Source: Gemmatimonadales bacterium
GTDB taxonomy: Bacteria > Gemmatimonadota > Gemmatimonadetes > Gemmatimonadales > GWC2-71-9
Assembly: GCA_019637315.1 (NCBI GenBank)
Contig: JAHBVU010000004.1
Coordinates: 186,001-250,000, forward strand
DNA length: 64,000 nucleotides
Reading direction: 5' to 3'
The position numbers were made by a program, and so were the translations under genes. Every line of letters begins with the position of its first letter. Position 1 is the first letter of the stretch. Below are positions 1 to 64,000 of the stretch, piece after piece. The notes below the pieces were generated by a model. It was not told the origin of the DNA. It saw only the letters and a program-made list of their open reading frames with translations, and made no database searches.

Positions 1-560
1 GCGGTAGCCGTGGTGCCCTCGTCGTCCGGGCCGGGCGGTTCGTCGACATCCCGATTCCAGACCTCCAGCCGAACCCAGACCGGTGCATCGAGCCCGGAGA
101 TCCGCTCGCCGCCACCCAGCTCACCGGACCAGCGGCGCTCCTCGGCCAGGCTGTGGGCGCCCTGGGTCCACTCGTCGGGCCGCAATGCAATGGTATGCAA
201 CGCGGTGGTGTCGGGCTCACCATCCGGAGCCGCCAGCTGCTCACCGACCTCACCACCGACTGCCAGCTCCGTACCAGCCGACTCGGCGCCGTCCCCTGCC
301 TCCCCATCGTCCTCTGCGTCAGAGCTGTCAGACGCGCGCTCGACTGGCGGGCAGCGGTAGAAGCTCAACCGCCCGCGCCGGATCTGTGCATTGGGGTCGA
401 AGACCCGGTAGTTGAGCGCGAGACGGTCCGTCGAAGGATCCCAACGCTCCGGCCCGCGCAGGTCGGCCACCGAGAAACCAGCCACCCGAATCTCGGTTTC
501 ACGCCCGGTGCCCACATCGTCGGCAAGTGGGGCGGACGGTTCTCCAGGCTCGTCGGTCAT
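1..560 (-). CDS. Partial protein of a DUF4123-linked cassette, C-terminus off the left edge
   Basis: An open frame starts with ATG at 560 and stays open to base 1, giving at least 186 residues. Its ATG overlaps the stop of the upstream gene as ATGA (557-560), so translation is probably coupled. The visible part begins with an acidic, Pro/Ala-rich stretch, then a beta-rich segment containing LNYRVFDPNAQIRRG and SFYRCPP. A very acidic low-complexity stretch follows, and then another beta-rich segment with VWVRLEVWNRD. I do not recognise a family. The neighbours (an Ig-like protein and a DUF4123 protein) suggest a component or cargo of a contractile or type VI secretion apparatus, which is inference from context only. 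Confidence 0.6.
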   Translation of the reverse strand, partial: MTDEPGEPSAPLADDVGTGRETEIRVAGFSVADLRGPERWDPSTDRLALNYRVFDPNAQIRRGRLSFYRCPPVERASDSSDAEDDGEAGDGAESAGTELAVGGEVGEQLAAPDGEPDTTALHTIALRPDEWTQGAHSLAEERRWSGELGGGERISGLDAPVWVRLEVWNRDVDEPPGPDDEGTTAT

Positions 561-883
561 CGCCGAGCCCGATCGGGAATCGAGGTGAATCGAGCTATCC
601 CGCCGCTGCGCGCCAAGCCATCGAACCGAACTCGGCCGTCCCGATCCGTCCGCCCTTCGAGCGTTTCACCGGTGTCGAGTTCGATCCGGACATCCTGGTC
701 GGGAACAGGATCGCCCGCCTCATCCTTGAGGATCACGCCGAGCCAGGTATCGGGTGGATCGTCGGGGAGGACCGGGCCGGGCTCCGTTGCCGGGCGCGGT
801 CCGGTACGGCAGGGGGCGCACGCCGACCCGCCGCCAGGCGGAGCAAGTGCGTCGGCCTGCGCCTGCGAAATCTGAAGCGTCAT
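557..883 (-). CDS. Small protein with Ig/transthyretin-like carboxypeptidase-regulatory fold
   Basis: This 108-aa protein starts at ATG 883, which overlaps the stop of the DUF4123 gene as ATGA (880-883). Its own stop overlaps the next ATG in the same way. The N-terminal 45 residues are Pro/Gly-rich and hold a CAPC pair. Residues about 45-95 read as a beta-sandwich of the carboxypeptidase regulatory type (GVILKDEAGDPVPDQDVRIE, then TDRDGRVRFDGL). Small proteins with this fold occur in type VI secretion and phage-tail-like loci, often near VgrG or effector genes. That placement is known for the family, but the role here is inferred from the coupled DUF4123 neighbour. No signal peptide is visible. 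Confidence 0.6.
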   Translation of the reverse strand: MTLQISQAQADALAPPGGGSACAPCRTGPRPATEPGPVLPDDPPDTWLGVILKDEAGDPVPDQDVRIELDTGETLEGRTDRDGRVRFDGLARSGGIARFTSIPDRARR

Positions 884-1410
884 CGGAGTGCTCCGCCTAA
901 CGACACATGGCGGTCGCCGATTCGCTGCCAGAGCAGCTCACAGGAACGGTCGGGACGACCGATCGCAAACGCGTCGACCGGGCCGAAGAAGCCAGGGAGA
1001 TCGACCTCGGGCGCCGCGAGGTAACTCGACAGCACGCGCGGATCGTAGAATCGGAAGTACCAGGACTCGTTGGTCGGGCTCTCGATGATCAGGAAACGGC
1101 GGAAGTGACGGTAGAGCGCCTCGAAGCCTGCACCGGACAGCACCAAGGCGCCCCACGGCTCGTCCCACAGCACCTCGCGAATCCAGCCAAGGGTATCGGC
1201 ATCGACGCGGTACAGATATGGCGCGATGGCCCACAGCTCTTCTTCGGCGCGCCCCCGATAGAGCGACCGGGCGCTCCCGGGGTCGGTCTCTCGGCAACGG
1301 ATCGGAACCGCAGGCTGGTCGCACGCATCGACGAGCGCGTAGAGGCGGCCGGCTTGGGACCACCGGTCGACAACTGTCGGCGCAATCTCAGTCCGCTGTA
1401 GCGTGGTCAC
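880..1410 (-). CDS. DUF4123 domain protein (type VI secretion adaptor family)
   Basis: The protein is about 176 residues from GTG 1410; a TTG at 1446 would add 12. It shows the DUF4123 pattern: an early LYALVDACDQP motif, a central WGALVLSGAGFEALYRHFR segment, and a late WYFRFYDPRVL segment. DUF4123 proteins (Tap/TEC) are adaptors that load effectors onto VgrG in type VI secretion systems and are normally encoded between vgrG and the effector. Here it is the first gene of a leftward cassette in which every junction is an ATGA overlap. The rest of the cassette, where an effector would be expected, lies beyond the left edge. No VgrG is in view. Confidence 0.75.
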   Translation of the reverse strand: MTTLQRTEIAPTVVDRWSQAGRLYALVDACDQPAVPIRCRETDPGSARSLYRGRAEEELWAIAPYLYRVDADTLGWIREVLWDEPWGALVLSGAGFEALYRHFRRFLIIESPTNESWYFRFYDPRVLSSYLAAPEVDLPGFFGPVDAFAIGRPDRSCELLWQRIGDRHVSLGGALR

Positions 1411-1527
1411 CTTGAGAATATGCGTCGGCGGCGGGCAGGGCGGCAACGCCGCGGGGCTCGCCCGTTTCCGTTGCGATTCGGCTACCGGCTCGGTACCTTC
1501 CGCCCTATTGAGTATCTAGAGGTCACC

Positions 1528-1860
1528 ATGGCTGGGGACAAACTCGACCTGCTGCAAGGCACGCTGGATCTCATCGTGCTCAAGCTGCTGCAAGGCGGAC
1601 CAGCCAACGGCTGGCAGCTGACGCAGACGATTCAGCTCGTCTCGCGCGGAACGCTCGACGTCAACTACGGCTCGCTCTACCCCGCCCTCCGCCGACTCGA
1701 GGCCAAGGGCATGGTCAGCGCCGAGTGGGGGCCAAGCGAGAACAATCGCCGGGCGCGGTTCTATAAGTTGACGCCAGCCGGGCGGAAGCAGCTGGCCAAA
1801 GAACGCGCCGACTGGGAGCGATTCACCGGCGCACTCGGCCTGATCCTCGCGACCGAGTGA
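1528..1860 (+). CDS. PadR family transcriptional regulator
   Basis: This 110-aa winged-helix protein has the typical PadR opening (DLLQGTLDLIVLKLLQGGP) and the wing region with NYGSLYPALRRLEAKG and FYKLTPAGRKQL. I take ATG 1528 as the start, preceded by AGAGG 7 nt upstream; a longer frame opening at 1420 adds residues that are not PadR-like. In Gemmatimonadota and Acidobacteria such short PadR proteins usually sit next to ABC permease genes. None is adjacent here, because the next gene downstream is convergent and unrelated. The gene is transcribed divergently from the DUF4123 cassette across a 117-bp gap. Confidence 0.9.
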   Translation: MAGDKLDLLQGTLDLIVLKLLQGGPANGWQLTQTIQLVSRGTLDVNYGSLYPALRRLEAKGMVSAEWGPSENNRRARFYKLTPAGRKQLAKERADWERFTGALGLILATE

Positions 1861-1864
1861 TCGG

Positions 1865-2674
1865 CTACGCCACTCCAAACAGGGATGTCAGGTTCTCGAG
1901 ATCCTCGGGGTCGAAGAGGCGCCACCCCTGGGCGAGGAATCGAAGCAGTTCGTCCTCGGTCGGATAGCTGTGGTATCGACCCGCCGCCGGATCCTGCGGT
2001 TCCGCAGCAACTGTCTCACCCCGCTCCAGCCGTTCGACCGCGTCCGCGACCAGCCGCACGCCCAGCGGATAGAGCGACAGCACGTGCCAGAGGAGCGATC
2101 GGCTCCGGTCGACCGGTCGCCGCGCGGTTGCAATGATTCCGCCCTGATCGATTTCCGGACTGTCGATCCAGTGGAGGGTGCAGCCAACCTCGGTGTCGCC
2201 GGCCAGGAGCGCACGAAAGGTGGCCAGCACACCTCGGTAGGCAGGCAAGAGCCCCGAATGCAGGTTGAGCACGCCACGTGGCGGAATCGCAATCGCCTCG
2301 TGCCCCAGAATGTGGCCGAAGCGGATCGAGATGAAGAGATCCGCGTTTGCCCCGCGCAGGGCGTCGAGCCCCGCGGGTGATCGGGCGGACGAGAGAGTCC
2401 AAACCGGAACCCCGAACCGGCGTTCGAAGCTGTCGAAACCTGTGAGGGCACCCTCGGGCAGCGACCGGTGCTCCGCCAGGGGGAATACCAGCCGGTTGAA
2501 GAGGGTCTGCTCGACGTAGCCGAGCTGACCGAGGGCCCTGGCCCGGCCGCCCGCAGGCCCGCCAACGCGCTCCGACTGAAAGACCCCGACCAGTCGCTGG
2601 CCCAGCAGGGGGCACAGCAGGTTGAGTGCGAGGCAGCTCTGGACATCCTGGTTGAGCAGCAGGGCGATGCGCAT
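1865..2674 (-). CDS. Formyltransferase-family protein (methionyl-tRNA formyltransferase-like fold)
   Basis: This 269-aa protein has the formyl_transferase hallmark segment: LNLHSGLLPAYRG, then a region ending HWIDSPEIDQGGII. That gives the N-H-D arrangement of the family (Asn and His of LNLHSG, Asp of SPEIDQG). The catalytic domain is therefore intact, but the protein is shorter than Fmt (about 310 aa) and lacks a recognisable C-terminal tRNA-binding domain. It is more like the stand-alone formyltransferases that modify sugars or small metabolites. I chose ATG 2674 (MRIALLLNQDVQ) because a beta-strand start suits the Rossmann fold; the frame extends upstream to 2725. It is convergent with padR, 4 bp apart. 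The substrate cannot be read from the sequence. Confidence 0.75.
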   Translation of the reverse strand: MRIALLLNQDVQSCLALNLLCPLLGQRLVGVFQSERVGGPAGGRARALGQLGYVEQTLFNRLVFPLAEHRSLPEGALTGFDSFERRFGVPVWTLSSARSPAGLDALRGANADLFISIRFGHILGHEAIAIPPRGVLNLHSGLLPAYRGVLATFRALLAGDTEVGCTLHWIDSPEIDQGGIIATARRPVDRSRSLLWHVLSLYPLGVRLVADAVERLERGETVAAEPQDPAAGRYHSYPTEDELLRFLAQGWRLFDPEDLENLTSLFGVA

Positions 2675-2825
2675 TCCGCAAGATACCGGCACCTTCCCGT
2701 GGTCGAAACGCAGACATGACAGCACCTGTCGGCGGCAGAGTACAGCAGACGAACTCCCTCCAGTGCCCTGGATCTGGGCCTTGCCGCTACTTTTCCAGAT
2801 CCATCTCGCACGCCGGAGCCACTCG

Positions 2826-5800
2826 ATGCCTCACCACCGCCCCCGCCGGGGATACCTCGGCGCGTCACTGATCGCGCTGCTGGCCGTCGCGACCGCAACA
2901 TCGCTTGACGCGCAGCCCAAACCCGACAGCGCCTGGTCGATCGAGAAGATTCATGGGCCAAGTCTCCCCTTTGCCGTGACCCTCGATGAGGGAACCTGGA
3001 TGTCACTCGATCTGTCGCCCGACGGGCGGACCATCGTCTTCGATCTCCTGGGCGACCTGTACACCATGCCGATCACGGGCGGAACAGCCACCCGGATCAC
3101 TCAGGGCCCGGCCTTCGATCAGCAGCCGCGCTTTTCGCCTGACGGCAAGCGGATCGTCTTCGTCTCCGATCGCTCCGGCTCGTCCAATCTCTGGTTCGTC
3201 GAGCCCGATGGCTCGAATCCGAGGGCCCTGACCACCGACCGCGCCTGGGGCTTCTCGTCACCGGTGTTCACGCCGGACGGCGACTACGTCATCACTCGTC
3301 GCGCCTCGCTCAACGATCAGGGTTCGGGCATCACCCTTTTCATGTACCACGTCGACGGCGGGGGTACCGGGGTCGAGCTCTTCAAGGGAGAGAACGCGCC
3401 GGCAGGTCCCGCGCTCTCGCGTGACGGGCGCTGGCTCTACTTCTCGACCCGACAGCCCTTCGATCGCGGCGGCGCCGTCATCAAGCGGTTCGATCGTCAC
3501 ACCGGCCGGATCCTGCCGCTCACCTCGGGATACGGTGGCGCCGTCCGCCCGGCGGTCAGCCCCGACGGCCGGACCCTCGTCTTCGGGCGACGCATCGATG
3601 CGCAGCAGGTGCTGGTATTGCGCGACCTCGAAACCGGCGCCGAGCGGGTGGTTTATCGCGGCCTCGACCGCGACGAGCAGGAAACCACCGGATCTGCCGA
3701 CTTGCTGCCCGGCTACGCCTTCACACCCGACGGGTCCGAGGTCATCGTCTCGGCCCGCGGCAAGTTCCGTCGCATCACGCTCGCCACCGGCGCAGAGCAG
3801 CTCATTCCCTTCTCGGCACGCTTCGAGCAGACCCTGACCGAGCGAGTCATGGTCGCCTCGCGGCTCGACGACGGCCCGGTGCCGATCAAGCTGCTTCGCT
3901 GGCATCATGCCTCACCCGACGGGCGGCGGATTGCCTTCAGCGCAGCCGGACAGAACTACCTCTACGACGTGGCCAGCCGGCAAACCCGCCAGGTCGGCAG
4001 CGGGTCGGGCCACCAGTTCTCTCCCGCCATCTCGCCGGACGGCCGCTGGATTGCCTGGGTCGACTGGCGCGACTCGACCGGTGGGCACGTCTACAAAGCC
4101 CCGATCGACGGCGGCACCCCGGTTCGCCTCACCACCCGGGCGGCGCACTACGTCAACCCTGCCTGGTCCGCAGATGGGCGGAAACTCGTGGTGCTGCAAG
4201 GCTCGGGCGGTGAGTTCCGCGGCGACCGTGGCACCGAAAGCCTCTACTACGAAGTCCGCTGGCTCGATGCGACCACCGCGGGCCCGGCGCATTTCGTCAC
4301 CGCGTTTCCGAAGCGCGGCATCCGGCGGCAGATCGTCCGCCCCAAGTTCGACCCGACCGGCACCCGGATCTACTTCTCCGAGAGCGAAGGCGGCTCGAAC
4401 CTGATACCGCGGTCGACCGACCTGATCTCGGTCGCGCTCGACGGCACCGACCGGCGGATTCACCTCCGCTTCCTGTTTGCGGATGATCTGATACCCTCGC
4501 CCGACGGCAAGTGGGTTGCCTTTACCGAGCAACACAACGTCTACGTCGTGCCGCTGCCGGTGGCGGGGTCCACACCGGTCGAGGTCCGACTCGACGGAGG
4601 CGTCCTCCCGGTGCGCCGGCTGAGCCAGGAGGGTGGGGCCTGGGTCGACTGGGCCGCCGACGGCAACAGCATCACCTGGGGCTGGGGGCCGAACTTCTAT
4701 CGTCTCCCGCTCGAGCGTGCCCGGCTGACCAAGGGTACCGCGGCCGCCGATACCGTTCACATCGCGCTGACCGCGCCGAGGCTTCGCCCCACCGGCCAGG
4801 TCGCGCTGCGCAACGCGCGAATCATCACCATGGGCGCCGCCGGCACCATCGACCGCGGTGACATCGTGGTCGAGGGCGGACGGATCCGAGCCATCGGCGC
4901 CTCGGGATCCGTGCCGATTCCGAGCGGCGCCACCGTGCTCGACATCAGCGGCAAGACGGTCATGCCGGGTATGATCGACCTCCACGCCCACTACTACGAC
5001 GAGGACACCGAGCTGCTGCCCGAGCGCGACTGGGCTCTTGCCGCGCAACTGGCGTATGGCGTCACCACCATCCGTGACGTCTCCGTGCGCAGCCAGACGG
5101 TGTTCACCCTGGCCGAAATGGTGGAAACCGGGCGGATGATCGGCCCGCGCATCTTCAGCACCGGCGACATCATCTGGGGCTGGAACGCGCCCTTCGCGAG
5201 CCCGGTGGCCAGCCTGGACGACGCCCGCCGCCAGGTGCGCCGCCTCAAGGCACTGGGTGCCACGCTGGTCAAGCAGTACATGCAGCAGCGGCGCGATCAG
5301 CGTCAGTGGGTGGTGCAGGCCGCACGGGAGGAGGGCCTGATCGTGACGCCCGAAGGCGGGGGCCAGACCTTCTTCGACCTCACCATGGTGATGGACGGGC
5401 ACAGCGGGATCGAGCACGCCATTCCCACGGCGCCTCTCTATCGCGACGTGATTTCACTGTTTGCTGCCGCGAAGACCGACTACGTCCCCACCCTGATCGT
5501 GGGCTACGGCGGACCGACCGCGGAGACCTATTTCCACCAGAAGTACGACGTCCATGACGACGCCAAGCTGCGCCGCTTCACGCCCCACCTCTACCTCGAC
5601 GAAAAGGCCCGACGCCGGGCGCTGCTGCCCGAAGAGGACTATCACTTCATCGACGTGGCCAAGGCCGCGGCCGCCATCCTCAAGGCCGGCGGCAACGTCG
5701 GGCTCGGTGCGCACGGCAACCGCCAGGGGCTCGGCGCGCACTGGGAGCTCTGGGGCTTGGCACTGGGCGGGCTGACGCCGCTCGAGGCGCTGCGCACCGC

Positions 5801-6044
5801 GACGGTCATTCCCGCCGCGGCCATGGGCCTCGACCGCGACATCGGCTCACTGGAGACGGGCAAGATGGCCGACCTCGTGATCCTGGATGCCAACCCACTA
5901 GACGACATCAGGAACACGGAGCGGATCAGTCACGTCATGAAGGCGGGTGTCCTGCGCGACGGCAACACGCTCGACGAAGTGTGGCCGGCGCGCCGACCGT
6001 TCGGCACGTTCTACTGGCAAGGCTACGGCGCGGTGGTGCGCTAG
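2826..6044 (+). CDS. Exported amidohydrolase with N-terminal TolB/PD40 beta-propeller
   Basis: The product is 1072 residues from ATG 2826. A signal peptide (about residues 1-30, ending SLDAQ) is followed by many PD40/TolB-like blades. These are recognisable by repeated LSPDGRTIVF, FSPDGKRIVFVSD and ISPDGRWIAWVD elements up to about residue 600. A metal-dependent amidohydrolase domain follows: the metal-ligand motif DLHAH lies near residue 720, LGAHG near 960, and the family C-terminal element ETGKMADLVILDANPL near 1020. Propeller-amidohydrolase fusions of this size are common in Gemmatimonadota and related phyla and are annotated as cyclic-amide or peptide hydrolases. The actual substrate is unknown. 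The gene is monocistronic and ends at a bidirectional hairpin. Confidence 0.9.
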   Translation: MPHHRPRRGYLGASLIALLAVATATSLDAQPKPDSAWSIEKIHGPSLPFAVTLDEGTWMSLDLSPDGRTIVFDLLGDLYTMPITGGTATRITQGPAFDQQPRFSPDGKRIVFVSDRSGSSNLWFVEPDGSNPRALTTDRAWGFSSPVFTPDGDYVITRRASLNDQGSGITLFMYHVDGGGTGVELFKGENAPAGPALSRDGRWLYFSTRQPFDRGGAVIKRFDRHTGRILPLTSGYGGAVRPAVSPDGRTLVFGRRIDAQQVLVLRDLETGAERVVYRGLDRDEQETTGSADLLPGYAFTPDGSEVIVSARGKFRRITLATGAEQLIPFSARFEQTLTERVMVASRLDDGPVPIKLLRWHHASPDGRRIAFSAAGQNYLYDVASRQTRQVGSGSGHQFSPAISPDGRWIAWVDWRDSTGGHVYKAPIDGGTPVRLTTRAAHYVNPAWSADGRKLVVLQGSGGEFRGDRGTESLYYEVRWLDATTAGPAHFVTAFPKRGIRRQIVRPKFDPTGTRIYFSESEGGSNLIPRSTDLISVALDGTDRRIHLRFLFADDLIPSPDGKWVAFTEQHNVYVVPLPVAGSTPVEVRLDGGVLPVRRLSQEGGAWVDWAADGNSITWGWGPNFYRLPLERARLTKGTAAADTVHIALTAPRLRPTGQVALRNARIITMGAAGTIDRGDIVVEGGRIRAIGASGSVPIPSGATVLDISGKTVMPGMIDLHAHYYDEDTELLPERDWALAAQLAYGVTTIRDVSVRSQTVFTLAEMVETGRMIGPRIFSTGDIIWGWNAPFASPVASLDDARRQVRRLKALGATLVKQYMQQRRDQRQWVVQAAREEGLIVTPEGGGQTFFDLTMVMDGHSGIEHAIPTAPLYRDVISLFAAAKTDYVPTLIVGYGGPTAETYFHQKYDVHDDAKLRRFTPHLYLDEKARRRALLPEEDYHFIDVAKAAAAILKAGGNVGLGAHGNRQGLGAHWELWGLALGGLTPLEALRTATVIPAAAMGLDRDIGSLETGKMADLVILDANPLDDIRNTERISHVMKAGVLRDGNTLDEVWPARRPFGTFYWQGYGAVVR

Positions 6045-6087
6045 GCGGTGGCGGGGCGGTTGCCGACAGGCAGCCGCCCCGCACCGC
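6045..6087. terminator. Bidirectional hairpin between convergent genes
   Basis: The arms at 6045-6064 and 6069-6087 pair almost perfectly (one bulged G, one G-T pair) around a GACA loop. The structure begins at the base after the amidohydrolase stop and touches the stop codon of the convergent DUF1508 gene, so it can serve both. There is no strong T tract. Confidence 0.65.
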
Positions 6088-6419
6088 TAGGTGTTGTCCT
6101 TGATCGTCGTCGATGCACCGTTCGCTTTGACGGAGCTGATCCCCCCCTCACGCGAATCGGTCGAAGCATACATCTGGCTCGTACCGATGACCTGGGAGTT
6201 CGCCGCCTTCAGGTTGAAGTAGAACTTCCCGTTCGACGCCGTGTTCCGCTCGTAACGTTCATCCGCCCCGCAATTCACCTGAACCGACGCGATGCCGGCT
6301 TGTGCCGACGCCTTGGCCTTGTAGAGTTCGCTGCTGAGAATGACTTCGCCATTCGCAGCCTTCAGCACGAACTTGAACTGTCCATCCGCACTCGTATCCA
6401 CCTCATACCATCCGGCCAT
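6087..6419 (-). CDS. YegP-like protein with two DUF1508 repeats
   Basis: This 110-aa protein contains two DUF1508 units: GQFKFVLKAANGEVILSSE with its trailing helix, and GKFYFNLKAANSQVIGTSQ with its helix. Each has the conserved F-x-L-K-A-A-N-x-x-V/E-I core. ATG 6419 is preceded by AGGGG with 6 nt spacing; a GTG at 6425 is an alternative. Proteins of this family (YegP) are small, soluble and widespread, and their function is not firmly established. The gene is alone on its strand and convergent with the amidohydrolase. Confidence 0.9.
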   Translation of the reverse strand: MAGWYEVDTSADGQFKFVLKAANGEVILSSELYKAKASAQAGIASVQVNCGADERYERNTASNGKFYFNLKAANSQVIGTSQMYASTDSREGGISSVKANGASTTIKDNT

Positions 6420-6676
6420 GGTCACCCCCTGTGAAATGCGTTCTCATCACCCGCCAATGGGAATGACCCAGCGGGTCGATCCGCCCGGACCATTCACCAG
6501 GCCCGGAACCACGCTTCCCGATCGTGCTCCGCACCACCGCCCAATCTATGGTAGAATGCGGGCTCAGGGCACCGCCGCTGCCAAGCCCGGCGGGTGAAGC
6601 CCACACACGACCCGCCCGCGAAGCGCGACCCGCCGAGTATATTCCAACCTCCTCCCCGCGCGCGGCGACACGACCC

Positions 6677-7819
6677 ATGCATCACTCCCGATTCGGAACC
6701 AGAACTCTGACCCGCCTCATTGCCATCGTCTGGGCAAGCGGACTGCTGGTTGCCTCCGTGTCGGCACAGCAGCCAGGGCTACCGACCAGTCTGACTCATG
6801 AGGCCGTCGTTGCACGCATCGCAGACCTGCGGAAGATCACCACCCCGAACGGGATCGAAGCGCTCGAAGAACTCGAGATCGACGGCACCCGGCAGTGGAT
6901 CTCGATCCGCGGTCGCGACCGCGCGAATCCGATCCTGCTGATGATTCACGGCGGCCCCGGCAGCCCGACGATGCCCGTCAGCTGGGCATTCCAGGGTCCC
7001 TGGGAGGACTACTTCACCGTGGTGCAGTGGGACCAGCGCGGCGTCGGCAAGAACGCCCTCACCGCCGACCATGCCGCTCTCGCCCCGACGCTCACGGTCG
7101 AGAGCTCGGTGGCCGACGCCGAGGCGGTGGTGGCGCATCTGCGGAGGCGGCTGGATCAGGACCGCGTCGTCGTGATGGGATACTCCTGGGGCTCGATCGT
7201 CGGCAGCCTGCTGGCACAGCGGCGTCCCGAATGGCTCTACGCCTACGTCGGCGTTGGTCAGGCGAGCTATCGGGGTGACGACTACCTCTTCACTCGGCTG
7301 ATCGAGCTGGCCACCGCTGCGCGCAACCAGGAGGCGCTGGCCGAGCTGCGCACCATGGCGCCGTATCCGAACGGAGTGCCGCCGGTTCAGAGCGTGGTCA
7401 CCTCGCGGAAGTGGGCCCGGCACTTCGGTGGCGCCTGGTACGGTCGCACCGACTTCGGTCCCTACTCATCCGCACCCGATTGGGCTCCGGAGTACAGTGA
7501 TGCGGAGCGAGCCGCCATGGACCGCGCTTCGGGTTGGGCCACCGTGACGCTGCTCGCCGAAATGTTCAGCCAGCGGCTCGACACGCTGCCACCGTTCAAA
7601 GTGCCGGTGGTGGTTCTGATGGGGCGACACGATCTCCACACCCCGCATCAGCCAGCTCGCGAGATGTATGATCGGCTCGAGGCGCCGCGCAAGCGCTTCA
7701 TCACGTTCGAACTGTCGGCCCATGTGCCGATGATGGAGGAGCCGGGCCGGTTCCTGAGGGCGCTGATCGATGAGGTTCTACCGCTGACTCGGACCGCGGC
7801 GGCGCGCAGCCCGCGTTGA
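6677..7819 (+). CDS. Exported alpha/beta hydrolase, proline iminopeptidase-like
   Basis: The protein has 380 residues from ATG 6677, with a signal peptide ending in SVSAQ. The fold is the proline-iminopeptidase branch of alpha/beta hydrolases. The oxyanion element is HGGPGSP, the WDQRGVGKN element follows, and the nucleophile elbow GYSWGS is near residue 168. The acid is Asp in GRHDLHTP near 317 and the His is in SAHVPMMEEP near 348, so the triad is complete. The frame is open upstream to 6524, but that part lacks a signal sequence. Related exported enzymes act on N-terminal proline peptides or small esters and amides. The specificity here is not deducible. Confidence 0.88.
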   Translation: MHHSRFGTRTLTRLIAIVWASGLLVASVSAQQPGLPTSLTHEAVVARIADLRKITTPNGIEALEELEIDGTRQWISIRGRDRANPILLMIHGGPGSPTMPVSWAFQGPWEDYFTVVQWDQRGVGKNALTADHAALAPTLTVESSVADAEAVVAHLRRRLDQDRVVVMGYSWGSIVGSLLAQRRPEWLYAYVGVGQASYRGDDYLFTRLIELATAARNQEALAELRTMAPYPNGVPPVQSVVTSRKWARHFGGAWYGRTDFGPYSSAPDWAPEYSDAERAAMDRASGWATVTLLAEMFSQRLDTLPPFKVPVVVLMGRHDLHTPHQPAREMYDRLEAPRKRFITFELSAHVPMMEEPGRFLRALIDEVLPLTRTAAARSPR

Positions 7820-7861
7820 TCGCCCGGTGGGCACTGTTGCGGGATGCGGGTCCGATCTGTG

Positions 7862-8656
7862 CTACTGGACCGTGGGAATCACGCCGCCCGGCGTACCAAA
7901 GTGGGGAATCACCCCGGCCTCTCTGAGGTCCATTGCGGGCGCGGGTGTGATGAATCGAGCGTCGGCGGTAGCGTAGTAGAGGCAACCCAGCTCGTCCGGA
8001 GGCCGGCTTCGCACGAACTGATCCGCCGCCTCGACCGCTCCCAGCCAGACCTCCTTCGCGCGCACCAGGTCAAACGGCTGAGTCAGTTGCAACCGGTCGA
8101 TATCCTCCGGTCGATACCGTCCACGACGTTTCAGCAGCTCGAGCAAAGAGAGCGGCGTAAAGCCGGGATCTTTGCCGCAGGCCGCCCAGACCAGCGCACC
8201 GAGCGAGAGCACCCGCTCGTGGAGGTACAGCATGTCGACGTAGTCGCGCGGCTCGTTGCGCCCGGCCAGTGCCAACACCTTGTTGACCGCGAGGTCGACG
8301 TCGTGCAGCAGCAAGCCTCCGAGACTGTCGACGACCAGCGGCATGAAACGCCAGGCTGTGTCGTGCGCCCAGTCGATTTTGGTCGACACCCCATCGTGCT
8401 GAACCGTCGCGCGAATCAGCCCAGGCTGACTGATCTCGACCTCGACTTCGAATCCGGCCGCCACCAGCACTCCTCGGTCCGCAGCAAACGTCGCGGCAAC
8501 CCGGGCTTCCGAATCATGAAAGAAGTCGAGGTCGTCGCTGTACCGGGTCGAGTTCGGCGAGAAATGGATCGCGGCGCCGCCAGCCAGGTAGCGCTCGGAC
8601 TGACGCCGGCCCGCCAGGGTCGACAGGATCCGGCGCTGATGCTCGGTCAGGGGCAT
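7862..8656 (-). CDS. Nucleotidyltransferase of the AbiEii/AbiGii toxin family
   Basis: This 264-aa protein starts at ATG 8656 (MPLTEHQRRIL). The nucleotidyltransferase signature is present: YLAGGAAIHF, a spacer, then TRYSDDLDFFHD, which is the GG...R-x-S-x-DLDF pattern of AbiEii-type toxins. Two conserved acidic residues are intact, and FEVEVEISQPG with KIDWAHD provides the following strand. AbiEii proteins are the toxins of type IV toxin-antitoxin and abortive-infection modules. The gene overlaps the small upstream gene by 10 bp (8647-8656), so the two are co-translated. The cognate partner is not AbiEi-like in sequence, so the pair is a variant module. Confidence 0.82.
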   Translation of the reverse strand: MPLTEHQRRILSTLAGRRQSERYLAGGAAIHFSPNSTRYSDDLDFFHDSEARVAATFAADRGVLVAAGFEVEVEISQPGLIRATVQHDGVSTKIDWAHDTAWRFMPLVVDSLGGLLLHDVDLAVNKVLALAGRNEPRDYVDMLYLHERVLSLGALVWAACGKDPGFTPLSLLELLKRRGRYRPEDIDRLQLTQPFDLVRAKEVWLGAVEAADQFVRSRPPDELGCLYYATADARFITPAPAMDLREAGVIPHFGTPGGVIPTVQ

Positions 8657-8910
8657 AACCGCCGCGCCACCTCCCACGCCTCCCGATTGCCATGCTTCAT
8701 CAACTGCTCGGCCACCCACTCGACATCAGCCGGACCGATCGTCAGATCAGGACGGTAGGACCAGAAACAGCTCGCGCGAAAGCGCTTGAACGCGCGCCGG
8801 GCCTCGCGGACCGCCACCATACCCTTCGCAGTTTCCGGGTCCAATGACCGACGGCTACGGGTGCCGCCCTTCCGGCCAATGGCGGCGAGGTAGTTTCGAA
8901 CCTTCGACAT
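8647..8910 (-). CDS. Small putative antitoxin partner of the AbiEii-type protein
   Basis: The protein is 87 residues and very basic at the N-terminus (RNYLAAIGRKGGTRSRR). It has a helical middle rich in Arg/Ala and a C-terminal DVEWVAEQLMKHGNREAW element. I do not recognise a Pfam-type family. Its position directly before and overlapping the nucleotidyltransferase, its small size and its single shared promoter suggest an antitoxin or accessory DNA-binding protein. The ATG at 8910 is only 6 nt from a good -10 element, so the mRNA is probably leaderless. The basic N-terminus could contact the palindrome at 8919-8933, which is inference. Confidence 0.65.
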   Translation of the reverse strand: MSKVRNYLAAIGRKGGTRSRRSLDPETAKGMVAVREARRAFKRFRASCFWSYRPDLTIGPADVEWVAEQLMKHGNREAWEVARRLCP

Positions 8911-8916
8911 TCCTAC

Positions 8917-8945
8917 AACATAACCGGCTTATGATCGTTAAGCAA
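8917..8945 (-). promoter_or_regulatory. Leaderless promoter with operator-like palindrome for the AbiEii-type pair
   Basis: Reading the minus strand, TTGCTT (8945-8940), a 17-bp spacer, TATGTT (8922-8917) and then 6 nt lead to the ATG at 8910. The interrupted palindrome CATAA-N5-TTATG (8919-8933) covers part of the -10 and spacer, where a repressor would act. The region 8911-9073 is clearly AT-richer than its surroundings. Confidence 0.5.
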
Positions 8946-9073
8946 TGTAAATCAAAGAGTTGTGTGATAAGGCGTGCCACAAACAAGACTAAAATTGGCC
9001 TCACGCCAGCTTCGGTCACGGACACCACCCACCCCTTGCGCCTCCACCGCGCCGGTGCGACCCTCAACGTTCC

Positions 9074-9943
9074 ATGGATTTCGATTTCCTCAACGCCGAA
9101 CTCGCTCGGATTGCGACCCGCTACAATGCGACCCCGCAGCCCGAGCTGCTGGGACTGTCGCCCGATCAGGTCGAAGCCCTCTTCGTTGGCGACTGGCGCA
9201 CCATCGGCGCGGTCCGCCTTGCTGCGGGTCTCAACCGCGAACAAGTCAGCCGAGGCTGGTTCTTTCCGGCGGCTCTCGAACTGCTGCGGCTCGTGTCCGA
9301 GCACCGGATCGCGCCCGTCACCGCCACCGGTAACCTGAGTCGGAAGTTCGTGGCGGAAGCGCTCGAGCGACTGACCTTTCCGCCTGGTGAGCTGGAAGCG
9401 ATGCGCCAGTTCAACAAGGTGATCAACGAGCCGGACGCCTGGCACTTGCTGCGCCTTCGCGAAACTCTGGTCGATGCCGGCTGGCTGCGTCGCCGCAAGG
9501 GCTTCCTCGTAAGCTCCGCAGGCCGAGCCGCGCTGGCGGCTGCGGCATCGGAACCGGGGCCTTCGTTCCGGTGGCTCTTCCTCGCGGCCGTCGGCATCAC
9601 GGGGCGTTTTCTGGAGGGTGAGGGGATCCCGTTCCAGACCGGCGTGGGCCCGGCGCTCTACCTGCTCCGTCGCGAGGCGCGCGAGTGGGCCGAAGGATCA
9701 TACCTCAGTCATTGCCTGCTGATTCCGTCGCTCTTCCGGGACTGCCCACCTGCGCAGCTCACGTGGATGGCCTACGACTTTGTCCTGCACCCTGCCACCG
9801 ACTTCGGGCTGCTCGAGAAGCAGCCGGGTCCGACCCTGCTCGAGCCGACGCTGTATCGCGTCACGCCGCTGTTTGGAGAGTTCGTCTCGTTCCGGTTTCC
9901 CAACGATCGGGGCAGGATGTGGCAGCAGGCCAGGAGCAACTGA
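9074..9943 (+). CDS. Hypothetical soluble protein, 289 aa
   Basis: No signal peptide or membrane segment is visible. The sequence is mixed alpha/beta. A winged-helix-like part lies around residues 85-155 (FNKVINEPDAWHLLRLRETL followed by GWLRRRKGFLVSSAGR), the middle is hydrophobic, and the C-terminus ends FRFPNDRGRMW. I do not recognise a family; the N-terminal region vaguely recalls plasmid ORF-3-like proteins but not enough to name one. Its stop codon overlaps the region where the downstream kinase must start, so the two are probably co-transcribed. It begins at ATG 9074 and is divergent from the AbiEii-type pair. Confidence 0.7.
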   Translation: MDFDFLNAELARIATRYNATPQPELLGLSPDQVEALFVGDWRTIGAVRLAAGLNREQVSRGWFFPAALELLRLVSEHRIAPVTATGNLSRKFVAEALERLTFPPGELEAMRQFNKVINEPDAWHLLRLRETLVDAGWLRRRKGFLVSSAGRAALAAAASEPGPSFRWLFLAAVGITGRFLEGEGIPFQTGVGPALYLLRREAREWAEGSYLSHCLLIPSLFRDCPPAQLTWMAYDFVLHPATDFGLLEKQPGPTLLEPTLYRVTPLFGEFVSFRFPNDRGRMWQQARSN

Positions 9944-11091
9944 CCAGCCCCTCCATCGAAGGGTACCGGATCGTCCGCCTGATCGGGTCGGGCGGCATGG
10001 GCTTGGTCTACGAAGCAGTTCACGAGGGCGACGGGTTCCAGCACCGCGTCGCGCTAAAGCTGATCCGCCATGGGATGGATTCCGACCGTGCCCTGCGGCG
10101 CTTTCGTCAGGAACGGCAGATCCTCGCCCGGCTCCAGCACCCCAACATCGCCACGCTGCTCGACGGCGGCATCACCGGCGACGGACGGCCGTATCTCGTA
10201 ATCGAGTACGTCGACGGGACACCGTTGCTCAGCTATTGCGACTCCCGCCGTCTCGGCCTTCGGGAACGAATCGACCTGCTCCTCCAGATCGCGAGCGCGG
10301 TCGGAACCGCCCACCAGAACCTGATCGTGCATCGCGATCTCAAGCCGGCCAACGTCCTAGTCACCCCGGCGGGGGAAACCAAGCTGCTCGATTTCGGGAT
10401 CGCCACGCTGCTGCGCGACAGCGGTGACAGCGGCCCGGCCACGGATGTCGGCGCCCGAGCCTATACCCCGGAGTACGCCAGCCCCGAGCTGATCCGCGGC
10501 GACCCCGTCACCGTGGCCGCCGACGTCTACGCCTTGGGCGTGACTGCCTGCGAGTTGCTGGCCGGCGCGCGTCCCTTCGGGCGCGGCGAACTCAGCGTGA
10601 CGGCCTTCGAGCAGACCGTCCTGAACGGCGAGCCACCCCGACCGAGCAGCCTGGTGAACGAGACTGCCGCCCGCAACCGTCGCGAGTCCCTGACGAGCCT
10701 GCAACGGGCCCTCCGCGGCGAGCTCGACAACATCATGCTGATGGCGCTGCGCAAGGACGTCGACCGGCGCTATCCCTCGGTCGAGGCCCTGGCCGACGAC
10801 CTCCGCCGCCACCTGGGCGGACAACCGGTCACCGCGCAGCCGGACCGGCTGGCCTACCGGGCCCGTAAGTTCGTCGCCCGGAACCGCGCGGTCGTCGGTC
10901 TCTCGGCGCTGGTCGCCGCGCTGCTGATCGGCGGTATCGCCGTTGCGACCGATCAGGCCCGCCGCGCCGAGGCCGCTGCCGGCGCCGCCGAGCGGGAGCG
11001 GAGCCGCGCCGAGGCCGTCAGCAGCTTCCTCGTCGAGATGTTCGCAGCGCCGGACTCGGGGCCGTCGGGTCGCCCCGTCACCGTCGTGTAA
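9919..11091 (+). pseudogene. Ser/Thr protein kinase part of a kinase-TPR gene interrupted by an in-frame TAA
   Basis: The kinase domain is complete: glycine loop GSGGMG near residue 25, the VAIK-type lysine in VALKLI, catalytic HRDLKPAN near 138, DFG near 159 (LLDFGIA) and ASPELIRGD. A transmembrane helix (VVGLSALVAALLIGGIAVAT) lies near 320-345, followed by an Arg/Glu/Ala-rich helix. The frame then meets TAA at 11089-11091, just before the TPR region that continues in the same frame to 12222. Possible starts are GTG 9919 or CTG 9940 (AGGAG 3 nt upstream, overlapping the previous stop). The truncated product would be a membrane-anchored kinase without its TPR sensor. Confidence 0.8.
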
Positions 11092-12222
11092 ACGCTCGAC
11101 GGCGCCGCGGAGCAGGCCGGACCGCGGCTCGCGAGTCAGCCAGAGCTCGAACGCGCGGTCCGGGCTACCCTGGGCCACAGCTTCCTGAGCCTGGGCAAGT
11201 ACGACGACGCGAGACGGGAGTTCACCCGCGCTGCCGAGCTCGCCACGGCGCTGGGCGGGCGCACCAGCGACGACGCGCTGGCTGCGCGCAACAACATCGG
11301 CACGGTGCTGCAGCAGGCCGGCGACTGGCGCGGCGCCGACAGCGTCTGGCGCGGCATCGTGGCCGATCTCGCCGGGCAGCACCGGCGTGACAGTCTCTAC
11401 GCGACGATTCTCGGCAATCTCGGCACGGCGGAATCGCAGCTCGGCCTCCTCCGCGAAGGCGAGGAGCGCCAACGCGCCGGCGTGGCCATCTGGCGGAGCA
11501 TTCCCGGCGACCACAGTCTCTCTCTCGTGCACGCGCTCAACAACCTGGGCGTCAGCCTCGGCCGTCAGCAGCGCTGGGCAGCGGCGGAGTCGCTCCACCG
11601 CGAAGCGTACGGCATCGCGCGCGCACGCCTGGGTCGCGGGCATGCCGTTACGGTAGCCGCGCTCAACGGACTCGCCGGCGCGCTCGATCTTCAGGATCGC
11701 CTGGCCGAGGCCGACACGGCGTATCGCGAGGTGCTCGAGATCCGCCGCGAGCTGCTCGGCTCCGAGCATCCCGAGTATCTCTTTACGCTCTTCAACTACG
11801 CGGCCTTCCTGCTGGTGCAGGATCGCTGTGTCGAGGCCGTCACGCACGCGCGCGAGGTGTTGGAGCACCGCGGCACCACCCTCGCCGAGAGCCATCCGGG
11901 AGTCGCCAGCAGTCGGCAAACGGTCGGGCGCTGCCTCGATCGCCTACCCGGCGGCGACCGGGATGAGGCGGGCCGGGCTCTCCTGGAAAGCCTGCAGCTC
12001 CGCCGTAAGTATCTCCCCCCGACGCACTGGCTGGTTCGCGTCTCCGAAAGCGTCTACGGCGAGCATCTCGGCCTCGTCGGACGGTTCCGGGAGGCCGAGC
12101 CACTCCTCGTCGGTGCGCACCGGGGGCTGGTCGACCAATTCGGCGCCGATGCGCCGCGCGCACGCGAGGCCGCGGCCAGACTGGCCGCGTTACGTCAGCA
12201 AGCCGCGGTGGCGCGGCGTTAG
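11092..12222 (+). pseudogene. TPR region of the same kinase gene, downstream of the in-frame stop
   Basis: The codons after the TAA at 11089-11091 continue in the same frame without any break for 376 codons. They encode TPR-type helix pairs (LGHSFLSLGKYDDARREFTR, HALNNLGVSLGRQQRW, LNGLAGALDLQDRLAEAD). This is the usual extracytoplasmic tail of Gemmatimonadota and Acidobacteria kinases of the PknB-TPR type. Internal starts such as GTG 11305 exist but lack a clear ribosome site. A single-base change (for example TAA from CAA, GAA or AAA) would restore a protein of about 767 residues. The alternatives are a true nonsense mutation, readthrough or a sequencing error. The last 4 bp overlap the convergent LuxR-type gene. 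Confidence 0.8.
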
Positions 12223-12887
12223 GTGGGGCGCGAGCTGCGGTCGAGATCGTCGCCGTGGCGGTTCAGCACCGAGCCGGGAATCCTGCCCAGCGCTTTGGCC
12301 ACGTCCTGGCGCCGGTGCACGTCGAGCTTCCGCAGCACCCGTTCGCAGAATCGGCGCGCCGTGTTCGGCTTGATGCGGAGGTCGGCGGCAATCTCCGAGT
12401 AGGTCAGCCGGTCGGCCATCAGCAGCGCCACCTGCGCTTCCCGTCGGGTCAGGCCGGCGTGATCGCAGATCTCGTCGATCCGGACCTGCATCAGGCTGGC
12501 AATCATCTCGCCGCGATTCCAGCGATCGAGGCCGCTCACGATCCGCTCGTCGGCAATCTCGAACACGCTGAGGCCGGCAAAGTCGACCGGCTTGCGGGAC
12601 GGCGGGATCCCCAGGCCGGGGCCCAGGTGGGTACCGCGTGCGCGCCAACTGACGATCGATCGGGTACCGTCGGTGGTCACAAACAGGACTTCGGCCCTGA
12701 GGTCGGGAACCGCGCTGAGAAAGGCCCGGTGATAGTCCTTGAAGGCGTCACGCGTGAGCGGCTGGTCCATACCCTCGACCTTCGTCAAACATGAGGGCGC
12801 CATCAGCTCGTCGATCGCATCCCCGCGTCGACGATTCCAGACCTCCTCGAACCAGCGCGTCAGGAAGACCGCGGGGTCGGTGCTCAT
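12219..12887 (-). CDS. SnoaL-like domain fused to a LuxR-type HTH regulator
   Basis: The protein is 222 aa. Residues about 1-130 form a SnoaL/ester-cyclase-type NTF2 fold (FLTRWFEEVWNRRRGDAIDE, FKDYHRAFLSAVPDLRAEV, VDFAGLSVFEIADERIV). Residues about 140-205 are a GerE/LuxR helix-turn-helix: GLTRREAQVALLMADRLTYSEIAADLRI, then a recognition helix with KPNTARRFCERVLRKLDVHRRQ. SnoaL-like pockets bind small hydrophobic ligands, so a one-component ligand-responsive regulator is the simplest reading. No receiver domain is present. The gene is convergent with the kinase-TPR gene, and the two 3' ends overlap by 4 bp. Confidence 0.85.
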   Translation of the reverse strand: MSTDPAVFLTRWFEEVWNRRRGDAIDELMAPSCLTKVEGMDQPLTRDAFKDYHRAFLSAVPDLRAEVLFVTTDGTRSIVSWRARGTHLGPGLGIPPSRKPVDFAGLSVFEIADERIVSGLDRWNRGEMIASLMQVRIDEICDHAGLTRREAQVALLMADRLTYSEIAADLRIKPNTARRFCERVLRKLDVHRRQDVAKALGRIPGSVLNRHGDDLDRSSRPT

Positions 12888-13132
12888 CAGCGCCTCGGGG
12901 GTGGGCTGACGTCCGTTTGGAACCGTGATCAGGGTTGGCCAAGCCGCCCGATACCCCGGGCGCCTCTAAATTGTGAAGCGCGATGTGGTGACGCGCAAGA
13001 CGGTTACCGATCACCCCCGGTTAACATCCCCCCCTTCGGGAGCGAGCTGCATGCGCGTAGTGCAGCCTGCACCATGCGGCCGCGCGGGGGGCGTCGTAGC
13101 GTATCGACTCCTTCGGCCCCGCAGGTCGCCCC

Positions 13133-15355
13133 ATGTTGGCTGCCCCTTCCCTCCGTGCGCTCGGATTGACTCGGCCCCTGTTCCTCATGACCGCCCTGCT
13201 TGGCGCCGGGTGCGGGGTGGATGACCCTGTCGTCGCCCCGGTATCGGATCAGGCCGCCCCGGAGTTCCTCGTCGCGCCGAGTCGGGGAATGGAGCGCCCG
13301 GGCTTCGCGTTCCTGGCACCGGTCGGGTACTGGGTGCCGCGGCCTCCGGGCGGCGATTTCGACGGGTCGCTGCTGCCCCAGCTTCGGGTCGAGGTCTGCG
13401 AGTGGACCGGCAGCGCCTGTCGCCTGCCGTTACACAAGCAGTTCTCCGCAGGTAATGGCCTGACCGTGGTCGATGCGGAGTACCGCAACCTGTACCGGGC
13501 GGTCTGGCAGGTTCCCGGCAAGTTGTCGGACCTGGGCAAGGTCTATCGCATCCGGGCCCTCGTCGGTGCGACCGAGCTGGGGTACGCCGATGTCACGATT
13601 GTCCGGTGGCTGTCGCTGTTGACCGACGGCGTGCCATTCTCCGGCAGCGGTAAGGTACCGCTTGGTGCGCCGGTCCCGATTCGTTTCTTCGTGGCGCGCG
13701 GCGCGATCGGAACCGTCGGGTCGAGCGGCGGGCAAGTCGAACTCGCAGCGGGGCAGGTGCGCATCGACGTCCCGGCCGGAGCGTTGGGCACGACCACCAC
13801 GATCACCGCGGTGCCGGCAACGGGCCTGCCCGCAACCCCCGCCATCGTACCGGGAACCGCCTGGGACTTCGGACCCGACGGTCAGACCTTTGCGCAGCCG
13901 GTAACGATGACGCTCCGGTATGATCCCGCGCAGCTGCCCCCAGGCACGGTGGAGAGCGACCTCCGAATCCACAAGTTCGTCAATGGGAGCTACCAACAGC
14001 AGAATGCCGGCCTGGTCGACCTCGTGAACCGGACGGTGTCCGCACAGGTCAGCAGTTTCAGCGTGTTCGTCATCCTGCCGCGCGTGCCCGGGCGGGAGCA
14101 GGATCTGACGGGTCCGATCGTTACGGGTGTCGAGGTCTTCGATCCGGCCAGCGGGCAGTGGACCTCGTCGGCCGCCTTCGATGTCAACGCCGGCCCTGCA
14201 CCGTTCCAGATGCGAATTGCTGCGCAGGACGACATCGGCGGCGTTCGAACCGTCAGCGTCAGCGTGCGGTCACCGTCCGGGACGAGGAGTCTCTTCTGCT
14301 CAGCCACCGGAGTCCCGGCGAGCGGCAGCGACACGCAGGGCACCTGGGTCTGCCCTGCCTCCTTCATTCGCTACACGGAGCCGGGAGCCTGGCGAGCGGT
14401 CGGCGTTTCGGCGGTCGACATGGTCGGCAACGGCACGTCCTACTCCCTGAACCAGGGCACAGGACAGGTCTGCAGGACCTCCGCCCCGACCGATTGCCTG
14501 TCCGGCTTGCCCGTCCTGACGGTGGCGTCGGATCCCTGGGACAATAGCCCACCGGTCGTGACGAGCGCCCTGACGGTCAGTCTCGAGAGTCCTCGCGCCT
14601 TTGCCCAGAGTATTTCCGTCAGTGCCTCGACCGCGAGCCAGACCGTTATACTCGCGGTTCCGTTCACCGACGACCTGGCCGGGATCAGTCCAACCGTCAA
14701 CGCACGGTTCCAGTCGGCGGCGGGTGGCTCGCTGTTCATTGCCAACTGTCCTATCGTCGGGACCCCGCTTGCCGGCACGCTCGAGTGTCGCGTCACGGTT
14801 CCCCAGAACGCGGCGCCCGGAACCTATCGGCTCGCAGGCCTGACTCTCCGCGACAGGGCGGCCAACGACATCGGATTCGTGCCACAGCCGGATGGCCGCC
14901 TCTGTACTACCGGTGCAACCGTCTGCCTGGCAGGCCCGCTACCTGAAATCGTCGTGACGGGGTCTGGCGATAGCAACGCACCCCTGCTCAACAGCTTCGA
15001 GATCGTGGCAACCGGCTCCACCGTAACCACGAGCTTCCGATTCATCGACGACATCAGCGGTGTCCGTAGCGTCTCCGTTCTCTACCAGAGCACAGCGGCA
15101 CCGCAGCAGATCCAGGGCTGTGCCCTCAATCTGACGACACCGGTACTCGACCTCGCATCGGAATGCACCATCACCTTCAACGCAGCCGCCGCCGGCGGCC
15201 AATGGCTTCTGGTCTGGCTCGACGTCAGTGACGCCGTGCTCAACCAGCGGCGCTACACCCGCCGGGCCGCGGATGGCTTCCTGTGTTACGTCGATTCGGT
15301 ATCACAGACGCAGATCTGCGAGGATTACGGCGATACAGACTTGATGCTGCCCTAG
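13133..15355 (+). CDS. Large surface lipoprotein with ZU5-like and Ig-like domains
   Basis: This is a 740-aa product with a type II signal peptide and lipobox LGAGC near residue 26. A ZU5-like segment sits around residues 195-310: it starts GTVGSSGGQVELAAG, has VDVPAGAL-type text, and closes with SSFSVFVIL. Three or more Ig-like repeats of about 120 residues follow. Each carries DDIGGVRTVSV, DDLAGISPTV or DDISGVRSVSV and regularly spaced cysteines (CSATG...WVCPASF; CPIVG...LECRV; CALNL...SECTI), probably disulfides. It is likely surface-exposed. No catalytic motif is visible and the role is unknown. The 245-bp region upstream (12888-13132) holds no gene that I can see. Confidence 0.82.
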   Translation: MLAAPSLRALGLTRPLFLMTALLGAGCGVDDPVVAPVSDQAAPEFLVAPSRGMERPGFAFLAPVGYWVPRPPGGDFDGSLLPQLRVEVCEWTGSACRLPLHKQFSAGNGLTVVDAEYRNLYRAVWQVPGKLSDLGKVYRIRALVGATELGYADVTIVRWLSLLTDGVPFSGSGKVPLGAPVPIRFFVARGAIGTVGSSGGQVELAAGQVRIDVPAGALGTTTTITAVPATGLPATPAIVPGTAWDFGPDGQTFAQPVTMTLRYDPAQLPPGTVESDLRIHKFVNGSYQQQNAGLVDLVNRTVSAQVSSFSVFVILPRVPGREQDLTGPIVTGVEVFDPASGQWTSSAAFDVNAGPAPFQMRIAAQDDIGGVRTVSVSVRSPSGTRSLFCSATGVPASGSDTQGTWVCPASFIRYTEPGAWRAVGVSAVDMVGNGTSYSLNQGTGQVCRTSAPTDCLSGLPVLTVASDPWDNSPPVVTSALTVSLESPRAFAQSISVSASTASQTVILAVPFTDDLAGISPTVNARFQSAAGGSLFIANCPIVGTPLAGTLECRVTVPQNAAPGTYRLAGLTLRDRAANDIGFVPQPDGRLCTTGATVCLAGPLPEIVVTGSGDSNAPLLNSFEIVATGSTVTTSFRFIDDISGVRSVSVLYQSTAAPQQIQGCALNLTTPVLDLASECTITFNAAAAGGQWLLVWLDVSDAVLNQRRYTRRAADGFLCYVDSVSQTQICEDYGDTDLMLP

Positions 15356-15464
15356 GGGCGGATCGCGCCGGCACCGGTCGGAGGGTGCTCGAGTCGTTGC
15401 GGATGGTTTTTGGCGCCACTAGGCTTCCCGGCCCGTTCAACGTTCAGCCGTGAGCCTGGTGACC

Positions 15465-16757
15465 ATGACCGTCCCGACCCCTTCGAGCACCCCGGCCGCC
15501 GCCGCCCGACCCTTGCGCGTGGCCATTCTGGGCTTCGGGACCGTCGGTTCGTCGGTCGCCCGGATTCTGGTCGAGCGCCCCGACCTGGCCGATCGGCTCC
15601 AGCTGACCCACGTCTACAACCGCGGGATCGACCGGAAACGAGTCGACTGGCTTCCGTCCGTGGTCTGGACCGAGGATCTCGACGCGATCTTTGCCGCCCA
15701 GCCCGACGTCATCGTCGAGCTGGCCGGCGGCATCGACCCCGCCGGCTCCTGGGTTCGCCGCGGGCTCGGCCAGGGCGCCTCGGTCGTTACCGCCAACAAG
15801 CTCCTGGTTGCCGCGCACGGGCCGGAACTGCTCCACCTGGCCGTTGCCAACGGTGCGCAGCTTCGTTTCGAAGCTGCGGTGGGCGGCGGCATTCCGCTGA
15901 TCCACGGCATCAAAGAGGGCCTCGCCGGCGACCGGCTCTCCCGGGTCACCGGCATCCTCAACGGCACCTGCAACTACATCCTGAGCCGAATGGCCGCCAC
16001 CGGCGAGCCGATGGACACCGTCCTCGTCGATGCGCGGCGGCTGGGCTACGCCGAGGCAGATCCGAGCGCTGATCTCGACGGCCTCGATGCGGGCGCCAAG
16101 ATCGTGGTACTCGCCGGCATCGCTTTTCACCGCCATCTCGCGCTCGACGCCGTGCCTCGGCGCTCGATCCGCCCGATCAGCAGCGACGACTTTCGCTACG
16201 CGGCACGACTGGGCTGCACCATCCGCCAGCTGGCGTCAGTCGAGGCGGCCAGCCCCGACACGTTCCACGCCTTCGTCGGCCCGGCGCTCGTCCCGGCCAA
16301 CTCGAGCCTGGGCCGCAACGAGGGCGCCGACAACTTCGTCACGGTGACCGGACAGTTCCTCGGTGTGAGCAGCTTCAGCGGACCTGGCGCCGGCGGCTCG
16401 GCGACCGCGGTGGCTGTCGTCTCCGATCTTCTCTCGCTTGCCGCGCGGCCCGGCCGCGACGTGCGCGAGGAGTGGCAGCCGGCGGCGCTCGTGCCGCCGC
16501 CGCTCCGGCCCTACTACGTCCGGTTCGTGGTGCGTGACCGGCCCGGCATCATCACGACGATCGCCGCCGCCTTCGAGCGCCACGGCATCGACATCGATGC
16601 GGTGCTCCAGGAGCCGGGCTACCCGAAGGATGCCCTGCCGTTCGTGATCACGGTCGAGCCCTGCGAGCAGGCCGCCCTCGAGGCCGCGCTGGCCGATACT
16701 GCCGGGGCCGATTTCCTGGCAGCGGTTCCCCTGGCGCTGCCGATCCTCCTCGCCTGA
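15465..16757 (+). CDS. hom: Homoserine dehydrogenase
   Basis: The protein has about 430 residues from ATG 15465 (GTG 15450 is also possible). The NAD(P)-binding motif GFGTVGSSVA is near the start. The catalytic core contains VVTANKLLVAAHG, FEAAVGGGIPLI, GILNGTCNYILSRM and EADPSADLDGLDAGAKIVVLA, which are the family signatures. The C-terminal about 85 residues are an ACT domain (RPYYVRFVVRDRPGIITTI), the usual site of threonine feedback inhibition. It reduces aspartate semialdehyde to homoserine in the threonine/methionine branch. No thr genes adjoin it. It ends at a 9-bp GC hairpin that overlaps its stop codon. Confidence 0.95.
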   Translation: MTVPTPSSTPAAAARPLRVAILGFGTVGSSVARILVERPDLADRLQLTHVYNRGIDRKRVDWLPSVVWTEDLDAIFAAQPDVIVELAGGIDPAGSWVRRGLGQGASVVTANKLLVAAHGPELLHLAVANGAQLRFEAAVGGGIPLIHGIKEGLAGDRLSRVTGILNGTCNYILSRMAATGEPMDTVLVDARRLGYAEADPSADLDGLDAGAKIVVLAGIAFHRHLALDAVPRRSIRPISSDDFRYAARLGCTIRQLASVEAASPDTFHAFVGPALVPANSSLGRNEGADNFVTVTGQFLGVSSFSGPGAGGSATAVAVVSDLLSLAARPGRDVREEWQPAALVPPPLRPYYVRFVVRDRPGIITTIAAAFERHGIDIDAVLQEPGYPKDALPFVITVEPCEQAALEAALADTAGADFLAAVPLALPILLA

Positions 16758-16777
16758 CGGCGCCGGTCCCGTCAGGC
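16752..16777 (+). terminator. Hairpin terminator after hom
   Basis: GCCTGACGG (16752-16760) pairs perfectly with CCGTCAGGC (16769-16777) across an 8-nt loop, followed by TCCTCTC. The stem overlaps the hom stop codon. Confidence 0.55.
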
Positions 16778-16828
16778 TCCTCTCATGACTGCCGTTGCCT
16801 TGCAGTCTCGCACCGGTTCTATGCCTGG

Positions 16829-19800
16829 TCACGGGGTAACCGGACCAGTGGCGCCGACCACGCTCCAGTCGATATCCGTCTTGACACCAGTCCAGGTCTC
16901 GATGGGACCGACCAGCATCTGGGTTCCGACAGTTTGACCGTCGATCATGAAGTGCCAAGCGTCACCGGCTTTCAGCTGTGCCGGAACACGAGCCAGCGGC
17001 ACACCGTCGATTGCGACGCCACACGTCGCATCCGGGAAGGCCTGGATACGGAAGCGGTACCACTCGCCGCTCGTCTGCACGGTACTCGTCGGAGCGGCGA
17101 GCCCCGTCACAGTGAAGATACGCATCTGCTCGACACCCTCGCTGACAGGTATCAAGTAGCTGCAGATTCCGACACCGTGGGGAGCGCGAACCGCGAACTC
17201 CACATCTTTGATCAGCTTCAAATTGAGGCGTTGCCACTTCGGCCTGTCAATTGGTGTCGAGACAAGAGCCTCAACCCCGAAGCTCTGCCCAGCAATAGTA
17301 GTGCGACTGAGCACCCCGCTCGAGAACGTGTTGTCGCCCCCGTTGAGCAAGGCGGGCAGCCCGCCCGGACCGGTCGTGATCGATGGCAGCGGATCACCGT
17401 ACGTCTGCCAACGCTCATCGAGTGGCTCGGTCCACGTCTCGGTCGACTGCGTTTCGACAGCGTTCGCCACGATGGGTATCTCGATTGAGGCCGTCCTCCA
17501 GCCTCCTGCCGAAACGCCTACGCGGACTGTGCCTTCCTTGCGAGCGAACAGTTGACCGGTCGTGGGATCTATCCGTGCGAGCGTCGAATCGTCCACGGTC
17601 CATCGGAGGACTTGCAGAGAAACCTCGATAGGCCGGCCAACCGTATCGTATCCAACCGCACGAAGCCTGTGATCCAACCCCGCGATGGCGGCACCTACTC
17701 CTGGGTCGATACGCATGGCCGCGAGATAGCGATGCCTCCCGTTCGGTACGAACCATCCTGTCGTGATTTCGGGCCCTCTCTGCTGGAGCGTTAGGTGTCG
17801 TTCGTCTTGACGTTCGGTGTCGACGATCTGCCAGGTCGAGGTCGGGGGTCCAATGGCCGTCGCAAAGCTGGTCCCTGGTGCCAGGCGATCGACCCGTGTT
17901 TCGATCTGTCTTACAGTCGAAAGCGAATCACGGAGCGGAAACCAGCTCGTCACGAGTGAGCTCCCGCCGGCCCCGTTTCTCGCGAACAGGATTCGGTCGC
18001 TACTCAACCAACCGTGATTCCGAACGTGGGCGACCGTGGCGCCTGGCGCGCATCGCTCAGTCAGGCCGTCGAACGTCACAGCACAGATCTGGTGCAATCC
18101 TGTTTCTGCCGCGATGCGATCGAACGCGATGTGGATCCCGTCAGGAGACCACCTGGGAGCCGAATCGTAGTGGCGCCCTCGGGTCAGCTGTCTGACGGCA
18201 CCCGTCTCTGGATCGAGAACAGCAAGATCACTGTCCTCGTCGCCAGGCGGCGTCCATCGCGCGGTGGCAAACACCAGCAAGCGGCCGTCAGGCGACCAGC
18301 TGGGCGAGATGTCATCTCCTGGAGTGAACGTAAGGCGGCGAATCCGCCTGCCCTCCAGCATCATCAGGTCGATCCCGCCGGAATCTCCAACCACCTCGTC
18401 GAACACCAGCCGCCGGTCAGGGTTTAGAGCCAGGCTATAGTAGGGTAGGTGCCCAGTGGGGAGCCGGCCAAGTTCCTGACGTTCCCGAGGTACGATTGTA
18501 TCCGTGCCGGCCCAGCGTGCAGAGCTGATCGGAACCCCATAGACCCGCACGCCGGTCGCGGGGTCACCCCCGCTTACGAGCAGAATAGCCTCCGGCTCTG
18601 GCGCCGGGTCCACGACGAGCGAACCGACGACAGCAGTGCCGATGGCCACCGCCCCCGCGAGAAGCGCGGCGCGCGAGCGTCTCGCGTAAGTCAGCCGCCG
18701 GACCCAGCCCAGCGAGCGCACCAGCGCCGCAGACGCTGCTGTGGTTGCGTCAGGCCCCAACGCAGAGCGGGCCAGATCGCGAATCGGGGTCTCGCTTCCC
18801 TGCCGTCGAGTCAGGGTGACCTGGGCCCAGAATAGCGCACGCAGTCGATCCGGTTGCTCGGCCTCGCGAAGATGCCGCGCCGAGCGTCGGTACGCGGTGC
18901 GGTCCTTCTCGAGCTGGGAGAACAGCCATTCACCCAGCACACGATGAGCCTTGCGGCGCTCCAGGTCGGGCGCACTTCGGAGCGCGGCTGCCGCGACCTC
19001 GTCGTGTGCCGGATGGAGCAGCTGGCCCATCCTTGCGACGAGGCCATCCCTCTCCAGCTGGAGCACGATCTCGTGGGCATCAGCGTCGGCCGAGGTGAGG
19101 ACCTCGAGTGGCACGGGTGCCTGCGCCGTGCTGATCAGCAACAACAGTTTTTGGGCGGCGGTCGAGAGCCCCTCGATCCGAAGCCGAAGCGGATCGTCGT
19201 CGCCGAAGTCCTTCAGTGCGGTGGCGGGGTTGGCCCAGGTCCAGCCGTTCTCATCGATCTGCAACCGGCCCCGTTGCAAGGCCAGGTGCAGCTGCTCCAA
19301 CACGAGCAACGGCGAGCCGTGCGATTTGGCGTGCAGCACTTCAGCCAGCGCCGTCACGTCATAGGTCCTGACATCTGCTCCCAGACTCGCCAGCATGTCG
19401 AGCACCGCACCCGCCGTGAGGGGAGCAAGCTCGATGAACTCGGTTGAGGGCGTCACGGGCACCAGGCGCGACGTGGGGCGTGCCGTCGTCACGATCAGCA
19501 CCCGCTCGCTCTTGAGACGGTTAATCAGACCGTTGATGATCTGCAGTGACTGGTCGTCGCCCCAATGCAGATCGTCGAGCAGCAGAGCAAGCGGCGCTTC
19601 GCCTGCCACGCACGAGACGAGCTCCGTCATCGACCGAATCAAGGTGGCCGTGGATCCGATCCGTGAGCGACCGTCCCCACGACCCTGATGGTAGGCCGAA
19701 AGCGAGGGAGCCAGCGCACTCAGCTCCGCGAGTGTGCCAGGCGCGATGGCGCGCCAGCCGGGGAGCGTCAGGGCTTCGACGGCGTCGCTGAGGAAGGCGT

Positions 19801-20824
19801 GATCGACTTCGCGCTCTCCTGGAATCGCGCCTATCAGGGCAATGGCGGCCCGGTTCGGACGCAGCCGGTTGGCCAGCTCACGAAGCAGCCGAGTCTTGCC
19901 GAGTCCGGCCGGGGCGGTGAGATGGATGTGGACAGCCCGATTGCGCTCGCAGCGGCGCCAGGCCTCCATGAGCATGGCAAACTCGGCTTCCCGTCCGGCC
20001 AGCTCGGTAGCCAGTGGGCCGCCTGGCGGCTCGGAGGCCGAAGGCGAGGCAACAGCCTCCACTTGGCGGACCTTCGCGATGAGCCGTTCGGTCGCGGGCT
20101 CGATTGCTTCGCCATCGGCGGCGAGGTGGGCAAGGAGACGGTCGGTTTCGAGGAACGCTCGGGCACGGTTACCCCCGGCCACCAGGGCTTCGAGCAGCAG
20201 GCACCAAGCGGCTTGAGACTCCGGGCAGCAATCCCGGGCCTTGGCCGCGAGGCGGGCTGCCGTCTTGTTGTCCGGCTGGTCGAGCGCCTGCCGGACGGCC
20301 TCCGTCGCGGAGCGGAGGAAGGCCTCTTTGAGCTGCGCCCGCTGCAGGTCTGCCCATTGCTCGAACCTGGCCGCTCCCTGTGCTGCGAAGGCCGGGAAGA
20401 ACTTTCCTGTATACAAGTCGACGGCGTCTGCGAAGCGTCGTTCCTGGGTTGCTGCCAGAAAGAGATCCCGATCGGAGACGACGTCGAGAACCAATGCCAG
20501 GACCCCGTCGCGCCCTCGCGACACGATGGGATCCTGTCCGAGGTCGCCGCGCAGGCGATACAGCACCTGGCGCAGCGCCCCTCGGGCCTTGGGGGGGGTA
20601 CCGTAGTCCCAGAAGTAGTCAATCAGCTCATCGCGGCTAGCTTCGCGATTTGGGAGACAATGCAGATACGTGATAAGGGCTAAGCCCCTGCCAGGGGGCA
20701 GGAGGTCGACAGGTCCCTGTCCTGATATTGGACGGTAGGCGAGGAGGCGTGCCGAACCTAGCGTAACGAGCTTTAACGTCCCCTCGACCGTGACGGGGGG
20801 GCTGTCAGGGGCATCCGAAGCCAT
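16829..20824 (-). CDS. Membrane-spanning SARP/BTAD regulator with ATPase and exported sensor region
   Basis: The product is 1331 residues. From the N-terminus there is an OmpR-type winged helix (about 16-110; DELIDYFWDYGTPPKARGAL), a BTAD helical domain (about 115-255), and an AAA/ORC-like ATPase with Walker A APAGLGKT near 304-311 and Walker B LLLDDLHWGDD near 415. A helical region to about 700 precedes one membrane helix (AALLAGAVAIGTAVVGSLVV, about 715-740). The outside part has PD40/TolB blades (SPSWSPDGRLLVFATARW, APRWSPDGIHIAFDRI), a BIG2-like Ig domain near 1085, and a C-terminal beta-sandwich. SARP proteins activate transcription; here a cytoplasmic regulator appears coupled to an extracytoplasmic sensor. 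The 179-bp region upstream carries no gene. Confidence 0.82.
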   Translation of the reverse strand: MASDAPDSPPVTVEGTLKLVTLGSARLLAYRPISGQGPVDLLPPGRGLALITYLHCLPNREASRDELIDYFWDYGTPPKARGALRQVLYRLRGDLGQDPIVSRGRDGVLALVLDVVSDRDLFLAATQERRFADAVDLYTGKFFPAFAAQGAARFEQWADLQRAQLKEAFLRSATEAVRQALDQPDNKTAARLAAKARDCCPESQAAWCLLLEALVAGGNRARAFLETDRLLAHLAADGEAIEPATERLIAKVRQVEAVASPSASEPPGGPLATELAGREAEFAMLMEAWRRCERNRAVHIHLTAPAGLGKTRLLRELANRLRPNRAAIALIGAIPGEREVDHAFLSDAVEALTLPGWRAIAPGTLAELSALAPSLSAYHQGRGDGRSRIGSTATLIRSMTELVSCVAGEAPLALLLDDLHWGDDQSLQIINGLINRLKSERVLIVTTARPTSRLVPVTPSTEFIELAPLTAGAVLDMLASLGADVRTYDVTALAEVLHAKSHGSPLLVLEQLHLALQRGRLQIDENGWTWANPATALKDFGDDDPLRLRIEGLSTAAQKLLLLISTAQAPVPLEVLTSADADAHEIVLQLERDGLVARMGQLLHPAHDEVAAAALRSAPDLERRKAHRVLGEWLFSQLEKDRTAYRRSARHLREAEQPDRLRALFWAQVTLTRRQGSETPIRDLARSALGPDATTAASAALVRSLGWVRRLTYARRSRAALLAGAVAIGTAVVGSLVVDPAPEPEAILLVSGGDPATGVRVYGVPISSARWAGTDTIVPRERQELGRLPTGHLPYYSLALNPDRRLVFDEVVGDSGGIDLMMLEGRRIRRLTFTPGDDISPSWSPDGRLLVFATARWTPPGDEDSDLAVLDPETGAVRQLTRGRHYDSAPRWSPDGIHIAFDRIAAETGLHQICAVTFDGLTERCAPGATVAHVRNHGWLSSDRILFARNGAGGSSLVTSWFPLRDSLSTVRQIETRVDRLAPGTSFATAIGPPTSTWQIVDTERQDERHLTLQQRGPEITTGWFVPNGRHRYLAAMRIDPGVGAAIAGLDHRLRAVGYDTVGRPIEVSLQVLRWTVDDSTLARIDPTTGQLFARKEGTVRVGVSAGGWRTASIEIPIVANAVETQSTETWTEPLDERWQTYGDPLPSITTGPGGLPALLNGGDNTFSSGVLSRTTIAGQSFGVEALVSTPIDRPKWQRLNLKLIKDVEFAVRAPHGVGICSYLIPVSEGVEQMRIFTVTGLAAPTSTVQTSGEWYRFRIQAFPDATCGVAIDGVPLARVPAQLKAGDAWHFMIDGQTVGTQMLVGPIETWTGVKTDIDWSVVGATGPVTP

Positions 20825-21021
20825 CGTGTGACGCTCGTGTGATGGTGGTCATTGCATCCTTCTCGGAGCCATAGGGGTGCCCCACGGAACGGTGCCTGCC
20901 CCACCCGTCACACAACGGCCCAGACCTTCACTCGGTTCGCACCGCTGAAGGTACGGATCGGTGGCGGAGGGGGCAAGCACCTCTGCTACCCCGCTCGTCG
21001 CCTGTGTTCGCGAGGATCATC

Positions 21022-21555
21022 ATGACGTTAGTCGTTCGCCCGGCCTCAATGGCGTTGGGTATGCTCATCCTGGCTACCACGGCCGTCCATGGACAGGCTG
21101 GCACGCGGAGCGAGGAAGTACTGACCAATGCCTCAGTTGCCCAGCTGGTTCAGTCGAAGCTGGCCCGCAAGCTGATCGTTGCCAAGATCCGCGATTCTCG
21201 GAACAGTTTCGACGTCAGCGCGGTTGGCCTGGTAGCTCTTCGAGCACAGGATGTGCCTGAAGAGATTCTCGGGGTCATGCTTGAGAGCGCAGCCGAGGCA
21301 GCAGCCCGGGACGCCCTGTCTAACCAAGGCGTCGTGCAGATGCTCGACGCGAAGCTCTCTCGGGACCTAGTCATTACCAAGATTCGAGGCGCAACGCCAA
21401 ACTTTGACCTGACCACGAGCGGCCTGGTCAGCCTGCAGCAACGCAAGGTGCCGCGCCAAGTAATTGAGGCAATGATGCTGGCGGGGAACAGCTCCAGCAG
21501 TTCCCCGCCAGTTCGTCGGGTCATTAGACGCCGAGCCGCCACCACCACCTGCTGA
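21022..21555 (+). CDS. Exported protein with two tandem about 50-residue helical repeats (probable 5' part of a frameshifted gene)
   Basis: The protein is 177 aa from ATG 21022, with GAGGA 6 nt upstream; a GTG at 21004 is not needed. A signal peptide ends near AVHGQ. Two homologous units follow: LTNASVAQLVQSKLARKLI and VAKIRDSRNSFDVS...ALRAQDVPEEILGVML, then LSNQGVVQMLDAKLSRDLV and ITKIRGATPNFDLT...SLQQRKVPRQVIEAMM. The tail SSSSSPPVRRVIRRRAATTTC is unlike the rest and is probably out of frame. The next gene starts 38 bp later in another frame without a ribosome site and looks like the missing C-terminal domain. The repeat family is one I do not recognise by name. Confidence 0.65.
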   Translation: MTLVVRPASMALGMLILATTAVHGQAGTRSEEVLTNASVAQLVQSKLARKLIVAKIRDSRNSFDVSAVGLVALRAQDVPEEILGVMLESAAEAAARDALSNQGVVQMLDAKLSRDLVITKIRGATPNFDLTTSGLVSLQQRKVPRQVIEAMMLAGNSSSSSPPVRRVIRRRAATTTC

Positions 21556-21593
21556 ACAAGGACGCACGCGCTACAACCCTTCAGCGCCTGCGC

Positions 21594-22178
21594 GTGTTCG
21601 AGCTCCCTCGGGCACTCCCGACGAGCAGCCTGCCCACGGAGCCCGGTATCTACGTGCGAGGCCGGAGTACATCCGTATCCGAACTCGTTCGACTCGAGCC
21701 GACGGCATATACGGCGGGTCGGACCGGCAACATCCTCGGTGCTGCCGTCACAGGCGGGATATCCAAAGCCAAGCTCAAGGCAGTCGTTCGTGGATCCCGT
21801 GCAGCGGTTCAGGTGCCAGAGGCCACCGAATTCTACTTCGTGTTTGACAAGACCGATCAGGGCATGGGGCCGTCGTTTGCATGGCTATCGCAGATCACCA
21901 GTCCGAACGAGTTCTCATTGATTCGGTTCGACGTGAAGACCAACTCGCGCGAGGTAGTTGTAGGTGCAGTTGGCGCGTACTCGAGGCAGTCGGGCACCGA
22001 GGACCAAGCGATCATCCAGTTCACGCTGACGCGGCTGGCACCTGGTAAGTACCGCGTGGTGCCGGATGGATCGATCCCGATTGGGCAGTATGCGTTCATC
22101 ACGGAAAGCGGCCCGTCGTATGGGGTCGCGGGCAACCGTGTGTTCGACTTCGGTGTGACTGGTCGGTCGACGCGCTAA
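21594..22178 (+). CDS. Beta-rich exported-type domain, probable 3' part of the preceding gene
   Basis: The open frame is 194 codons, opening with GTG 21594, which has no Shine-Dalgarno sequence. The recognisable domain begins at LPTEPGIYVRG and runs through LVRLEPTAYTAGRTGNIL, FYFVFDKTDQGMG, LIRFDVKTNSREVVVGAVG and LTRLAPGKYRVVPDG to the end. It has no signal peptide of its own, although it looks like an extracytoplasmic beta domain. The upstream gene supplies a signal peptide and stops abruptly in a Pro/Ser linker. A net -1 (or +2) shift between about 21480 and 21620 would fuse them. Function unknown. Confidence 0.6.
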   Translation: MFELPRALPTSSLPTEPGIYVRGRSTSVSELVRLEPTAYTAGRTGNILGAAVTGGISKAKLKAVVRGSRAAVQVPEATEFYFVFDKTDQGMGPSFAWLSQITSPNEFSLIRFDVKTNSREVVVGAVGAYSRQSGTEDQAIIQFTLTRLAPGKYRVVPDGSIPIGQYAFITESGPSYGVAGNRVFDFGVTGRSTR

Positions 22179-22196
22179 CGAGCTAGGGAGGTCGCA

Positions 22197-22859
22197 GTGT
22201 CGGAGATCGCCAAATGCGCTGGATGCAGCGGATCGATCGATGAGTCGTCTCCCTACGCGTGGTGCATCCATTGTGGAGAGCCCCTCCCCGACGATGTTCA
22301 GGCGAAGCTGCCCAAGCTTGTGGCACTTCGCGCTGCGGCCAAGATCGCTCGTGAGCAACAATCGGCTGCTACTTCGCCAGGCGATTCCAGTCCACCGGGA
22401 CTTGAGGTCAAGCTCCATCCACAGACCTCGGCAATCGTCTTGTTGTGTGCCATCGGCTTGGTGGCCGCCTTTTTCATGCCCTGGGTGCAGATCTTTGGCG
22501 TCAGCGTCACAGGACACGGACTCACCAAGCTCGACTCCAATGCTGGCCTCCTCTGGTCCATACCCACCCTGGCAGGACTCACGATTGTGGTCAGCCTCTC
22601 CGGGATAGACAACCGTGCCATTGGCGCCATCACCGGCTCGATCCCCCTCGCCACCGTGTTCTACCAGTGGGCGAAGATGAGCAATCAGGCGGGCGGTTAC
22701 ATCGGACGACTCGCCAGCGACCTTACAGAGATCGCTACCGGCGTCCTCGGTATCGGCGCCTGGCTCACCTTCCTCCTGAGTATCGCGATAGTCCTGGCCG
22801 CACTTGCGAAGCCGGTCGGGAAGCGCGCGGCACCCCCGATTAACAGTACTGAGAGTTGA
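22197..22859 (+). CDS. Zinc-ribbon membrane protein
   Basis: This 220-aa protein starts with GTG 22197, 6 nt after AGGGAGG. The N-terminus has a zinc-ribbon with CAGCSG and CIHCGEPL (four cysteines). About four membrane helices follow: TSAIVLLCAIGLVAAFFMPW, a helix in LLWSIPTLAGLTIVVSLSG, AIGAITGSIPLATVFYQW, and VLGIGAWLTFLLSIAIVLAA. No enzyme motif is visible. It precedes another zinc-ribbon membrane protein by 37 bp and is probably in the same operon. Such proteins are widespread and uncharacterised. Confidence 0.7.
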   Translation: MSEIAKCAGCSGSIDESSPYAWCIHCGEPLPDDVQAKLPKLVALRAAAKIAREQQSAATSPGDSSPPGLEVKLHPQTSAIVLLCAIGLVAAFFMPWVQIFGVSVTGHGLTKLDSNAGLLWSIPTLAGLTIVVSLSGIDNRAIGAITGSIPLATVFYQWAKMSNQAGGYIGRLASDLTEIATGVLGIGAWLTFLLSIAIVLAALAKPVGKRAAPPINSTES

Positions 22860-22896
22860 GTCGACTGCGGCTACCGCTTGAACACCGAGGGAAACT

Positions 22897-23400
22897 ATGA
22901 TCTGCCCAGCGTGCAACAAGGAAATCTCCGCCGACGGATATTTCTGCCAGTGGTGTGCGGCCTACCTCCCCGCGCAGCAGATTGGCCAGAAGGCCAGTGT
23001 GTTCCGCCGCTTCGTCGCATTCGCTCTCGACCCGATCATCGCGGTCGTGCTGTATTTCCTGGGTATCAGCCTGATCGGTGGCATGCTTGGGCCTGACCTA
23101 GGCGCCGCCGCTGCTGTGCTTCTCCCGATCGCGTACTTCATCTGGTATCTGACGCTCATGCGGAAAGGCTTGAGCCCCGGCAAGCAGCTGCTTGGTCTCC
23201 AGGTCGTGAACCAGCAAAGCGGCGCGATTCCGGGGTTGGCGACGATGTTCGTTCGGGAAATCGTCGGTCGCTTCCTGAGCGGATTGGTGTTCGGAGTCGG
23301 ATACCTTTGGGCGCTGTTCGACAAGAACGCCCAGGCGTGGCACGACAAACTCGCGGGGACGGTCGTGGTCGCCGTCTCCAAGAGTCCGGTCGAAACCTGA
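22897..23400 (+). CDS. Zinc-ribbon RDD family membrane protein
   Basis: This 167-aa protein begins at ATG 22897 with GAGGG upstream. The N-terminal ribbon has MICPACNKEI and FCQWCAAYL. The RDD domain follows: FRRFVAFALDPIIAVV holds the R...D pair of the first helix, and MRKGLSPGKQLLGLQVV and WHDKLAGTVVV are the family landmarks. Three membrane segments are visible. RDD proteins are poorly characterised; some have been implicated in ion transport. The shared zinc-ribbon plus membrane design with the upstream gene suggests related roles. Confidence 0.85.
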   Translation: MICPACNKEISADGYFCQWCAAYLPAQQIGQKASVFRRFVAFALDPIIAVVLYFLGISLIGGMLGPDLGAAAAVLLPIAYFIWYLTLMRKGLSPGKQLLGLQVVNQQSGAIPGLATMFVREIVGRFLSGLVFGVGYLWALFDKNAQAWHDKLAGTVVVAVSKSPVET

Positions 23401-23453
23401 ATCTACCCCGCAGTCAACAATGCGGCTCGTCCGTCTATCCGGAGTCTCCATCA

Positions 23454-23852
23454 ATGCGCACGCCAATGTCCACCCTTCTCGTCGCAACTGTCATTATCCT
23501 CGGGCGCAGCGACCTAGGCGCTCAGCCCAAGCCGCTCTGTGAGGGGCTAACCGGGGATGCGAGAACGAAGTGCCTGAATCAGGAAGCAGCGAGGACCGCC
23601 GCCGAAGCTCGGAAGGCCAACGAGCACTTCGAACGATTGAATAAGAGAATGGTGAGTGCGTGCAATGCTGCCGCCGTCATGGACAACACGGCTAAGGCAG
23701 CAAGTGCCGCTGGCGAGGTTACCCAGTTCAAGCCACTGAAGTATGGTGGCAGGACCTGGACTTCAGTTCGCGACATCAGCAAGGCGGTCACGAAGGAACG
23801 TCGGAACTGCGACGACGCGCGGCGAGCGTTGGCCAGCGCACAGCGGCGCTAG
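23454..23852 (+). CDS. Small secreted helical protein, 132 aa
   Basis: The start at ATG 23454 gives a signal peptide (MSTLLVATVIILGRSDLGAQ). The mature part has CEGLTGDARTKCLNQEA, a charged helical stretch, and two further cysteines (SACNAAAV and RRNCDDARR). The frame is open back to 23307, but that part overlaps the RDD gene and has no signal. No family is recognised. Its TAG stop shares a base with the GTG of the next gene (23852), which indicates co-translation. Confidence 0.65.
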   Translation: MRTPMSTLLVATVIILGRSDLGAQPKPLCEGLTGDARTKCLNQEAARTAAEARKANEHFERLNKRMVSACNAAAVMDNTAKAASAAGEVTQFKPLKYGGRTWTSVRDISKAVTKERRNCDDARRALASAQRR

Positions 23853-24988
23853 TGGCTGGGATGACAGAGTCCACCACGCAACCGCAGATCGTCCTGCTGG
23901 GAGCCAGGCGATTGATCGTCGCTGCGGTCCTGCTGCTAGTCAGTTGTAGTGGGTCAGACCGGACCTTTTATCCACTTGGCGAAGGGGCCACCCTGGAGTA
24001 CCAAGTTTCAACTGGCTCGCTTTTCGGTTCGTCGGGTGGACGGAACGCACGCGTGACGAACCTGGCCTCACGTGAACTCCGTGGCTTGGAGGTTACTCCC
24101 CAAAGGGTCGACATCGGTGGACAGAGCCATTTTCTGTTCGTGGCCGGCGATCAGACCGGCATCTACGAGTACGCACGTCAGTCCGCTGGAGCTGTCGAAC
24201 CCGAGATCCTGCCGACACCCAATTACATCATCAAGCATCCGCTGGAGCCCGGAGGCTCGTGGGAGGGGTTTACGGAGACGAGTCTGCTAATGAACAAGAG
24301 CCGCATGGCGACGCGCACTACCATTGAGTCAACAGACGAGGCGGTTACGGTTCCGGCAGGAACCTTCGAGCACTGTCTGAGGACAAAGACTGTTGGCACG
24401 ACAACGTACAATCACGGCGCTTTCGTGGGTATGGCAAGAATTACCCTCGAAGAGCACTCGTGGTTGTGTCCCGGCATAGGGATGGTGAAGAGCGTTCGCA
24501 AAGAGCGCAGCAACCACCTCTTGACAGGTTCGGGAGAGGCAAGCCTTGAGTTGGTAGACTTCAAGAAGTCAAGGAGCGGTGTCCGCTGGACGAGGCCGCC
24601 TTCGAAGGCCGCAGCGGGGCCTGCTTTCCCCGAGGAATATTGGCAGGGCGTTGCAGGAGAATGCATGAGGATAGCTGCCAAGTCACCGAGAGCGACATCC
24701 TACACTGTCAAGTTTTTCTACTGCGAGGCCGGTGAAGATCACGCGCAAGGCAGTGTGCACGACGCCACTCTGGAAGCCGGTCGCGGGCTACGGCTTGGGA
24801 GTGGCAATTACCTCGTTCGGTACATGACGGATCGCGACGTAAAGCAAGCCAGGGATAGCGGCCATGCATGCCCGGATCGGTCGGCGTGTCTCTTTGTTGA
24901 TATGTTCGCCGCCTACTCTGCCGCGTGGGAAGGCTCGCCACCTGCGGATACGGCGGCGGTGTTTGCGCGCCAAGGCTGGGCTCCATAA
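23852..24988 (+). CDS. Lipoprotein of unknown function, about 378 aa
   Basis: The GTG at 23852 overlaps the previous stop; ATG 23861 is an alternative. The lipobox is LLVSC near residue 32. The mature part starts DRTFYPLGEGATLEYQV and has a beta-rich body typical of secreted proteins that begin with a tFYPL/YWPL-type element, with VTVPAGTFEHCLRTKTV and WLCPGIGMVKSVRKE. A C-terminal region of about 120 residues follows, with three cysteine pairs and CPDRSACLFVDMF. The VPAGTFxxCxxV...PGVGxVK layout recurs in exported proteins of unknown role from many environmental bacteria. No catalytic residues are visible. Confidence 0.7.
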   Translation: MAGMTESTTQPQIVLLGARRLIVAAVLLLVSCSGSDRTFYPLGEGATLEYQVSTGSLFGSSGGRNARVTNLASRELRGLEVTPQRVDIGGQSHFLFVAGDQTGIYEYARQSAGAVEPEILPTPNYIIKHPLEPGGSWEGFTETSLLMNKSRMATRTTIESTDEAVTVPAGTFEHCLRTKTVGTTTYNHGAFVGMARITLEEHSWLCPGIGMVKSVRKERSNHLLTGSGEASLELVDFKKSRSGVRWTRPPSKAAAGPAFPEEYWQGVAGECMRIAAKSPRATSYTVKFFYCEAGEDHAQGSVHDATLEAGRGLRLGSGNYLVRYMTDRDVKQARDSGHACPDRSACLFVDMFAAYSAAWEGSPPADTAAVFARQGWAP

Positions 24989-25153
24989 GGCAATGGCGTG
25001 GGCAGGACATCGACGAGGACGCTTAGTGGCCCTTCATGTGCAGCCAACGACCGGATTGCTCGGGGTCCGCTGCGAAAAGCAGGGCTTGACCTGGTGAGAG
25101 CGTTCTTTCCTTCGAATGGAGCTCACCCTGAAAGTGGACGGAGCGCCGCTCGG

Positions 25154-28100
25154 ATGAGTCTAGCTATGTCGGGCTGCCTCCGAAGCTGGAGCCCTACCTG
25201 CGTCGCTTCGGGTTCATGGATGGCAGTGCTTTGGCTGTTCTCCGTAGCCTGTGGCTCTGGGGACGCTCTCCAGCCACCCACTCCAGCCCCCCCGCCGTCT
25301 GCACCAGTAGCGACCGTGGTCGTTAGTCCGGATTCACTGAGACTGGAAGTGGGGAGTTCGGCCCCTCTCCAAGCCGTCGTTCGGGATACTTCAGGTAACC
25401 CACTCAACGGCCGAGCCGTAACCTGGCGTAGCGACGATCCGGCCGTCGTGTCCGTTTCGATGTCTGGCGTGGTCACCGCCGTGTCGGGCGGGGGACCCGT
25501 CCAGGTTACGGCGACTTCAGAGTCACAGTTCGGCGTTGCAAGGGTTTGGGTACACTACCCCCAGTCCGGTACCGTCGGCCAGAAGGGCGGGGCACTGAGT
25601 ACCGCAAGCGGTGCGGGGGTCATTGTCCTGTCGCCTGGAGCTGTTGCGGGCGAAGTCAAGGTTCAACTTCGCGACTCGCAGCCGGAAACGCCTCGCTATG
25701 CGCCGCTGTCGGCAAGCGGTGTCCATCTGAGACTTCCCCTGACTGGCCAAGGCGCCGACTACCGAGCTGGCACGGCCAAGCTGACCTTCGCGTTGTCCAG
25801 AATGCCACAGCCAGGGGCGGTGGTCTATGTTCGCGCCAAGTTTAAGGGCGTCGCTGACAAGTTCTGGGCCAAGGCGAATGTGGTGTCCGACAGCCGGGCA
25901 GAAATCGCGATTCCGACGGAGCAACTCACCGACTTCACGACGTTGCTTGGACTCGACACGCTAGATGTGACGTTCAACGTCGAAGAGTTCGTGCCGTCTG
26001 AGGCGATGAGCAGTCTCCAGTCTGCTCGGACTGGCAGCATGCCCAGTGCCACGTCAGAACCCGGCTGCCCGCAACTTCCGGCGGGTCTGACCCTATCGAA
26101 CTACTACGTCGCGTGCACGGGCGGTGTACTGCGACTGATCGAGCCTGGGAAGAGTGGCCCCAGCAGCAAGATCGGGATCGTACTCGTCCATGGATGGCTC
26201 CCGAGTATTGGGAACGGCGAGGACTACCTCAAGGAGCAGGGCCTTCTCTGCGAGAATCCCGCCTCCGTTAGTTCTACGCCCGCAACGCTCATCTCCGTCG
26301 TGTGCTCAGCCCCACCCGCGCCGGATCCCAATGCTGCGCTGCCCGTCACCAACTATTTCAAGCACCTGTTGACCGCCCTTCGGGCTGACCAGGCCTCGGC
26401 TTTACGCGGAGCGCCCATCTACGGATTTGACTACCAGTCCTATCGAGACCATTTCACGTCCGGTGCCCAGCTTATGGATGCCCTGAGAGACACAATGGAT
26501 CGTAACGGTCTTCAGGGTTTTGTCATAGTTGCGCACAGCATGGGCGGCCTCATTGCTCGGGAGGCTGCTCGGCGGCTCGAGGATACGTCGAAGGCTGCTC
26601 AGGTGATTCTCGGCGTAATCACTCTTGGCACTCCTCATCTCGGTACTCCTTTGGTCGGTATGCGGATCGCGAACTTCTTCTCTGGGGTTGCGACGCCTGC
26701 TAGGACGAGCTTGATAACGGGAGCGGCCCGAGATGAGCGCGCGACACTGATTGCCTACGGAGGTCACAAAACGAGCCAGGGGCAGTATCTATTCACTGGG
26801 ACTGTCCTGTGCCTCTCGTCCGGCCTCTGTCGCAACGATGGCGTCGTCCCTCTCGGTTCTGCTCTTCCTTCAACATTTGTAGGATCAGGACGGGTTGAAC
26901 TTCTGACGCCGTATGAACCCTGCGATCACACTGAGTTGAAGGAAGCGCGATGCCCGTCGATCGCCAACGATGATCTCTACGTTACGCTGAGGCTCCTGAT
27001 TGGGCATCTGCTCAGGCGCGCGGGGGCAGAGAACCTAAACTTTCGCGTGCCCCCCGCGAACACGGTGGCCCGTTCAAGGCTCGGCTCGGTCGAGATCCGT
27101 GTGCTTGATGCGATCGGCACCCCCATCGAGACCGGCGCCACGTTCGAGGTCAACCTCCGCCTTGACGCCAACCCCACCTCAGCTACGCTTGGCGGGACGA
27201 CCACGGCCACAGCCCACAACGGCGTTGCGGTTTTCGATGACCTGACGATCGACAAGCCTGGGACCGGTTATACGCTCGCCGCCAGTCTAGCAGGCATTGC
27301 AGACCTCGTGGTCACTTCCCGCGCCTTCAACGTGACCGCGGCCCCCGAAGGCCAGGGACAGTTCATGGTGCCGATCTCGGCGGGCAATCACCATACCTGT
27401 GCAATTACAATCTCGGGGCACAGCTACTGTTGGGGCTGGGGGTCAAGTGGGCGTCTCGGCAACGGTTCAACAATGAACCGACTGACCCCAACCCTGGTCT
27501 CTGGCAACTACGCCTTTACCATGCTTTCCACGATGGCGGGATCGTTCGCCGCTACCTGTGCAATTACAACAGCAGGCACGGCGCACTGCTGGGGTGGTTC
27601 AAATTCATATCAACTCGGGAATGGCAGCCTCGCGGAAAGCCTGGTGCCCACTCCTGTTGCAGGGGGATTCACTTTTTCCCAGGTGTCATCCGGATTTCAC
27701 CACGCCTGTGGCATCACGAACAATGGAGAAGCGTACTGCTGGGGAGGCAATGCATTCGGCGAGATTGGTAGCGGTTCGCTTTCCAGTGCTCGGACTCCCG
27801 TGCGTGTGATCAGTGATGTCCCGTTTTCTTCAATCTCTGCTGGAGCATACCACACCTGCGGAATCTCGACTTCTGGCGTGGGGTATTGCTGGGGCGAAGG
27901 CTTTCTGCTCGGCACCGGAACGACAACACGCTCTTACGTACCGGTTCCAATCGCAGGTGCACACATATTCGCGACGATATCAGCCGCCTACAACCACTCC
28001 TGCGCCCTCACGACGGAGGGGGTATCCCTATGTTGGGGCTCAAGAGGAAACTACGGGTATCTCGGAGACAACAGCCCCGATCTTTCCGCTCTTATGCCCG

Positions 28101-28498
28101 TTCCGACGGCCGGGGGACATCGATGGGTAGCCATATCGGCGCGACAATGGCACACATGCGGAATCAACACAAGCGGGGCTGCTTACTGCTGGGGCGCCGG
28201 GGGCGCCGGTAGACTTGGCAACGGATCATCGATTACGCGAAGGGTTCCTACTCCTGTCGCAGGTGATTTGGTTTTTACGTCGATCTCGGCGGGAATAGAT
28301 CACACCTGCGGAATCACGGATATCGGAGATGCCTACTGCTGGGGAGGGGGAAGTTTGGGTGCCCTTGGCTCGGGATCTACCGTTTCAAGCGACGTACCTA
28401 TACAAGTGACCGGTGGCCTGCGCTTCCCGGCTGCGTTGCCCGCCTTGCGGTTCAGCGCCACTGCAACTGGGCCACAAGATCGCCGTCCTGTGAGGTGA
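25154..28498 (+). CDS. Lipoprotein fusing a BIG2 Ig domain, a lipase-like hydrolase and RCC1-type repeats
   Basis: The product is 1114 residues from ATG 25154 (the frame is open to 24998). The lipobox is LFSVAC, followed by a Pro-rich spacer. A BIG2-like Ig domain (VTWRSDDPAVVSVSMSGVVT) and a ZU5-like segment follow. An alpha/beta hydrolase of the PGAP1/lipase type has IVLVHGWLPS and the nucleophile motif VAHSMGGLIAREA near residue 462; LGTPHLGTPL is typical. Another Ig-like region precedes seven C-terminal repeats, each containing HTCGI...G.AYCWG and a LGNGS-like turn, as in RCC1 propellers. It is probably surface-anchored. GC content and codon choice drift lower toward the 3' end. The 141 bp beyond it, up to hsdR, appear empty. 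Confidence 0.85.
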   Translation: MSLAMSGCLRSWSPTCVASGSWMAVLWLFSVACGSGDALQPPTPAPPPSAPVATVVVSPDSLRLEVGSSAPLQAVVRDTSGNPLNGRAVTWRSDDPAVVSVSMSGVVTAVSGGGPVQVTATSESQFGVARVWVHYPQSGTVGQKGGALSTASGAGVIVLSPGAVAGEVKVQLRDSQPETPRYAPLSASGVHLRLPLTGQGADYRAGTAKLTFALSRMPQPGAVVYVRAKFKGVADKFWAKANVVSDSRAEIAIPTEQLTDFTTLLGLDTLDVTFNVEEFVPSEAMSSLQSARTGSMPSATSEPGCPQLPAGLTLSNYYVACTGGVLRLIEPGKSGPSSKIGIVLVHGWLPSIGNGEDYLKEQGLLCENPASVSSTPATLISVVCSAPPAPDPNAALPVTNYFKHLLTALRADQASALRGAPIYGFDYQSYRDHFTSGAQLMDALRDTMDRNGLQGFVIVAHSMGGLIAREAARRLEDTSKAAQVILGVITLGTPHLGTPLVGMRIANFFSGVATPARTSLITGAARDERATLIAYGGHKTSQGQYLFTGTVLCLSSGLCRNDGVVPLGSALPSTFVGSGRVELLTPYEPCDHTELKEARCPSIANDDLYVTLRLLIGHLLRRAGAENLNFRVPPANTVARSRLGSVEIRVLDAIGTPIETGATFEVNLRLDANPTSATLGGTTTATAHNGVAVFDDLTIDKPGTGYTLAASLAGIADLVVTSRAFNVTAAPEGQGQFMVPISAGNHHTCAITISGHSYCWGWGSSGRLGNGSTMNRLTPTLVSGNYAFTMLSTMAGSFAATCAITTAGTAHCWGGSNSYQLGNGSLAESLVPTPVAGGFTFSQVSSGFHHACGITNNGEAYCWGGNAFGEIGSGSLSSARTPVRVISDVPFSSISAGAYHTCGISTSGVGYCWGEGFLLGTGTTTRSYVPVPIAGAHIFATISAAYNHSCALTTEGVSLCWGSRGNYGYLGDNSPDLSALMPVPTAGGHRWVAISARQWHTCGINTSGAAYCWGAGGAGRLGNGSSITRRVPTPVAGDLVFTSISAGIDHTCGITDIGDAYCWGGGSLGALGSGSTVSSDVPIQVTGGLRFPAALPALRFSATATGPQDRRPVR

Positions 28499-28639
28499 TC
28501 TGTTCGGTGATGGCACGAAGAGGACGCGTCAGCTGGCAACAGCTGGAGGCACCGACGAGGAGTGCGTCCATCCGGCCGCGCCGACAGTGAAGCTGGGCAC
28601 CACGCCTTGCCCCTGCGCGATGCTACTCCGGGACCGATC

Positions 28640-31782
<3,143 letters not shown>

Positions 31783-31786
<4 letters not shown>

Positions 31787-32511
31787 TCTTCAGCCTCCAC
31801 GGGCGTATCTGAATCGGCCCCCAGCTCGTCAAACCCGGTCGCGTAGATTCGATAGCTCTCGGGCTCCATCTCAAACAGGATTTCGCTGGCCCTGAACTCG
31901 ATCTCGAGAATCTGGATGGGGCCGTAAGTCCCATCGACCGATTCGTTGAAGGCTTCGTTCTCGTTATACAACGCTCGCGCGGAAGGCGGGGGCAGCCGAT
32001 CCTGACGGTGGACGCGGTGCAGAAAGCCCACAATCGTATCTGCGGCCTCGGCGGCGAGCAGGGCTTGTATCGACTCCATCAACGGACGCGGAGTGCCCGC
32101 CCCATGGGACGCAAAACCGCACTGATTCCGCAGCTCGCAGATGCCCTGAACCGCTGAACTCAAGCCATTCAGAGTCTGTGCAAGACTTCTTCGGGTCTCG
32201 ACAGCATCGCTCGCAGATGCTGGTAGAAACGGAAGGTGATTCGATGCCGCCTTAAATAGCTTGGGCAGGTCATCCGCATCGTCGAACACAATCGACCGCT
32301 CGCCCAATACCGCTCGGCAGACGCTTTCTACCAGTGTCTTGGCAAGATCGAAAGCGAGTCCGGGGTTCTCTGCTACCGCCAGTTCGAGCGCATAGACCTG
32401 TTGTTCGATGTGCACCAAGCCACAAGCTACCGCATCACGGGCCCCGTGCATGACAAACGGCGAAGTGTGGGCCACGGCGGCCCGTCCCCGTTCCGCGCTG
32501 GCGCTAGCCAT
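31783..32511 (-). CDS. Abortive infection C-terminal (Abi-C)-like protein
   Basis: This 242-aa soluble, largely helical protein has the centre [30 protein letters not shown] followed by [16 protein letters not shown]. The last segment matches the RN-x(2)-G-x(2)-HG signature of the Abi_C (abortive infection C-terminus) domain. Proteins with this domain are found in phage-defence loci, and a nucleic-acid-related role has been proposed for them. It overlaps kwaB by 8 bp and hsdR by 4 bp, so it is translationally embedded in the restriction operon. No nuclease motif is obvious elsewhere in the protein. Confidence 0.65.
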
Positions 32512-33409
32512 TGATCTTCCTTAGGCTTGCCGCGCGGTAACGCTCAGACTGCTCTCTTACGAGACTCACCTCATACCGACGCCGGTCGAGGACTTCGAGA
32601 AACCCCATCTCGTGGCCATTCGTGATGACAATCCTTCCCTTTGTTTCGGAAACCTCAACGCCCGTTTGATTGCAAAGCCTCTTCAGGAGCGACTTGTCGA
32701 TCCTCTTGGTATCCGTCTGACCCAGGATCGAGGCAAGGTAGCGCGCAGCCCGCGGACGTTTGCGCGCGTAGGACTCGACACCGTCAAACTCCACGAATGG
32801 GAGATCCTTACGGATCGCTTTGATGTTCTCCGGAACAGCCTCAAGGACCGCGTGCTGCAGCTTGCTGACGAACTCGAAACCGCTTGGCCGCAAGATGTGC
32901 ACGTGGGCCGAATCGACGAGGAGGTCGAAATCACTGTCCAGCTTGAAGACGTCGTCGGATATCATCTTTAGAGAATCTGAGACGAAGCGGATCAGGCGCT
33001 TCCGGAGAACCCCCTTAAACTGCGACGCGCGTCGGAGAGCGGTCAATCGGCGTTTCTTCTTGTCGGTCAGCCGCACGTAGTAGCAGAACACGTCGGCCGG
33101 TTCATCCAACGCACTGCTCACGATGTCTAGATTGGTCGCCTCGTGCAGCCCGCGAACGGAGGAAGCCATGTCATCCGTCAGGGTCAGATAGAGAAAATCT
33201 GTGCTCCCATGTTTCTCCGACGGTTCGTACTTCGCCGGCCCATCCTCGACCTTTTGCAAGGCTTCCCAGGTTTCATGCACCATCTCGCGGAGCGCGCGCT
33301 GCACGTCCGCGTCCACCGGTACCGCGACAAAGGTCTGCGCATCACCGTCATCCCGCCCGACGCCGAACTCCGTGAGTGTTACGTCTCCTAGATCGAACTC
33401 CAGCTTCAT
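32504..33409 (-). CDS. KwaB-like protein (DUF4868) of a Kiwa-type defence system
   Basis: This 301-aa soluble protein starts at ATG 33409, overlapping kwaA as ATGA. The N-terminal half has an acidic beta region and TDDMASSVRGLHEATNLD, then VFCYYVRLTDKKKRRLTALRRASQFKG. The centre, FKLDSDFDLLVDSAHVHILRPSGFEFVSKLQ, is characteristic of DUF4868, the KwaB family. The C-terminus is VVITNGHEMGFLEVLDRRRYEV-like. In studied Kiwa systems KwaB binds phage DNA with the membrane protein KwaA and blocks replication and late transcription. The assignment rests on this pattern, the size and the adjacent four-helix membrane gene; I could not run a profile search. Confidence 0.75.
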   Translation of the reverse strand: MKLEFDLGDVTLTEFGVGRDDGDAQTFVAVPVDADVQRALREMVHETWEALQKVEDGPAKYEPSEKHGSTDFLYLTLTDDMASSVRGLHEATNLDIVSSALDEPADVFCYYVRLTDKKKRRLTALRRASQFKGVLRKRLIRFVSDSLKMISDDVFKLDSDFDLLVDSAHVHILRPSGFEFVSKLQHAVLEAVPENIKAIRKDLPFVEFDGVESYARKRPRAARYLASILGQTDTKRIDKSLLKRLCNQTGVEVSETKGRIVITNGHEMGFLEVLDRRRYEVSLVREQSERYRAASLRKING

Positions 33410-33971
33410 GCCTCGGCCTCCAGATATACCGTGTCGCTCAGCCGATAGGCGACGATCCGGTCACCGGGGGCAAGGTTGACCCGCCGCGTGATGACGGCGT
33501 GGCGGGTCTTGCCGGTGAGCGGGTTGCCGTCGGTCGGGGGATAGACGGTGAAGACGCGAAGGCCACGCGCTGCGAAGATCAGGTTCATGTAATGCAGGTT
33601 CAGATGCCAGAACAAGAACACGATGAACGCCAGTGCGGCGACCGTCGCACCGAGGTCGCGCCACGTACCCAAGTCTTCAGAATAGAACGGCAGCAACATC
33701 GCGAAGAGGTAGACAAGAATGTGGTCGCGATGGTCGTCCGCCGTCCCAACTGTAAGCTCGCGTTTGTCAGCCTGCTTCCTCGCGATGCGGATACGGAGCC
33801 AGAGGAAAACGTTTGGCACGACCACCATTACCGCACAGAAACTGATGAACCAACGATCCGGAATGAGACTGTTCCCGCGAATCGCCCACAGAATGAAGAG
33901 CGGTGAGATGCTACTCAGCACCATCAGAAGCCGTGCGGTCTTCAGGCCCTCGCTGTGGGATACGACTGTCA

Positions 33972-33972
<1 letters not shown>
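33406..33972 (-). CDS. KwaA-like four-helix membrane protein of a Kiwa-type system
   Basis: The protein has 188 residues from ATG 33972 (GTG 33975 is also possible); the ATG shares its A with the hsdS stop (TGATG). Four membrane helices are visible: LLMVLSSISPLFILWAI, WFISFCAVMVVVPNVFLWL, ILVYLFAMLLPFY and VAALAFIVFLFWHLNLHY. A soluble C-terminal segment follows with FTVYPP and RHAVITRR. Length, topology and the SPLFILWAI first helix agree with KwaA, the membrane sensor of Kiwa, and the next gene is KwaB-like. GC content is visibly lower than in the hsd genes around it. Confidence 0.72.
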
Positions 33973-35318
<1,346 letters not shown>

Positions 35319-35407
35319 TTCCACGCTCCCTCATTTCGCGGTAGCCGCTTGCTTCCCCGTTAGGCAGGTGATGCCAAGCTCCACCGTCGATTCACAGCAC
35401 GTCACGA

Positions 35408-38093
<2,686 letters not shown>

Positions 38094-38099
38094 GGACAA

Positions 38100-39277
38100 C
38101 CTCTCTAACCAGTTAGTACAACGTACCGGACGTCAGGGGCCCGTCGCGAGCCTGGGTAAATAACACGTTAAGCCGCCGCGCGCCGCGCTGACTGCACCAA
38201 ACGGTTGATAGACTTTCCCATACTGGTTCCGGCCAAACGTCACCAACACGGTCACGACGTCACGTTCGTCGCCCCGACTGTTGTTCGAGGTTCTTGATAA
38301 TGAGGGAATCGAGCGTGTCGGCAGAGATTCGGTGAAGGCCTTCTGCCCCCGCGATGAAGACTTCGATTTCGAGCCAAGCCGAAGGCTGAAGAACTTGACA
38401 CGGAGAGCTGCTCCTGGTGATCGCCCGGTGCAGAGAACCTGAAGAGTCGGGGCCCTACCCTAGTTCAATCGTCGGTCAGCCTCGTCACCTTAGCAGAGCC
38501 ACCATCTGCCGCCTGCCGCCCTACGCCATCGTGGGGGTCATCCGATTATAGACCAGCGCACCGTCGTGGACAACGTTCGCCGACCTGTTGCCCTCACCCC
38601 CACAGGATACGTAGGCTTCGCCCCCGTTCCGTTACCATGCCGATCCAACTGTCCTTCGCTGTCCACCAAGCGTCCTCGAACGATGACACTTCCTCCGCAT
38701 CCCTCCCCACCGTATCACGCTCATGGACCCGTGCCCACGTCCGAAACCATCGACCACCCACCTCCCCCAATCTATCCCATGGGTCCGACAGCGCCCCTCC
38801 CAGCCCCGTGTCCAGCTGTGCACATCGTCCAGGACCCACCCCGACCAGCCCAGCTTCCCACCCCACCAACCACCCTCACGCCAGACCCCCAACCCCTTCC
38901 CGCAGCACGAGTTACGATCCCAAACCGAACCGCGCGACCCGCCCGCTCCGCAGCCCCATTCCCCGGTCCTTCAGCCCCGCCGTTACACCGACCATCGCGG
39001 TCCGCCACCGCGTCAGCCCCACCCGCGCACCAACCATCACCCCCGACCCGCCCACGACACTTTCCCCGACCGCGCCCATCCGCCCTCATGCCCAGACAAC
39101 TAGGCCTCGCATCCAGTTCACCAGCATCGAGGCGGTTCTGCCCACCTGGCACGCCCCTCGCATCCACCCCCTCGACCGCCCCGGCAGCCGCGGAGCCCGG
39201 CGGTACCTTGCCCCCGCACGAAGGGCACACCCGCCGCGGTCGGGTGCCAGCCAAGCAGATGGGAAAGGAGTAGTCGT
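38100..39277. other. Gene-free interval with a strongly C-rich, G-poor tract
   Basis: No supported gene lies in these 1178 bp. The left 470 bp have ordinary composition. On the minus strand from about 38450 to 38270 a short frame reads WLEIEVFIAGAEGLHRISAD, which may be a gene remnant. From about 38590 to 39200 the plus strand is cytosine-rich: I count 30 C and 9 G in 38701-38760, and 34 C and 7 G in 38821-38880. All three plus frames there give proline-rich text, so the open frames are composition artefacts. Confidence 0.6.
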
Positions 39278-39937
39278 ATGCGAAACGAGTTACGGATCAA
39301 GGTCGACATGGCAGTGCGGGTGCGCGACTTCCTCCGCGCCAACCCCTTCGAGTCGGCCAACGGCATTGCCGTCACCGCCCAGTTCGAAGAGCGCGTCGCC
39401 CGCGCCCTCGACCTGGTGGCCGAGGTCGATCGCGGCGAAACCCTCCGGGCGGCGTCCGTCCAGCACAAGCACGCCGTCCGCACCCGGCTCCGCCGCGAGG
39501 CACTGCGCCACATCCAGCGGATCGGCACCGCCGCGGCCAAGGAGCTGCCGGAACTGCGCGGCCAGGTCCGCATGCCGCGCCAGCCCAGCGACCGGGAGTT
39601 CCGCGCCGCGGCCGGCAACATCGCGGCCGTCGTCACCCGGCACCGCGATCTGCTCGATCGCTACGGTCTAATCGAGCGGATCCCGGCGGAACTCGAGCAA
39701 GGGCTGGCCGAGTTCGATCGCATCACCACCGAGATCACCTCGGCGCGGATGACCCACACCGGTGCCCGGCTCGAACTCGCCGGCCTGGGCTCGGAGCTGA
39801 TTGCCATGGTCCGCCAGCTCGACGGCATGATGCTCTACCGGTTCCGTGAGGCACCCTCGCTCAAAGGAGCCTGGGCCAGCGCCCGGAACGTGGCCTGGCC
39901 GCTCAACCGACCCAAGCCGGAAGCGCCAGCCGCATGA
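39278..39937 (+). CDS. Hypothetical helical protein, 219 aa
   Basis: ATG 39278 is preceded by AGGAG with 7 nt spacing, and the gene ends at a strong intrinsic terminator, so it is a well-defined single-gene unit. The protein is soluble and mostly helical: KVDMAVRVRDFLRANPFES, FEERVARALDLVAEVDRGE, RRIQRIGTA-type segments, and AGNIAAVVTRHRDLLDRYGL. No known family comes to mind. It follows a long C-rich leader. Its lack of hydrophobic segments and high Arg/Ala content suggest a cytoplasmic, perhaps nucleic-acid-associated, protein, but nothing proves it. Confidence 0.75.
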   Translation: MRNELRIKVDMAVRVRDFLRANPFESANGIAVTAQFEERVARALDLVAEVDRGETLRAASVQHKHAVRTRLRREALRHIQRIGTAAAKELPELRGQVRMPRQPSDREFRAAAGNIAAVVTRHRDLLDRYGLIERIPAELEQGLAEFDRITTEITSARMTHTGARLELAGLGSELIAMVRQLDGMMLYRFREAPSLKGAWASARNVAWPLNRPKPEAPAA

Positions 39938-39965
39938 CCGGCATACTCAGCTGGCTCCGTAAGCC

Positions 39966-40002
39966 ACGAAGGGCGAACGCCACCTCTGCGTTCGCCCTTC
40001 GT
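39966..40002 (+). terminator. Intrinsic terminator with 15-bp perfect stem
   Basis: Arm 39966-39980 (ACGAAGGGCGAACGC) pairs perfectly with 39988-40002 over a 7-nt loop and is followed by CGTTTCC. It lies 29 nt after the stop at 39937. Confidence 0.85.
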
Positions 40003-40119
40003 CGTTTCCGGACGGACCGGCAGTAGCCCCTCGGCGAACAACGCCATACCCCCTTTTTCGGGATCCGGCCCTCCACCCTTGCGGCCACCGCGTCCGAGCG
40101 CCATATCAAGGGCAGACGC

Positions 40120-40680
40120 ATGCGAGCCCTCGCCGCGTTACTCATCCTGCTTGCGACCCCGGTCGCATGGATCGCCGCCCAGAGCGTCGCGCCCGGGCAA
40201 CGAGTGCGCCTCATCTACACCCACCCCACCAAAGCCGACACCCTCCGCACCAGCGGAACCCTGATTTCCTGGGACACCACGGTTGTCCTGACCAGGGACA
40301 TCAAGCCTGGGGCCGCCGCCGACACGGTGCGAGTGCCCGCGGCCGCGATCGCGCTCGTGGACGTCAGCATGGGCCGGAAGTCGCGGGCGGGCCGAGGTGC
40401 GTTGTACGGCGCCCTGGCCGGAGGCGCCGCAGGAGCAATGCTGGGCGCGACCGCACACGAGGACTGTGCTGCCGGCGGCTGCTACTACACGATGCCAGTA
40501 GGACAAGCGATGGCGGGAGGCGCACTGGTGCTCGGTGCTGTGGGCGCGCTGGTAGGGTTGATCATCGGGTCGCTAGGCGAAGGTGACCAATGGGCAATCG
40601 TACCGCTGCCTGAGTCGACTTTCCGCGTGGGGCCGACACCTCAGAGCAGCGTGGGGTTGACGTTTGCCCTGAGGTGGTAG
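40120..40680 (+). CDS. Exported glycine-zipper-type hypothetical protein
   Basis: This 186-aa protein starts at ATG 40120 with AAGGG upstream and a clear signal peptide ending AWIAAQ. A small beta domain follows (GQRVRLIYTHPTKADTLRTS and VVLTRDIKPG). Two glycine/alanine-rich hydrophobic segments come next: RGALYGALAGGAAGAMLGAT and LVLGAVGALVGLIIGSLGEG. They are separated by a CAAGGCYY loop. The C-terminus, SVGLTFALRW, looks like a beta-strand ending in an aromatic, as in envelope proteins. It is probably envelope-associated; function unknown. Confidence 0.75.
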   Translation: MRALAALLILLATPVAWIAAQSVAPGQRVRLIYTHPTKADTLRTSGTLISWDTTVVLTRDIKPGAAADTVRVPAAAIALVDVSMGRKSRAGRGALYGALAGGAAGAMLGATAHEDCAAGGCYYTMPVGQAMAGGALVLGAVGALVGLIIGSLGEGDQWAIVPLPESTFRVGPTPQSSVGLTFALRW

Positions 40681-40848
40681 CTGACCTGCACCATCGACCT
40701 GCAGGCCTGGGCCAGCCGCCTGACCGGCGCACTCAGCTGGCCTCCCGTGAATCTGCCGCCTCTCATACTTAAGCACCTCACCCCTCTCCAAGTCGCCTTC
40801 GTTGGCTACCAATTGTTCCCTTGCACAACCATAATACGGCATATACTA

Positions 40849-40884
40849 TTGATAATATTGTCAGTAACGATATATTATATATCG
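40849..40884 (+). promoter_or_regulatory. AT-rich promoter with 17-bp palindromic operator candidate
   Basis: TTGATA (40849-40854) is followed after 16 bp by TATATT (40871-40876), or after 18 bp by TATTAT (40873-40878). CGATATAT-T-ATATATCG (40868-40884) is a perfect 8-bp-arm palindrome lying on the -10. The first ATG of the nucleotidyltransferase module is 33 nt further on (40917), preceded by AAGG. The whole 40800-40890 stretch is much more AT-rich than the rest of the window. Confidence 0.5.
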
Positions 40885-40916
40885 CGATGAGCTGACTACA
40901 AGCCACAAGGTCCCAC

Positions 40917-41519
40917 ATGCTCCCTTCGGACATCGAGCGGGCGCTCCAGCTGGTGGGAGAGCTGCTCGCGGCGCGCCAGGTCAATTTCCGAATTGCCGTC
41001 ATCGGCGGGTCAGCCCTGAACCTGCTCGGGCTCGTTTCGCGTGCCACCACCGACGTGGACATCTTAGCCTTCGGCAAGCCGCCTGACACTCGCGGAGCGA
41101 TCGAGCTGGGCCCGCCCGAGGAGCCCCTCCCAGCGGCCCTCTCGAATGCCGCTGCCATCGTCGCAAAAGACTTAGGATTGGACCCTCACTGGCTCAACAC
41201 CGGTCCTGCTTCTCAGTGGCAGACAGGTCTGCCACCAGGCCTCGAGGGTCGTGTTCACTGGCGACTGTATGGCGGCGCACTCTGGGTCGGCATCGTCGAT
41301 CGCTACGATCTGATCTTCTTCAAGCTGTACGCAGCCGCCGACGATCGCGGCCCTTCGAGCGTGCATTTCCAGGACCTGATTGCCCTCCGTCCAACCGACG
41401 GCGAACTCGCAGCGGCCGCAAGCTGGGTCAGGAGTCAGGATCCTGGCGTCGACTTCGGCAGAACCGTTTCCAACGTGGTTTCTCATGCCCAACAGTATCG
41501 CGATCGACTTCGCCGCTAG
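40917..41519 (+). CDS. DUF6036-like nucleotidyltransferase
   Basis: This 200-aa protein carries the nucleotidyltransferase fold signature FRIAVIGGSALNLLGLVSRAT followed by TDVDIL. GG plus D-x-D is the minimal active site, of the kind annotated DUF6036 or AbiEii-like. The second half has LWVGIVDRYDLIFFKLYAAADDRG and FQDLIALRPTDGELAAA, which fits the C-terminal helices of these proteins. It starts at ATG 40917 after an AT-rich promoter. The next gene begins inside its last 35 bp, so the two are coupled. The gene pair resembles a toxin-antitoxin or abortive-infection module. Confidence 0.72.
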   Translation: MLPSDIERALQLVGELLAARQVNFRIAVIGGSALNLLGLVSRATTDVDILAFGKPPDTRGAIELGPPEEPLPAALSNAAAIVAKDLGLDPHWLNTGPASQWQTGLPPGLEGRVHWRLYGGALWVGIVDRYDLIFFKLYAAADDRGPSSVHFQDLIALRPTDGELAAAASWVRSQDPGVDFGRTVSNVVSHAQQYRDRLRR

Positions 41520-42444
41520 CCTGCGCCAGGCAACCCTGGAGGTTATTTGGCGCCAGTGGGGAACGCTCGGTGCAACCGTGTCCAGCGGTGCCCCGACTCG
41601 GACAACCATCGATCCCGAGGCCCTGATCCTGACCTCGCTCTGGATGATGGATCACGAGCGACGCTTGGCAGACGTTATCTGGTCCTGGGTCGATCGCAAC
41701 TCCGCTGTCATCAGTATTCAGCGCCTCGGCAACCTCCGCGTCGGCCTGCCGCCAATCGTGTCGACGCGCCTCGAGTCACTCGCCCAGGAGCGGGTCCGAA
41801 ACGCCAGGGACGCTCGATGGCGTTCGCTCAGTTCGACCGACGCTGCTCCCCTGAGCAAGCGAGCCGATAAGATCCGCGCTGTCGAGCCTCGGCTGACCTC
41901 GTGGGCCACCCTGATGGTACAGCTCCGAATGGGCATGGGTGTTGGCGTCAAGGCTGACGTGCTGAGCTTCATTCTCGGCCTCAACATGCACCTGCCTGAG
42001 TGGGCCAGTGTGACGATGATTGCAGACGCCATCGGCTATACCACCGCTGCCGTTCGCCGTGCCGCGGACGATCTGGCCCGAGCGCGCTTCATCCGCAACC
42101 TCGATACGGCCGAGTCCGATGGGGGCACCCGGATGTTCAGCGGGAACCCGTCGGCTTGGGCCGGTATCCTTGGCGTAAGCCCCACCATTCCGGCCTGGGG
42201 ATACTGGCGGGAGCGGTATCGTTTCGTCATCGACGTGGCGACCTGGCACGATCACGAGCTCGAACACGCCACCACACCGTATGCTCGGGACGTCGCCGCA
42301 CGCGAGATCCTCAAGCGTCACCGAACGGCGCTGCGCAGGGATCGGATCATCGACCCGTTCGAGTCGAGCAGCGACGGCTCGACGCTCGCCGATCTCGCCG
42401 CAGCCTCGGAGGCGCTGGCGAGGTTCTGGGTCAGTCACGCCTAG
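41485..42444 (+). CDS. Winged-helix partner of the DUF6036-like nucleotidyltransferase
   Basis: The protein has about 319 residues from ATG 41485, overlapping the previous gene by 35 bp. The N-terminal half is helical and contains LTSLWMMDHERRLADVIWSWV. A winged-helix-like segment follows at about 155-215 (VLSFILGLNMHLPEWASVTM, ADAIGYTTAAVRRAADDLARA, RFIRNLD). The C-terminal half has YWRERYRFVIDVATWHDHE. In AbiE-type modules the partner antitoxin is a winged-helix repressor. This protein is longer and not obviously AbiEi, so the analogy is based on gene order and the helix-turn-helix only. Confidence 0.62.
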   Translation: MPNSIAIDFAASLRQATLEVIWRQWGTLGATVSSGAPTRTTIDPEALILTSLWMMDHERRLADVIWSWVDRNSAVISIQRLGNLRVGLPPIVSTRLESLAQERVRNARDARWRSLSSTDAAPLSKRADKIRAVEPRLTSWATLMVQLRMGMGVGVKADVLSFILGLNMHLPEWASVTMIADAIGYTTAAVRRAADDLARARFIRNLDTAESDGGTRMFSGNPSAWAGILGVSPTIPAWGYWRERYRFVIDVATWHDHELEHATTPYARDVAAREILKRHRTALRRDRIIDPFESSSDGSTLADLAAASEALARFWVSHA

Positions 42445-42594
42445 AACGAGACCGGATGTCCTTCACCGGTGTTGGTACGGGATCGAGCAATCTTTCGGCG
42501 GGGAGTACGCCAAGCTGGTCGAGAACGCGCAGATTCGGTATACCGATCAGTTTGAGAACCGCACCCGAGGAATCTCTCAGTCTGCCGATGATCG

Positions 42595-43752
42595 TTACTT
42601 GAGGATCTCACCGCCGTGCAGGCGGCGGAGAAAGGTGTCGACCGGCAGGACACGAGTCCCGTCGACCTCGAGTTCACTGTCGCCGCGATAGACGACGTAG
42701 CTTCGAACATCTGCCGCCATCCCCGCTTTCAGCGCGCGGATCCCGGCACAGTACTCCCGGCGGTACCGGCGAGCGGATTTCACCTCGATCGCCACGATCT
42801 TCTTACCATGCCACCACACGAAATCGACTTCCCCGCCGCTCGGCGTTGCCCAGTAGCCGAGAAAGCCCTTGATCCCGGCATAGTGCATGTACGCCCGTAT
42901 CTCGTGAAGGATCAGATGCTCCAGCAGCACGCCGTCCCAGTCGGCGGACATCGGCTGGTCGAACCCTCCGGCAGCCGCATGCAGCACGCCCGGATCGAAC
43001 CAGTAGAACTTAGATTGCGCGACCTCCTTGACCTTGGCCCGCGGGCGGTAAGCGGGAAGCCAATCACCGATCAGCGTGTCGACCAGGATTTCGAAATATC
43101 CACGCGCCGTTTCGCGCGAGACGCCGGCGTCTCTGGCCAGGCCCGACACGTTCGTGGTCTGCCCGGCCGCCAGCGCCGCCACTTCCAGGAACCGGCTGAA
43201 GCTCCCGAGATCCCGCGCGAGCCCCTCAGCCCGAATCTCCTCGGCAAGGTAGGTCGTCACGTACGCCCGGAGGTAATCCTCGCGGGTGTCGTCGTCTTCC
43301 GCGACCACGCTGAGTGGCATGGAACCGTACCGCAACCGTTGCTCCACCGGCATCGAGAAGCCCGTCTCGGCCGCCGTTAGCGGGTAAAGCTTGCGCAGAA
43401 CCGCGCGGCCGGCGAGCAGGTTCGCCGCTCCACGCCTGAGCTTTCGGGCCGACGAACCGGTGAGCACGAACTTCCGGTAGCCCTTTTCCTCCATGAGGTA
43501 GTGCACCTCGTCGAGCAGCCGGGGCACGCGCTGCACTTCATCGATCACGACCCAGTCGGTTTTCGGCCGTGCCAATACTGCCGCGCGGAAGAGCGCCGGA
43601 TCGTGCGCATACCGCACCGTATTCTCCGTCATGAGCAGGTTGACGACGAAGGCGTCGTCGAACCGGGAGCGGATCCAGGTGCTCTTGCCGGTGCCCCGCG
43701 GCCCGAACAGAAAGAAGGATCCACGGGGCGGAACCAGAGATCGTGTAAACAT
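42595..43752 (-). CDS. AAA_14/DUF4143 ATP-binding protein
   Basis: This 385-aa protein has Walker A GPRGTGKS near residue 20, Walker B DWVVIDEVQRVPRLL near 68 and the sensor-like LTGSSARKLRRGAANLLAGR. It then has the family segment DYLRAYVTTYLAEEIRAEGL. DUF4143 occupies the C-terminal half: a winged-helix-like NVSGLARDAGVSRETARGYF and the endonuclease-like fold GGEVDFVWWHGKKIVAIEVKSA. Members are widespread, often horizontally moved, and without a settled function. I use ATG 43752 because a promoter lies 8 nt upstream. GTG and TTG codons just before it lie inside a palindrome. Confidence 0.88.
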   Translation of the reverse strand: MFTRSLVPPRGSFFLFGPRGTGKSTWIRSRFDDAFVVNLLMTENTVRYAHDPALFRAAVLARPKTDWVVIDEVQRVPRLLDEVHYLMEEKGYRKFVLTGSSARKLRRGAANLLAGRAVLRKLYPLTAAETGFSMPVEQRLRYGSMPLSVVAEDDDTREDYLRAYVTTYLAEEIRAEGLARDLGSFSRFLEVAALAAGQTTNVSGLARDAGVSRETARGYFEILVDTLIGDWLPAYRPRAKVKEVAQSKFYWFDPGVLHAAAGGFDQPMSADWDGVLLEHLILHEIRAYMHYAGIKGFLGYWATPSGGEVDFVWWHGKKIVAIEVKSARRYRREYCAGIRALKAGMAADVRSYVVYRGDSELEVDGTRVLPVDTFLRRLHGGEILK

Positions 43753-43790
43753 CGACACCAAATTTACCGTAAATTTGGTGTCGTCGTCAA
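43753..43790 (-). promoter_or_regulatory. Leaderless promoter with 31-bp palindrome before the AAA_14 gene
   Basis: On the minus strand TTGACG (43790-43785), an 18-bp spacer, TAAATT (43766-43761) and 8 nt lead to ATG 43752, without room for a ribosome site. A perfect palindrome with 15-bp arms (43753-43767 and 43769-43783, one base between) ends at the base before the start codon. It covers spacer, -10 and start point. Confidence 0.6.
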
Positions 43791-43828
43791 CAGGCCTCCC
43801 GAATGACGGTTCCCCGCCTCGGTGAGGC

Positions 43829-45244
43829 TCACCGGATCGCGTCTGTCTGACCGACTGCCCGATATACCGCCACCAGGGCCGTCACCGCCTCCGTCCGCCC
43901 CTGCGCCAGCTGATCCTGCGCCGCCAGCATCGACCGCTCCGCATCGAGCACCTGCAGAAAGTCCGCCACTCCGCCTTCGAACCGAAGCCGTGCCAGCTCC
44001 GCTGCCCGACCGCTCGCGTCCGCAGCCTCCTCGAGCCGAGCCAGCCGCTCCCTCGCCTTGGTGTAGGCCACCAGCCCGCTCTCGACTTCTTCCCGCGCCA
44101 GCAGCACCGTCTGCCGATACCGCGCCTCGGCCAGCGCCTCGAGCGCGCGCGCCGCATCGACGCCAGCCTTGACCCGCCCGAGGTTGAGCGCCGGCCAGGT
44201 GAGCACCGGCCCCACCGCATAGCGGCCGCTGCCCGACTTCGTCAGCCCATCGAACTCGGTCGACGTGTACCCCGCCGTGCCGCCCAGATTGAGCCTCGGC
44301 AGGTACTCGGCCTTGGCCGCCCCGACGAAGGCCGTCTCCGCCGCCAGCCGCCGCTCCGCCGCCCGCACGTCGGGGCGGGCCCGGACCAGCGCGTCCGGCT
44401 CAGCCAGCGAGAGCGCCGCAGGAAGGCTGGGCAGCGGCGCCCCGCCCCCGGTCAGCTCCGCACCGAGCGTCTGCGGCTCCCGACCGATCAGTACCCCGAT
44501 CCGATGCCGCGCCGCCGCGACCCGCGACTCCAGGGTCGGAATCATTGCCAGGGTGCTGCTGAGCTGAGCCCGGGCCCGCTCGGTGTCGAACTCGGTGCCC
44601 CGACCCGCCTCGAGCCGATCCCGAGTGAGCTGCAGCGTGCGGCGCTGATTCTCCGCGTTCTGCTCCGCCACCCGAAGCTGGTCCTCCGCGCCCCGAAGCT
44701 CGTAGTACGCCCCGGCCACCGCAGCGGCCAGCACCCGGTGCACGTCCCGCAAGTCCTCACCCGCCGAGGCCGAGAGCTCGCCGTAGCCGCGGAGCGACCG
44801 GCGGAGTCGGCCGAACACGTCGATTTCCCACGACGCGCGCACCTCGGCGTCCCAAAGCCCGCGGTCGGGCACGGCCAGGCCGAACGCCGCCTCCGCAATC
44901 CGCTGCCGGGTGTAGCCCCCGGCCACCGATACCTCCGGCACGAGGTCCAGCACCGCCTGCGACCGCGCCGCGCGCGCCTGCCGCACCCGCGCCTCGGCCT
45001 GCTGTGCAGTCGGACTCGCCCGCAGGGCCTCTTCGGTCAGTCGAGCCAGGGTCGTGTCGCCCAGCGTCTGCCAGAAGCCGAACGCGTCGGTCACCGTGTC
45101 GGCGCGAGCCGGTGCTGCTACCATCCGCCCGAGCGGCGCGGGCGACCACGACGCGACGGCCCGAGTCCCCGTCGCCGCGGCTCCTGCGCTCGGCGCCGCC
45201 ACGAGCACGGCGCCGGCGGTCGCTGCCATCCATATCCTACGCAT
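43829..45244 (-). CDS. RND efflux outer-membrane factor (OprM/TolC family)
   Basis: This 471-aa protein has a signal peptide and two OEP repeats. The first contains LARLTEEALRASPTAQQAEARVRQARAA-like helices and WEIDVFGRLRRSLRGY; the second contains RPDVRAAERRLAAETAFVGAAKAEYLPRL and WPALNLGRVKAG. This is the standard outer-membrane channel of tripartite pumps. There is no lipobox cysteine, unlike many NodT-type members. It is the last gene of arsR-adaptor-permease-channel and overlaps the permease gene by 8 bp (45237-45244). Confidence 0.93.
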   Translation of the reverse strand: MRRIWMAATAGAVLVAAPSAGAAATGTRAVASWSPAPLGRMVAAPARADTVTDAFGFWQTLGDTTLARLTEEALRASPTAQQAEARVRQARAARSQAVLDLVPEVSVAGGYTRQRIAEAAFGLAVPDRGLWDAEVRASWEIDVFGRLRRSLRGYGELSASAGEDLRDVHRVLAAAVAGAYYELRGAEDQLRVAEQNAENQRRTLQLTRDRLEAGRGTEFDTERARAQLSSTLAMIPTLESRVAAARHRIGVLIGREPQTLGAELTGGGAPLPSLPAALSLAEPDALVRARPDVRAAERRLAAETAFVGAAKAEYLPRLNLGGTAGYTSTEFDGLTKSGSGRYAVGPVLTWPALNLGRVKAGVDAARALEALAEARYRQTVLLAREEVESGLVAYTKARERLARLEEAADASGRAAELARLRFEGGVADFLQVLDAERSMLAAQDQLAQGRTEAVTALVAVYRAVGQTDAIR

Positions 45245-48200
45245 GAGCTATCCCTTCAGCCGGCGCGAGCACGGCCGGCACCGTCTCGTCGACGACGGCG
45301 CGGCGCTCGGCCGCTATCAGCGAGTAGAAGACGGGTACCACGAACAGTGTGAACAGCGTGCCCACCGCCATGCCCGCCACCAGTACGATCCCGATGCTGT
45401 TGCGCGCCTCGGAGCCCGGGCCCGTCACCAGCACGAGCGGGAAGTGGCCGAACACGGTCGCTGCGGTGGTCATCAGCACCGGCCGGAACCGGGTCAGCGT
45501 CGCTTCGCGCAGCGCCGCCATCTTCGCGAGCCCCTGGTCCCGCAGCCGGTTGGCAAACTCCACGATCAGGATCCCGTTCTTCGCGATCAGGCCAACCAGC
45601 GTGATCAACCCGACCTGCGAGTAGATGTTCATCGTGGTGAGATCGAGGAAGCTGAAGATCAGCGCCCCGGAAATCGCCAGCGGCACCGAGCCGAGCAGCA
45701 CGATCAGCGGATCGCGGAAGCTCTGGAACTGCGCGGCAAGCACGAGGTAGATCAGGATGACCGCAAAGCCGAGCGTCACCGTGAGGGCGCTGCCCTCGAG
45801 CCGGATCTGACGCGACTCACCGGCATAGTCGACGCCCATGCCAGGAGGCGCGACGGCCGCGGCCGCCTGCTCCAGCACCCGAAGCCCCTCGTCCTTGGTC
45901 ACCCCAGGCTGCACCCCGCCGAAGACCCGCACCGCGTTCCGCTGCTGAAACCGGTTGAGGGTCCGCGGTGCCGGATGAGTCTCGATCTTGGTAAAGCTCG
46001 ACACCGGCACCAGCGCACCGCTCGGCGTGCGGATCTTGAGGTCGAGCAGCGGACCAACCGTGGCGCGATCTTCTTCACCGAGCTGCGGGATGACCTTGTA
46101 GCTCCGGTCATACCAGTTGAACCGATTGACGTAACCGCCACCCAGCATGGTGCCCAGCTCACGGCCGATCGTGGCGAGATCGAGGCCGAGATCGGCCACC
46201 AGGTCGCGATCGATGGTGACGGTCGCCTCCGGCAGGTCGATCTTGAGGTCGGTGTCGACGTAGAGGAACTTGCCGCTGGCCCAGCCGGCCCCGACCACGG
46301 CGTTCACCGTCTCGAGGAACTGCTCGGGCGGCAAGTCGCTCTGCAGCACCAGCTCGACGTCGAACTGACCCGGCGTCGGCAACGGCGGGTCGAGCCGCGG
46401 AAAGACCCGAAGCCCGGGCACTTGCGACACCGCCCAGTAGACCTCGCCATACATCTGCTCGGTCGAGCGGTCCCGGGTGCGCCAGTCCTTGGCCACGAAG
46501 CCGCCAAAGCCGCCCCAGTTGGCGGTGAGCGACCACATGAACCGGTTCTCGGGAAACGCATTGACGGCGCGGACCACGTCGAGCGAGGCCTGGTTGGTGG
46601 CCGCGAGCGTCGCGTCCGGCGCCGATTCATAGAAGAGGCTGATGTGACTCTGATCTTCGACCGGCGCCAGCTCGCTCCGCGAGAACTGGTAGAGCGGCCA
46701 GGCTGCCACCGTCACCAGCAGCGAACCCGCCACGATTGCCCACCGCATGCCGAGCGCGCCATCGAGCAGCCGCGCATAGCCGGCCCGGATCCGCTCGAAG
46801 CCGCGGCTCACCAGCACCGTCAGCCGGCCTTCCTTGCCCTGGGGATGCACCAGCCGCGCACTCATGATCGGCGAGAGCGTCACGGCAACCACGCCCGACA
46901 GCACCACCGCCGCCGCGAGGGTGATGGCAAACTCGAGGAAGAGCGATCCGGTCAGACCACCCTGGAACGCGATCGGCGTATAGACTGCGGCCAATGTGAC
47001 CGTCATGGCGATGATCGGACCGATCAGCTCGCGCGCACCGAGCAGCGCCGCCTCCAGCCGCGAGCGGCCGGCGCGAACATGGCGCTCCACATTCTCCACC
47101 ACCACGATGGCATCATCGACCACGAGGCCAACCGAAAGCACGATCGCGAGGATGGTGAGCAGGTTGAGGCTGAAGCCGAAGGCCGCCATCACGATCCCGG
47201 CCCCGATCAGCGAGACCGGCATGGCGATCAGCGGCACGATCGTGGTGCGGATCGAGCCCAGGAACAGGAACACCACCAGCGCCACGATCAGCATGGTCTC
47301 GATCAGCGTCTTGCTGATCTCACCCAGCGCGTCGCGCATGAACATGGTGCCGTCCCAGACGAGTTGCATCTCGATATCTGAGGGCAGCGTCGGCGCGAGC
47401 CGCGCCATCTCGGCCGTCAGCCGGTCGCCCACGGCGATTTCGTTGGCGCCCGGCAGCGGCCAGACGCCCAGGTAGACCGCCTCCTGCGCATTGTACTTGG
47501 CGACCAGGGTCGCCTCCTCTGCGCCGAGCTCCACCCGCGCCACATCGCTCAGCCGCACCACGGCTCCCTGCCGCTCGGCAACGATGAGATCGGCAAACTC
47601 CTCGGCTGTGCGCAGGTCGGTGTTGGCCAGCAAGCTGACCTGCACCAGGTTGCCCTTGGTCTGGCCCACCGCGGCGAGATAGTTGTTGCGCTGCAGCGCG
47701 GCATAGACATCGCCCGGCGCCAGGTTCTTCGCGGCAAGCCGGTCCGGATCGATCCAGATCCGCATCGCGATGGGCCGGCCGCCCTCGCTGTTGCTGACCC
47801 GCTGAACCCCCTCGATGGTGGCCAGCTGCGGCTGCATCGTCCGACCGAGCCAGTCCGTCAGCTCGGCCACGCTCCGCTGAGCCGATGCGAAGCTGAGGTA
47901 GAACGAGGCGTACGGCCGATCGGTTCGCTGGATCTCGACCGCCGGTGGCTCCGCATCGGGAGGCAGCTCGGAGCGAACTTGCTGCAGCCGAGCCGTCACC
48001 TCCGCGAGCGCGGCCGTGCTGCTGTAGTTGAGCTTGAGCCGCACGGTGACCGTGCTGACGCCGGCGCGGCTGGTGGACTCGACGTAGTCCACCCCGCCGA
48101 TCGACGAGACGGCGCGCTCGATTGGCGTGGTCAGGAAGCCACGCACCGTCTCGGCGCTGGCGCCGTAGTAAACCGTGCTGACCACGACCGAGGTGCTCTC

Positions 48201-48338
48201 GAGCTGGGGATACTGTTGCACCGGCAGCGACGCCAGCGCGCGCCACCCGACCAGCACCAGGGCCAGGTTGACGACGATCGCGAGCACCGGATGCTTGATG
48301 AAGAGATCCGTGATCGCGCGACGGGGTGAGGCTGACAT
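45237..48338 (-). CDS. RND efflux permease (AcrB/HAE1 family)
   Basis: This 1033-aa protein has the AcrB architecture. TM1 is followed by QQYPQLESTSVVVSTVYYGA and two porter halves. The proton-relay helix is GLVVDDAIVVVENVERHV (the adjacent Asp pair), and the second half has LITLVGLIAKNGILIVEFAN with MTTAATVFGHFPLVL. The length is the family norm. ATG 48338 shares its A with the adaptor stop and has GGGAG upstream. It exports hydrophobic compounds using the proton gradient. The substrate cannot be inferred from sequence, but ArsR-type control is unusual for HAE pumps. Confidence 0.95.
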   Translation of the reverse strand: MSASPRRAITDLFIKHPVLAIVVNLALVLVGWRALASLPVQQYPQLESTSVVVSTVYYGASAETVRGFLTTPIERAVSSIGGVDYVESTSRAGVSTVTVRLKLNYSSTAALAEVTARLQQVRSELPPDAEPPAVEIQRTDRPYASFYLSFASAQRSVAELTDWLGRTMQPQLATIEGVQRVSNSEGGRPIAMRIWIDPDRLAAKNLAPGDVYAALQRNNYLAAVGQTKGNLVQVSLLANTDLRTAEEFADLIVAERQGAVVRLSDVARVELGAEEATLVAKYNAQEAVYLGVWPLPGANEIAVGDRLTAEMARLAPTLPSDIEMQLVWDGTMFMRDALGEISKTLIETMLIVALVVFLFLGSIRTTIVPLIAMPVSLIGAGIVMAAFGFSLNLLTILAIVLSVGLVVDDAIVVVENVERHVRAGRSRLEAALLGARELIGPIIAMTVTLAAVYTPIAFQGGLTGSLFLEFAITLAAAVVLSGVVAVTLSPIMSARLVHPQGKEGRLTVLVSRGFERIRAGYARLLDGALGMRWAIVAGSLLVTVAAWPLYQFSRSELAPVEDQSHISLFYESAPDATLAATNQASLDVVRAVNAFPENRFMWSLTANWGGFGGFVAKDWRTRDRSTEQMYGEVYWAVSQVPGLRVFPRLDPPLPTPGQFDVELVLQSDLPPEQFLETVNAVVGAGWASGKFLYVDTDLKIDLPEATVTIDRDLVADLGLDLATIGRELGTMLGGGYVNRFNWYDRSYKVIPQLGEEDRATVGPLLDLKIRTPSGALVPVSSFTKIETHPAPRTLNRFQQRNAVRVFGGVQPGVTKDEGLRVLEQAAAAVAPPGMGVDYAGESRQIRLEGSALTVTLGFAVILIYLVLAAQFQSFRDPLIVLLGSVPLAISGALIFSFLDLTTMNIYSQVGLITLVGLIAKNGILIVEFANRLRDQGLAKMAALREATLTRFRPVLMTTAATVFGHFPLVLVTGPGSEARNSIGIVLVAGMAVGTLFTLFVVPVFYSLIAAERRAVVDETVPAVLAPAEGIAHA

Positions 48339-49465
48339 CACTCGCTCCCGTCTGCCGGCAGTGCCGCCGGGCCCTGCAGCGCGACCAGGACGCCTTCGCG
48401 CAGCTTGAATGCCCCGGACGCCGCCACCTGATCACCGGCCGAGAGGCCTTCGAGGATCAGCACCTCGTCGCCCAGCACCTCGCCGGCTTTGACGCCCCGG
48501 GTCTGCGCCCGAGGCTTGCCGTCCGCCCCGGTCACGATCACGAAGACATGATCGCCGCTCGGTCCCTTGCGGAGCGCGCTCACGGGCACCGTCACGGCCT
48601 CGACCGCCGGGCCGACCGGGACCCGGACCCGCACCGACGCGCCCGGCGCGACCGCACCCGCGTCGCCATTGATTCGAGCTCGCACGAGGGTGCTCCGGGT
48701 GGACGCGTCGACCCGGGCGTCCACCGCTACGATGCGAGCGCGAACTGGCTCGCCGCCGTTGACGGCCACGAACACCGGGTCACCGGTTTGGAGCCGCGCG
48801 GCCACATCCTGAGGCACGGTGAAATCGACGTGGGACTCGTCTCCCACGCTCTGCAGCGTGGTCAGCTCGGTACCTTCGGAGAGGTACTGGCCAGGATGCA
48901 CGTTGGACAGACCGATCCGCGCCCGGAACGGCGCCCGAATCGTTTTCCGCTCGATGATGGCACGGATCCGCGCGATTTCCGCCTCGGCCACATCGCGCTC
49001 CGCCCGGGCCCGGTCGACTTCCTCCGCCGAGACCGCCCGCGTGCCCAGCAACCGCTCGAGCCGGCCCAGGGTGGTCTGCGCCAGTGCCAGCTGCGCTTGC
49101 TGCGCCTCGAGTTGGGCCGTTTCGACCGTCACGTCGAGCGCCACCAGCACCGCGCCGGGCTCCACCACCTTCCCCGCCGTCAGCAGAACCCGGCGAACCG
49201 TACCGGGGGCTTCGTTTCGCAGCGTGACCGAGTGCAGCGCCAGCACCGTACCGATGGCGGTCGTGGTGGGCTGATACGACCGGGCCGTCGCTGGCGCGGC
49301 AGCGACCAGCTCCATCGGCTCCGGCTGACCGGCGGCCGCGGCCGAGGACGCATTGAGCGTGGCGACCTTCCAGGCCGCGAGCGCGCTGCCGCCCCCACCG
49401 ATCGTCAACAGCAGGATCGCCCCGCCGACCCAGCCCGGCATTCTCGCAATTGCTTGGTTACTCAT
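48338..49465 (-). CDS. RND efflux periplasmic adaptor (membrane fusion protein)
   Basis: The protein has 375 residues from ATG 49465, which has AGGAAGAG 5 nt upstream. An N-terminal signal-anchor (GWVGGAILLLTIGGGGSALA) is followed by the lipoyl half-motif VRRVLLTAGKVVEPGAVLVAL. An alpha-hairpin (QLEAQQAQLALAQTTLGRLERL and SAEEVDRARAERDVAEAEIA), beta-barrel segments and LPADGSE at the end complete it. It links permease and outer-membrane channel. The frame is open upstream to 49555, but that part contains no signal and overlaps the promoter region. Confidence 0.93.
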   Translation of the reverse strand: MSNQAIARMPGWVGGAILLLTIGGGGSALAAWKVATLNASSAAAAGQPEPMELVAAAPATARSYQPTTTAIGTVLALHSVTLRNEAPGTVRRVLLTAGKVVEPGAVLVALDVTVETAQLEAQQAQLALAQTTLGRLERLLGTRAVSAEEVDRARAERDVAEAEIARIRAIIERKTIRAPFRARIGLSNVHPGQYLSEGTELTTLQSVGDESHVDFTVPQDVAARLQTGDPVFVAVNGGEPVRARIVAVDARVDASTRSTLVRARINGDAGAVAPGASVRVRVPVGPAVEAVTVPVSALRKGPSGDHVFVIVTGADGKPRAQTRGVKAGEVLGDEVLILEGLSAGDQVAASGAFKLREGVLVALQGPAALPADGSE

Positions 49466-49576
49466 AACTCTTCCTGCTCTCTCTGGTGATACTGGCTGAT
49501 GCCTGCCTCGGTATGCGTCGCGGCCGATTCGACCACGACACCTCGCGCTCGACAAGTCTATGGAATGGGTATTACA

Positions 49577-49600
49577 GTTTTATTACTATCGAACTGGTAA
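49577..49600 (-). promoter_or_regulatory. Candidate second ArsR operator in the efflux promoter
   Basis: The 18-bp site 49577-49594 matches the arsR palindrome at 49970-49987 in 13 of 18 positions (GTTyGATA half on the minus strand, AAAC end). On the minus strand it lies exactly between TTACCA (49600-49595) and TGTAAT (49576-49571), possible -35 and -10 elements 18 bp apart. The efflux adaptor starts 106 nt downstream. Confidence 0.4.
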
Positions 49601-49656
49601 GCGACACGAAAGCGGTTAGCCCACAACATCTTAGCCTGCTTCTGGATTGGGTTTGG

Positions 49657-49968
49657 TCAGCTGGGTGATTGCAATGCGGCGGGAGTGGTTCGACGCAGCA
49701 GCTCGGCCCCGTAAGCGGCCAGCACGTCGCGTCGAACCCGGTAGTTCAGGTACTGGCCCTGTCGTTCCGCGTCGACCAGTCCGGCCCTGATGAGTTCTTT
49801 CAGGTGGTGCGAAATGGTCGCCTTGCTGACGGGGAAGTCCCGGCAGAGCTGCTGGCACGGATAGGTCTCGTCGCTCGCGATCGACTCGAGCAAGCCGAAC
49901 CGGCGAGGATCCGCGAGCGCCTTGGCGATTCGCTCGAACTGACCTTTGGCAAGCAGCGACTCAGTCAT
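49657..49968 (-). CDS. ArsR-family winged-helix repressor
   Basis: This 103-aa protein shows the ArsR layout: RIAKALADPRRFGLLESIAS, CQQLCRDFPVSKATISHHLKELIRAGLVDAERQGQY and LNYRVRRDVLAAYGAELLRR. ATG 49968 is chosen because a promoter is positioned for a leaderless mRNA there; the frame extends to 50010. One cysteine precedes the DNA-reading helix (YPCQQLC), but the classical metal-binding ELCVCD motif is absent. It may therefore sense something other than arsenic. It lies directly upstream of the efflux operon on the same strand and probably controls both. Confidence 0.88.
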   Translation of the reverse strand: MTESLLAKGQFERIAKALADPRRFGLLESIASDETYPCQQLCRDFPVSKATISHHLKELIRAGLVDAERQGQYLNYRVRRDVLAAYGAELLRRTTPAALQSPS

Positions 49969-49969
49969 A

Positions 49970-49997
49970 GTTTGATAGTTATCAAACCAATGAACTG
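49970..49997 (-). promoter_or_regulatory. Leaderless, probably autoregulated arsR promoter
   Basis: On the minus strand, TTGACA, a 17-bp spacer and TAACTA are followed by 7 nt and ATG 49968. The palindrome GTTTGATA-N2-TATCAAAC (49970-49987) covers the -10 and the start point, so a bound repressor would block transcription. There is no room for a ribosome-binding site. The -35 reads as TGTCAA on the plus strand just after 49997. Confidence 0.6.
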
Positions 49998-50057
49998 CTG
50001 TCAAGAGCATCTGATCCGACGATGATGCTGGGGTGGCTCCAGCCTCGCGGTGCCGTT

Positions 50058-50903
50058 TCAGCCCAGCACCGCCCGCACGGTAGCCGCCACCGGTGTCGTC
50101 GGGCGACCGATCAACCGCGACAGCTGGCGGCCGTCATCGAAGATCCTGCCCTCCGCCGTGCCTGCTTCCCAGCGCGCCATCATCCCCGCAATCGGCTCCG
50201 GCACGCCGATGCTCGCCAACACCTTTGCCAGCTCGTCGACCGGCAGGTTCCGATAGGGTATCTCGCGGCCGAGCTGGCGGGAGATTTCAGCCGCCAGGTC
50301 CGCAAGCGTGAAGGCGGTGTCGCCGGCCAGCTCGTAGGTCTTGCCCTGATGCCCGGTGCCGGTCAGCACCGCCACTGCCGCATCGGCGTAGTCGGCCCGC
50401 GCCGCCGAGGAAATCTTGCCGTCGCCGGCACTACCGAGCAGGGCACCGGTCGCCCGAGCGCCGGCAATCGCGCCGGCATAGTTCTCGTGATACCAGCTGT
50501 TCCGGAGCACCGTGTACGGGATGCCCGATGCCGCCAGCATCTGCTCGGTTTCCCAATGCTCGATTGCCAGGTCGATCGGCCAGGAGTCGGCTCGGAGCAG
50601 GCTGGTGTAGATGATCCAGCCAAGCCCGGCCTGCTTGGCTGCCGCGATCACGTTCTTGTGCTGCGGCGTCCGCTGGCCGATCTCATTCGACGAGATCAGC
50701 AGCAACGTATCCACCCCGGCCAGCGCAGGGCCGAGCGTCTCGGGTTTGGCATAGTCGGCTACCCGCACACTGACGCCAAGGTCTGCACCCTTCTCGGCAG
50801 ACCGGGTCAGCGCCACGATGTTCGCAGCTGGCACCTTTGCCTTCAGGCGCTCGATGACGAGGCGGCCGAGCTGGCCCGTGGCCGCTGATACCGCAATGAG
50901 CAT
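50058..50903 (-). CDS. NAD(P)H:quinone oxidoreductase, QorB/NmrA-like
   Basis: This 281-aa protein starts at ATG 50903 with GGGAGG 6 nt upstream. The N-terminal Rossmann motif is IAVSAATGQLGRLVIERL, and DTLLLISSNEIGQR and YTSLLRADSWPIDLAIEH follow. The residues TVLRNSWYHENYAGAI and the C-terminal region with SRQLGREIPYRNLPVDEL are typical of QorB. Family members reduce quinones with NADPH. The gene is divergent from the FMN split-barrel gene and follows no operon partner. It lies just upstream of arsR on the same strand. Confidence 0.85.
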   Translation of the reverse strand: MLIAVSAATGQLGRLVIERLKAKVPAANIVALTRSAEKGADLGVSVRVADYAKPETLGPALAGVDTLLLISSNEIGQRTPQHKNVIAAAKQAGLGWIIYTSLLRADSWPIDLAIEHWETEQMLAASGIPYTVLRNSWYHENYAGAIAGARATGALLGSAGDGKISSAARADYADAAVAVLTGTGHQGKTYELAGDTAFTLADLAAEISRQLGREIPYRNLPVDELAKVLASIGVPEPIAGMMARWEAGTAEGRIFDDGRQLSRLIGRPTTPVAATVRAVLG

Positions 50904-51040
50904 GCGTGACCTCCCGGGTTCGAGCTGTGGATCCTTGGTTATACAAGCGCCAGCAGGTTTCCGAAAGTAGCTGGTTCACGAGCGTCACCAGGTCGTTCGA
51001 TGCCGTTAAACTTCAGTCGTCTCTCTCCGGATAGCTGCCT

Positions 51041-51706
51041 GTGACCGGCCCAACCCCATTCACCCGCGTCAAGCGCCTCCCCGATCGCGGCCACTACGAC
51101 CGCGACTCGCTCTACGCGGTGCTCGATGGCGGCTTCATCTGCCACGTCGGCTACCTGATCGAGGGCCGCCCGGTCGTCACCCCGACCTCCTACTGGCGTG
51201 AGGGCAATCACGTCTACTTCCACGGATCCTCTGCCAGCCGCATGCTGCGCACCCTGGGCAGCGGCGGGGTCGAGTGCTGCCTGACGGTGACCCACACCGA
51301 CGGACTGGTGCTGGCCCGCTCTGCCTTCAACCACTCGATCAACTACCGCTCCGCCATGCTCTTCGGCAGGGCCCAGCGGGTCGACGACGATGCGGAGCTG
51401 GCAGCGGCGCTCGAGCGCTTCGTCGAGCATCTGCTGCCCGGTCGCTGGGCCACGCTCCGCCCGATGACGGCCCAGGAGCGGAAGGCCACCACCCTGCTCC
51501 GCCTCGAGATCGACGAGGCCTCGGCCAAGGTCCGGACCGGGCCGCCCAAGGACGACGAGGAGGACTACGCCCTCCCGATCTGGGCCGGCGTCATTCCGCT
51601 CACCGTGGCCGTTGGCGCCCCGGCCCCTGACCCCCGGCTCGGCCCCGGCATCGCGGTTCCGGATCACGTGGCCAGCTGGACCGGTCCAGCCCCCGCCCGC
51701 GATTAG
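51041..51706 (+). CDS. Pyridoxamine 5'-phosphate oxidase-like FMN split-barrel protein
   Basis: The protein is 221 residues from GTG 51041. The motif YDRDSLYAVLDGGFICHVGYLIEGRPVV matches the NimA-like branch of flavin split-barrel proteins. It continues with TSYWREGNHVYFHGSSASRML, CLTVTHTDGLVLARSAFNHSINYRS and LRLEIDEASAKVRTGPP. Members bind FMN or heme and include nitroimidazole-resistance and negative-regulator proteins. The specific cofactor and substrate are unknown. It is divergent from qorB with 137 bp between the starts. Confidence 0.85.
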   Translation: MTGPTPFTRVKRLPDRGHYDRDSLYAVLDGGFICHVGYLIEGRPVVTPTSYWREGNHVYFHGSSASRMLRTLGSGGVECCLTVTHTDGLVLARSAFNHSINYRSAMLFGRAQRVDDDAELAAALERFVEHLLPGRWATLRPMTAQERKATTLLRLEIDEASAKVRTGPPKDDEEDYALPIWAGVIPLTVAVGAPAPDPRLGPGIAVPDHVASWTGPAPARD

Positions 51707-51845
51707 ATATCGGCCATCAGGGCGTCGCCGCTGTCGTGTGTCGCCCTGGAAATGCTGATCGGCGGTCCTGCGACAGTCGGGCGAGCCCCGGCGGGCCGCG
51801 TTTTGGCTTAAGTTTCGCTTGAATTACGAACGTAGGGAGTGTCCG

Positions 51846-52265
51846 ATGCGGTACTTGAATAGCATGACGGTTCTTGGCCTGACCCTGGCGGCAGGCGCTT
51901 GCAGCGACCCGGTCGCCTCGATCGACCCCGGCGACACTGCGGCTTGCGTCAACGTGTCGACGGTCAATACAGGCGAGGGACTGACCCCGAGCTTCTCCTG
52001 GCTGCCCGAATGCGGCGCGGGCCTTCTGAGCATCCACCCGGCCGACGATACGGCATCGATCTGGCGGGTCACCAACCTCGACAACAAGATGCTGCCACCG
52101 ATCAGGTACGGAACCCCACCTGAGAACGGCAGTCAGGACTCGGTGGCGGTGCCGCTCGAAACGGGCAAAGCTTACCGACTGCGTCTCGCAAAGTTCCAGG
52201 CCACCAACACCCCGGGCCAGGAACCGACGATCGTACTGCTCTGGCTCGACACCTTCGTTCGCTAA
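51846..52265 (+). CDS. Small lipoprotein, 139 aa
   Basis: The start is ATG 51846 with GGGAG upstream; a TTG 27 nt earlier is not needed. The lipobox is LAAGACS near residue 19. The mature protein is about 120 residues and beta-rich: TPSFSWLPECGAGLLSIHPAD, IWRVTNLDNKMLPPIRYGTPP and GKAYRLRLAKFQATN. A cysteine pair (ACVNV and PECGAG) could form a disulfide. The layout resembles a small Ig-like or carbohydrate-binding beta sandwich. No family is recognised. It ends at a 9-bp hairpin shared with the convergent lipoprotein gene. Confidence 0.7.
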   Translation: MRYLNSMTVLGLTLAAGACSDPVASIDPGDTAACVNVSTVNTGEGLTPSFSWLPECGAGLLSIHPADDTASIWRVTNLDNKMLPPIRYGTPPENGSQDSVAVPLETGKAYRLRLAKFQATNTPGQEPTIVLLWLDTFVR

Positions 52266-52280
52266 GCCCGGTATAAACAG

Positions 52281-52309
52281 CGAGGCCGGTCCGCTGCGGG
52301 CCGGCCTCG
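52281..52309. terminator. Bidirectional hairpin between convergent lipoprotein genes
   Basis: CGAGGCCGG (52281-52289) pairs perfectly with CCGGCCTCG (52301-52309) over an 11-nt loop. It lies 15 nt after one stop and 26 nt from the opposite one. No T tract is visible. Confidence 0.6.
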
Positions 52310-52334
52310 TGTCGTGTTAGGCAGTTCCCTCCGA

Positions 52335-54221
52335 TTAGAACGAGCCGCGCTGATCCGACGATACCAGCCGGCCATCCGCCTGACAGAGGTTCTGAGCGGT
52401 GAAGTTCGAGCCGACTCCCTGAGCCGCCCACGAGCCCGTTGACGCCGAGGCAGGCGCCCAATCGTTGTTCCAGCCCGCCACCCCGCTGAAATCCGGCATC
52501 GCCATCGTGGCCGTGGTGCCCCCTACCCAGGCAGCGGTGGCCGAGATCACCACGGTGCGGATGGGGCTGAGCGAGAAGTACTGGAACGATGTCCCGCCCG
52601 TGAAGACGTCCGGCAGCTGATAGACGCCCTGAAGCCGCTTGTACGGACCTGCCGGCGTGGTGATCGCCGGCACACCCAACGGTGGCGGCAGCGTCATGGT
52701 CCGATTGGCCAGGGCACCGAAGTTTTCCTGCACCAGCCGCGCTGCCGTCGGCAGTGGGCTGCCGGTCACCGCCGTGATGGTCGCCACATGGGTATCCGAT
52801 GCGCGGCGAGCAGACGCCGGGATTCCCTCGACTGCCACGGGACTCGCGGCCTGACCAGTCATAGCGACCTGATAGAGCTGCGCGAAGGTGCAGGCCGCTC
52901 CCGTCCGATACGCCATGGTGAGCGCCATCGACTCACCCGCCGCAAAGTTGGGCACCACGAAGCTCGCGGTACCAGGGGCAAACGACTCGGCCGCCCCGAA
53001 GTCGACCACCGGCAGCGTGCTGGCATTGGCAGCGTCGAGATCCCGCCGAATGATTCCCCGGCTCGGGTTGGGCGACACCGCCAGGTTGCTGCGCCGGAAG
53101 GCCACCAGATCCTGCGCACCATTCGCGATGCCCACGATCGAGAAGACCTGATTGTTCGAGCGGGACACGCCCGCACCGCCGAGCCAGATCTGGGCATTGT
53201 CGCCGGTAGCCAGCCCCGCCACGCTGCCGTTGATGAACTTGGTCGCGCCGGGAAGCTGGCTGCAGTAGTCCTGCGGCGCCGCCGTAATCTCGGCCCGCGT
53301 CATTCGAATCACCGTTACCGCCGCCTGCGTACCTGACGCCGTCGCGAAGGCAAAGCTGCCGCGCGCGCCGCTGATGTTGAAGTTGTAGGCCCCCTGCAGC
53401 GTCCCGGTCACCTGGGTCCAGGCGCCATCGCCATCCTGATACGCGGCCCAGACCGGGCTGAGACACCCGATGATGAACGAGGCGCCAGTGCCTCCGCCTG
53501 CTGCGGTAACGGTAAGCTGGATCGGCACCGTTCGCTCGGGCTGGCCATCGGCAGTGCCGCGCACGGTCAGCGTGCTGGCCCCGAGGGCTGCGCCAGCGCC
53601 GACGCTGATGGCGAGCGATGCCGTGGTGCCCGTGGTGCTGGTGGGATTGAGGGTCGCCGTCACTCCGGATGGCGCGCCCTGCACGGCAAGCGAGACGCTG
53701 CCGGTAAAGCCGCCCAAGCGACCGACGGCGATGGCGACCGTGCTGCTGGCTCCGCGCGCCAGCGATAGGGTACTCGGGTTGGCCGTCAGACCGAAACTCC
53801 CGGCCGCCGCGACCGTCAGGTTGAACGTCGCCGTGGCATCGGTAACGCCCGAGCCGCTGGCCCGGACGGTCAGCGGATAAGTGCCTCCCGGTGTCGCCAC
53901 CGAGGTCTGGATCGTGACCGTCGCCGTGGTGGTGCTGCCGCTGGTCTGCACGTTGGCAACCGAGCCGGTCACCCCGGCCGGAGCGCCGACCACCGTGAAG
54001 GTGACGGTCCCACTATAGCCTCCCTGCCTGGTCAGTGTCGCCGTGACCGGTACCAGCCCGCCCGGGGCCACGGTCGCTCCCGACATGCTGAGGGCCAGCG
54101 AGATCGACTGCGGGTCAGGGTCAGGATCCGGATCAGGCCCGGAGCTGCACCCGACTGCAAGTACGACCACCAACGAGACGACTGCACCACCGCCGAGAAC
54201 CTGCCGAGGGGACCGCCACAT
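52335..54221 (-). CDS. Lipoprotein with Ig-like repeats and a conserved unrecognised C-terminal domain (copy 1)
   Basis: The protein has about 628 residues from ATG 54221 (GGAG upstream). The lipobox is LAVGCSSG, followed by a DPDPDPDP spacer. Two Ig-like repeats follow (GGYSGTVTFTVVGAPAGVTGS and GGFTGSVSLAVQGAPSGVTAT). Residues about 260-628 form a separate region beginning GCLSPVWAAYQDGDGAWTQVT and ending with VGGTTATMAMPDFSGVAGWN. The same order and wording recur in the gene at 57932-59806. No enzyme motif is visible. It is presumably exposed at the cell surface. Confidence 0.8.
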   Translation of the reverse strand: MWRSPRQVLGGGAVVSLVVVLAVGCSSGPDPDPDPDPQSISLALSMSGATVAPGGLVPVTATLTRQGGYSGTVTFTVVGAPAGVTGSVANVQTSGSTTTATVTIQTSVATPGGTYPLTVRASGSGVTDATATFNLTVAAAGSFGLTANPSTLSLARGASSTVAIAVGRLGGFTGSVSLAVQGAPSGVTATLNPTSTTGTTASLAISVGAGAALGASTLTVRGTADGQPERTVPIQLTVTAAGGGTGASFIIGCLSPVWAAYQDGDGAWTQVTGTLQGAYNFNISGARGSFAFATASGTQAAVTVIRMTRAEITAAPQDYCSQLPGATKFINGSVAGLATGDNAQIWLGGAGVSRSNNQVFSIVGIANGAQDLVAFRRSNLAVSPNPSRGIIRRDLDAANASTLPVVDFGAAESFAPGTASFVVPNFAAGESMALTMAYRTGAACTFAQLYQVAMTGQAASPVAVEGIPASARRASDTHVATITAVTGSPLPTAARLVQENFGALANRTMTLPPPLGVPAITTPAGPYKRLQGVYQLPDVFTGGTSFQYFSLSPIRTVVISATAAWVGGTTATMAMPDFSGVAGWNNDWAPASASTGSWAAQGVGSNFTAQNLCQADGRLVSSDQRGSF

Positions 54222-54323
54222 AGGGAGCTCCGGGACGCGAGTGTGCCAGACATCGGATCCTGCCTGGCACATTGCGCAGTCGGTCGCTCGCGACCGTCAC
54301 GCCCCACTTCCCTGCTCCGGGTC

Positions 54324-54448
54324 GGGAGGCGAGGGGCGCTCCCGGTTCCGCCGCCAGCGCCCCGGTCGGCGCCCCCGCCGTTCCACCGTCTCTCCCGCAC
54401 TCGCGCGACCGCAGCGCCAGGCGGAACCGGGAGCGCCCCTCGCCTCCC
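54324..54448. repeat. 29-bp perfect inverted repeat with 67-bp spacer
   Basis: 54324-54352 and 54420-54448 are exact inverted copies (GGGAGGCGAGGGGCGCTCCC plus nine more bases). They flank 67 bp. The structure lies 19 nt beyond the stop of the regulatory-domain/TonB-plug gene on the minus strand and before the start of the lipoprotein gene at 54221. It could be a long terminator stem or a palindromic repeat element. Confidence 0.85.
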
Positions 54449-54466
54449 AACCCCACACCGTTGTAC

Positions 54467-56824
54467 TTACCGCACCCAGATCGCGATGACGCCGCACTCC
54501 GACCCGACCCCGCTGAACTCGGCAGGCACCGCCGCGGAGCCGGCATAAACCTCGACGGCCTCGACCGTCTGCAGGTGAAAGTCGTCGAGATTGGGAAGGT
54601 CGCCGTCACCGCGACGCCAGAAGGGCATCCCGTCGACGTAGATGGACATCAGACAAGCCTTGACGTGCGCAGCAGTCGGTGGGTCATTGATCTGGCAGGG
54701 CACGGGCAGCTCGCCAATGCCGCGACGCATCGACGCAGGCGCATAACCAGTACACGGAAGCGGCAAGAGAACGAATCGGACTCCGGGCAGCCGCCGCAGC
54801 ACGTCCGTGAGTCGTGACTCGGGGCGCCGGGCCAGTTCCTCCCGCATGATGAACCGCCCCGAGCCCGACCGGCGCCGCATCTCGAGTTCAGCCATGCGCA
54901 CCGAGGTCCGTACCGAGGGCGCTGCTGCTCTGGCCTCGACGCCGGCCAAGTGCTGCGCAACCCGTTCGAGGCCAACACTGACATCCGCGCCCCTGCTGCC
55001 GTCCACCTCGACCGGCGCGGTGGCAATCTGATAGCCGAGAGCGCGCACGTCGACGAGGTACCGACCTGGAAGCACCTGCCCGAGTGTCGCTCGGCCCTCC
55101 CGGTCGGTTCGCACCGTGTCGCCCAGCGGATGCAATCTCACCAGCGCCTCGGCGACGGGTGCGTTATCGGCCTGAACCACGACCTGCACCGGGCGACCTT
55201 CGGCGTCGTCGGCAGGGTGGCGCAGGATCACGTCGTGCGCTGCCACGCTGCCCTCCCGCAGCGAGATCCAGTGCGGCGTTGCCATCTGCGGAGCAGGTCC
55301 TCTGAGCCAGATGTCGCCGTCGGCCGGCAAGCCGCAGACCCGGTAGCGCCCCTCGCCGTCCGTCCGCACAATCAGGCGACGCGCGGCATTGGCGCCCCAG
55401 GAGAGATCGAGCCGGGTGCCCGGCACTCCGGCGCCGGCACTGTCCCGGACCACGCCGGTCAGCATCGTCTTCGAGGTCGAGTCGATCGTGGTTGCCGCGC
55501 ATGACCGCAGCAGCGTCGCGGCCGAAGGCGTGGCAATGTTGGCCGTCGCGGTGCGGCCTCGGGTCAGCGAGGCCGCCCCTTTGGGCTCGATGCCGAGCGA
55601 CGCGAAACGCGGATGCGAGGTGGTGATCAGGAAGCTGCCCTGCGTCGTCGTCTCGATCTGGTAGACGCCCGCAGAGTCGGTCGTGGCCCGGTAGGCGCTG
55701 CCGCCGAGTGAGACCTCGACCCCACGCAGCGGAGCCCCAAGGATCGAGTCGAAGACGACGCCGGTCACAAGGGCCCGGTTGGTCGGTGCGAGGTCGAGCA
55801 GTTGCGCCGTGCCCCCGGTTTCCCGAAAGCCGACCACAGGATCGCTGCCTGCGAAGGCCGTATTCCCCCGTCGCTCGACCAGAATCGGCATGCGGATGAC
55901 CCAGTCACTCACGATCCAGCCGCCGCCCGGCAGCCGCGCAAACTCGATCCGCCCGCCCTCGTGTCCGGTCCGTCCGCTGAAGTTGACGAACTGAAACTCG
56001 AGCAACCGCAGCTCAGCGCTTTCGCGATGCAGCCAGAGGACCCCGGTGATCTCCGGCACCCGACGGCCGCGGGTCGGCTCGAATCCGAGACCGATCAGCC
56101 CGTCGCCCGGGGTTCGACTTGGCACCGCGCGGAAGCAGTGCGTCTCCATGAACTCGTTGGAAAGGAGCAGCGGCGCGTCCGGCCCGTGGAACCAAGTCGT
56201 CGCATCCTGCTTCGTGACGAAGCCCTCTTTGATGAGCTGCGCCGGCTCGACTGACACAAACGGCCGGGCCGCCCGGGTTTGCTGCCTGGTCGATCGCTCG
56301 GCGCGAATCTGGAGCTCGGGATTCAGGTCGCGCTCGAAGCGGGTGAGCTCGAGCAGGGGTTCGAGCGAGGTGCGGGTCACCTCGGTGCGCTGAAGCACCT
56401 TGCTGACCTCGGCCCAGAGGGTCATCAGCTGCGAACTCCCCTCGCGATCGAGCCGACAGACCGAGGAACCGCCCGCAACGGATATCTCAGGGAGGAGAAC
56501 CCGGTCGCTCGGCATGGCCACCGCCACCGAGGCCGTATCGGTGCCGCTCACCTCGAAGCCGATGCCGGTAACGCCGGCATAGCCGATCCGGTCGGCGCGC
56601 AACTCGAAGCGACCCGAGCGAGGCAGCGGCAAGAGCGCCCGCCCGCCCTCGTCCGTCAGAGCACGGGCGATGGTGGCCTCGCCATCCCGGACCGAAATCA
56701 GGGCGCCCGCAACAGCACGGCCTTCTTCGGTCGCCCGAACCCGCACCGCCTGCGCAGCAAGATCCGAGGTCAGGAGCGCGGCGCCAACCAGCAGCAGACC
56801 GCACCACCGTCGATTGTTGTTCAT
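54467..56824 (-). CDS. Exported carboxypeptidase-regulatory/TonB-plug protein without a barrel
   Basis: This 785-aa protein has a signal peptide ending DLAAQ. Three transthyretin-like regulatory domains are visible: near 25-110, near 355-425 (GVVFDSILGAPLRGVEVSLGG) and about 455-640 (GVVRDSAGAGVPGTRLDL, then LVRLHPLGDTVRTDREGRAT). A middle region without known motifs lies between them. The C-terminus resembles a TonB-receptor plug (LTDVLRRLPGVRF, then VKACLMSIYVDGMPFW, then LQTVEAVEVYAGSAAVPAEF) and ends IAIWVR just after it, so no outer-membrane barrel follows. Such barrel-less plug proteins are frequent in Gemmatimonadota; their role is unknown. Confidence 0.85.
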   Translation of the reverse strand: MNNNRRWCGLLLVGAALLTSDLAAQAVRVRATEEGRAVAGALISVRDGEATIARALTDEGGRALLPLPRSGRFELRADRIGYAGVTGIGFEVSGTDTASVAVAMPSDRVLLPEISVAGGSSVCRLDREGSSQLMTLWAEVSKVLQRTEVTRTSLEPLLELTRFERDLNPELQIRAERSTRQQTRAARPFVSVEPAQLIKEGFVTKQDATTWFHGPDAPLLLSNEFMETHCFRAVPSRTPGDGLIGLGFEPTRGRRVPEITGVLWLHRESAELRLLEFQFVNFSGRTGHEGGRIEFARLPGGGWIVSDWVIRMPILVERRGNTAFAGSDPVVGFRETGGTAQLLDLAPTNRALVTGVVFDSILGAPLRGVEVSLGGSAYRATTDSAGVYQIETTTQGSFLITTSHPRFASLGIEPKGAASLTRGRTATANIATPSAATLLRSCAATTIDSTSKTMLTGVVRDSAGAGVPGTRLDLSWGANAARRLIVRTDGEGRYRVCGLPADGDIWLRGPAPQMATPHWISLREGSVAAHDVILRHPADDAEGRPVQVVVQADNAPVAEALVRLHPLGDTVRTDREGRATLGQVLPGRYLVDVRALGYQIATAPVEVDGSRGADVSVGLERVAQHLAGVEARAAAPSVRTSVRMAELEMRRRSGSGRFIMREELARRPESRLTDVLRRLPGVRFVLLPLPCTGYAPASMRRGIGELPVPCQINDPPTAAHVKACLMSIYVDGMPFWRRGDGDLPNLDDFHLQTVEAVEVYAGSAAVPAEFSGVGSECGVIAIWVR

Positions 56825-56908
56825 GATTTGCCTCCGATCGTGCCGCTCAACGACAGGAGCCGCACCTGCCGTCGACGACCGACTACGCGACGCCGACCGC
56901 GGGCGTCG

Positions 56909-57814
56909 TCAGTGTCCGGCGAGCCCCGTCAGCCGGTCGCTGACCTGCTTGAGTTTCGCACGCGCCTCGGCGTCGTACGCCTGCGGGTGCGCTTTGCCGA
57001 GTTCCATGCTGTTGTAAAACTTCCCGGTCCCGACGTCCTCGAGCACCAGCTGCAGTACGGCGCGAGCCCCGTCATCGACCGTCGATCGAGGCGCGAAGCC
57101 TCCCCGGGCTACCATCCCGGTAGGCATCAGCGTGGCTGGGTGCAGCGCGTTGACGGTCACGCCCTTGCCTTCCAGCTCAGCCGCGAGATCGATGGTGTAC
57201 ATGATCTGGGCCAGCTTGCTCTGACCGTAGGCGCGCCGACCCGTGAACTCCCGCTCGATCATCACATCGTCGAAGTCGATCGGCGCGGCCGAGAGCGAGG
57301 AGACGTTGACGATGCGGGAGGGCGCACTCGCCAGCAGGCGCGGCAACAGAGTCCGAGTCAGCAGATACCCGGAGAGATAGTTGACCTGGAAGCGCGACTC
57401 ATAGCCGTCCGCCGTCACCTCCCGCTCGTCGGGGGCGGTGCCGATTCCGGCGTTGTTGATCAGCACGTCGAGACGGTCGTAATCCGCGAGGATCGTCTCG
57501 CCGAAGCGACGCACCGCAGCAGTAACCGACAGGTCCGCAGCGTAGAACCGGGCGCTGCCCTTGCCCGCCGCCTGGATTTCCGCCAGCACCTCGGCGCCAC
57601 GTGCCGAATCGCGGCCGTGGAGGATGACGTGGGCTCCACGAGCAGCGAGCCGGAGCGCCACCTCCCGGCCCAGGCCACTGGTTGCCCCGGTAACCAGGAT
57701 GACCTGCTGGCCTGGCGCCGGCCGCGCCGACTGCGCCTGGACGGTGGAGCCGATGGCGGCGACGAGAACCAACAGGAGCGAGACGAAGCGACGAAACGGG
57801 CTGGAGTATGGCAT
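56909..57814 (-). CDS. Short-chain dehydrogenase with an N-terminal signal peptide
   Basis: The protein has 301 residues from ATG 57814; the frame opens at 58123, but the upstream part reads as unrelated sequence. Residues 1-28 are a signal-like helix (FVSLLLVLVAAIGSTVQAQ). The dehydrogenase is complete: TGATSGLGREVA, VLINNAGIG, VNVSSLSAAP and the catalytic YGQSK. The retinol-dehydrogenase/WWOX-like branch is suggested by LTRTLLPRLLASAPSRIVNV. A signal peptide on an NAD(P)-dependent enzyme is unusual because the cofactor is cytoplasmic; it could instead be a membrane anchor. The gene is divergent from the lipoprotein at 57932. Confidence 0.87.
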   Translation of the reverse strand: MPYSSPFRRFVSLLLVLVAAIGSTVQAQSARPAPGQQVILVTGATSGLGREVALRLAARGAHVILHGRDSARGAEVLAEIQAAGKGSARFYAADLSVTAAVRRFGETILADYDRLDVLINNAGIGTAPDEREVTADGYESRFQVNYLSGYLLTRTLLPRLLASAPSRIVNVSSLSAAPIDFDDVMIEREFTGRRAYGQSKLAQIMYTIDLAAELEGKGVTVNALHPATLMPTGMVARGGFAPRSTVDDGARAVLQLVLEDVGTGKFYNSMELGKAHPQAYDAEARAKLKQVSDRLTGLAGH

Positions 57815-57931
57815 AGCAGCGAAGGTACCCCTGCCCCGGGCACCGGGCCAGTCTGGCAGCGATGACGGCCCGGTCCGGCTTTCGGCGTAAAGGAACGTGG
57901 GCGGGATCGTCGTCCTTCGCGAGGAGTCCTG

Positions 57932-59806
57932 ATGTCGCGTTTCAACCAACCTGTGGCGGCCCTGGCGGCCGCCCTCGTACTGCTCACCGCCTGCGGGAGC
58001 GGCACAACCGAACCGCCTCCCGGCGGTGGCGACCCCGGTGGCATCACCCTCGTGGCGAACACCACGATCACGGCGGTCCAGCAGGGTGTGAGTGTATCGA
58101 TTACCTACATTGTCACCCGGCATGGCAGCTTTACCGGCCCCGTGATGTTGACGGCCGAAGGATTGCCCAACGCTGTCAACGCGACCTACTCCCCGCCCAC
58201 GACGGAAGGCACCCGCACCACGACGGTCATCACCTATACGGCAACGACGAGTGCCGTGCCTGGGCGCTATGACATCACGATCCGGGCCCGCGGCGCGGGC
58301 GTCACCGACGCCACCATCGCCCTCGACCTCACGGTTACCGCGGCACCCCAGCCCAACTATCAGCTGTCGATAACCGGGTCTCCCGTGACCATCGAGCAGG
58401 GCGCCATCGGTCAGGTCACCGTCACCATCGCCCGGACCGGCGGGTTCTCGGGCCCCGTGGCCCTGACCGTCGAAGACGCACCCGCCGGCATGACGGCAAA
58501 CCTCGACCCCTCCACCACGACCGGGACGTCCGTCACCGTAACGGTTATCGTCTCGGCGGCCGTGGTGCCCAACACCTACACGCTCACGGTTCGCGGCACT
58601 TCACCGGCGCTGCTCGATCGGACCGTCATGCTCCAGGTCGTGGTCGTTCCCGCCACCGCGACCGGCGAAGTCACCCTCGACTTCGTCGGGTGCGGTCAAC
58701 CCTATGCGATCTGGGTCGCTTATCAGGATGGAACCGGGCCCTGGACCCGGGTAACCGGAACCAATCTGTTCCGGTTCTCCATCACCGCCCCCACCGGCGC
58801 GTTTGCCTATGTCGTGCGTCAATCCGCCGCCGCGGCCACGACCACCAACGTGCAGTTCATGACCCGCGCCCAGATGAGCCGCGCTCCGATCCAGTTCTGC
58901 ATGCCAAGCGAGCTGGGCCCGAAGATCGTGACCGGCACGGTGGCCGGGATGACCGGCTCGCAGGCCGTGTTCCTCAACCTGGGCCGCGCCTTCAGCATGG
59001 CCACCCCACTCGCCTCGACGTTCAGCATCCCCGGCGTGCTGCCTGGCGAGCGCGATCTGATTGCCTACCGGCTCGGCGGGCTGCCCAGTACCGCGGACCG
59101 CGTCATCGTCAGACGCGACATCAACCTGCCGAGCGGCGGGTCACTCGGCACCCTCGACTTCGGATCGACCGAGGCCCACCCTCCGGCCACGGCCACCTTC
59201 ACGGTCACCGGCCTGGCCGGCGAGGGAATGCTCGAAACGGTCCGCTACCTGACTCGCACCAGTTGCGACGGAGGGCTGATGATGTATCAGTCGTCACCAG
59301 CGGCTGCTGCGCATGCAGTCTTCGGGATTCCGTCGGCCCTGCAACGCCCGACCGACTACCATCTCGTCAACCTTGCTGCCGCCACGCCGACAACGAGCCG
59401 AGTCATCCAAGTCTCGTTCCACACGATGGCCAATCGCACGCTGGCGCTTGGTGGGCTGCTCGGCGCGCCGGCCATCACGGTGCTGCCCGGCGGGTACAAA
59501 CGCCTCCAGGCCGTCTTTGCCATGCCCGTCGACTACGACCACGACGTCACGCTCCATTATCTGCAGACCGGCCCCGGAGCGCCGAGGCTGGTCAACGTGA
59601 TCGGCACCGCAGCGTGGGCAGCCTCGACCACTGTGACCCTTGGACTGCCCGACTTCAGCACGGTGACCGGGTGGACCGACTCCTGGGCACCCACCGTGTC
59701 AGCCGCAACCAATTGGACCATTACCGCCACCGGCGGAGACGTCGGCGCACCCCTCTGCGGCGAGGGAGTTCGCACCATCCTTGCCAGCGTGAAGGGCGCG
59801 AACTGA
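57932..59806 (+). CDS. Lipoprotein with Ig-like repeats and a conserved unrecognised C-terminal domain (copy 2)
   Basis: This 624-aa protein starts at ATG 57932 after GAGGAG. The lipobox is LLTACGSG, followed by a Pro/Gly spacer. Two Ig-like repeats (GSFTGPVMLTAEGLPNAVNA and GGFSGPVALTVEDAPAGMTA) precede a region from about residue 250, with GCGQPYAIWVAYQDGTGPWT, ERDLIAYRLGGL and TRTSCDGGLMMYQSS, ending in TLGLPDFSTVTGWTDSWAPT. It is paralogous to the gene at 52335-54221 over its full length. No catalytic motif is evident. It ends at a 24-bp perfect palindrome. Confidence 0.82.
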   Translation: MSRFNQPVAALAAALVLLTACGSGTTEPPPGGGDPGGITLVANTTITAVQQGVSVSITYIVTRHGSFTGPVMLTAEGLPNAVNATYSPPTTEGTRTTTVITYTATTSAVPGRYDITIRARGAGVTDATIALDLTVTAAPQPNYQLSITGSPVTIEQGAIGQVTVTIARTGGFSGPVALTVEDAPAGMTANLDPSTTTGTSVTVTVIVSAAVVPNTYTLTVRGTSPALLDRTVMLQVVVVPATATGEVTLDFVGCGQPYAIWVAYQDGTGPWTRVTGTNLFRFSITAPTGAFAYVVRQSAAAATTTNVQFMTRAQMSRAPIQFCMPSELGPKIVTGTVAGMTGSQAVFLNLGRAFSMATPLASTFSIPGVLPGERDLIAYRLGGLPSTADRVIVRRDINLPSGGSLGTLDFGSTEAHPPATATFTVTGLAGEGMLETVRYLTRTSCDGGLMMYQSSPAAAAHAVFGIPSALQRPTDYHLVNLAAATPTTSRVIQVSFHTMANRTLALGGLLGAPAITVLPGGYKRLQAVFAMPVDYDHDVTLHYLQTGPGAPRLVNVIGTAAWAASTTVTLGLPDFSTVTGWTDSWAPTVSAATNWTITATGGDVGAPLCGEGVRTILASVKGAN

Positions 59807-59859
59807 GCCGGAGGGGAAACTCGCACCCCTGCCACCCGCGTATCTTCCTTGAGGGAAGG

Positions 59860-59883
59860 GCGACCGGCCCCGGGGCCGGTCGC
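59860..59883 (+). terminator. 24-bp perfect palindrome, probable terminator
   Basis: GCGACCGGCCCC (59860-59871) is directly followed by its reverse complement (59872-59883). It lies 54 nt after the lipoprotein stop and 36 nt before the M16 peptidase start. It has no T tract, so a hairpin block or operator are both possible. Confidence 0.5.
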
Positions 59884-59918
59884 TCGCGGCGTTCACTTGG
59901 ATGGGTGGGGCGGTATCA

Positions 59919-62729
59919 ATGCTGAAGTTCATCGTCATCTCGACCCTGCTGGCAACCAGCGCTCTGGCCCAGGCGGTCCCGAAGCGCGCCGACGTCACTC
60001 CGCTGCCGCTCGACTCCGCCGTCGTAACCGGCACCCTGCCCAACGGCCTGCGCTACTTCGTCCGCAAGAACAGTCGACCTGCCGCTCGCGCCGAGCTGCG
60101 CCTGGTGGTCAACGCCGGCTCACTGCTCGAGGACGACGACCAGCTGGGCCTGGCCCATTTCGTCGAGCACATGGCGTTCAACGGTACGGTCAACTTCGAG
60201 AAGCACGAGTTGGTCGACTACATCGAGCGGATCGGGATGCGGTTTGGGGCCGACCTCAACGCCAGCACCTCGTTCGATGAAACCATCTATCAGTTGCAGG
60301 TCCCGACCGACAGCGCCCATCTGCTCAACACCGCGATGCAGATTCTGGAGGACTGGGCCCACGGGGTCAGCTTCGACACTGCCGAGATCCGCAAAGAACG
60401 CGGCGTCGTCATCGAAGAGTGGCGACTCGACCAGGACGCCTCGAATCGGATGTTCCGACAGCAGTTTCCCGTCCTGTTTCGCGGCTCGCGCTACCGGGAC
60501 CGGCTGCCGATCGGCACCAGGGAATCGCTCGAGGGATTCGCGCCTGGTGCGCTCAACCGCTACTACCGCGACTGGTACCGGCCTGACCTGATGGCGGTCG
60601 TGGCGGTCGGCGACTTCGATGTCGCCGCCGTGACGGCTTTGATCAAGACGCATTTCAGCAAGATCCGCAGTCCGCGAACCAAGCGCCCAAGGGTCGACTA
60701 TCGGATTCCGCGGCGCGATTCGACCGCCGTCGCGATCGCGACCGATCCAGAGGCAACCAGCACCAGCATCAGCGTCTACTATCTCGAACCCGGCGATGTG
60801 GATCCGTCCGAAGCGGCCTACCGCGAGTCCCTGGTCGATGCGCTGTACGCCATGATGTTCAATGCCCGGCTCGATGAGCTGACCCAGCGGCCCAACCCGC
60901 CGTTCCTAGGGGCGGGCGGTGGCGCCAGCCGTCTGGTCCGCGGCACTCGCGCCTTCTTCCTGGGTGCGGCGGTGTCCGACACCGGGATTGCCCGCGGCTT
61001 CGAGGCCGTCCTGACCGAGGCCGAGCGGGTCGAGCGGCACGGCTTTACGGCCACCGAGCTCGATCGAGCCAAACAGGACCTGCTGCGCAGCTATGAACGC
61101 GCCTACGCCGAGCGCGCCAACACCGAGTCGGTGCGCTACGCCGATGAGTACGTGCGACACTTCCTGACCGGCGAAGCCATTCCGGGCATTGGCTACGAGC
61201 TGGCGTTGGTCAAGCGACTGCTGCCCGCAATCGAGCTCGATGAGGTCAATCGTGCCGCGCGAGTCTGGCTCGACGGCAAGGATCGCGTGCTGCTCGTCAA
61301 CGCGCCGGAGAAGGCGGCGGCGCAGATTCCCGACGAGCGCGCGTTGCTCGCCCTCTTCGATCGAGTCCAACGGGCTGAGGTCGCGGCCTACGAGGACAAC
61401 GTCTCGGACGAGCCGCTGGTAACCGCGAGCCTGGCACCGCGACCCGTGGCGAGCGTCACGACCGACTCGCTCCTCGGGGTGACGACCTGGACTCTGCCGA
61501 ACGGCATTCGGGTGGTGCTCAAGCCGACCGACTTCAAAGCGGACGAGGTGCTGCTGACCGCCTCCAGCCCCGGCGGCACCTCGGTCGTCCCCGACAGCCT
61601 GTACGCTGCCGCGACCTTTGCTACGCAGCTGATCGGCCTGGGCGGGCTGGGTGATTTTTCGGCCGTCGACCTGCAGAAGAAGCTTGCGGGCAAGGCCGTC
61701 TCGGTCTCGCCCTACATCGGGAGCTACTACGAGGGATTGCAAGGCCAGGCATCGCCGCAGGATCTCGAAACGCTCTTTCAGCTGATCTATCTCCAGTTCA
61801 CCGCGCCGCGCCGGGACCGCGACGCCTTCGAGGCCTTCAAGACCAACGCGCGAGCTGCACTGGCCAATCGCAGCGCCAACCCGGCAACCGCGTTCCGCGA
61901 CACCCTGACGGTCGTGCTCACGCAGCACCATCCGCGCACTCGCCCGATCAGCGTGGCCGTCGTCGATTCCTTCGATCTCGACCGGTCGTATCGGGTCTAC
62001 CGCGACCGCTTCGGCGATGCCGGCGACTTCACCTTCGTCATCGTCGGTGCTTTTACGCTGGACGCCATCCGGCCCCTGGTCGAGACCTACCTCGGCAATC
62101 TGCCCTCCCGTCAGCGCACCGAGCAGTGGCGCGATGTCGGCATCCGTCCGCCAACGGGCGTGATCGAGCGCCAGGTCGTGCGAGGCCTCGAACCGCGCAG
62201 TCAGACGCAGCTGGTCTTCTCGGGCGCCTTCCCGTACTCCCGGGAAGAGCGGTTCGTGATTCGCAGTCTGGCCGATGTGCTCGACCTCCGGCTCCGCGAG
62301 CGACTTCGCGAGGACCTCGGCGGAACCTACGGGGCGTCGGTCAGCGCGTCGCCCACTAAGGTGCCGCGAGAGGAGTATTCGATCAGCGTGGGCTTCGGCT
62401 CCGCGCCGGATCGGGTCGACGAACTGGTCGCCGCGGTGTGGGCCGAAATCGACGCGCTCCAGCGCACTGGCGCGACCGACGACGAACTCGTCAAGCTGCG
62501 GGAGTCGACCGTCCGCACCCGCGAAACCAGCCTGCGCGAGAACGGCTTCTGGCTTGGTCAGCTGTCCGGCTATGAGCAGACGGGTGAGGATTTCCGCGGC
62601 ATCCTCGTGACGGCGGACCTGCTCCCGTTACTGACTGCCGAGAGGCTCAAGCAGGCGGCCGTGCGCTACCTCGATCGCAGCAACCACGTCCGGGTCACCC
62701 TGGTACCGGAAACCAGCCGGACGCCCTGA
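59919..62729 (+). CDS. Exported M16 family zinc peptidase (two-domain, pitrilysin-like)
   Basis: The protein has 936 residues from ATG 59919 (ATG 59901 is also possible), with a signal peptide ending ALAQ. The inverted zinc motif HFVEH is near residue 80, with the distal Glu expected in ERGVVIEEWRLD. The N-terminal half is the catalytic M16 domain, and the second half, from about residue 520 (TTWTLPNGIRVVLKPTDFKAD), is an inactive M16_C repeat pair. The length fits the pitrilysin/insulinase-type periplasmic members. It probably degrades peptides in the periplasm. It is followed by a hairpin at 62742-62765. Confidence 0.93.
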   Translation: MLKFIVISTLLATSALAQAVPKRADVTPLPLDSAVVTGTLPNGLRYFVRKNSRPAARAELRLVVNAGSLLEDDDQLGLAHFVEHMAFNGTVNFEKHELVDYIERIGMRFGADLNASTSFDETIYQLQVPTDSAHLLNTAMQILEDWAHGVSFDTAEIRKERGVVIEEWRLDQDASNRMFRQQFPVLFRGSRYRDRLPIGTRESLEGFAPGALNRYYRDWYRPDLMAVVAVGDFDVAAVTALIKTHFSKIRSPRTKRPRVDYRIPRRDSTAVAIATDPEATSTSISVYYLEPGDVDPSEAAYRESLVDALYAMMFNARLDELTQRPNPPFLGAGGGASRLVRGTRAFFLGAAVSDTGIARGFEAVLTEAERVERHGFTATELDRAKQDLLRSYERAYAERANTESVRYADEYVRHFLTGEAIPGIGYELALVKRLLPAIELDEVNRAARVWLDGKDRVLLVNAPEKAAAQIPDERALLALFDRVQRAEVAAYEDNVSDEPLVTASLAPRPVASVTTDSLLGVTTWTLPNGIRVVLKPTDFKADEVLLTASSPGGTSVVPDSLYAAATFATQLIGLGGLGDFSAVDLQKKLAGKAVSVSPYIGSYYEGLQGQASPQDLETLFQLIYLQFTAPRRDRDAFEAFKTNARAALANRSANPATAFRDTLTVVLTQHHPRTRPISVAVVDSFDLDRSYRVYRDRFGDAGDFTFVIVGAFTLDAIRPLVETYLGNLPSRQRTEQWRDVGIRPPTGVIERQVVRGLEPRSQTQLVFSGAFPYSREERFVIRSLADVLDLRLRERLREDLGGTYGASVSASPTKVPREEYSISVGFGSAPDRVDELVAAVWAEIDALQRTGATDDELVKLRESTVRTRETSLRENGFWLGQLSGYEQTGEDFRGILVTADLLPLLTAERLKQAAVRYLDRSNHVRVTLVPETSRTP

Positions 62730-62741
62730 GGGCGCCACGAC

Positions 62742-62765
62742 GGCGGGGAGGACAACTTCCCCGCC
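62742..62765 (+). terminator. Hairpin after the M16 peptidase
   Basis: GGCGGGGA (62742-62749) pairs with TCCCCGCC (62758-62765) across 8 nt and is followed by CCCCTTCAACC. It lies 12 nt past the stop. Confidence 0.55.
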
Positions 62766-62902
62766 CCCTTCAACCACCCGGAGGCGTCTCTTACGCATCG
62801 CCTTCGAGCTCGTTCGGCGCCCCCCTCGTGCCGATAGGGGCGCACCTCTACTTTCCAGCATCCACTGCCCCACGCTCGAATCTCTTCACCGCCTCGGACC
62901 TC

Positions 62903-64000
62903 ATGCCAGCGCGCCGCACCCACACCTTCACCGAATCCGTGATTCGCGGAATGACCCGGCTCGCCACCCAGCATGGGGCGATCAACCTGGCACAAGGTTT
63001 CCCGAACTTCCCGACCCCCGATGTGCTCAAGGAGGCCGCCGCCAAAGCCATCCGTGAAGACATCAACCAGTACGCCATCACCTGGGGCTCCAAACGATTG
63101 CGCGACGCGCTGGCCCGGAAGTACGCCGAGTGGTATGGCATGACGGTCGATCCGGAAACCGAGATCACCGTCACCTGCGGAGCGACCGAAGCGATGGCGG
63201 CGGTCATGCTGGCGCTGGTCGACCCCGGTGAAGAGGTCATCGTGATGGAGCCGTTCTACGAGAACTACGGCCCAGACGCCATCCTCTCTGAAGCCACACC
63301 CGTTTTTGTGCCGATGATGCCAGGCGAGCCGCTCGATCTGGATCGGCTGGCTCGGGCATTCTCCACGAAGACTCGCGCAATCATCGTCAACACACCCGGC
63401 AATCCGTCGGGTCGAGTCTTGACGCGGGCCGAGTTGACCGCGATTGCGGAGCTCTGCGAGCAGCACAATGTCTGGGCGATTACCGATGAGATTTACGAGC
63501 ACATCTACTACGAGGGCGAGCACATCCCGGTTGCCACGCTGCCCGGGATGCGGGACCGCACGGTCACGATCAGCGGCGCATCGAAGACCTTCAGCATCAC
63601 GGGCTGGCGCATCGGCACCATCATCTCGCCCGCGAGCGTCACCGACGCGATCCGGAAGGTGCACGACTTCCTGACGGTCGGTGCGCCAGCACCGCTTCAG
63701 GAGGGTTTGGCCGTGGCTATGGAAACACTCGGCCGCGACTACTACGAGAGCCTCGAACGCGACTACCGGGCCCGTCGGGACCTGCTCGTCGGCGCCCTTA
63801 ACCGGGCCGGGTTCAAGTGTGAGGCGCCGCAAGGCGCGTACTACATCCTGGCCGACTTTACCGCCATCAAGAAGCTTCGCTCCGACGAGTTTGCACGGTG
63901 GCTCACGGTCGAAGGTGGTGTGGCGACCGTGCCGGGCACCAGCTTCTTCTCGGATCCGGAAATGGGCCGCGACTATACCAGGTTCGCCTTCTGCAAGACC
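62903..64000 (+). CDS. PLP-dependent class I aminotransferase, truncated by the right edge
   Basis: An open frame begins at ATG 62903 (MPARRTHTFTESVIRGMTRL) and stays open to base 64000, giving 366 codons. Motifs of the aspartate-aminotransferase fold type I are complete in this part. They are INLAQGFPNFPTPDVLKEAA, TCGATEAMAAVMLAL, NTPGNPSGRV, ITDEIYEHIYYEG and the PLP lysine in ISGASKTFSITGWRIG, with EAPQGAYYILAD and VATVPGTSFFSD near the end. The pattern is of the methionine/kynurenine/glutamine-type aminotransferase group (YbdL/KAT). The exact substrate is not decidable. The C-terminal few dozen residues lie outside the window. Confidence 0.9.
   Translation, partial: MPARRTHTFTESVIRGMTRLATQHGAINLAQGFPNFPTPDVLKEAAAKAIREDINQYAITWGSKRLRDALARKYAEWYGMTVDPETEITVTCGATEAMAAVMLALVDPGEEVIVMEPFYENYGPDAILSEATPVFVPMMPGEPLDLDRLARAFSTKTRAIIVNTPGNPSGRVLTRAELTAIAELCEQHNVWAITDEIYEHIYYEGEHIPVATLPGMRDRTVTISGASKTFSITGWRIGTIISPASVTDAIRKVHDFLTVGAPAPLQEGLAVAMETLGRDYYESLERDYRARRDLLVGALNRAGFKCEAPQGAYYILADFTAIKKLRSDEFARWLTVEGGVATVPGTSFFSDPEMGRDYTRFAFCKT

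Follow-up and report, generated by a model that had tools for sequence, protein, structure and literature searches.

Known STAND switches, among them MalT, AfsR, the NLRs and Apaf-1, sense signals in the cytoplasm, and the known SARPs are soluble activators. MalT carries a LuxR-type DNA-binding domain at its C-terminus, and its sensor is cytoplasmic. The transmembrane transcription regulators (TTRs) ToxR, CadC and TcpP combine a DNA-binding domain, a single transmembrane (TM) helix and an extracytoplasmic part in one component; ToxR and CadC are not known to possess an ATPase switch between the DNA-binding domain and the membrane. For AfsR, the large SARP of Streptomyces coelicolor, a SARP-NOD-arm-TPR layout without membrane part has been described, in which NOD and TPR inhibit, ATP relieves the inhibition and two 11-bp repeats are bound; AfsR is also a Ser/Thr-kinase target (PMC10936776). 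A survey catalogued 50,302 TTRs, with BTAD, SARP and PD40 not being named in its main text (PMC10269533). Membrane-bound regulators and STAND SARPs are each known, and a description of the combination was not found in the literature.

The window analysed here is a stretch of 64,000 nucleotides from a Gemmatimonadales bacterium. A single unbroken ORF of 1331 aa, showing coding-type codon GC along its entire length, occupies exactly positions 16829-20824 on the minus strand. A sequence-only reading of this DNA had proposed one ORF leading from a winged helix to a beta-sandwich, which was borne out by the ORF itself, Pfam, a family profile and structure matches. The order from the N- to the C-terminus is winged helix, BTAD, STAND-type ATPase, TM helix, TolB-like propeller, Ig domain and L-type-lectin-fold sandwich (evidence in brackets):

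16829..20824, minus strand: whole gene, predicted 1331-aa membrane-spanning SARP/STAND regulator (ORF and full-length homologues)
20489..20776, minus strand: OmpR/SARP-type winged helix, residues 17-112 (AfsR/EmbR structural match, AfsR profile match, recognition helix)
20051..20488, minus strand: BTAD (bacterial transcriptional activation) domain, residues 113-258 (Pfam BTAD, AfsR/EmbR structural match)
19475..20011, minus strand: STAND/AAA_16 nucleotide-binding domain, residues 272-450 (Pfam AAA_16, invariant residues, PH0952, MalT and NLR matches)
18971..19474, minus strand: STAND helical and winged-helix subdomains, residues 451-618 (invariant motifs, fold match to MalT, NRC1 and Apaf-1)
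18686..18970, minus strand: STAND arm-like helical region, residues 619-713 (MalT and PH0952 alignments reach residue 710-711)
18611..18682, minus strand: single TM helix, predicted N-in/C-out, residues 715-738 (hydropathy, charge bias, predicted helix, conserved position)
17741..18601, minus strand: TolB/PD40-like beta-propeller, residues 742-1028, with the conserved Cys914 and Cys925 (PD40, TolB structure, cysteine pattern)
17459..17740, minus strand: BIG2/Lig-type Ig-like domain, residues 1029-1122 (Big_2 in homologue L082, Lig and other Ig profile matches)
16877..17458, minus strand: L-type-lectin/ConA-like beta-sandwich, residues 1123-1316, with the conserved Cys1221 and Cys1268 (Emp46p, ERGIC-53, cysteine pattern)

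Residues 13-258 matched the structures of AfsR and EmbR with Z about 15 (AfsR Z 15.1, 24% identity), and the family profile matched AfsR at 38-249 (2.7e-6). Pfam detected BTAD at 128-253 (6e-6) in the window protein, in which Trans_reg_C remained below the cut-off (0.024); the latter was significant in homologues (5e-6 in L082 and up to 7e-7 among relatives). The protein thus begins, as is characteristic of SARPs, with an OmpR-type winged helix followed by a BTAD. In the recognition helix (77-95), R85 is invariant and ARxxLRQ conserved, the membrane clade carrying ARhaLRQ, whereas ARHSLnE is found in other SARP-ATPases.

The central part was identified by Pfam as AAA_16 (274-445, 7e-18). It contains the P-loop GLGKT (307-311), the Walker B residue D418, conserved in at least 90% of 27 homologues, and R449; G307, G309, K310 and R449 are invariant in these homologues. 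Likewise invariant are G503 and P505 of the GxP motif (503-505) and the pair His607-Asp608, which by its position is presumably MHD-like. Structure comparison of residues 271-711 yielded PH0952 (6mfv, Z 22.7) and MalT (8bob, Z 22.1). The succession of nucleotide-binding, helical and winged-helix parts, together with the GxP motif and the conserved His of the winged helix, is that of STAND proteins. The helical region (450-711) of the sequence-only reading is therefore present and can be refined to the helical, winged-helix and arm part of a MalT/PH0952-like STAND protein. With MalT, the protein has the NBD-helical-winged helix-arm fold, P-loop, GxP and invariant HD in common, whereas its DNA-binding domain is N-terminal and its sensor is predicted to lie outside. 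The winged helix, BTAD and central STAND/NOD ATPase are arranged in identical order in AfsR and are typical of large SARPs, which end in TPRs; however, no TPR was detected downstream of the ATPase in the Pfam search of the window protein. Unlike in the membrane-free layout of AfsR (PMC10936776), the arm is succeeded by a TM helix and an ectodomain of propeller, Ig domain and lectin fold. This supports the earlier view that the protein departs from the classical cytoplasmic large SARP with its SARP-NOD-TPR layout (PMC10972967).

A lone strong hydrophobic peak was found at residues 720-738 (Kyte-Doolittle 2.27; runner-up within the protein 1.53), flanked by six positive and no negative charges on the N side and by no positive and four negative charges on the C side. 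AlphaFold predicted a helix at 715-737. Position and positive-inside flank are kept in all 24 aligned homologues, the peak being weak in a few family members (1.21-1.42 in L081, L095 and L032). A missing helix at about 715-740, which the sequence-only reading had named as grounds for refutation, is consequently not the case. By prediction, the protein thus unites a DNA-binding domain and at least one TM region, as TTRs do, and resembles ToxR, CadC and TcpP in its single TM helix, extracytoplasmic part and one-component build.

Within the ectodomain, the propeller was recognised by Pfam (PD40 from 829, 1.3e-14), by the family profile against TolB (798-982, 3.5e-26) and by comparison with the TolB structure (Z 22.4, rmsd 3.1, 246 residues). 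Big_2 was below the Pfam cut-off in the window protein (0.11) and significant in L082 (1.5e-7); Leptospira Lig Ig domains matched the family profile at about 1027-1115, and other Ig matches extended to about 1122. The C-terminal beta-sandwich noted earlier is likewise present and could be specified as an L-type-lectin/ConA-like fold, about 1123-1316 (Emp46p: Z 17.0, rmsd 2.9, 183 residues; ERGIC-53: Z 16.8); the comparison with L-type lectins covered the fold, which gives no ground for presuming sugar binding. The ectodomain cysteine number is even in 17 of 17 family members, which fits a location outside the cytoplasm with disulfides. Together with the conserved TM helix and its flank, this supports the claim that the protein is membrane-anchored with the propeller/Ig/sandwich half outside. 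Cys1221 and Cys1268 are jointly absent in L107, L101 and L110; L079 lacks Cys1268 only, and L107 and L101 retain Cys925, so that the co-loss of cysteines lends partial support. Outside the family, an ectodomain profile retrieved nothing but propeller-type matches in the genomes searched, and the Ig-plus-sandwich sensor is thus apparently not shared with other receptors of these genomes.

The recurrence of the architecture in Gemmatimonadota was confirmed by 27 near-full-length copies (30-36% identity) in 22 of the 200 genomes sampled from the phylum. Membrane forms make up a clade of 45 rows, one complete member of which is without TM helix, separate from 37 soluble-type SARP-ATPases without TM helix. 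Homologues with the second half as a separate gene, which would have spoken against the sequence-only reading, were not found: L093 contains a single in-frame TAG, its two pieces sharing one reading frame, and L090 a frameshift, both being single-base changes, and the C-terminal fragments in three genomes (G048, G040 and G001) all reach contig ends. On the sequences compared, the architecture is that of a conserved family rather than a chance fusion. No neighbouring gene was common to at least three of 19 loci.

Direct repeats TGACG-N6-TGACG with an 11-bp period occur upstream of 10 of 44 family genes, compared to 8 of 557 non-SARP genes (Fisher 4.5e-8) and none of 40 other SARP-ATPase genes. 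TGACG pairs with other periods from 8 to 23 were found upstream of at most one of the 44. The exact pair is thus present in a minority of family genes; its 11-bp period is that of the heptameric direct repeats to which SARPs bind, the operators of AfsR being 11-bp direct repeats (PMC10936776), and suggests autoregulation. Pairs at L030 +28, L092 +41, L086 +65 and L087 +71 were discounted, as they lie within stretches coding for SDAxLTL-like peptides. The window gene carries a variant (TGACG/TGATG) covering the start codon:

20823..20844, plus strand: candidate operator, 8-bp direct repeat TCACACGA-N3-TCACACGA (gene strand) with an 11-bp period over the ATG, reading TGTGACG-CTCG-TGTGATG on the plus strand

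The family-wide excess indirectly supports a putative operator function of this repeat; what counts against it is the overlap with the start codon, since an activator site would be unusual there. Neither a sigma-70-like promoter nor a terminator was found near the gene start. Searching the genome for GTGAYGN5GTGAYG yielded six matches (none in the reversed control), five of which, all besides the window site, lie within long ORFs. TGACG pairs gave 12 matches in long ORFs (control, 5), and TGTGAYG pairs with one mismatch allowed gave six, one of them intergenic, upstream of pstS. As nearly all other matches are located within long ORFs, no further convincing target was obtained in this genome.

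The domains, the TM helix and its conservation, the topology signatures, the STAND motifs, the conserved fusion and the 11-bp repeats were computed here; from these we infer ligand binding, oligomerisation, autoregulation and activation as the direction of control. The protein is probably a membrane-spanning STAND protein that acts as a transmembrane transcription regulator of the one-component kind; a TM helix and an ectodomain have most likely taken the place of the cytoplasmic TPR sensor usual in large SARPs. The SARP module would activate transcription by binding paired 11-bp direct repeats, its own promoter region probably being among the sites, with the ATPase as a switch that rests with ADP and is on when ATP-bound and oligomerised. 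Beyond the arm, in the position of the cytoplasmic sensor of MalT and AfsR, the chain would pass through the membrane once, and the propeller, the Ig domain as spacer and the lectin-fold sandwich would form the extracytoplasmic sensor. An outside ligand might cluster or reorient the ectodomains; this would promote the ATP-dependent assembly of the ATPases into oligomers at the inner face and thereby bring SARP domains together in pairs on an operator of direct repeats. That an NLR-like receptor of this kind is itself the transcription factor, converting an outside signal into nucleotide-dependent oligomerisation and SARP assembly on operators without kinase or second messenger, appears to us an evenly balanced proposition. 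No direct precedent was found in the literature for a signal that reaches a STAND arm via a single TM helix. The sequence-only reading is hence supported in part: anchoring, outside sensor half, non-classical layout and recurrence find support; its direct relay from an outside ligand to the DNA-binding part, without a phosphorelay, is a hypothesis, and phosphorylation might take part, AfsR itself being a kinase target.

A STAND switch joined to a predicted extracytoplasmic sensor within one polypeptide, widespread in a poorly studied phylum, would provide, in addition to two-component systems and ToxR-type regulators, a further way for outside signals to reach promoters. The ATPase step could set a threshold, the family could serve as a system where an external ligand drives STAND activation, and the conserved repeat represents a first candidate DNA target.

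The same anatomy would result if the protein were tethered to the membrane in an off state and an outside signal led to cleavage near the TM helix, the soluble SARP-ATPase then acting on DNA. Release by proteolysis is possible, since several membrane-bound regulators are controlled partly in this way (PMC10269533) and a released SARP-NOD would look like the soluble SARP-ATPases found elsewhere in the phylum; nevertheless, the 19 loci reveal no conserved protease partner and the wholly retained STAND motifs suggest that switching is done by the ATPase itself, making regulated proteolysis an unlikely explanation. Less probable still is a wholly cytoplasmic large SARP with the propeller/Ig/lectin half as internal sensor. 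The modest hydropathy in a few homologues would agree with a hydrophobic stretch that is no membrane helix, but the invariably kept TM position and flanking charges, the even cysteine counts, the kinship of the propeller to periplasmic TolB and of the Ig domain to surface Lig proteins, and the lack of any comparable peak in soluble-type SARP-ATPases argue against it.

With respect to the operator alone, the repeats might serve a different regulator of the OmpR/PhoB type, as a Pho box would, which we consider doubtful. Such proteins also use 11-bp repeats, Streptomyces AfsR and PhoP have common sites (PMC10972967), and the sole other clearly intergenic match of the genome lies upstream of pstS. 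However, TGACG pairs were present in none of 30 pstS upstream regions of relatives, which led us to reject the Pho box reading of that match, and the enrichment of the repeats at membrane-SARP genes and their absence at other SARP-ATPase genes match the difference in the recognition helix.

The minus-strand gene at 16829-20824 forms one open reading frame of 1331 amino acids in a genome of 3.9 Mb (36 contigs). BTAD, AAA_16 and PD40 were detected above the Pfam cut-off in its product; Trans_reg_C and Big_2 scored below it and reach significance in homologues. A profile built from ten full-length homologues and run against the PDB matched AfsR, TolB and the Leptospira Lig Ig domains, each at the expected position.

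Two AlphaFold models were generated using alignments of the window protein and the locus proteins. In the model of the cytoplasmic half (residues 1-745; 27 sequences; mean pLDDT 87), residues 13-258 matched the structures of AfsR and EmbR with Z scores of about 15, and residues 271-711, in structure comparisons that included Foldseek, matched the STAND protein PH0952 (Z 22.7) and MalT (Z 22.1) along with NB-ARC proteins of plants and Apaf-1. The sequence-only reading had placed a helical region between ATPase and membrane; the region is present, and these matches therefore identify it as the part of a STAND ATPase that comprises the helical subdomain, the winged helix and the arm. Invariant across 27 homologues are the P-loop, R449, the GxP motif and, in the winged helix, a His-Asp pair (607-608), which by its position would resemble the NLR motif MHD. 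For the outer half (738-1331; pLDDT 78, from 18 sequences), the model shows a TolB-like propeller (Z 22.4), then an Ig domain and finally a sandwich of the L-type-lectin fold (Emp46p, Z 17.0; ERGIC-53, Z 16.8), a likeness of fold that does not by itself imply sugar binding.

A single prominent hydrophobic helix (residues 715-738) is preceded by six positive and followed by four negative charges. The proposed membrane helix was recovered at the same position, with the positive side inside, in all 24 aligned homologues, and no comparable hydrophobic peak was detected in related soluble-type SARP-ATPases of the same phylum. Cysteine counts are even (0, 4 or 6) in 17/17 ectodomains and both odd and even in the cytoplasmic parts. 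Cysteines 914, 925, 1221 and 1268 of the window ectodomain are each kept in 13-16 of the 17; three divergent homologues lack both Cys1221 and Cys1268, the pairing of losses being imperfect across the set. Such a pattern would be expected of disulfides formed in an oxidising compartment outside.

Among the matches listed in a genome-wide scan, almost all close homologues come from Gemmatimonadota, on which basis the genome was taken to belong to that phylum; members may also occur outside it. Other genera and families hold full-length homologues with 30-36% identity. Matches at E 1e-60 or better were obtained in 29 of 200 evenly sampled genomes of the phylum, and 27 near-full-length copies were counted from the search table in 22 of the 200. 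A gene encoding the second half on its own, named beforehand as a finding that would speak against the proposed architecture, was found in no case. In a tree of the SARP-ATPase core, 45 membrane-type rows group together (support 81), including one complete member without the helix, and 37 SARP-ATPases without it fall apart from this clade. A membrane helix also occurs in two more small clades, in one of them followed by TPRs. Shorter cousins of ~1030 amino acids have the helix and lack Ig domain and sandwich, and some SARPs carry it directly after BTAD, with no ATPase (L075:1522-4302 and L076:515-3013, two comparison loci). Given these several clades and forms and the member without a helix, membrane anchoring of SARPs seems to have been gained, or lost, more than once. 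The L075 protein carries on with LpoB/TolB_N-like and TPR domains. In the SARP-ATPase proteins at L072:464-4294 and L074:1680-5543, TPRs follow the helix, so that this sensor would apparently lie outside.

Regulators of transcription that span the membrane occur widely (a catalogue lists 50,302; PMC10269533), and large SARPs are a familiar group (PMC10972967). Word searches of the main texts of largely open-access papers on SARPs and on membrane regulators turned up no membrane-bound SARP, and neither SARP nor BTAD nor PD40 in the membrane-regulator survey (PMC10269533). Each of the two kinds of regulator is known, and none of these texts was found to describe their combination.

SARPs recognise directly repeated heptamers whose period is 11 bp (PMC5930380, PMC10936776). 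A period-11 repeat of an 8-mer (7/8 or better) was present in 22 of 44 regions upstream of membrane-type genes, versus 5.4 ± 2.5 after dinucleotide shuffling and 2-12 for other periods from 8 to 33. The common half-site is TGACG; across 0.97 Mb of loci, its pairs number 32 at period 11 and 0-8 at any other period. Counted by gene within 150 bases upstream, the period-11 pair precedes 10/44 membrane-SARP genes versus 8/557 non-SARP genes (Fisher p 4.5e-8, which is optimistic because the genes are related); two of these eight share an intergenic region with a family gene. None of 40 other SARP-ATPases has the pair in the same 150 bases, and the recognition helix reads ARhaLRQ in the membrane clade versus ARHSLnE in the others. 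A Pho-box reading of the repeats was unsupported, with TGACG pairs upstream of 0/30 pstS genes.

The window gene has an exact 8-bp repeat of period 11, TCACACGAGCGTCACACGA, spanning its start codon (opposite strand, TGTGACG-CTCG-TGTGATG). This placement of the candidate site would suit self-repression or regulation of the gene that diverges from it at 21004. No other intergenic target was identified in its own genome. Other genes noted in the window are as follows.

21004-22178, plus strand: two small open reading frames (183 and 194 amino acids), divergent from the regulator, no Pfam match
24998-28498, plus strand: 1166-amino-acid protein with a Big_2 Ig domain, a PGAP1/alpha-beta hydrolase-like domain and RCC1 repeats, an unusual mix
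28640-31786, minus strand: type I restriction enzyme R subunit (HsdR-like)

The divergent pair and the regulator gene have their intergenic region in common, and the first divergent frame has a signal-peptide-like start and a unit of ~45 amino acids that occurs twice (VAQLVQSKLARKLIVAKIRDS...FDVSAVGLVALRAQDVPEEIL).

In AfsR, the SARP module is inhibited by the NOD and TPR parts, and ATP binding lifts the inhibition (PMC10936776). By analogy, the STAND part of the window protein would be the switch, and the ectodomain would stand in for the TPR sensor of AfsR. The simplest path through one membrane helix would be ligand-induced clustering, which would favour ATP-dependent oligomerisation and so pair SARP domains on the direct repeat. 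The main competing explanation is proteolytic release, and the input may also come from a kinase.

TGACG repeats of 11 bp also lie upstream of genes in soluble-type SARP-ATPase loci (L118:9160-9256; L123:2199-2248 and 7873-7927), possibly targets of those regulators. At L202:1501-1518, a TGTGA repeat with an 11-bp period immediately precedes pstS and follows a porin-like gene and the end of a histidine kinase; it is possibly a Pho box, but the regions before pstS in relatives do not share it. On L112, a contig labelled Myxococcaceae, lies a near copy of a family member from Gemmatimonadota, with an end branch of 0.03 next to L111; the contig is probably misbinned. At L040/L107, the end of a second family copy lies just upstream of a full copy (G038:C134:7-411 and 870-4841), which suggests tandem paralogues.

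Follow-up and report, generated by a model that had tools for sequence, protein, structure and literature searches.

We found that an AAA_14/DUF4143 gene in the window (the whole 64,000-nucleotide stretch of Gemmatimonadales bacterium DNA analysed here) starts immediately after a perfect 31-bp palindrome that covers its predicted promoter. We propose that the encoded protein represses its own leaderless promoter through this private operator, which would travel with the gene, and we give this reading a probability of roughly 0.7. The case is made by computation, from the palindrome itself, its conservation, covariation within the dyad, the leaderless layout, the predicted fold, co-variation of the operator with the recognition helix, and the compactness of the unit. 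Autorepression had been suggested in an initial annotation of this DNA. It is supported computationally by the conserved operator, the winged helix and the helix co-variation, whose strength depends on how half-sites are aligned, and comparison with relatives supports extending it from the window gene to what may be a common rule of the family. The features discussed below are as follows.

43753–43783, no strand: perfect palindrome, putative operator (arms of 15 bp, 1-bp centre; direct reading)
43744–43792, no strand: extended imperfect dyad (24-base arms, from the -35 to codon 3)
43785–43790, minus strand: -35-like hexamer TTGACG (promoter scan), within the imperfect dyad extension
43761–43766, minus strand: -10-like hexamer TAAATT (promoter scan), inside the right half of the palindrome
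42595–43752, minus strand: AAA_14 + DUF4143 gene, 385 aa, with a PADLOC PDC-S01 match (Pfam, PADLOC, AlphaFold2 model)
43681–43704, minus strand: Walker A GPRGTGKS, residues 17–24 (G17, R19, G22 and K23 invariant in 87 proteins)
43057–43209, minus strand: winged helix-turn-helix, residues 182–232 or thereabouts (model secondary structure; covered by the 2qen/2fna alignment)
43078–43116, minus strand: predicted recognition helix, residues 213–225 (AlphaFold2 model)
42778–42831, minus strand: PD-(D/E)XK-like motif E308-x-D310...E323-x-K325 (conservation in 87 proteins)

The palindrome reads CGACACCAAATTTAC-C-GTAAATTTGGTGTCG, with both 15-base arms fully complementary around a single C and the last base adjoining ATG 43752 of the minus-strand gene. 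A simple calculation puts the expected number of perfect 15-base arm pairs at fixed spacing at about 6e-5 per 64 kb. A repeat search lengthened the arms to 43744–43767 and 43769–43792 (24 bases, 83% complementary), giving a 49-bp dyad. The sole promoter-like site in 42400–44000 was TTGACG-18 nt-TAAATT on the minus strand (shuffles average 0.2). Direct reading and the promoter scan thus agree with the initial annotation both on the palindrome, with its 15-bp arms and 1-base centre, and on its placement over the -10, the spacer and the likely start, abutting the ATG; more exactly, it overlies most of the spacer, the -10 and the predicted transcription start, and the -35 lies only in the imperfect extension. 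Because only 8 bases separate the -10 from the ATG, transcription is predicted to start at about the A of the ATG, and the gene is apparently leaderless. An efflux gene (OEP family) upstream on the same strand has its stop ∼40 bp before the -35. The operator core occurs once in the 3.9-Mb genome, at the window site, whether searched as 17 bases (up to two mismatches) or as 25 bases (up to three), and the pattern CCAAATTTACNGTAAATTTGG had 0 matches in the viral contig collection searched.

In our model the protein is a STAND/NLR-like ATPase that carries a winged helix and, C-terminally, a McrC-like PD-(D/E)XK domain. The Pfam models AAA_14 (7.7e-21; 74.9 bits against a gathering score of 27) and DUF4143 (1.3e-28; 100.2 bits against 28.1) both matched above cut-off. 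Seven PDC-S01 models of PADLOC matched as well (best 2.9e-53), with the match judged by E-value, PADLOC's own PDC-S01 cut-offs being absent from the search output. The AlphaFold2 model (mean pLDDT 93.3) comprises an ATPase, a winged helix and a C-terminal domain. Residues 1–262 align with 2qen and 2fna (Z 15.0–15.2, rmsd 3.0–3.2, 240–242 residues), and the model has the NB–helical–winged-helix order of a STAND-type ATPase (Z 15 with 2qen/2fna, 13.4 with RPP1). The winged-helix-like segment noted earlier from sequence is borne out by this predicted fold, and by HTH_IclR and HTH_5 Pfam models that score above their cut-offs at residues 225–261 of the Thermus HB27 homologue. Modelled alone, the C-terminal domain (pLDDT 88.4) gave weak matches to McrC, Can2 and Holliday resolvases (Hjc), with a best E of 2.5e-4. 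Predicted fold and conservation indicate a PD-(D/E)XK fold with its D...(D/E)xK residues: among 87 family proteins E308 and D310 are invariant and E323 and K325 are conserved in at least 90%, and the Walker A and Walker B residues are invariant. Sequence searches found no significant relative in the PDB (best E 0.35), no match to PHROG families up to E 0.1, and no close relative in the viral contigs searched.

A scan of genome contigs returned 10 loci, seven of them 66%–78% identical to the window protein (record titles Thermoanaerobaculia, Acidobacteriota, Gemmatimonadaceae, Acidobacteria, Deinococcota, Blastocatellia and Polyangiaceae), and searches of phylum samples added two more orthologues, L014 (75%) and L101 (69%). 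All 10 close orthologue loci (window included, several phyla) carry a related sequence at the same distance from the ATG. In eight loci compared with the window by blastn, similarity starts 29–52 bases 5' of the ATG and ends within about 35 bases of the stop in seven (∼180 bases short of it in L008); none of the eight has flanks alignable with those of the window, and we found no relative of the window copy holding both flanks. Over the extended dyad, 82.5% of the 240 pair cells form when the ten loci, the window's among them, are aligned. The covariation score was 0.187, compared with 0.113 ± 0.014 in shuffled data (0/500 as high), and it fell to 0.109 or less once the alignment was slid by one to three columns. 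Absence of the palindrome from orthologous loci had been named beforehand as evidence against an operator. Instead, a dyad over the core promoter is conserved amid unrelated flanks, as for an autorepressor operator, and is nearly lost in one orthologue (L007, score 5). At L009 and L010 a change of frame or an in-frame stop breaks the DUF4143 gene, while the operator sequence is intact, which hints at loss of the protein.

The family was found in 119 of 298 genomes in a sample of the window's phylum (protein search, E ≤ 0.001), and in 66 of 347 and 36 of 282 genomes of two further phylum samples (E ≤ 1e-60). From the loci returned we drew a comparison set of 101 genes, each with a distinct upstream and a protein no shorter than 330 aa, and a set of 99 upstreams. 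Start codons in the sampled genomes were picked by script and not taken from annotation. Both counts leave out L001 and L003 (the window itself), L009, L048 and L068 (interrupted gene, start unassigned), matches below 200 bits, identical upstreams, and starts near a locus end (<400 bases for the 99-gene set, <75 bases for the 101-gene set); the 330-aa minimum of the 101-gene set also excludes the interrupted L010 and L049. Across the 101 genes, Shine-Dalgarno-like 4-mers at -16 to -5 are depleted (one gene, vs. 6.8 in shuffles, range 2–12), and TTGAC occurs 43 times at -70 to -11 (vs. 5.8 in shuffles, 7-fold), 14 times at -40. A centred dyad (at least 10 of 14 pairs) was present in 59 of the 101, compared with 3.7% of 2020 shuffles, and the centres cluster at -16, -7 and -23 from the start. 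Gapped inverted repeats scoring 8 or more were found in 44 of 99 upstreams (2.7% of shuffles), and in control stretches in 6/99 at -200 to -130 and 2/99 inside the gene. When the centre was picked on alternate positions and complementarity scored on the remaining ones, held-out complementarity was 0.453 vs. 0.252 ± 0.010. Eight plasmid members with annotated starts, hand-picked from 60 of 233 records, gave a clear promoter repeat in Allochromatium (shuffle P = 0.015), Runella (P < 0.005), Alisedimentitalea (P = 0.04) and Acidithiobacillus (P < 0.005), and none in Simkania, Rhizobium, Agrobacterium and Thermus HB8. Since these four members lack a clear repeat and 42 of the 101 family genes lack a strong dyad, the promoter dyad is common in the DUF4143 family and not universal by the measure used.

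The sequence of the dyad differs between subfamilies: CACCAAATTTACGGTAAATTTGGTG in that of the window, and elsewhere TTCAAATTATCATGATAATTTGAA, TCGTCATTTT..., or ACTTCCATTTTG...CAAAATGGAAGT. Half-sites agree at ∼0.35 between genes whose proteins are 35%–45% identical; within one operator, arm-to-arm agreement is 0.78 (in the 59 strong dyads, themselves selected for arm agreement). A further 47 genes, mostly paralogues from four genomes together with L002 of the window genome and two genes shared with the first set, L039 and L104, carry repeats of unlike sequence, with 15 scoring 9 or more (0.4% of shuffles). L002, the second DUF4143 gene of the window genome (29% identical), has a different repeat, TACCGGGAAAAT-18-ATTTTCCCGGTA. 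Close orthologues carry sequences related to the palindrome, and distant subfamilies and paralogues carry different palindromes. DUF4143 subfamilies appear each to own a distinct operator. As a separate observation, two genomes are rich in copies, with 30 tblastn matches to the DUF4143 protein in G017 (4.5 Mb, L157–L181) and 31 in G854 (7 Mb, L182–L196), some genes giving two; their promoter repeats are unlike one another and form a natural set for orthogonality.

We compared residue sameness with base sameness in the outer arms of the operator over pairs of genes, with the effect of overall protein identity removed. The helix window tested comprised 12 residues, 211–222 (the predicted helix itself being 213–225), and in the main test half-sites were placed by the motif [AT]4 G, derived from the same upstreams and not from the proteins. 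With half-sites aligned in this way, the helix window ranked 1/364 for outer-arm triplets, columns 214, 215 and 212 ranked 4, 5 and 9 of 341, and seven other outer-arm definitions, including the non-coding left arm alone, gave ranks 1–3. As controls, the helix window ranked 335 and 86 for distal DNA and 99 for the DNA of codons 3–4, where residues 1–12 came first, as expected; for core operator bases its ranks were fairly high (28 and 11). When the set was pruned at 90%, 70% and 60% identity (n = 94, 58 and 35), the motif-aligned ranks were 1, 2 and 1. At each of these levels 0/200 label permutations scored as high for the helix, and the top-scoring window of each permutation, whichever it was, came up to the helix score in 0, 12 and 13 of 200, respectively. 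At 50% pruning (n = 13) there was no co-variation signal in either register, motif-aligned or dyad.

Under the dyad-symmetry register alone, the helix window ranked 7, 44 and 28 of about 365 in the sets pruned to 90%, 70% and 60%, and 9, 19, 32, 75 and 7 in sets selected for their dyad strength or centre. In five of the six runs in this register with n of at least 48, 0/200 label permutations scored as high for the helix; stretches 248–259 and 355–366 outscored the helix window. The protein's own predicted DNA-reading helix accordingly ranks 1–3 for operator specificity with motif-aligned half-sites and 7–75 with the plain dyad, the strength depending on half-site alignment. We regard this as good but not conclusive support for the view that the winged helix may recognize the protein's own operator. 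Because the site changes together with the predicted DNA-reading helix, each copy may shut itself off through a private site.

In the mechanism we propose, a single gene would control itself by negative feedback, with the palindrome as its operator. The winged helix, acting probably as a dimer or larger oligomer, would bind the dyad centred 16 bp before the ATG. This dyad overlies both the spacer and the -10 of the leaderless promoter, so the bound protein would exclude RNA polymerase, holding a potentially harmful ATPase-nuclease at a low level. Each half-site would combine an A/T-rich inner part, which in the right half also supplies the -10, with roughly four outer bases that vary from subfamily to subfamily and are matched by the recognition helix; in this way many paralogues of one genome would be insulated from one another. 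Binding, oligomeric state and repression, like the function of the protein, are what we infer from the computed evidence. A broader reading, possible though rather unlikely, is that the winged helix reads its private palindrome while resting and occupies its own promoter, until an ATP- or signal-driven rearrangement frees the promoter and arms the nuclease at once. Derepression would then be coupled to activation in orthogonal 1.2-kb one-gene circuits, dozens of which could coexist per genome, since the outer arm changes in step with the recognition helix.

Together with its promoter and operator, the gene makes up a self-contained unit of ∼1.2 kb that occurs in unrelated surroundings. In loci L276 and L032, identity to L017 is 89%–91% over a stretch that opens with GTTGACA, the -35 on the dyad's left edge, and closes near the stop codon, with nothing shared on either side; L275, of the same genus, shares the L017-type left edge at the -35. 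At L147 the operator is the left edge of conservation, and the 3' flank is common to some relatives. Whole-locus searches with L017 and L147 in their genera (20 spans read) showed neither a target-site duplication nor a clean empty site. At L017 the cassette replaces about 2.8 kb or more that relatives hold between the same flanks, and because of this other DNA no simple insertion with duplication was seen there. This locus, with L271–L274, is a variable spot within one genus, where the DUF4143 unit stands in place of that DNA.

The usual readers of palindromic operators are dedicated dimeric repressors, of which defence islands make use (RptR), so the palindrome might be the operator of another regulator, from the host or the defence neighbourhood, that merely controls the DUF4143 gene. 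We think this improbable: the operator class follows the DUF4143 lineage across unrelated loci and phyla, its core has one genome copy, paralogues of one genome carry unlike operators and would need many regulators, and the co-variation peaks at the protein's own recognition helix (with motif-aligned half-sites). It is also quite improbable that the protein binds the palindrome to activate the gene, or to signal infection on being released from it, rather than simply to repress, given that the dyad overlaps the -10 and the start, the position of a repressor. In favour of such a role, STAND relatives include the activator IniR (PMC5760070), and Thermus HB27 TT_P0211 (AAA 14, DUF4143, HTH) is reported to rise 6.6-fold with plasmid DNA; however, the rise was reported only for the Ago-carrying strain, and other genes, many near CRISPR loci, rose alongside (PMC4406477). 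The gene at pTT27 209853–211073 is probably TT_P0211, judging by its domains and place. By eye it carries TGAATGACTATCATTCA three bases 5' of the ATG; the best repeat found by script is a different hairpin further upstream.

The inverted repeat could also act in RNA, as a start-codon hairpin that controls how an mRNA initiated further upstream is translated: the dyad stops at the start codon, and the same-strand efflux gene ends close enough to the -35 (∼40 bp) for read-through RNA to carry the hairpin. The promoter-like pair over the repeat, however, predicts a leaderless RNA without the hairpin, and the depletion of Shine-Dalgarno-like 4-mers and the co-variation of outer-arm bases with the predicted DNA-reading helix likewise make this very improbable. 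Equally hard to credit is a palindrome that serves chiefly to mark where a mobile cassette ends, as a recombination or nuclease target on which the PD-(D/E)XK domain acts by cutting or joining, any regulation being secondary. The conserved nuclease motif, the left edge shared by L275, L276 and L032 with L017, and the similarity that L276 and L032 keep up to the stop codon between unrelated flanks all fit such a role. Against it stand the replacement at L017, with no target-site duplication or clean empty site seen, and the lack of a comparable 3'-end site in the cassette edges inspected; selection on the operator alone would equally yield a sharp left edge.

The preferred reading, a gene repressed by its own product, bears on a candidate defence family. 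PDC-S01, a single-gene candidate with an ATPase and a PD-(D/E)XK domain, is reported to rank fourth in frequency among prokaryotic defence systems, and most PDCs are said still to await experimental validation (PMC12988326). The window protein matches PDC-S01 models and has the same ATPase and PD-(D/E)XK make-up, its suspected role against viruses being that of a candidate only. The accessible part of that source (PMC12988326) describes no regulation for PDC-S01, whereas the window unit has a proposed operator. Searches for DUF4143, COG1373, AAA_14 and PDC-S01 in the literature within reach (most subscription journals and bioRxiv preprints lay outside it) found no regulation study, in line with the initial annotation, which knew of no regulatory circuit for DUF4143 ATPases. 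We propose that the operator is part of the DUF4143/PDC-S01 unit and private to each subfamily. If the loop is real, it would offer a first handle on what PDC-S01 proteins bind, a 31-bp site for simple gel-shift or reporter assays of the effects of ATP and infection, a large natural collection of matched helix–operator pairs from which winged-helix specificity could be decoded, and an explanation of how one genome can house tens of copies without cross-talk.

Among known systems, the archaeal STAND-type ATPases SSO1545 (2fna) and PABY2304 (2qen) resemble residues 1–262, with the winged-helix region in the aligned range and the C-terminal domain of the window protein beyond it. We know of no operator for either. 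Plant NLRs and prokaryotic Avs5 share the fold over residues 1–271 (RPP1 Z 13.4, Avs5 Z 11.0); by comparison, the window protein is short and without sensor repeats, has a nuclease-like C terminus, and is proposed to recognize its own site sequence-specifically. The NLR Rx1 is reported to bind and distort DNA (PMC4599002). The C-terminal domain resembles McrC of McrBC (Foldseek E 2.5e-4), but the window protein joins ATPase and nuclease-like domain in one chain and adds a winged helix; we identified in it no domain for reading modified DNA. RptR is reported to bind a 6-bp palindrome at its own promoter, overlapping the -10, with negative autoregulation (PMC12255303). The window site is likewise palindromic over the -10, with autorepression proposed; RptR, however, is a small dedicated repressor, whereas in the window the proposed effector itself would repress.

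Several smaller observations concern the surroundings. A type I restriction system is nearby, its hsdM 4.5 kb from the window copy. Beside the DUF4143 gene, 40917–42444 holds a weak match to a DUF6036 nucleotidyltransferase (below cut-off), followed by an overlapping frame of no assigned family, possibly a toxin–antitoxin-like pair. An inverted repeat at 39956–40012 (25-nt arms, 88% complementary, 7-nt loop) lies between two plus-strand frames and is either terminator-like or a piece of a small element. Finally, the orthologue copies L006 and L014, from different genomes, share a neighbour, since the frames that follow them (after 1904 and 2653, respectively) begin alike with MAITNQERVGKAMELLRAG... 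(translated by eye); this neighbour may be of the HEPN/Swt1 type.
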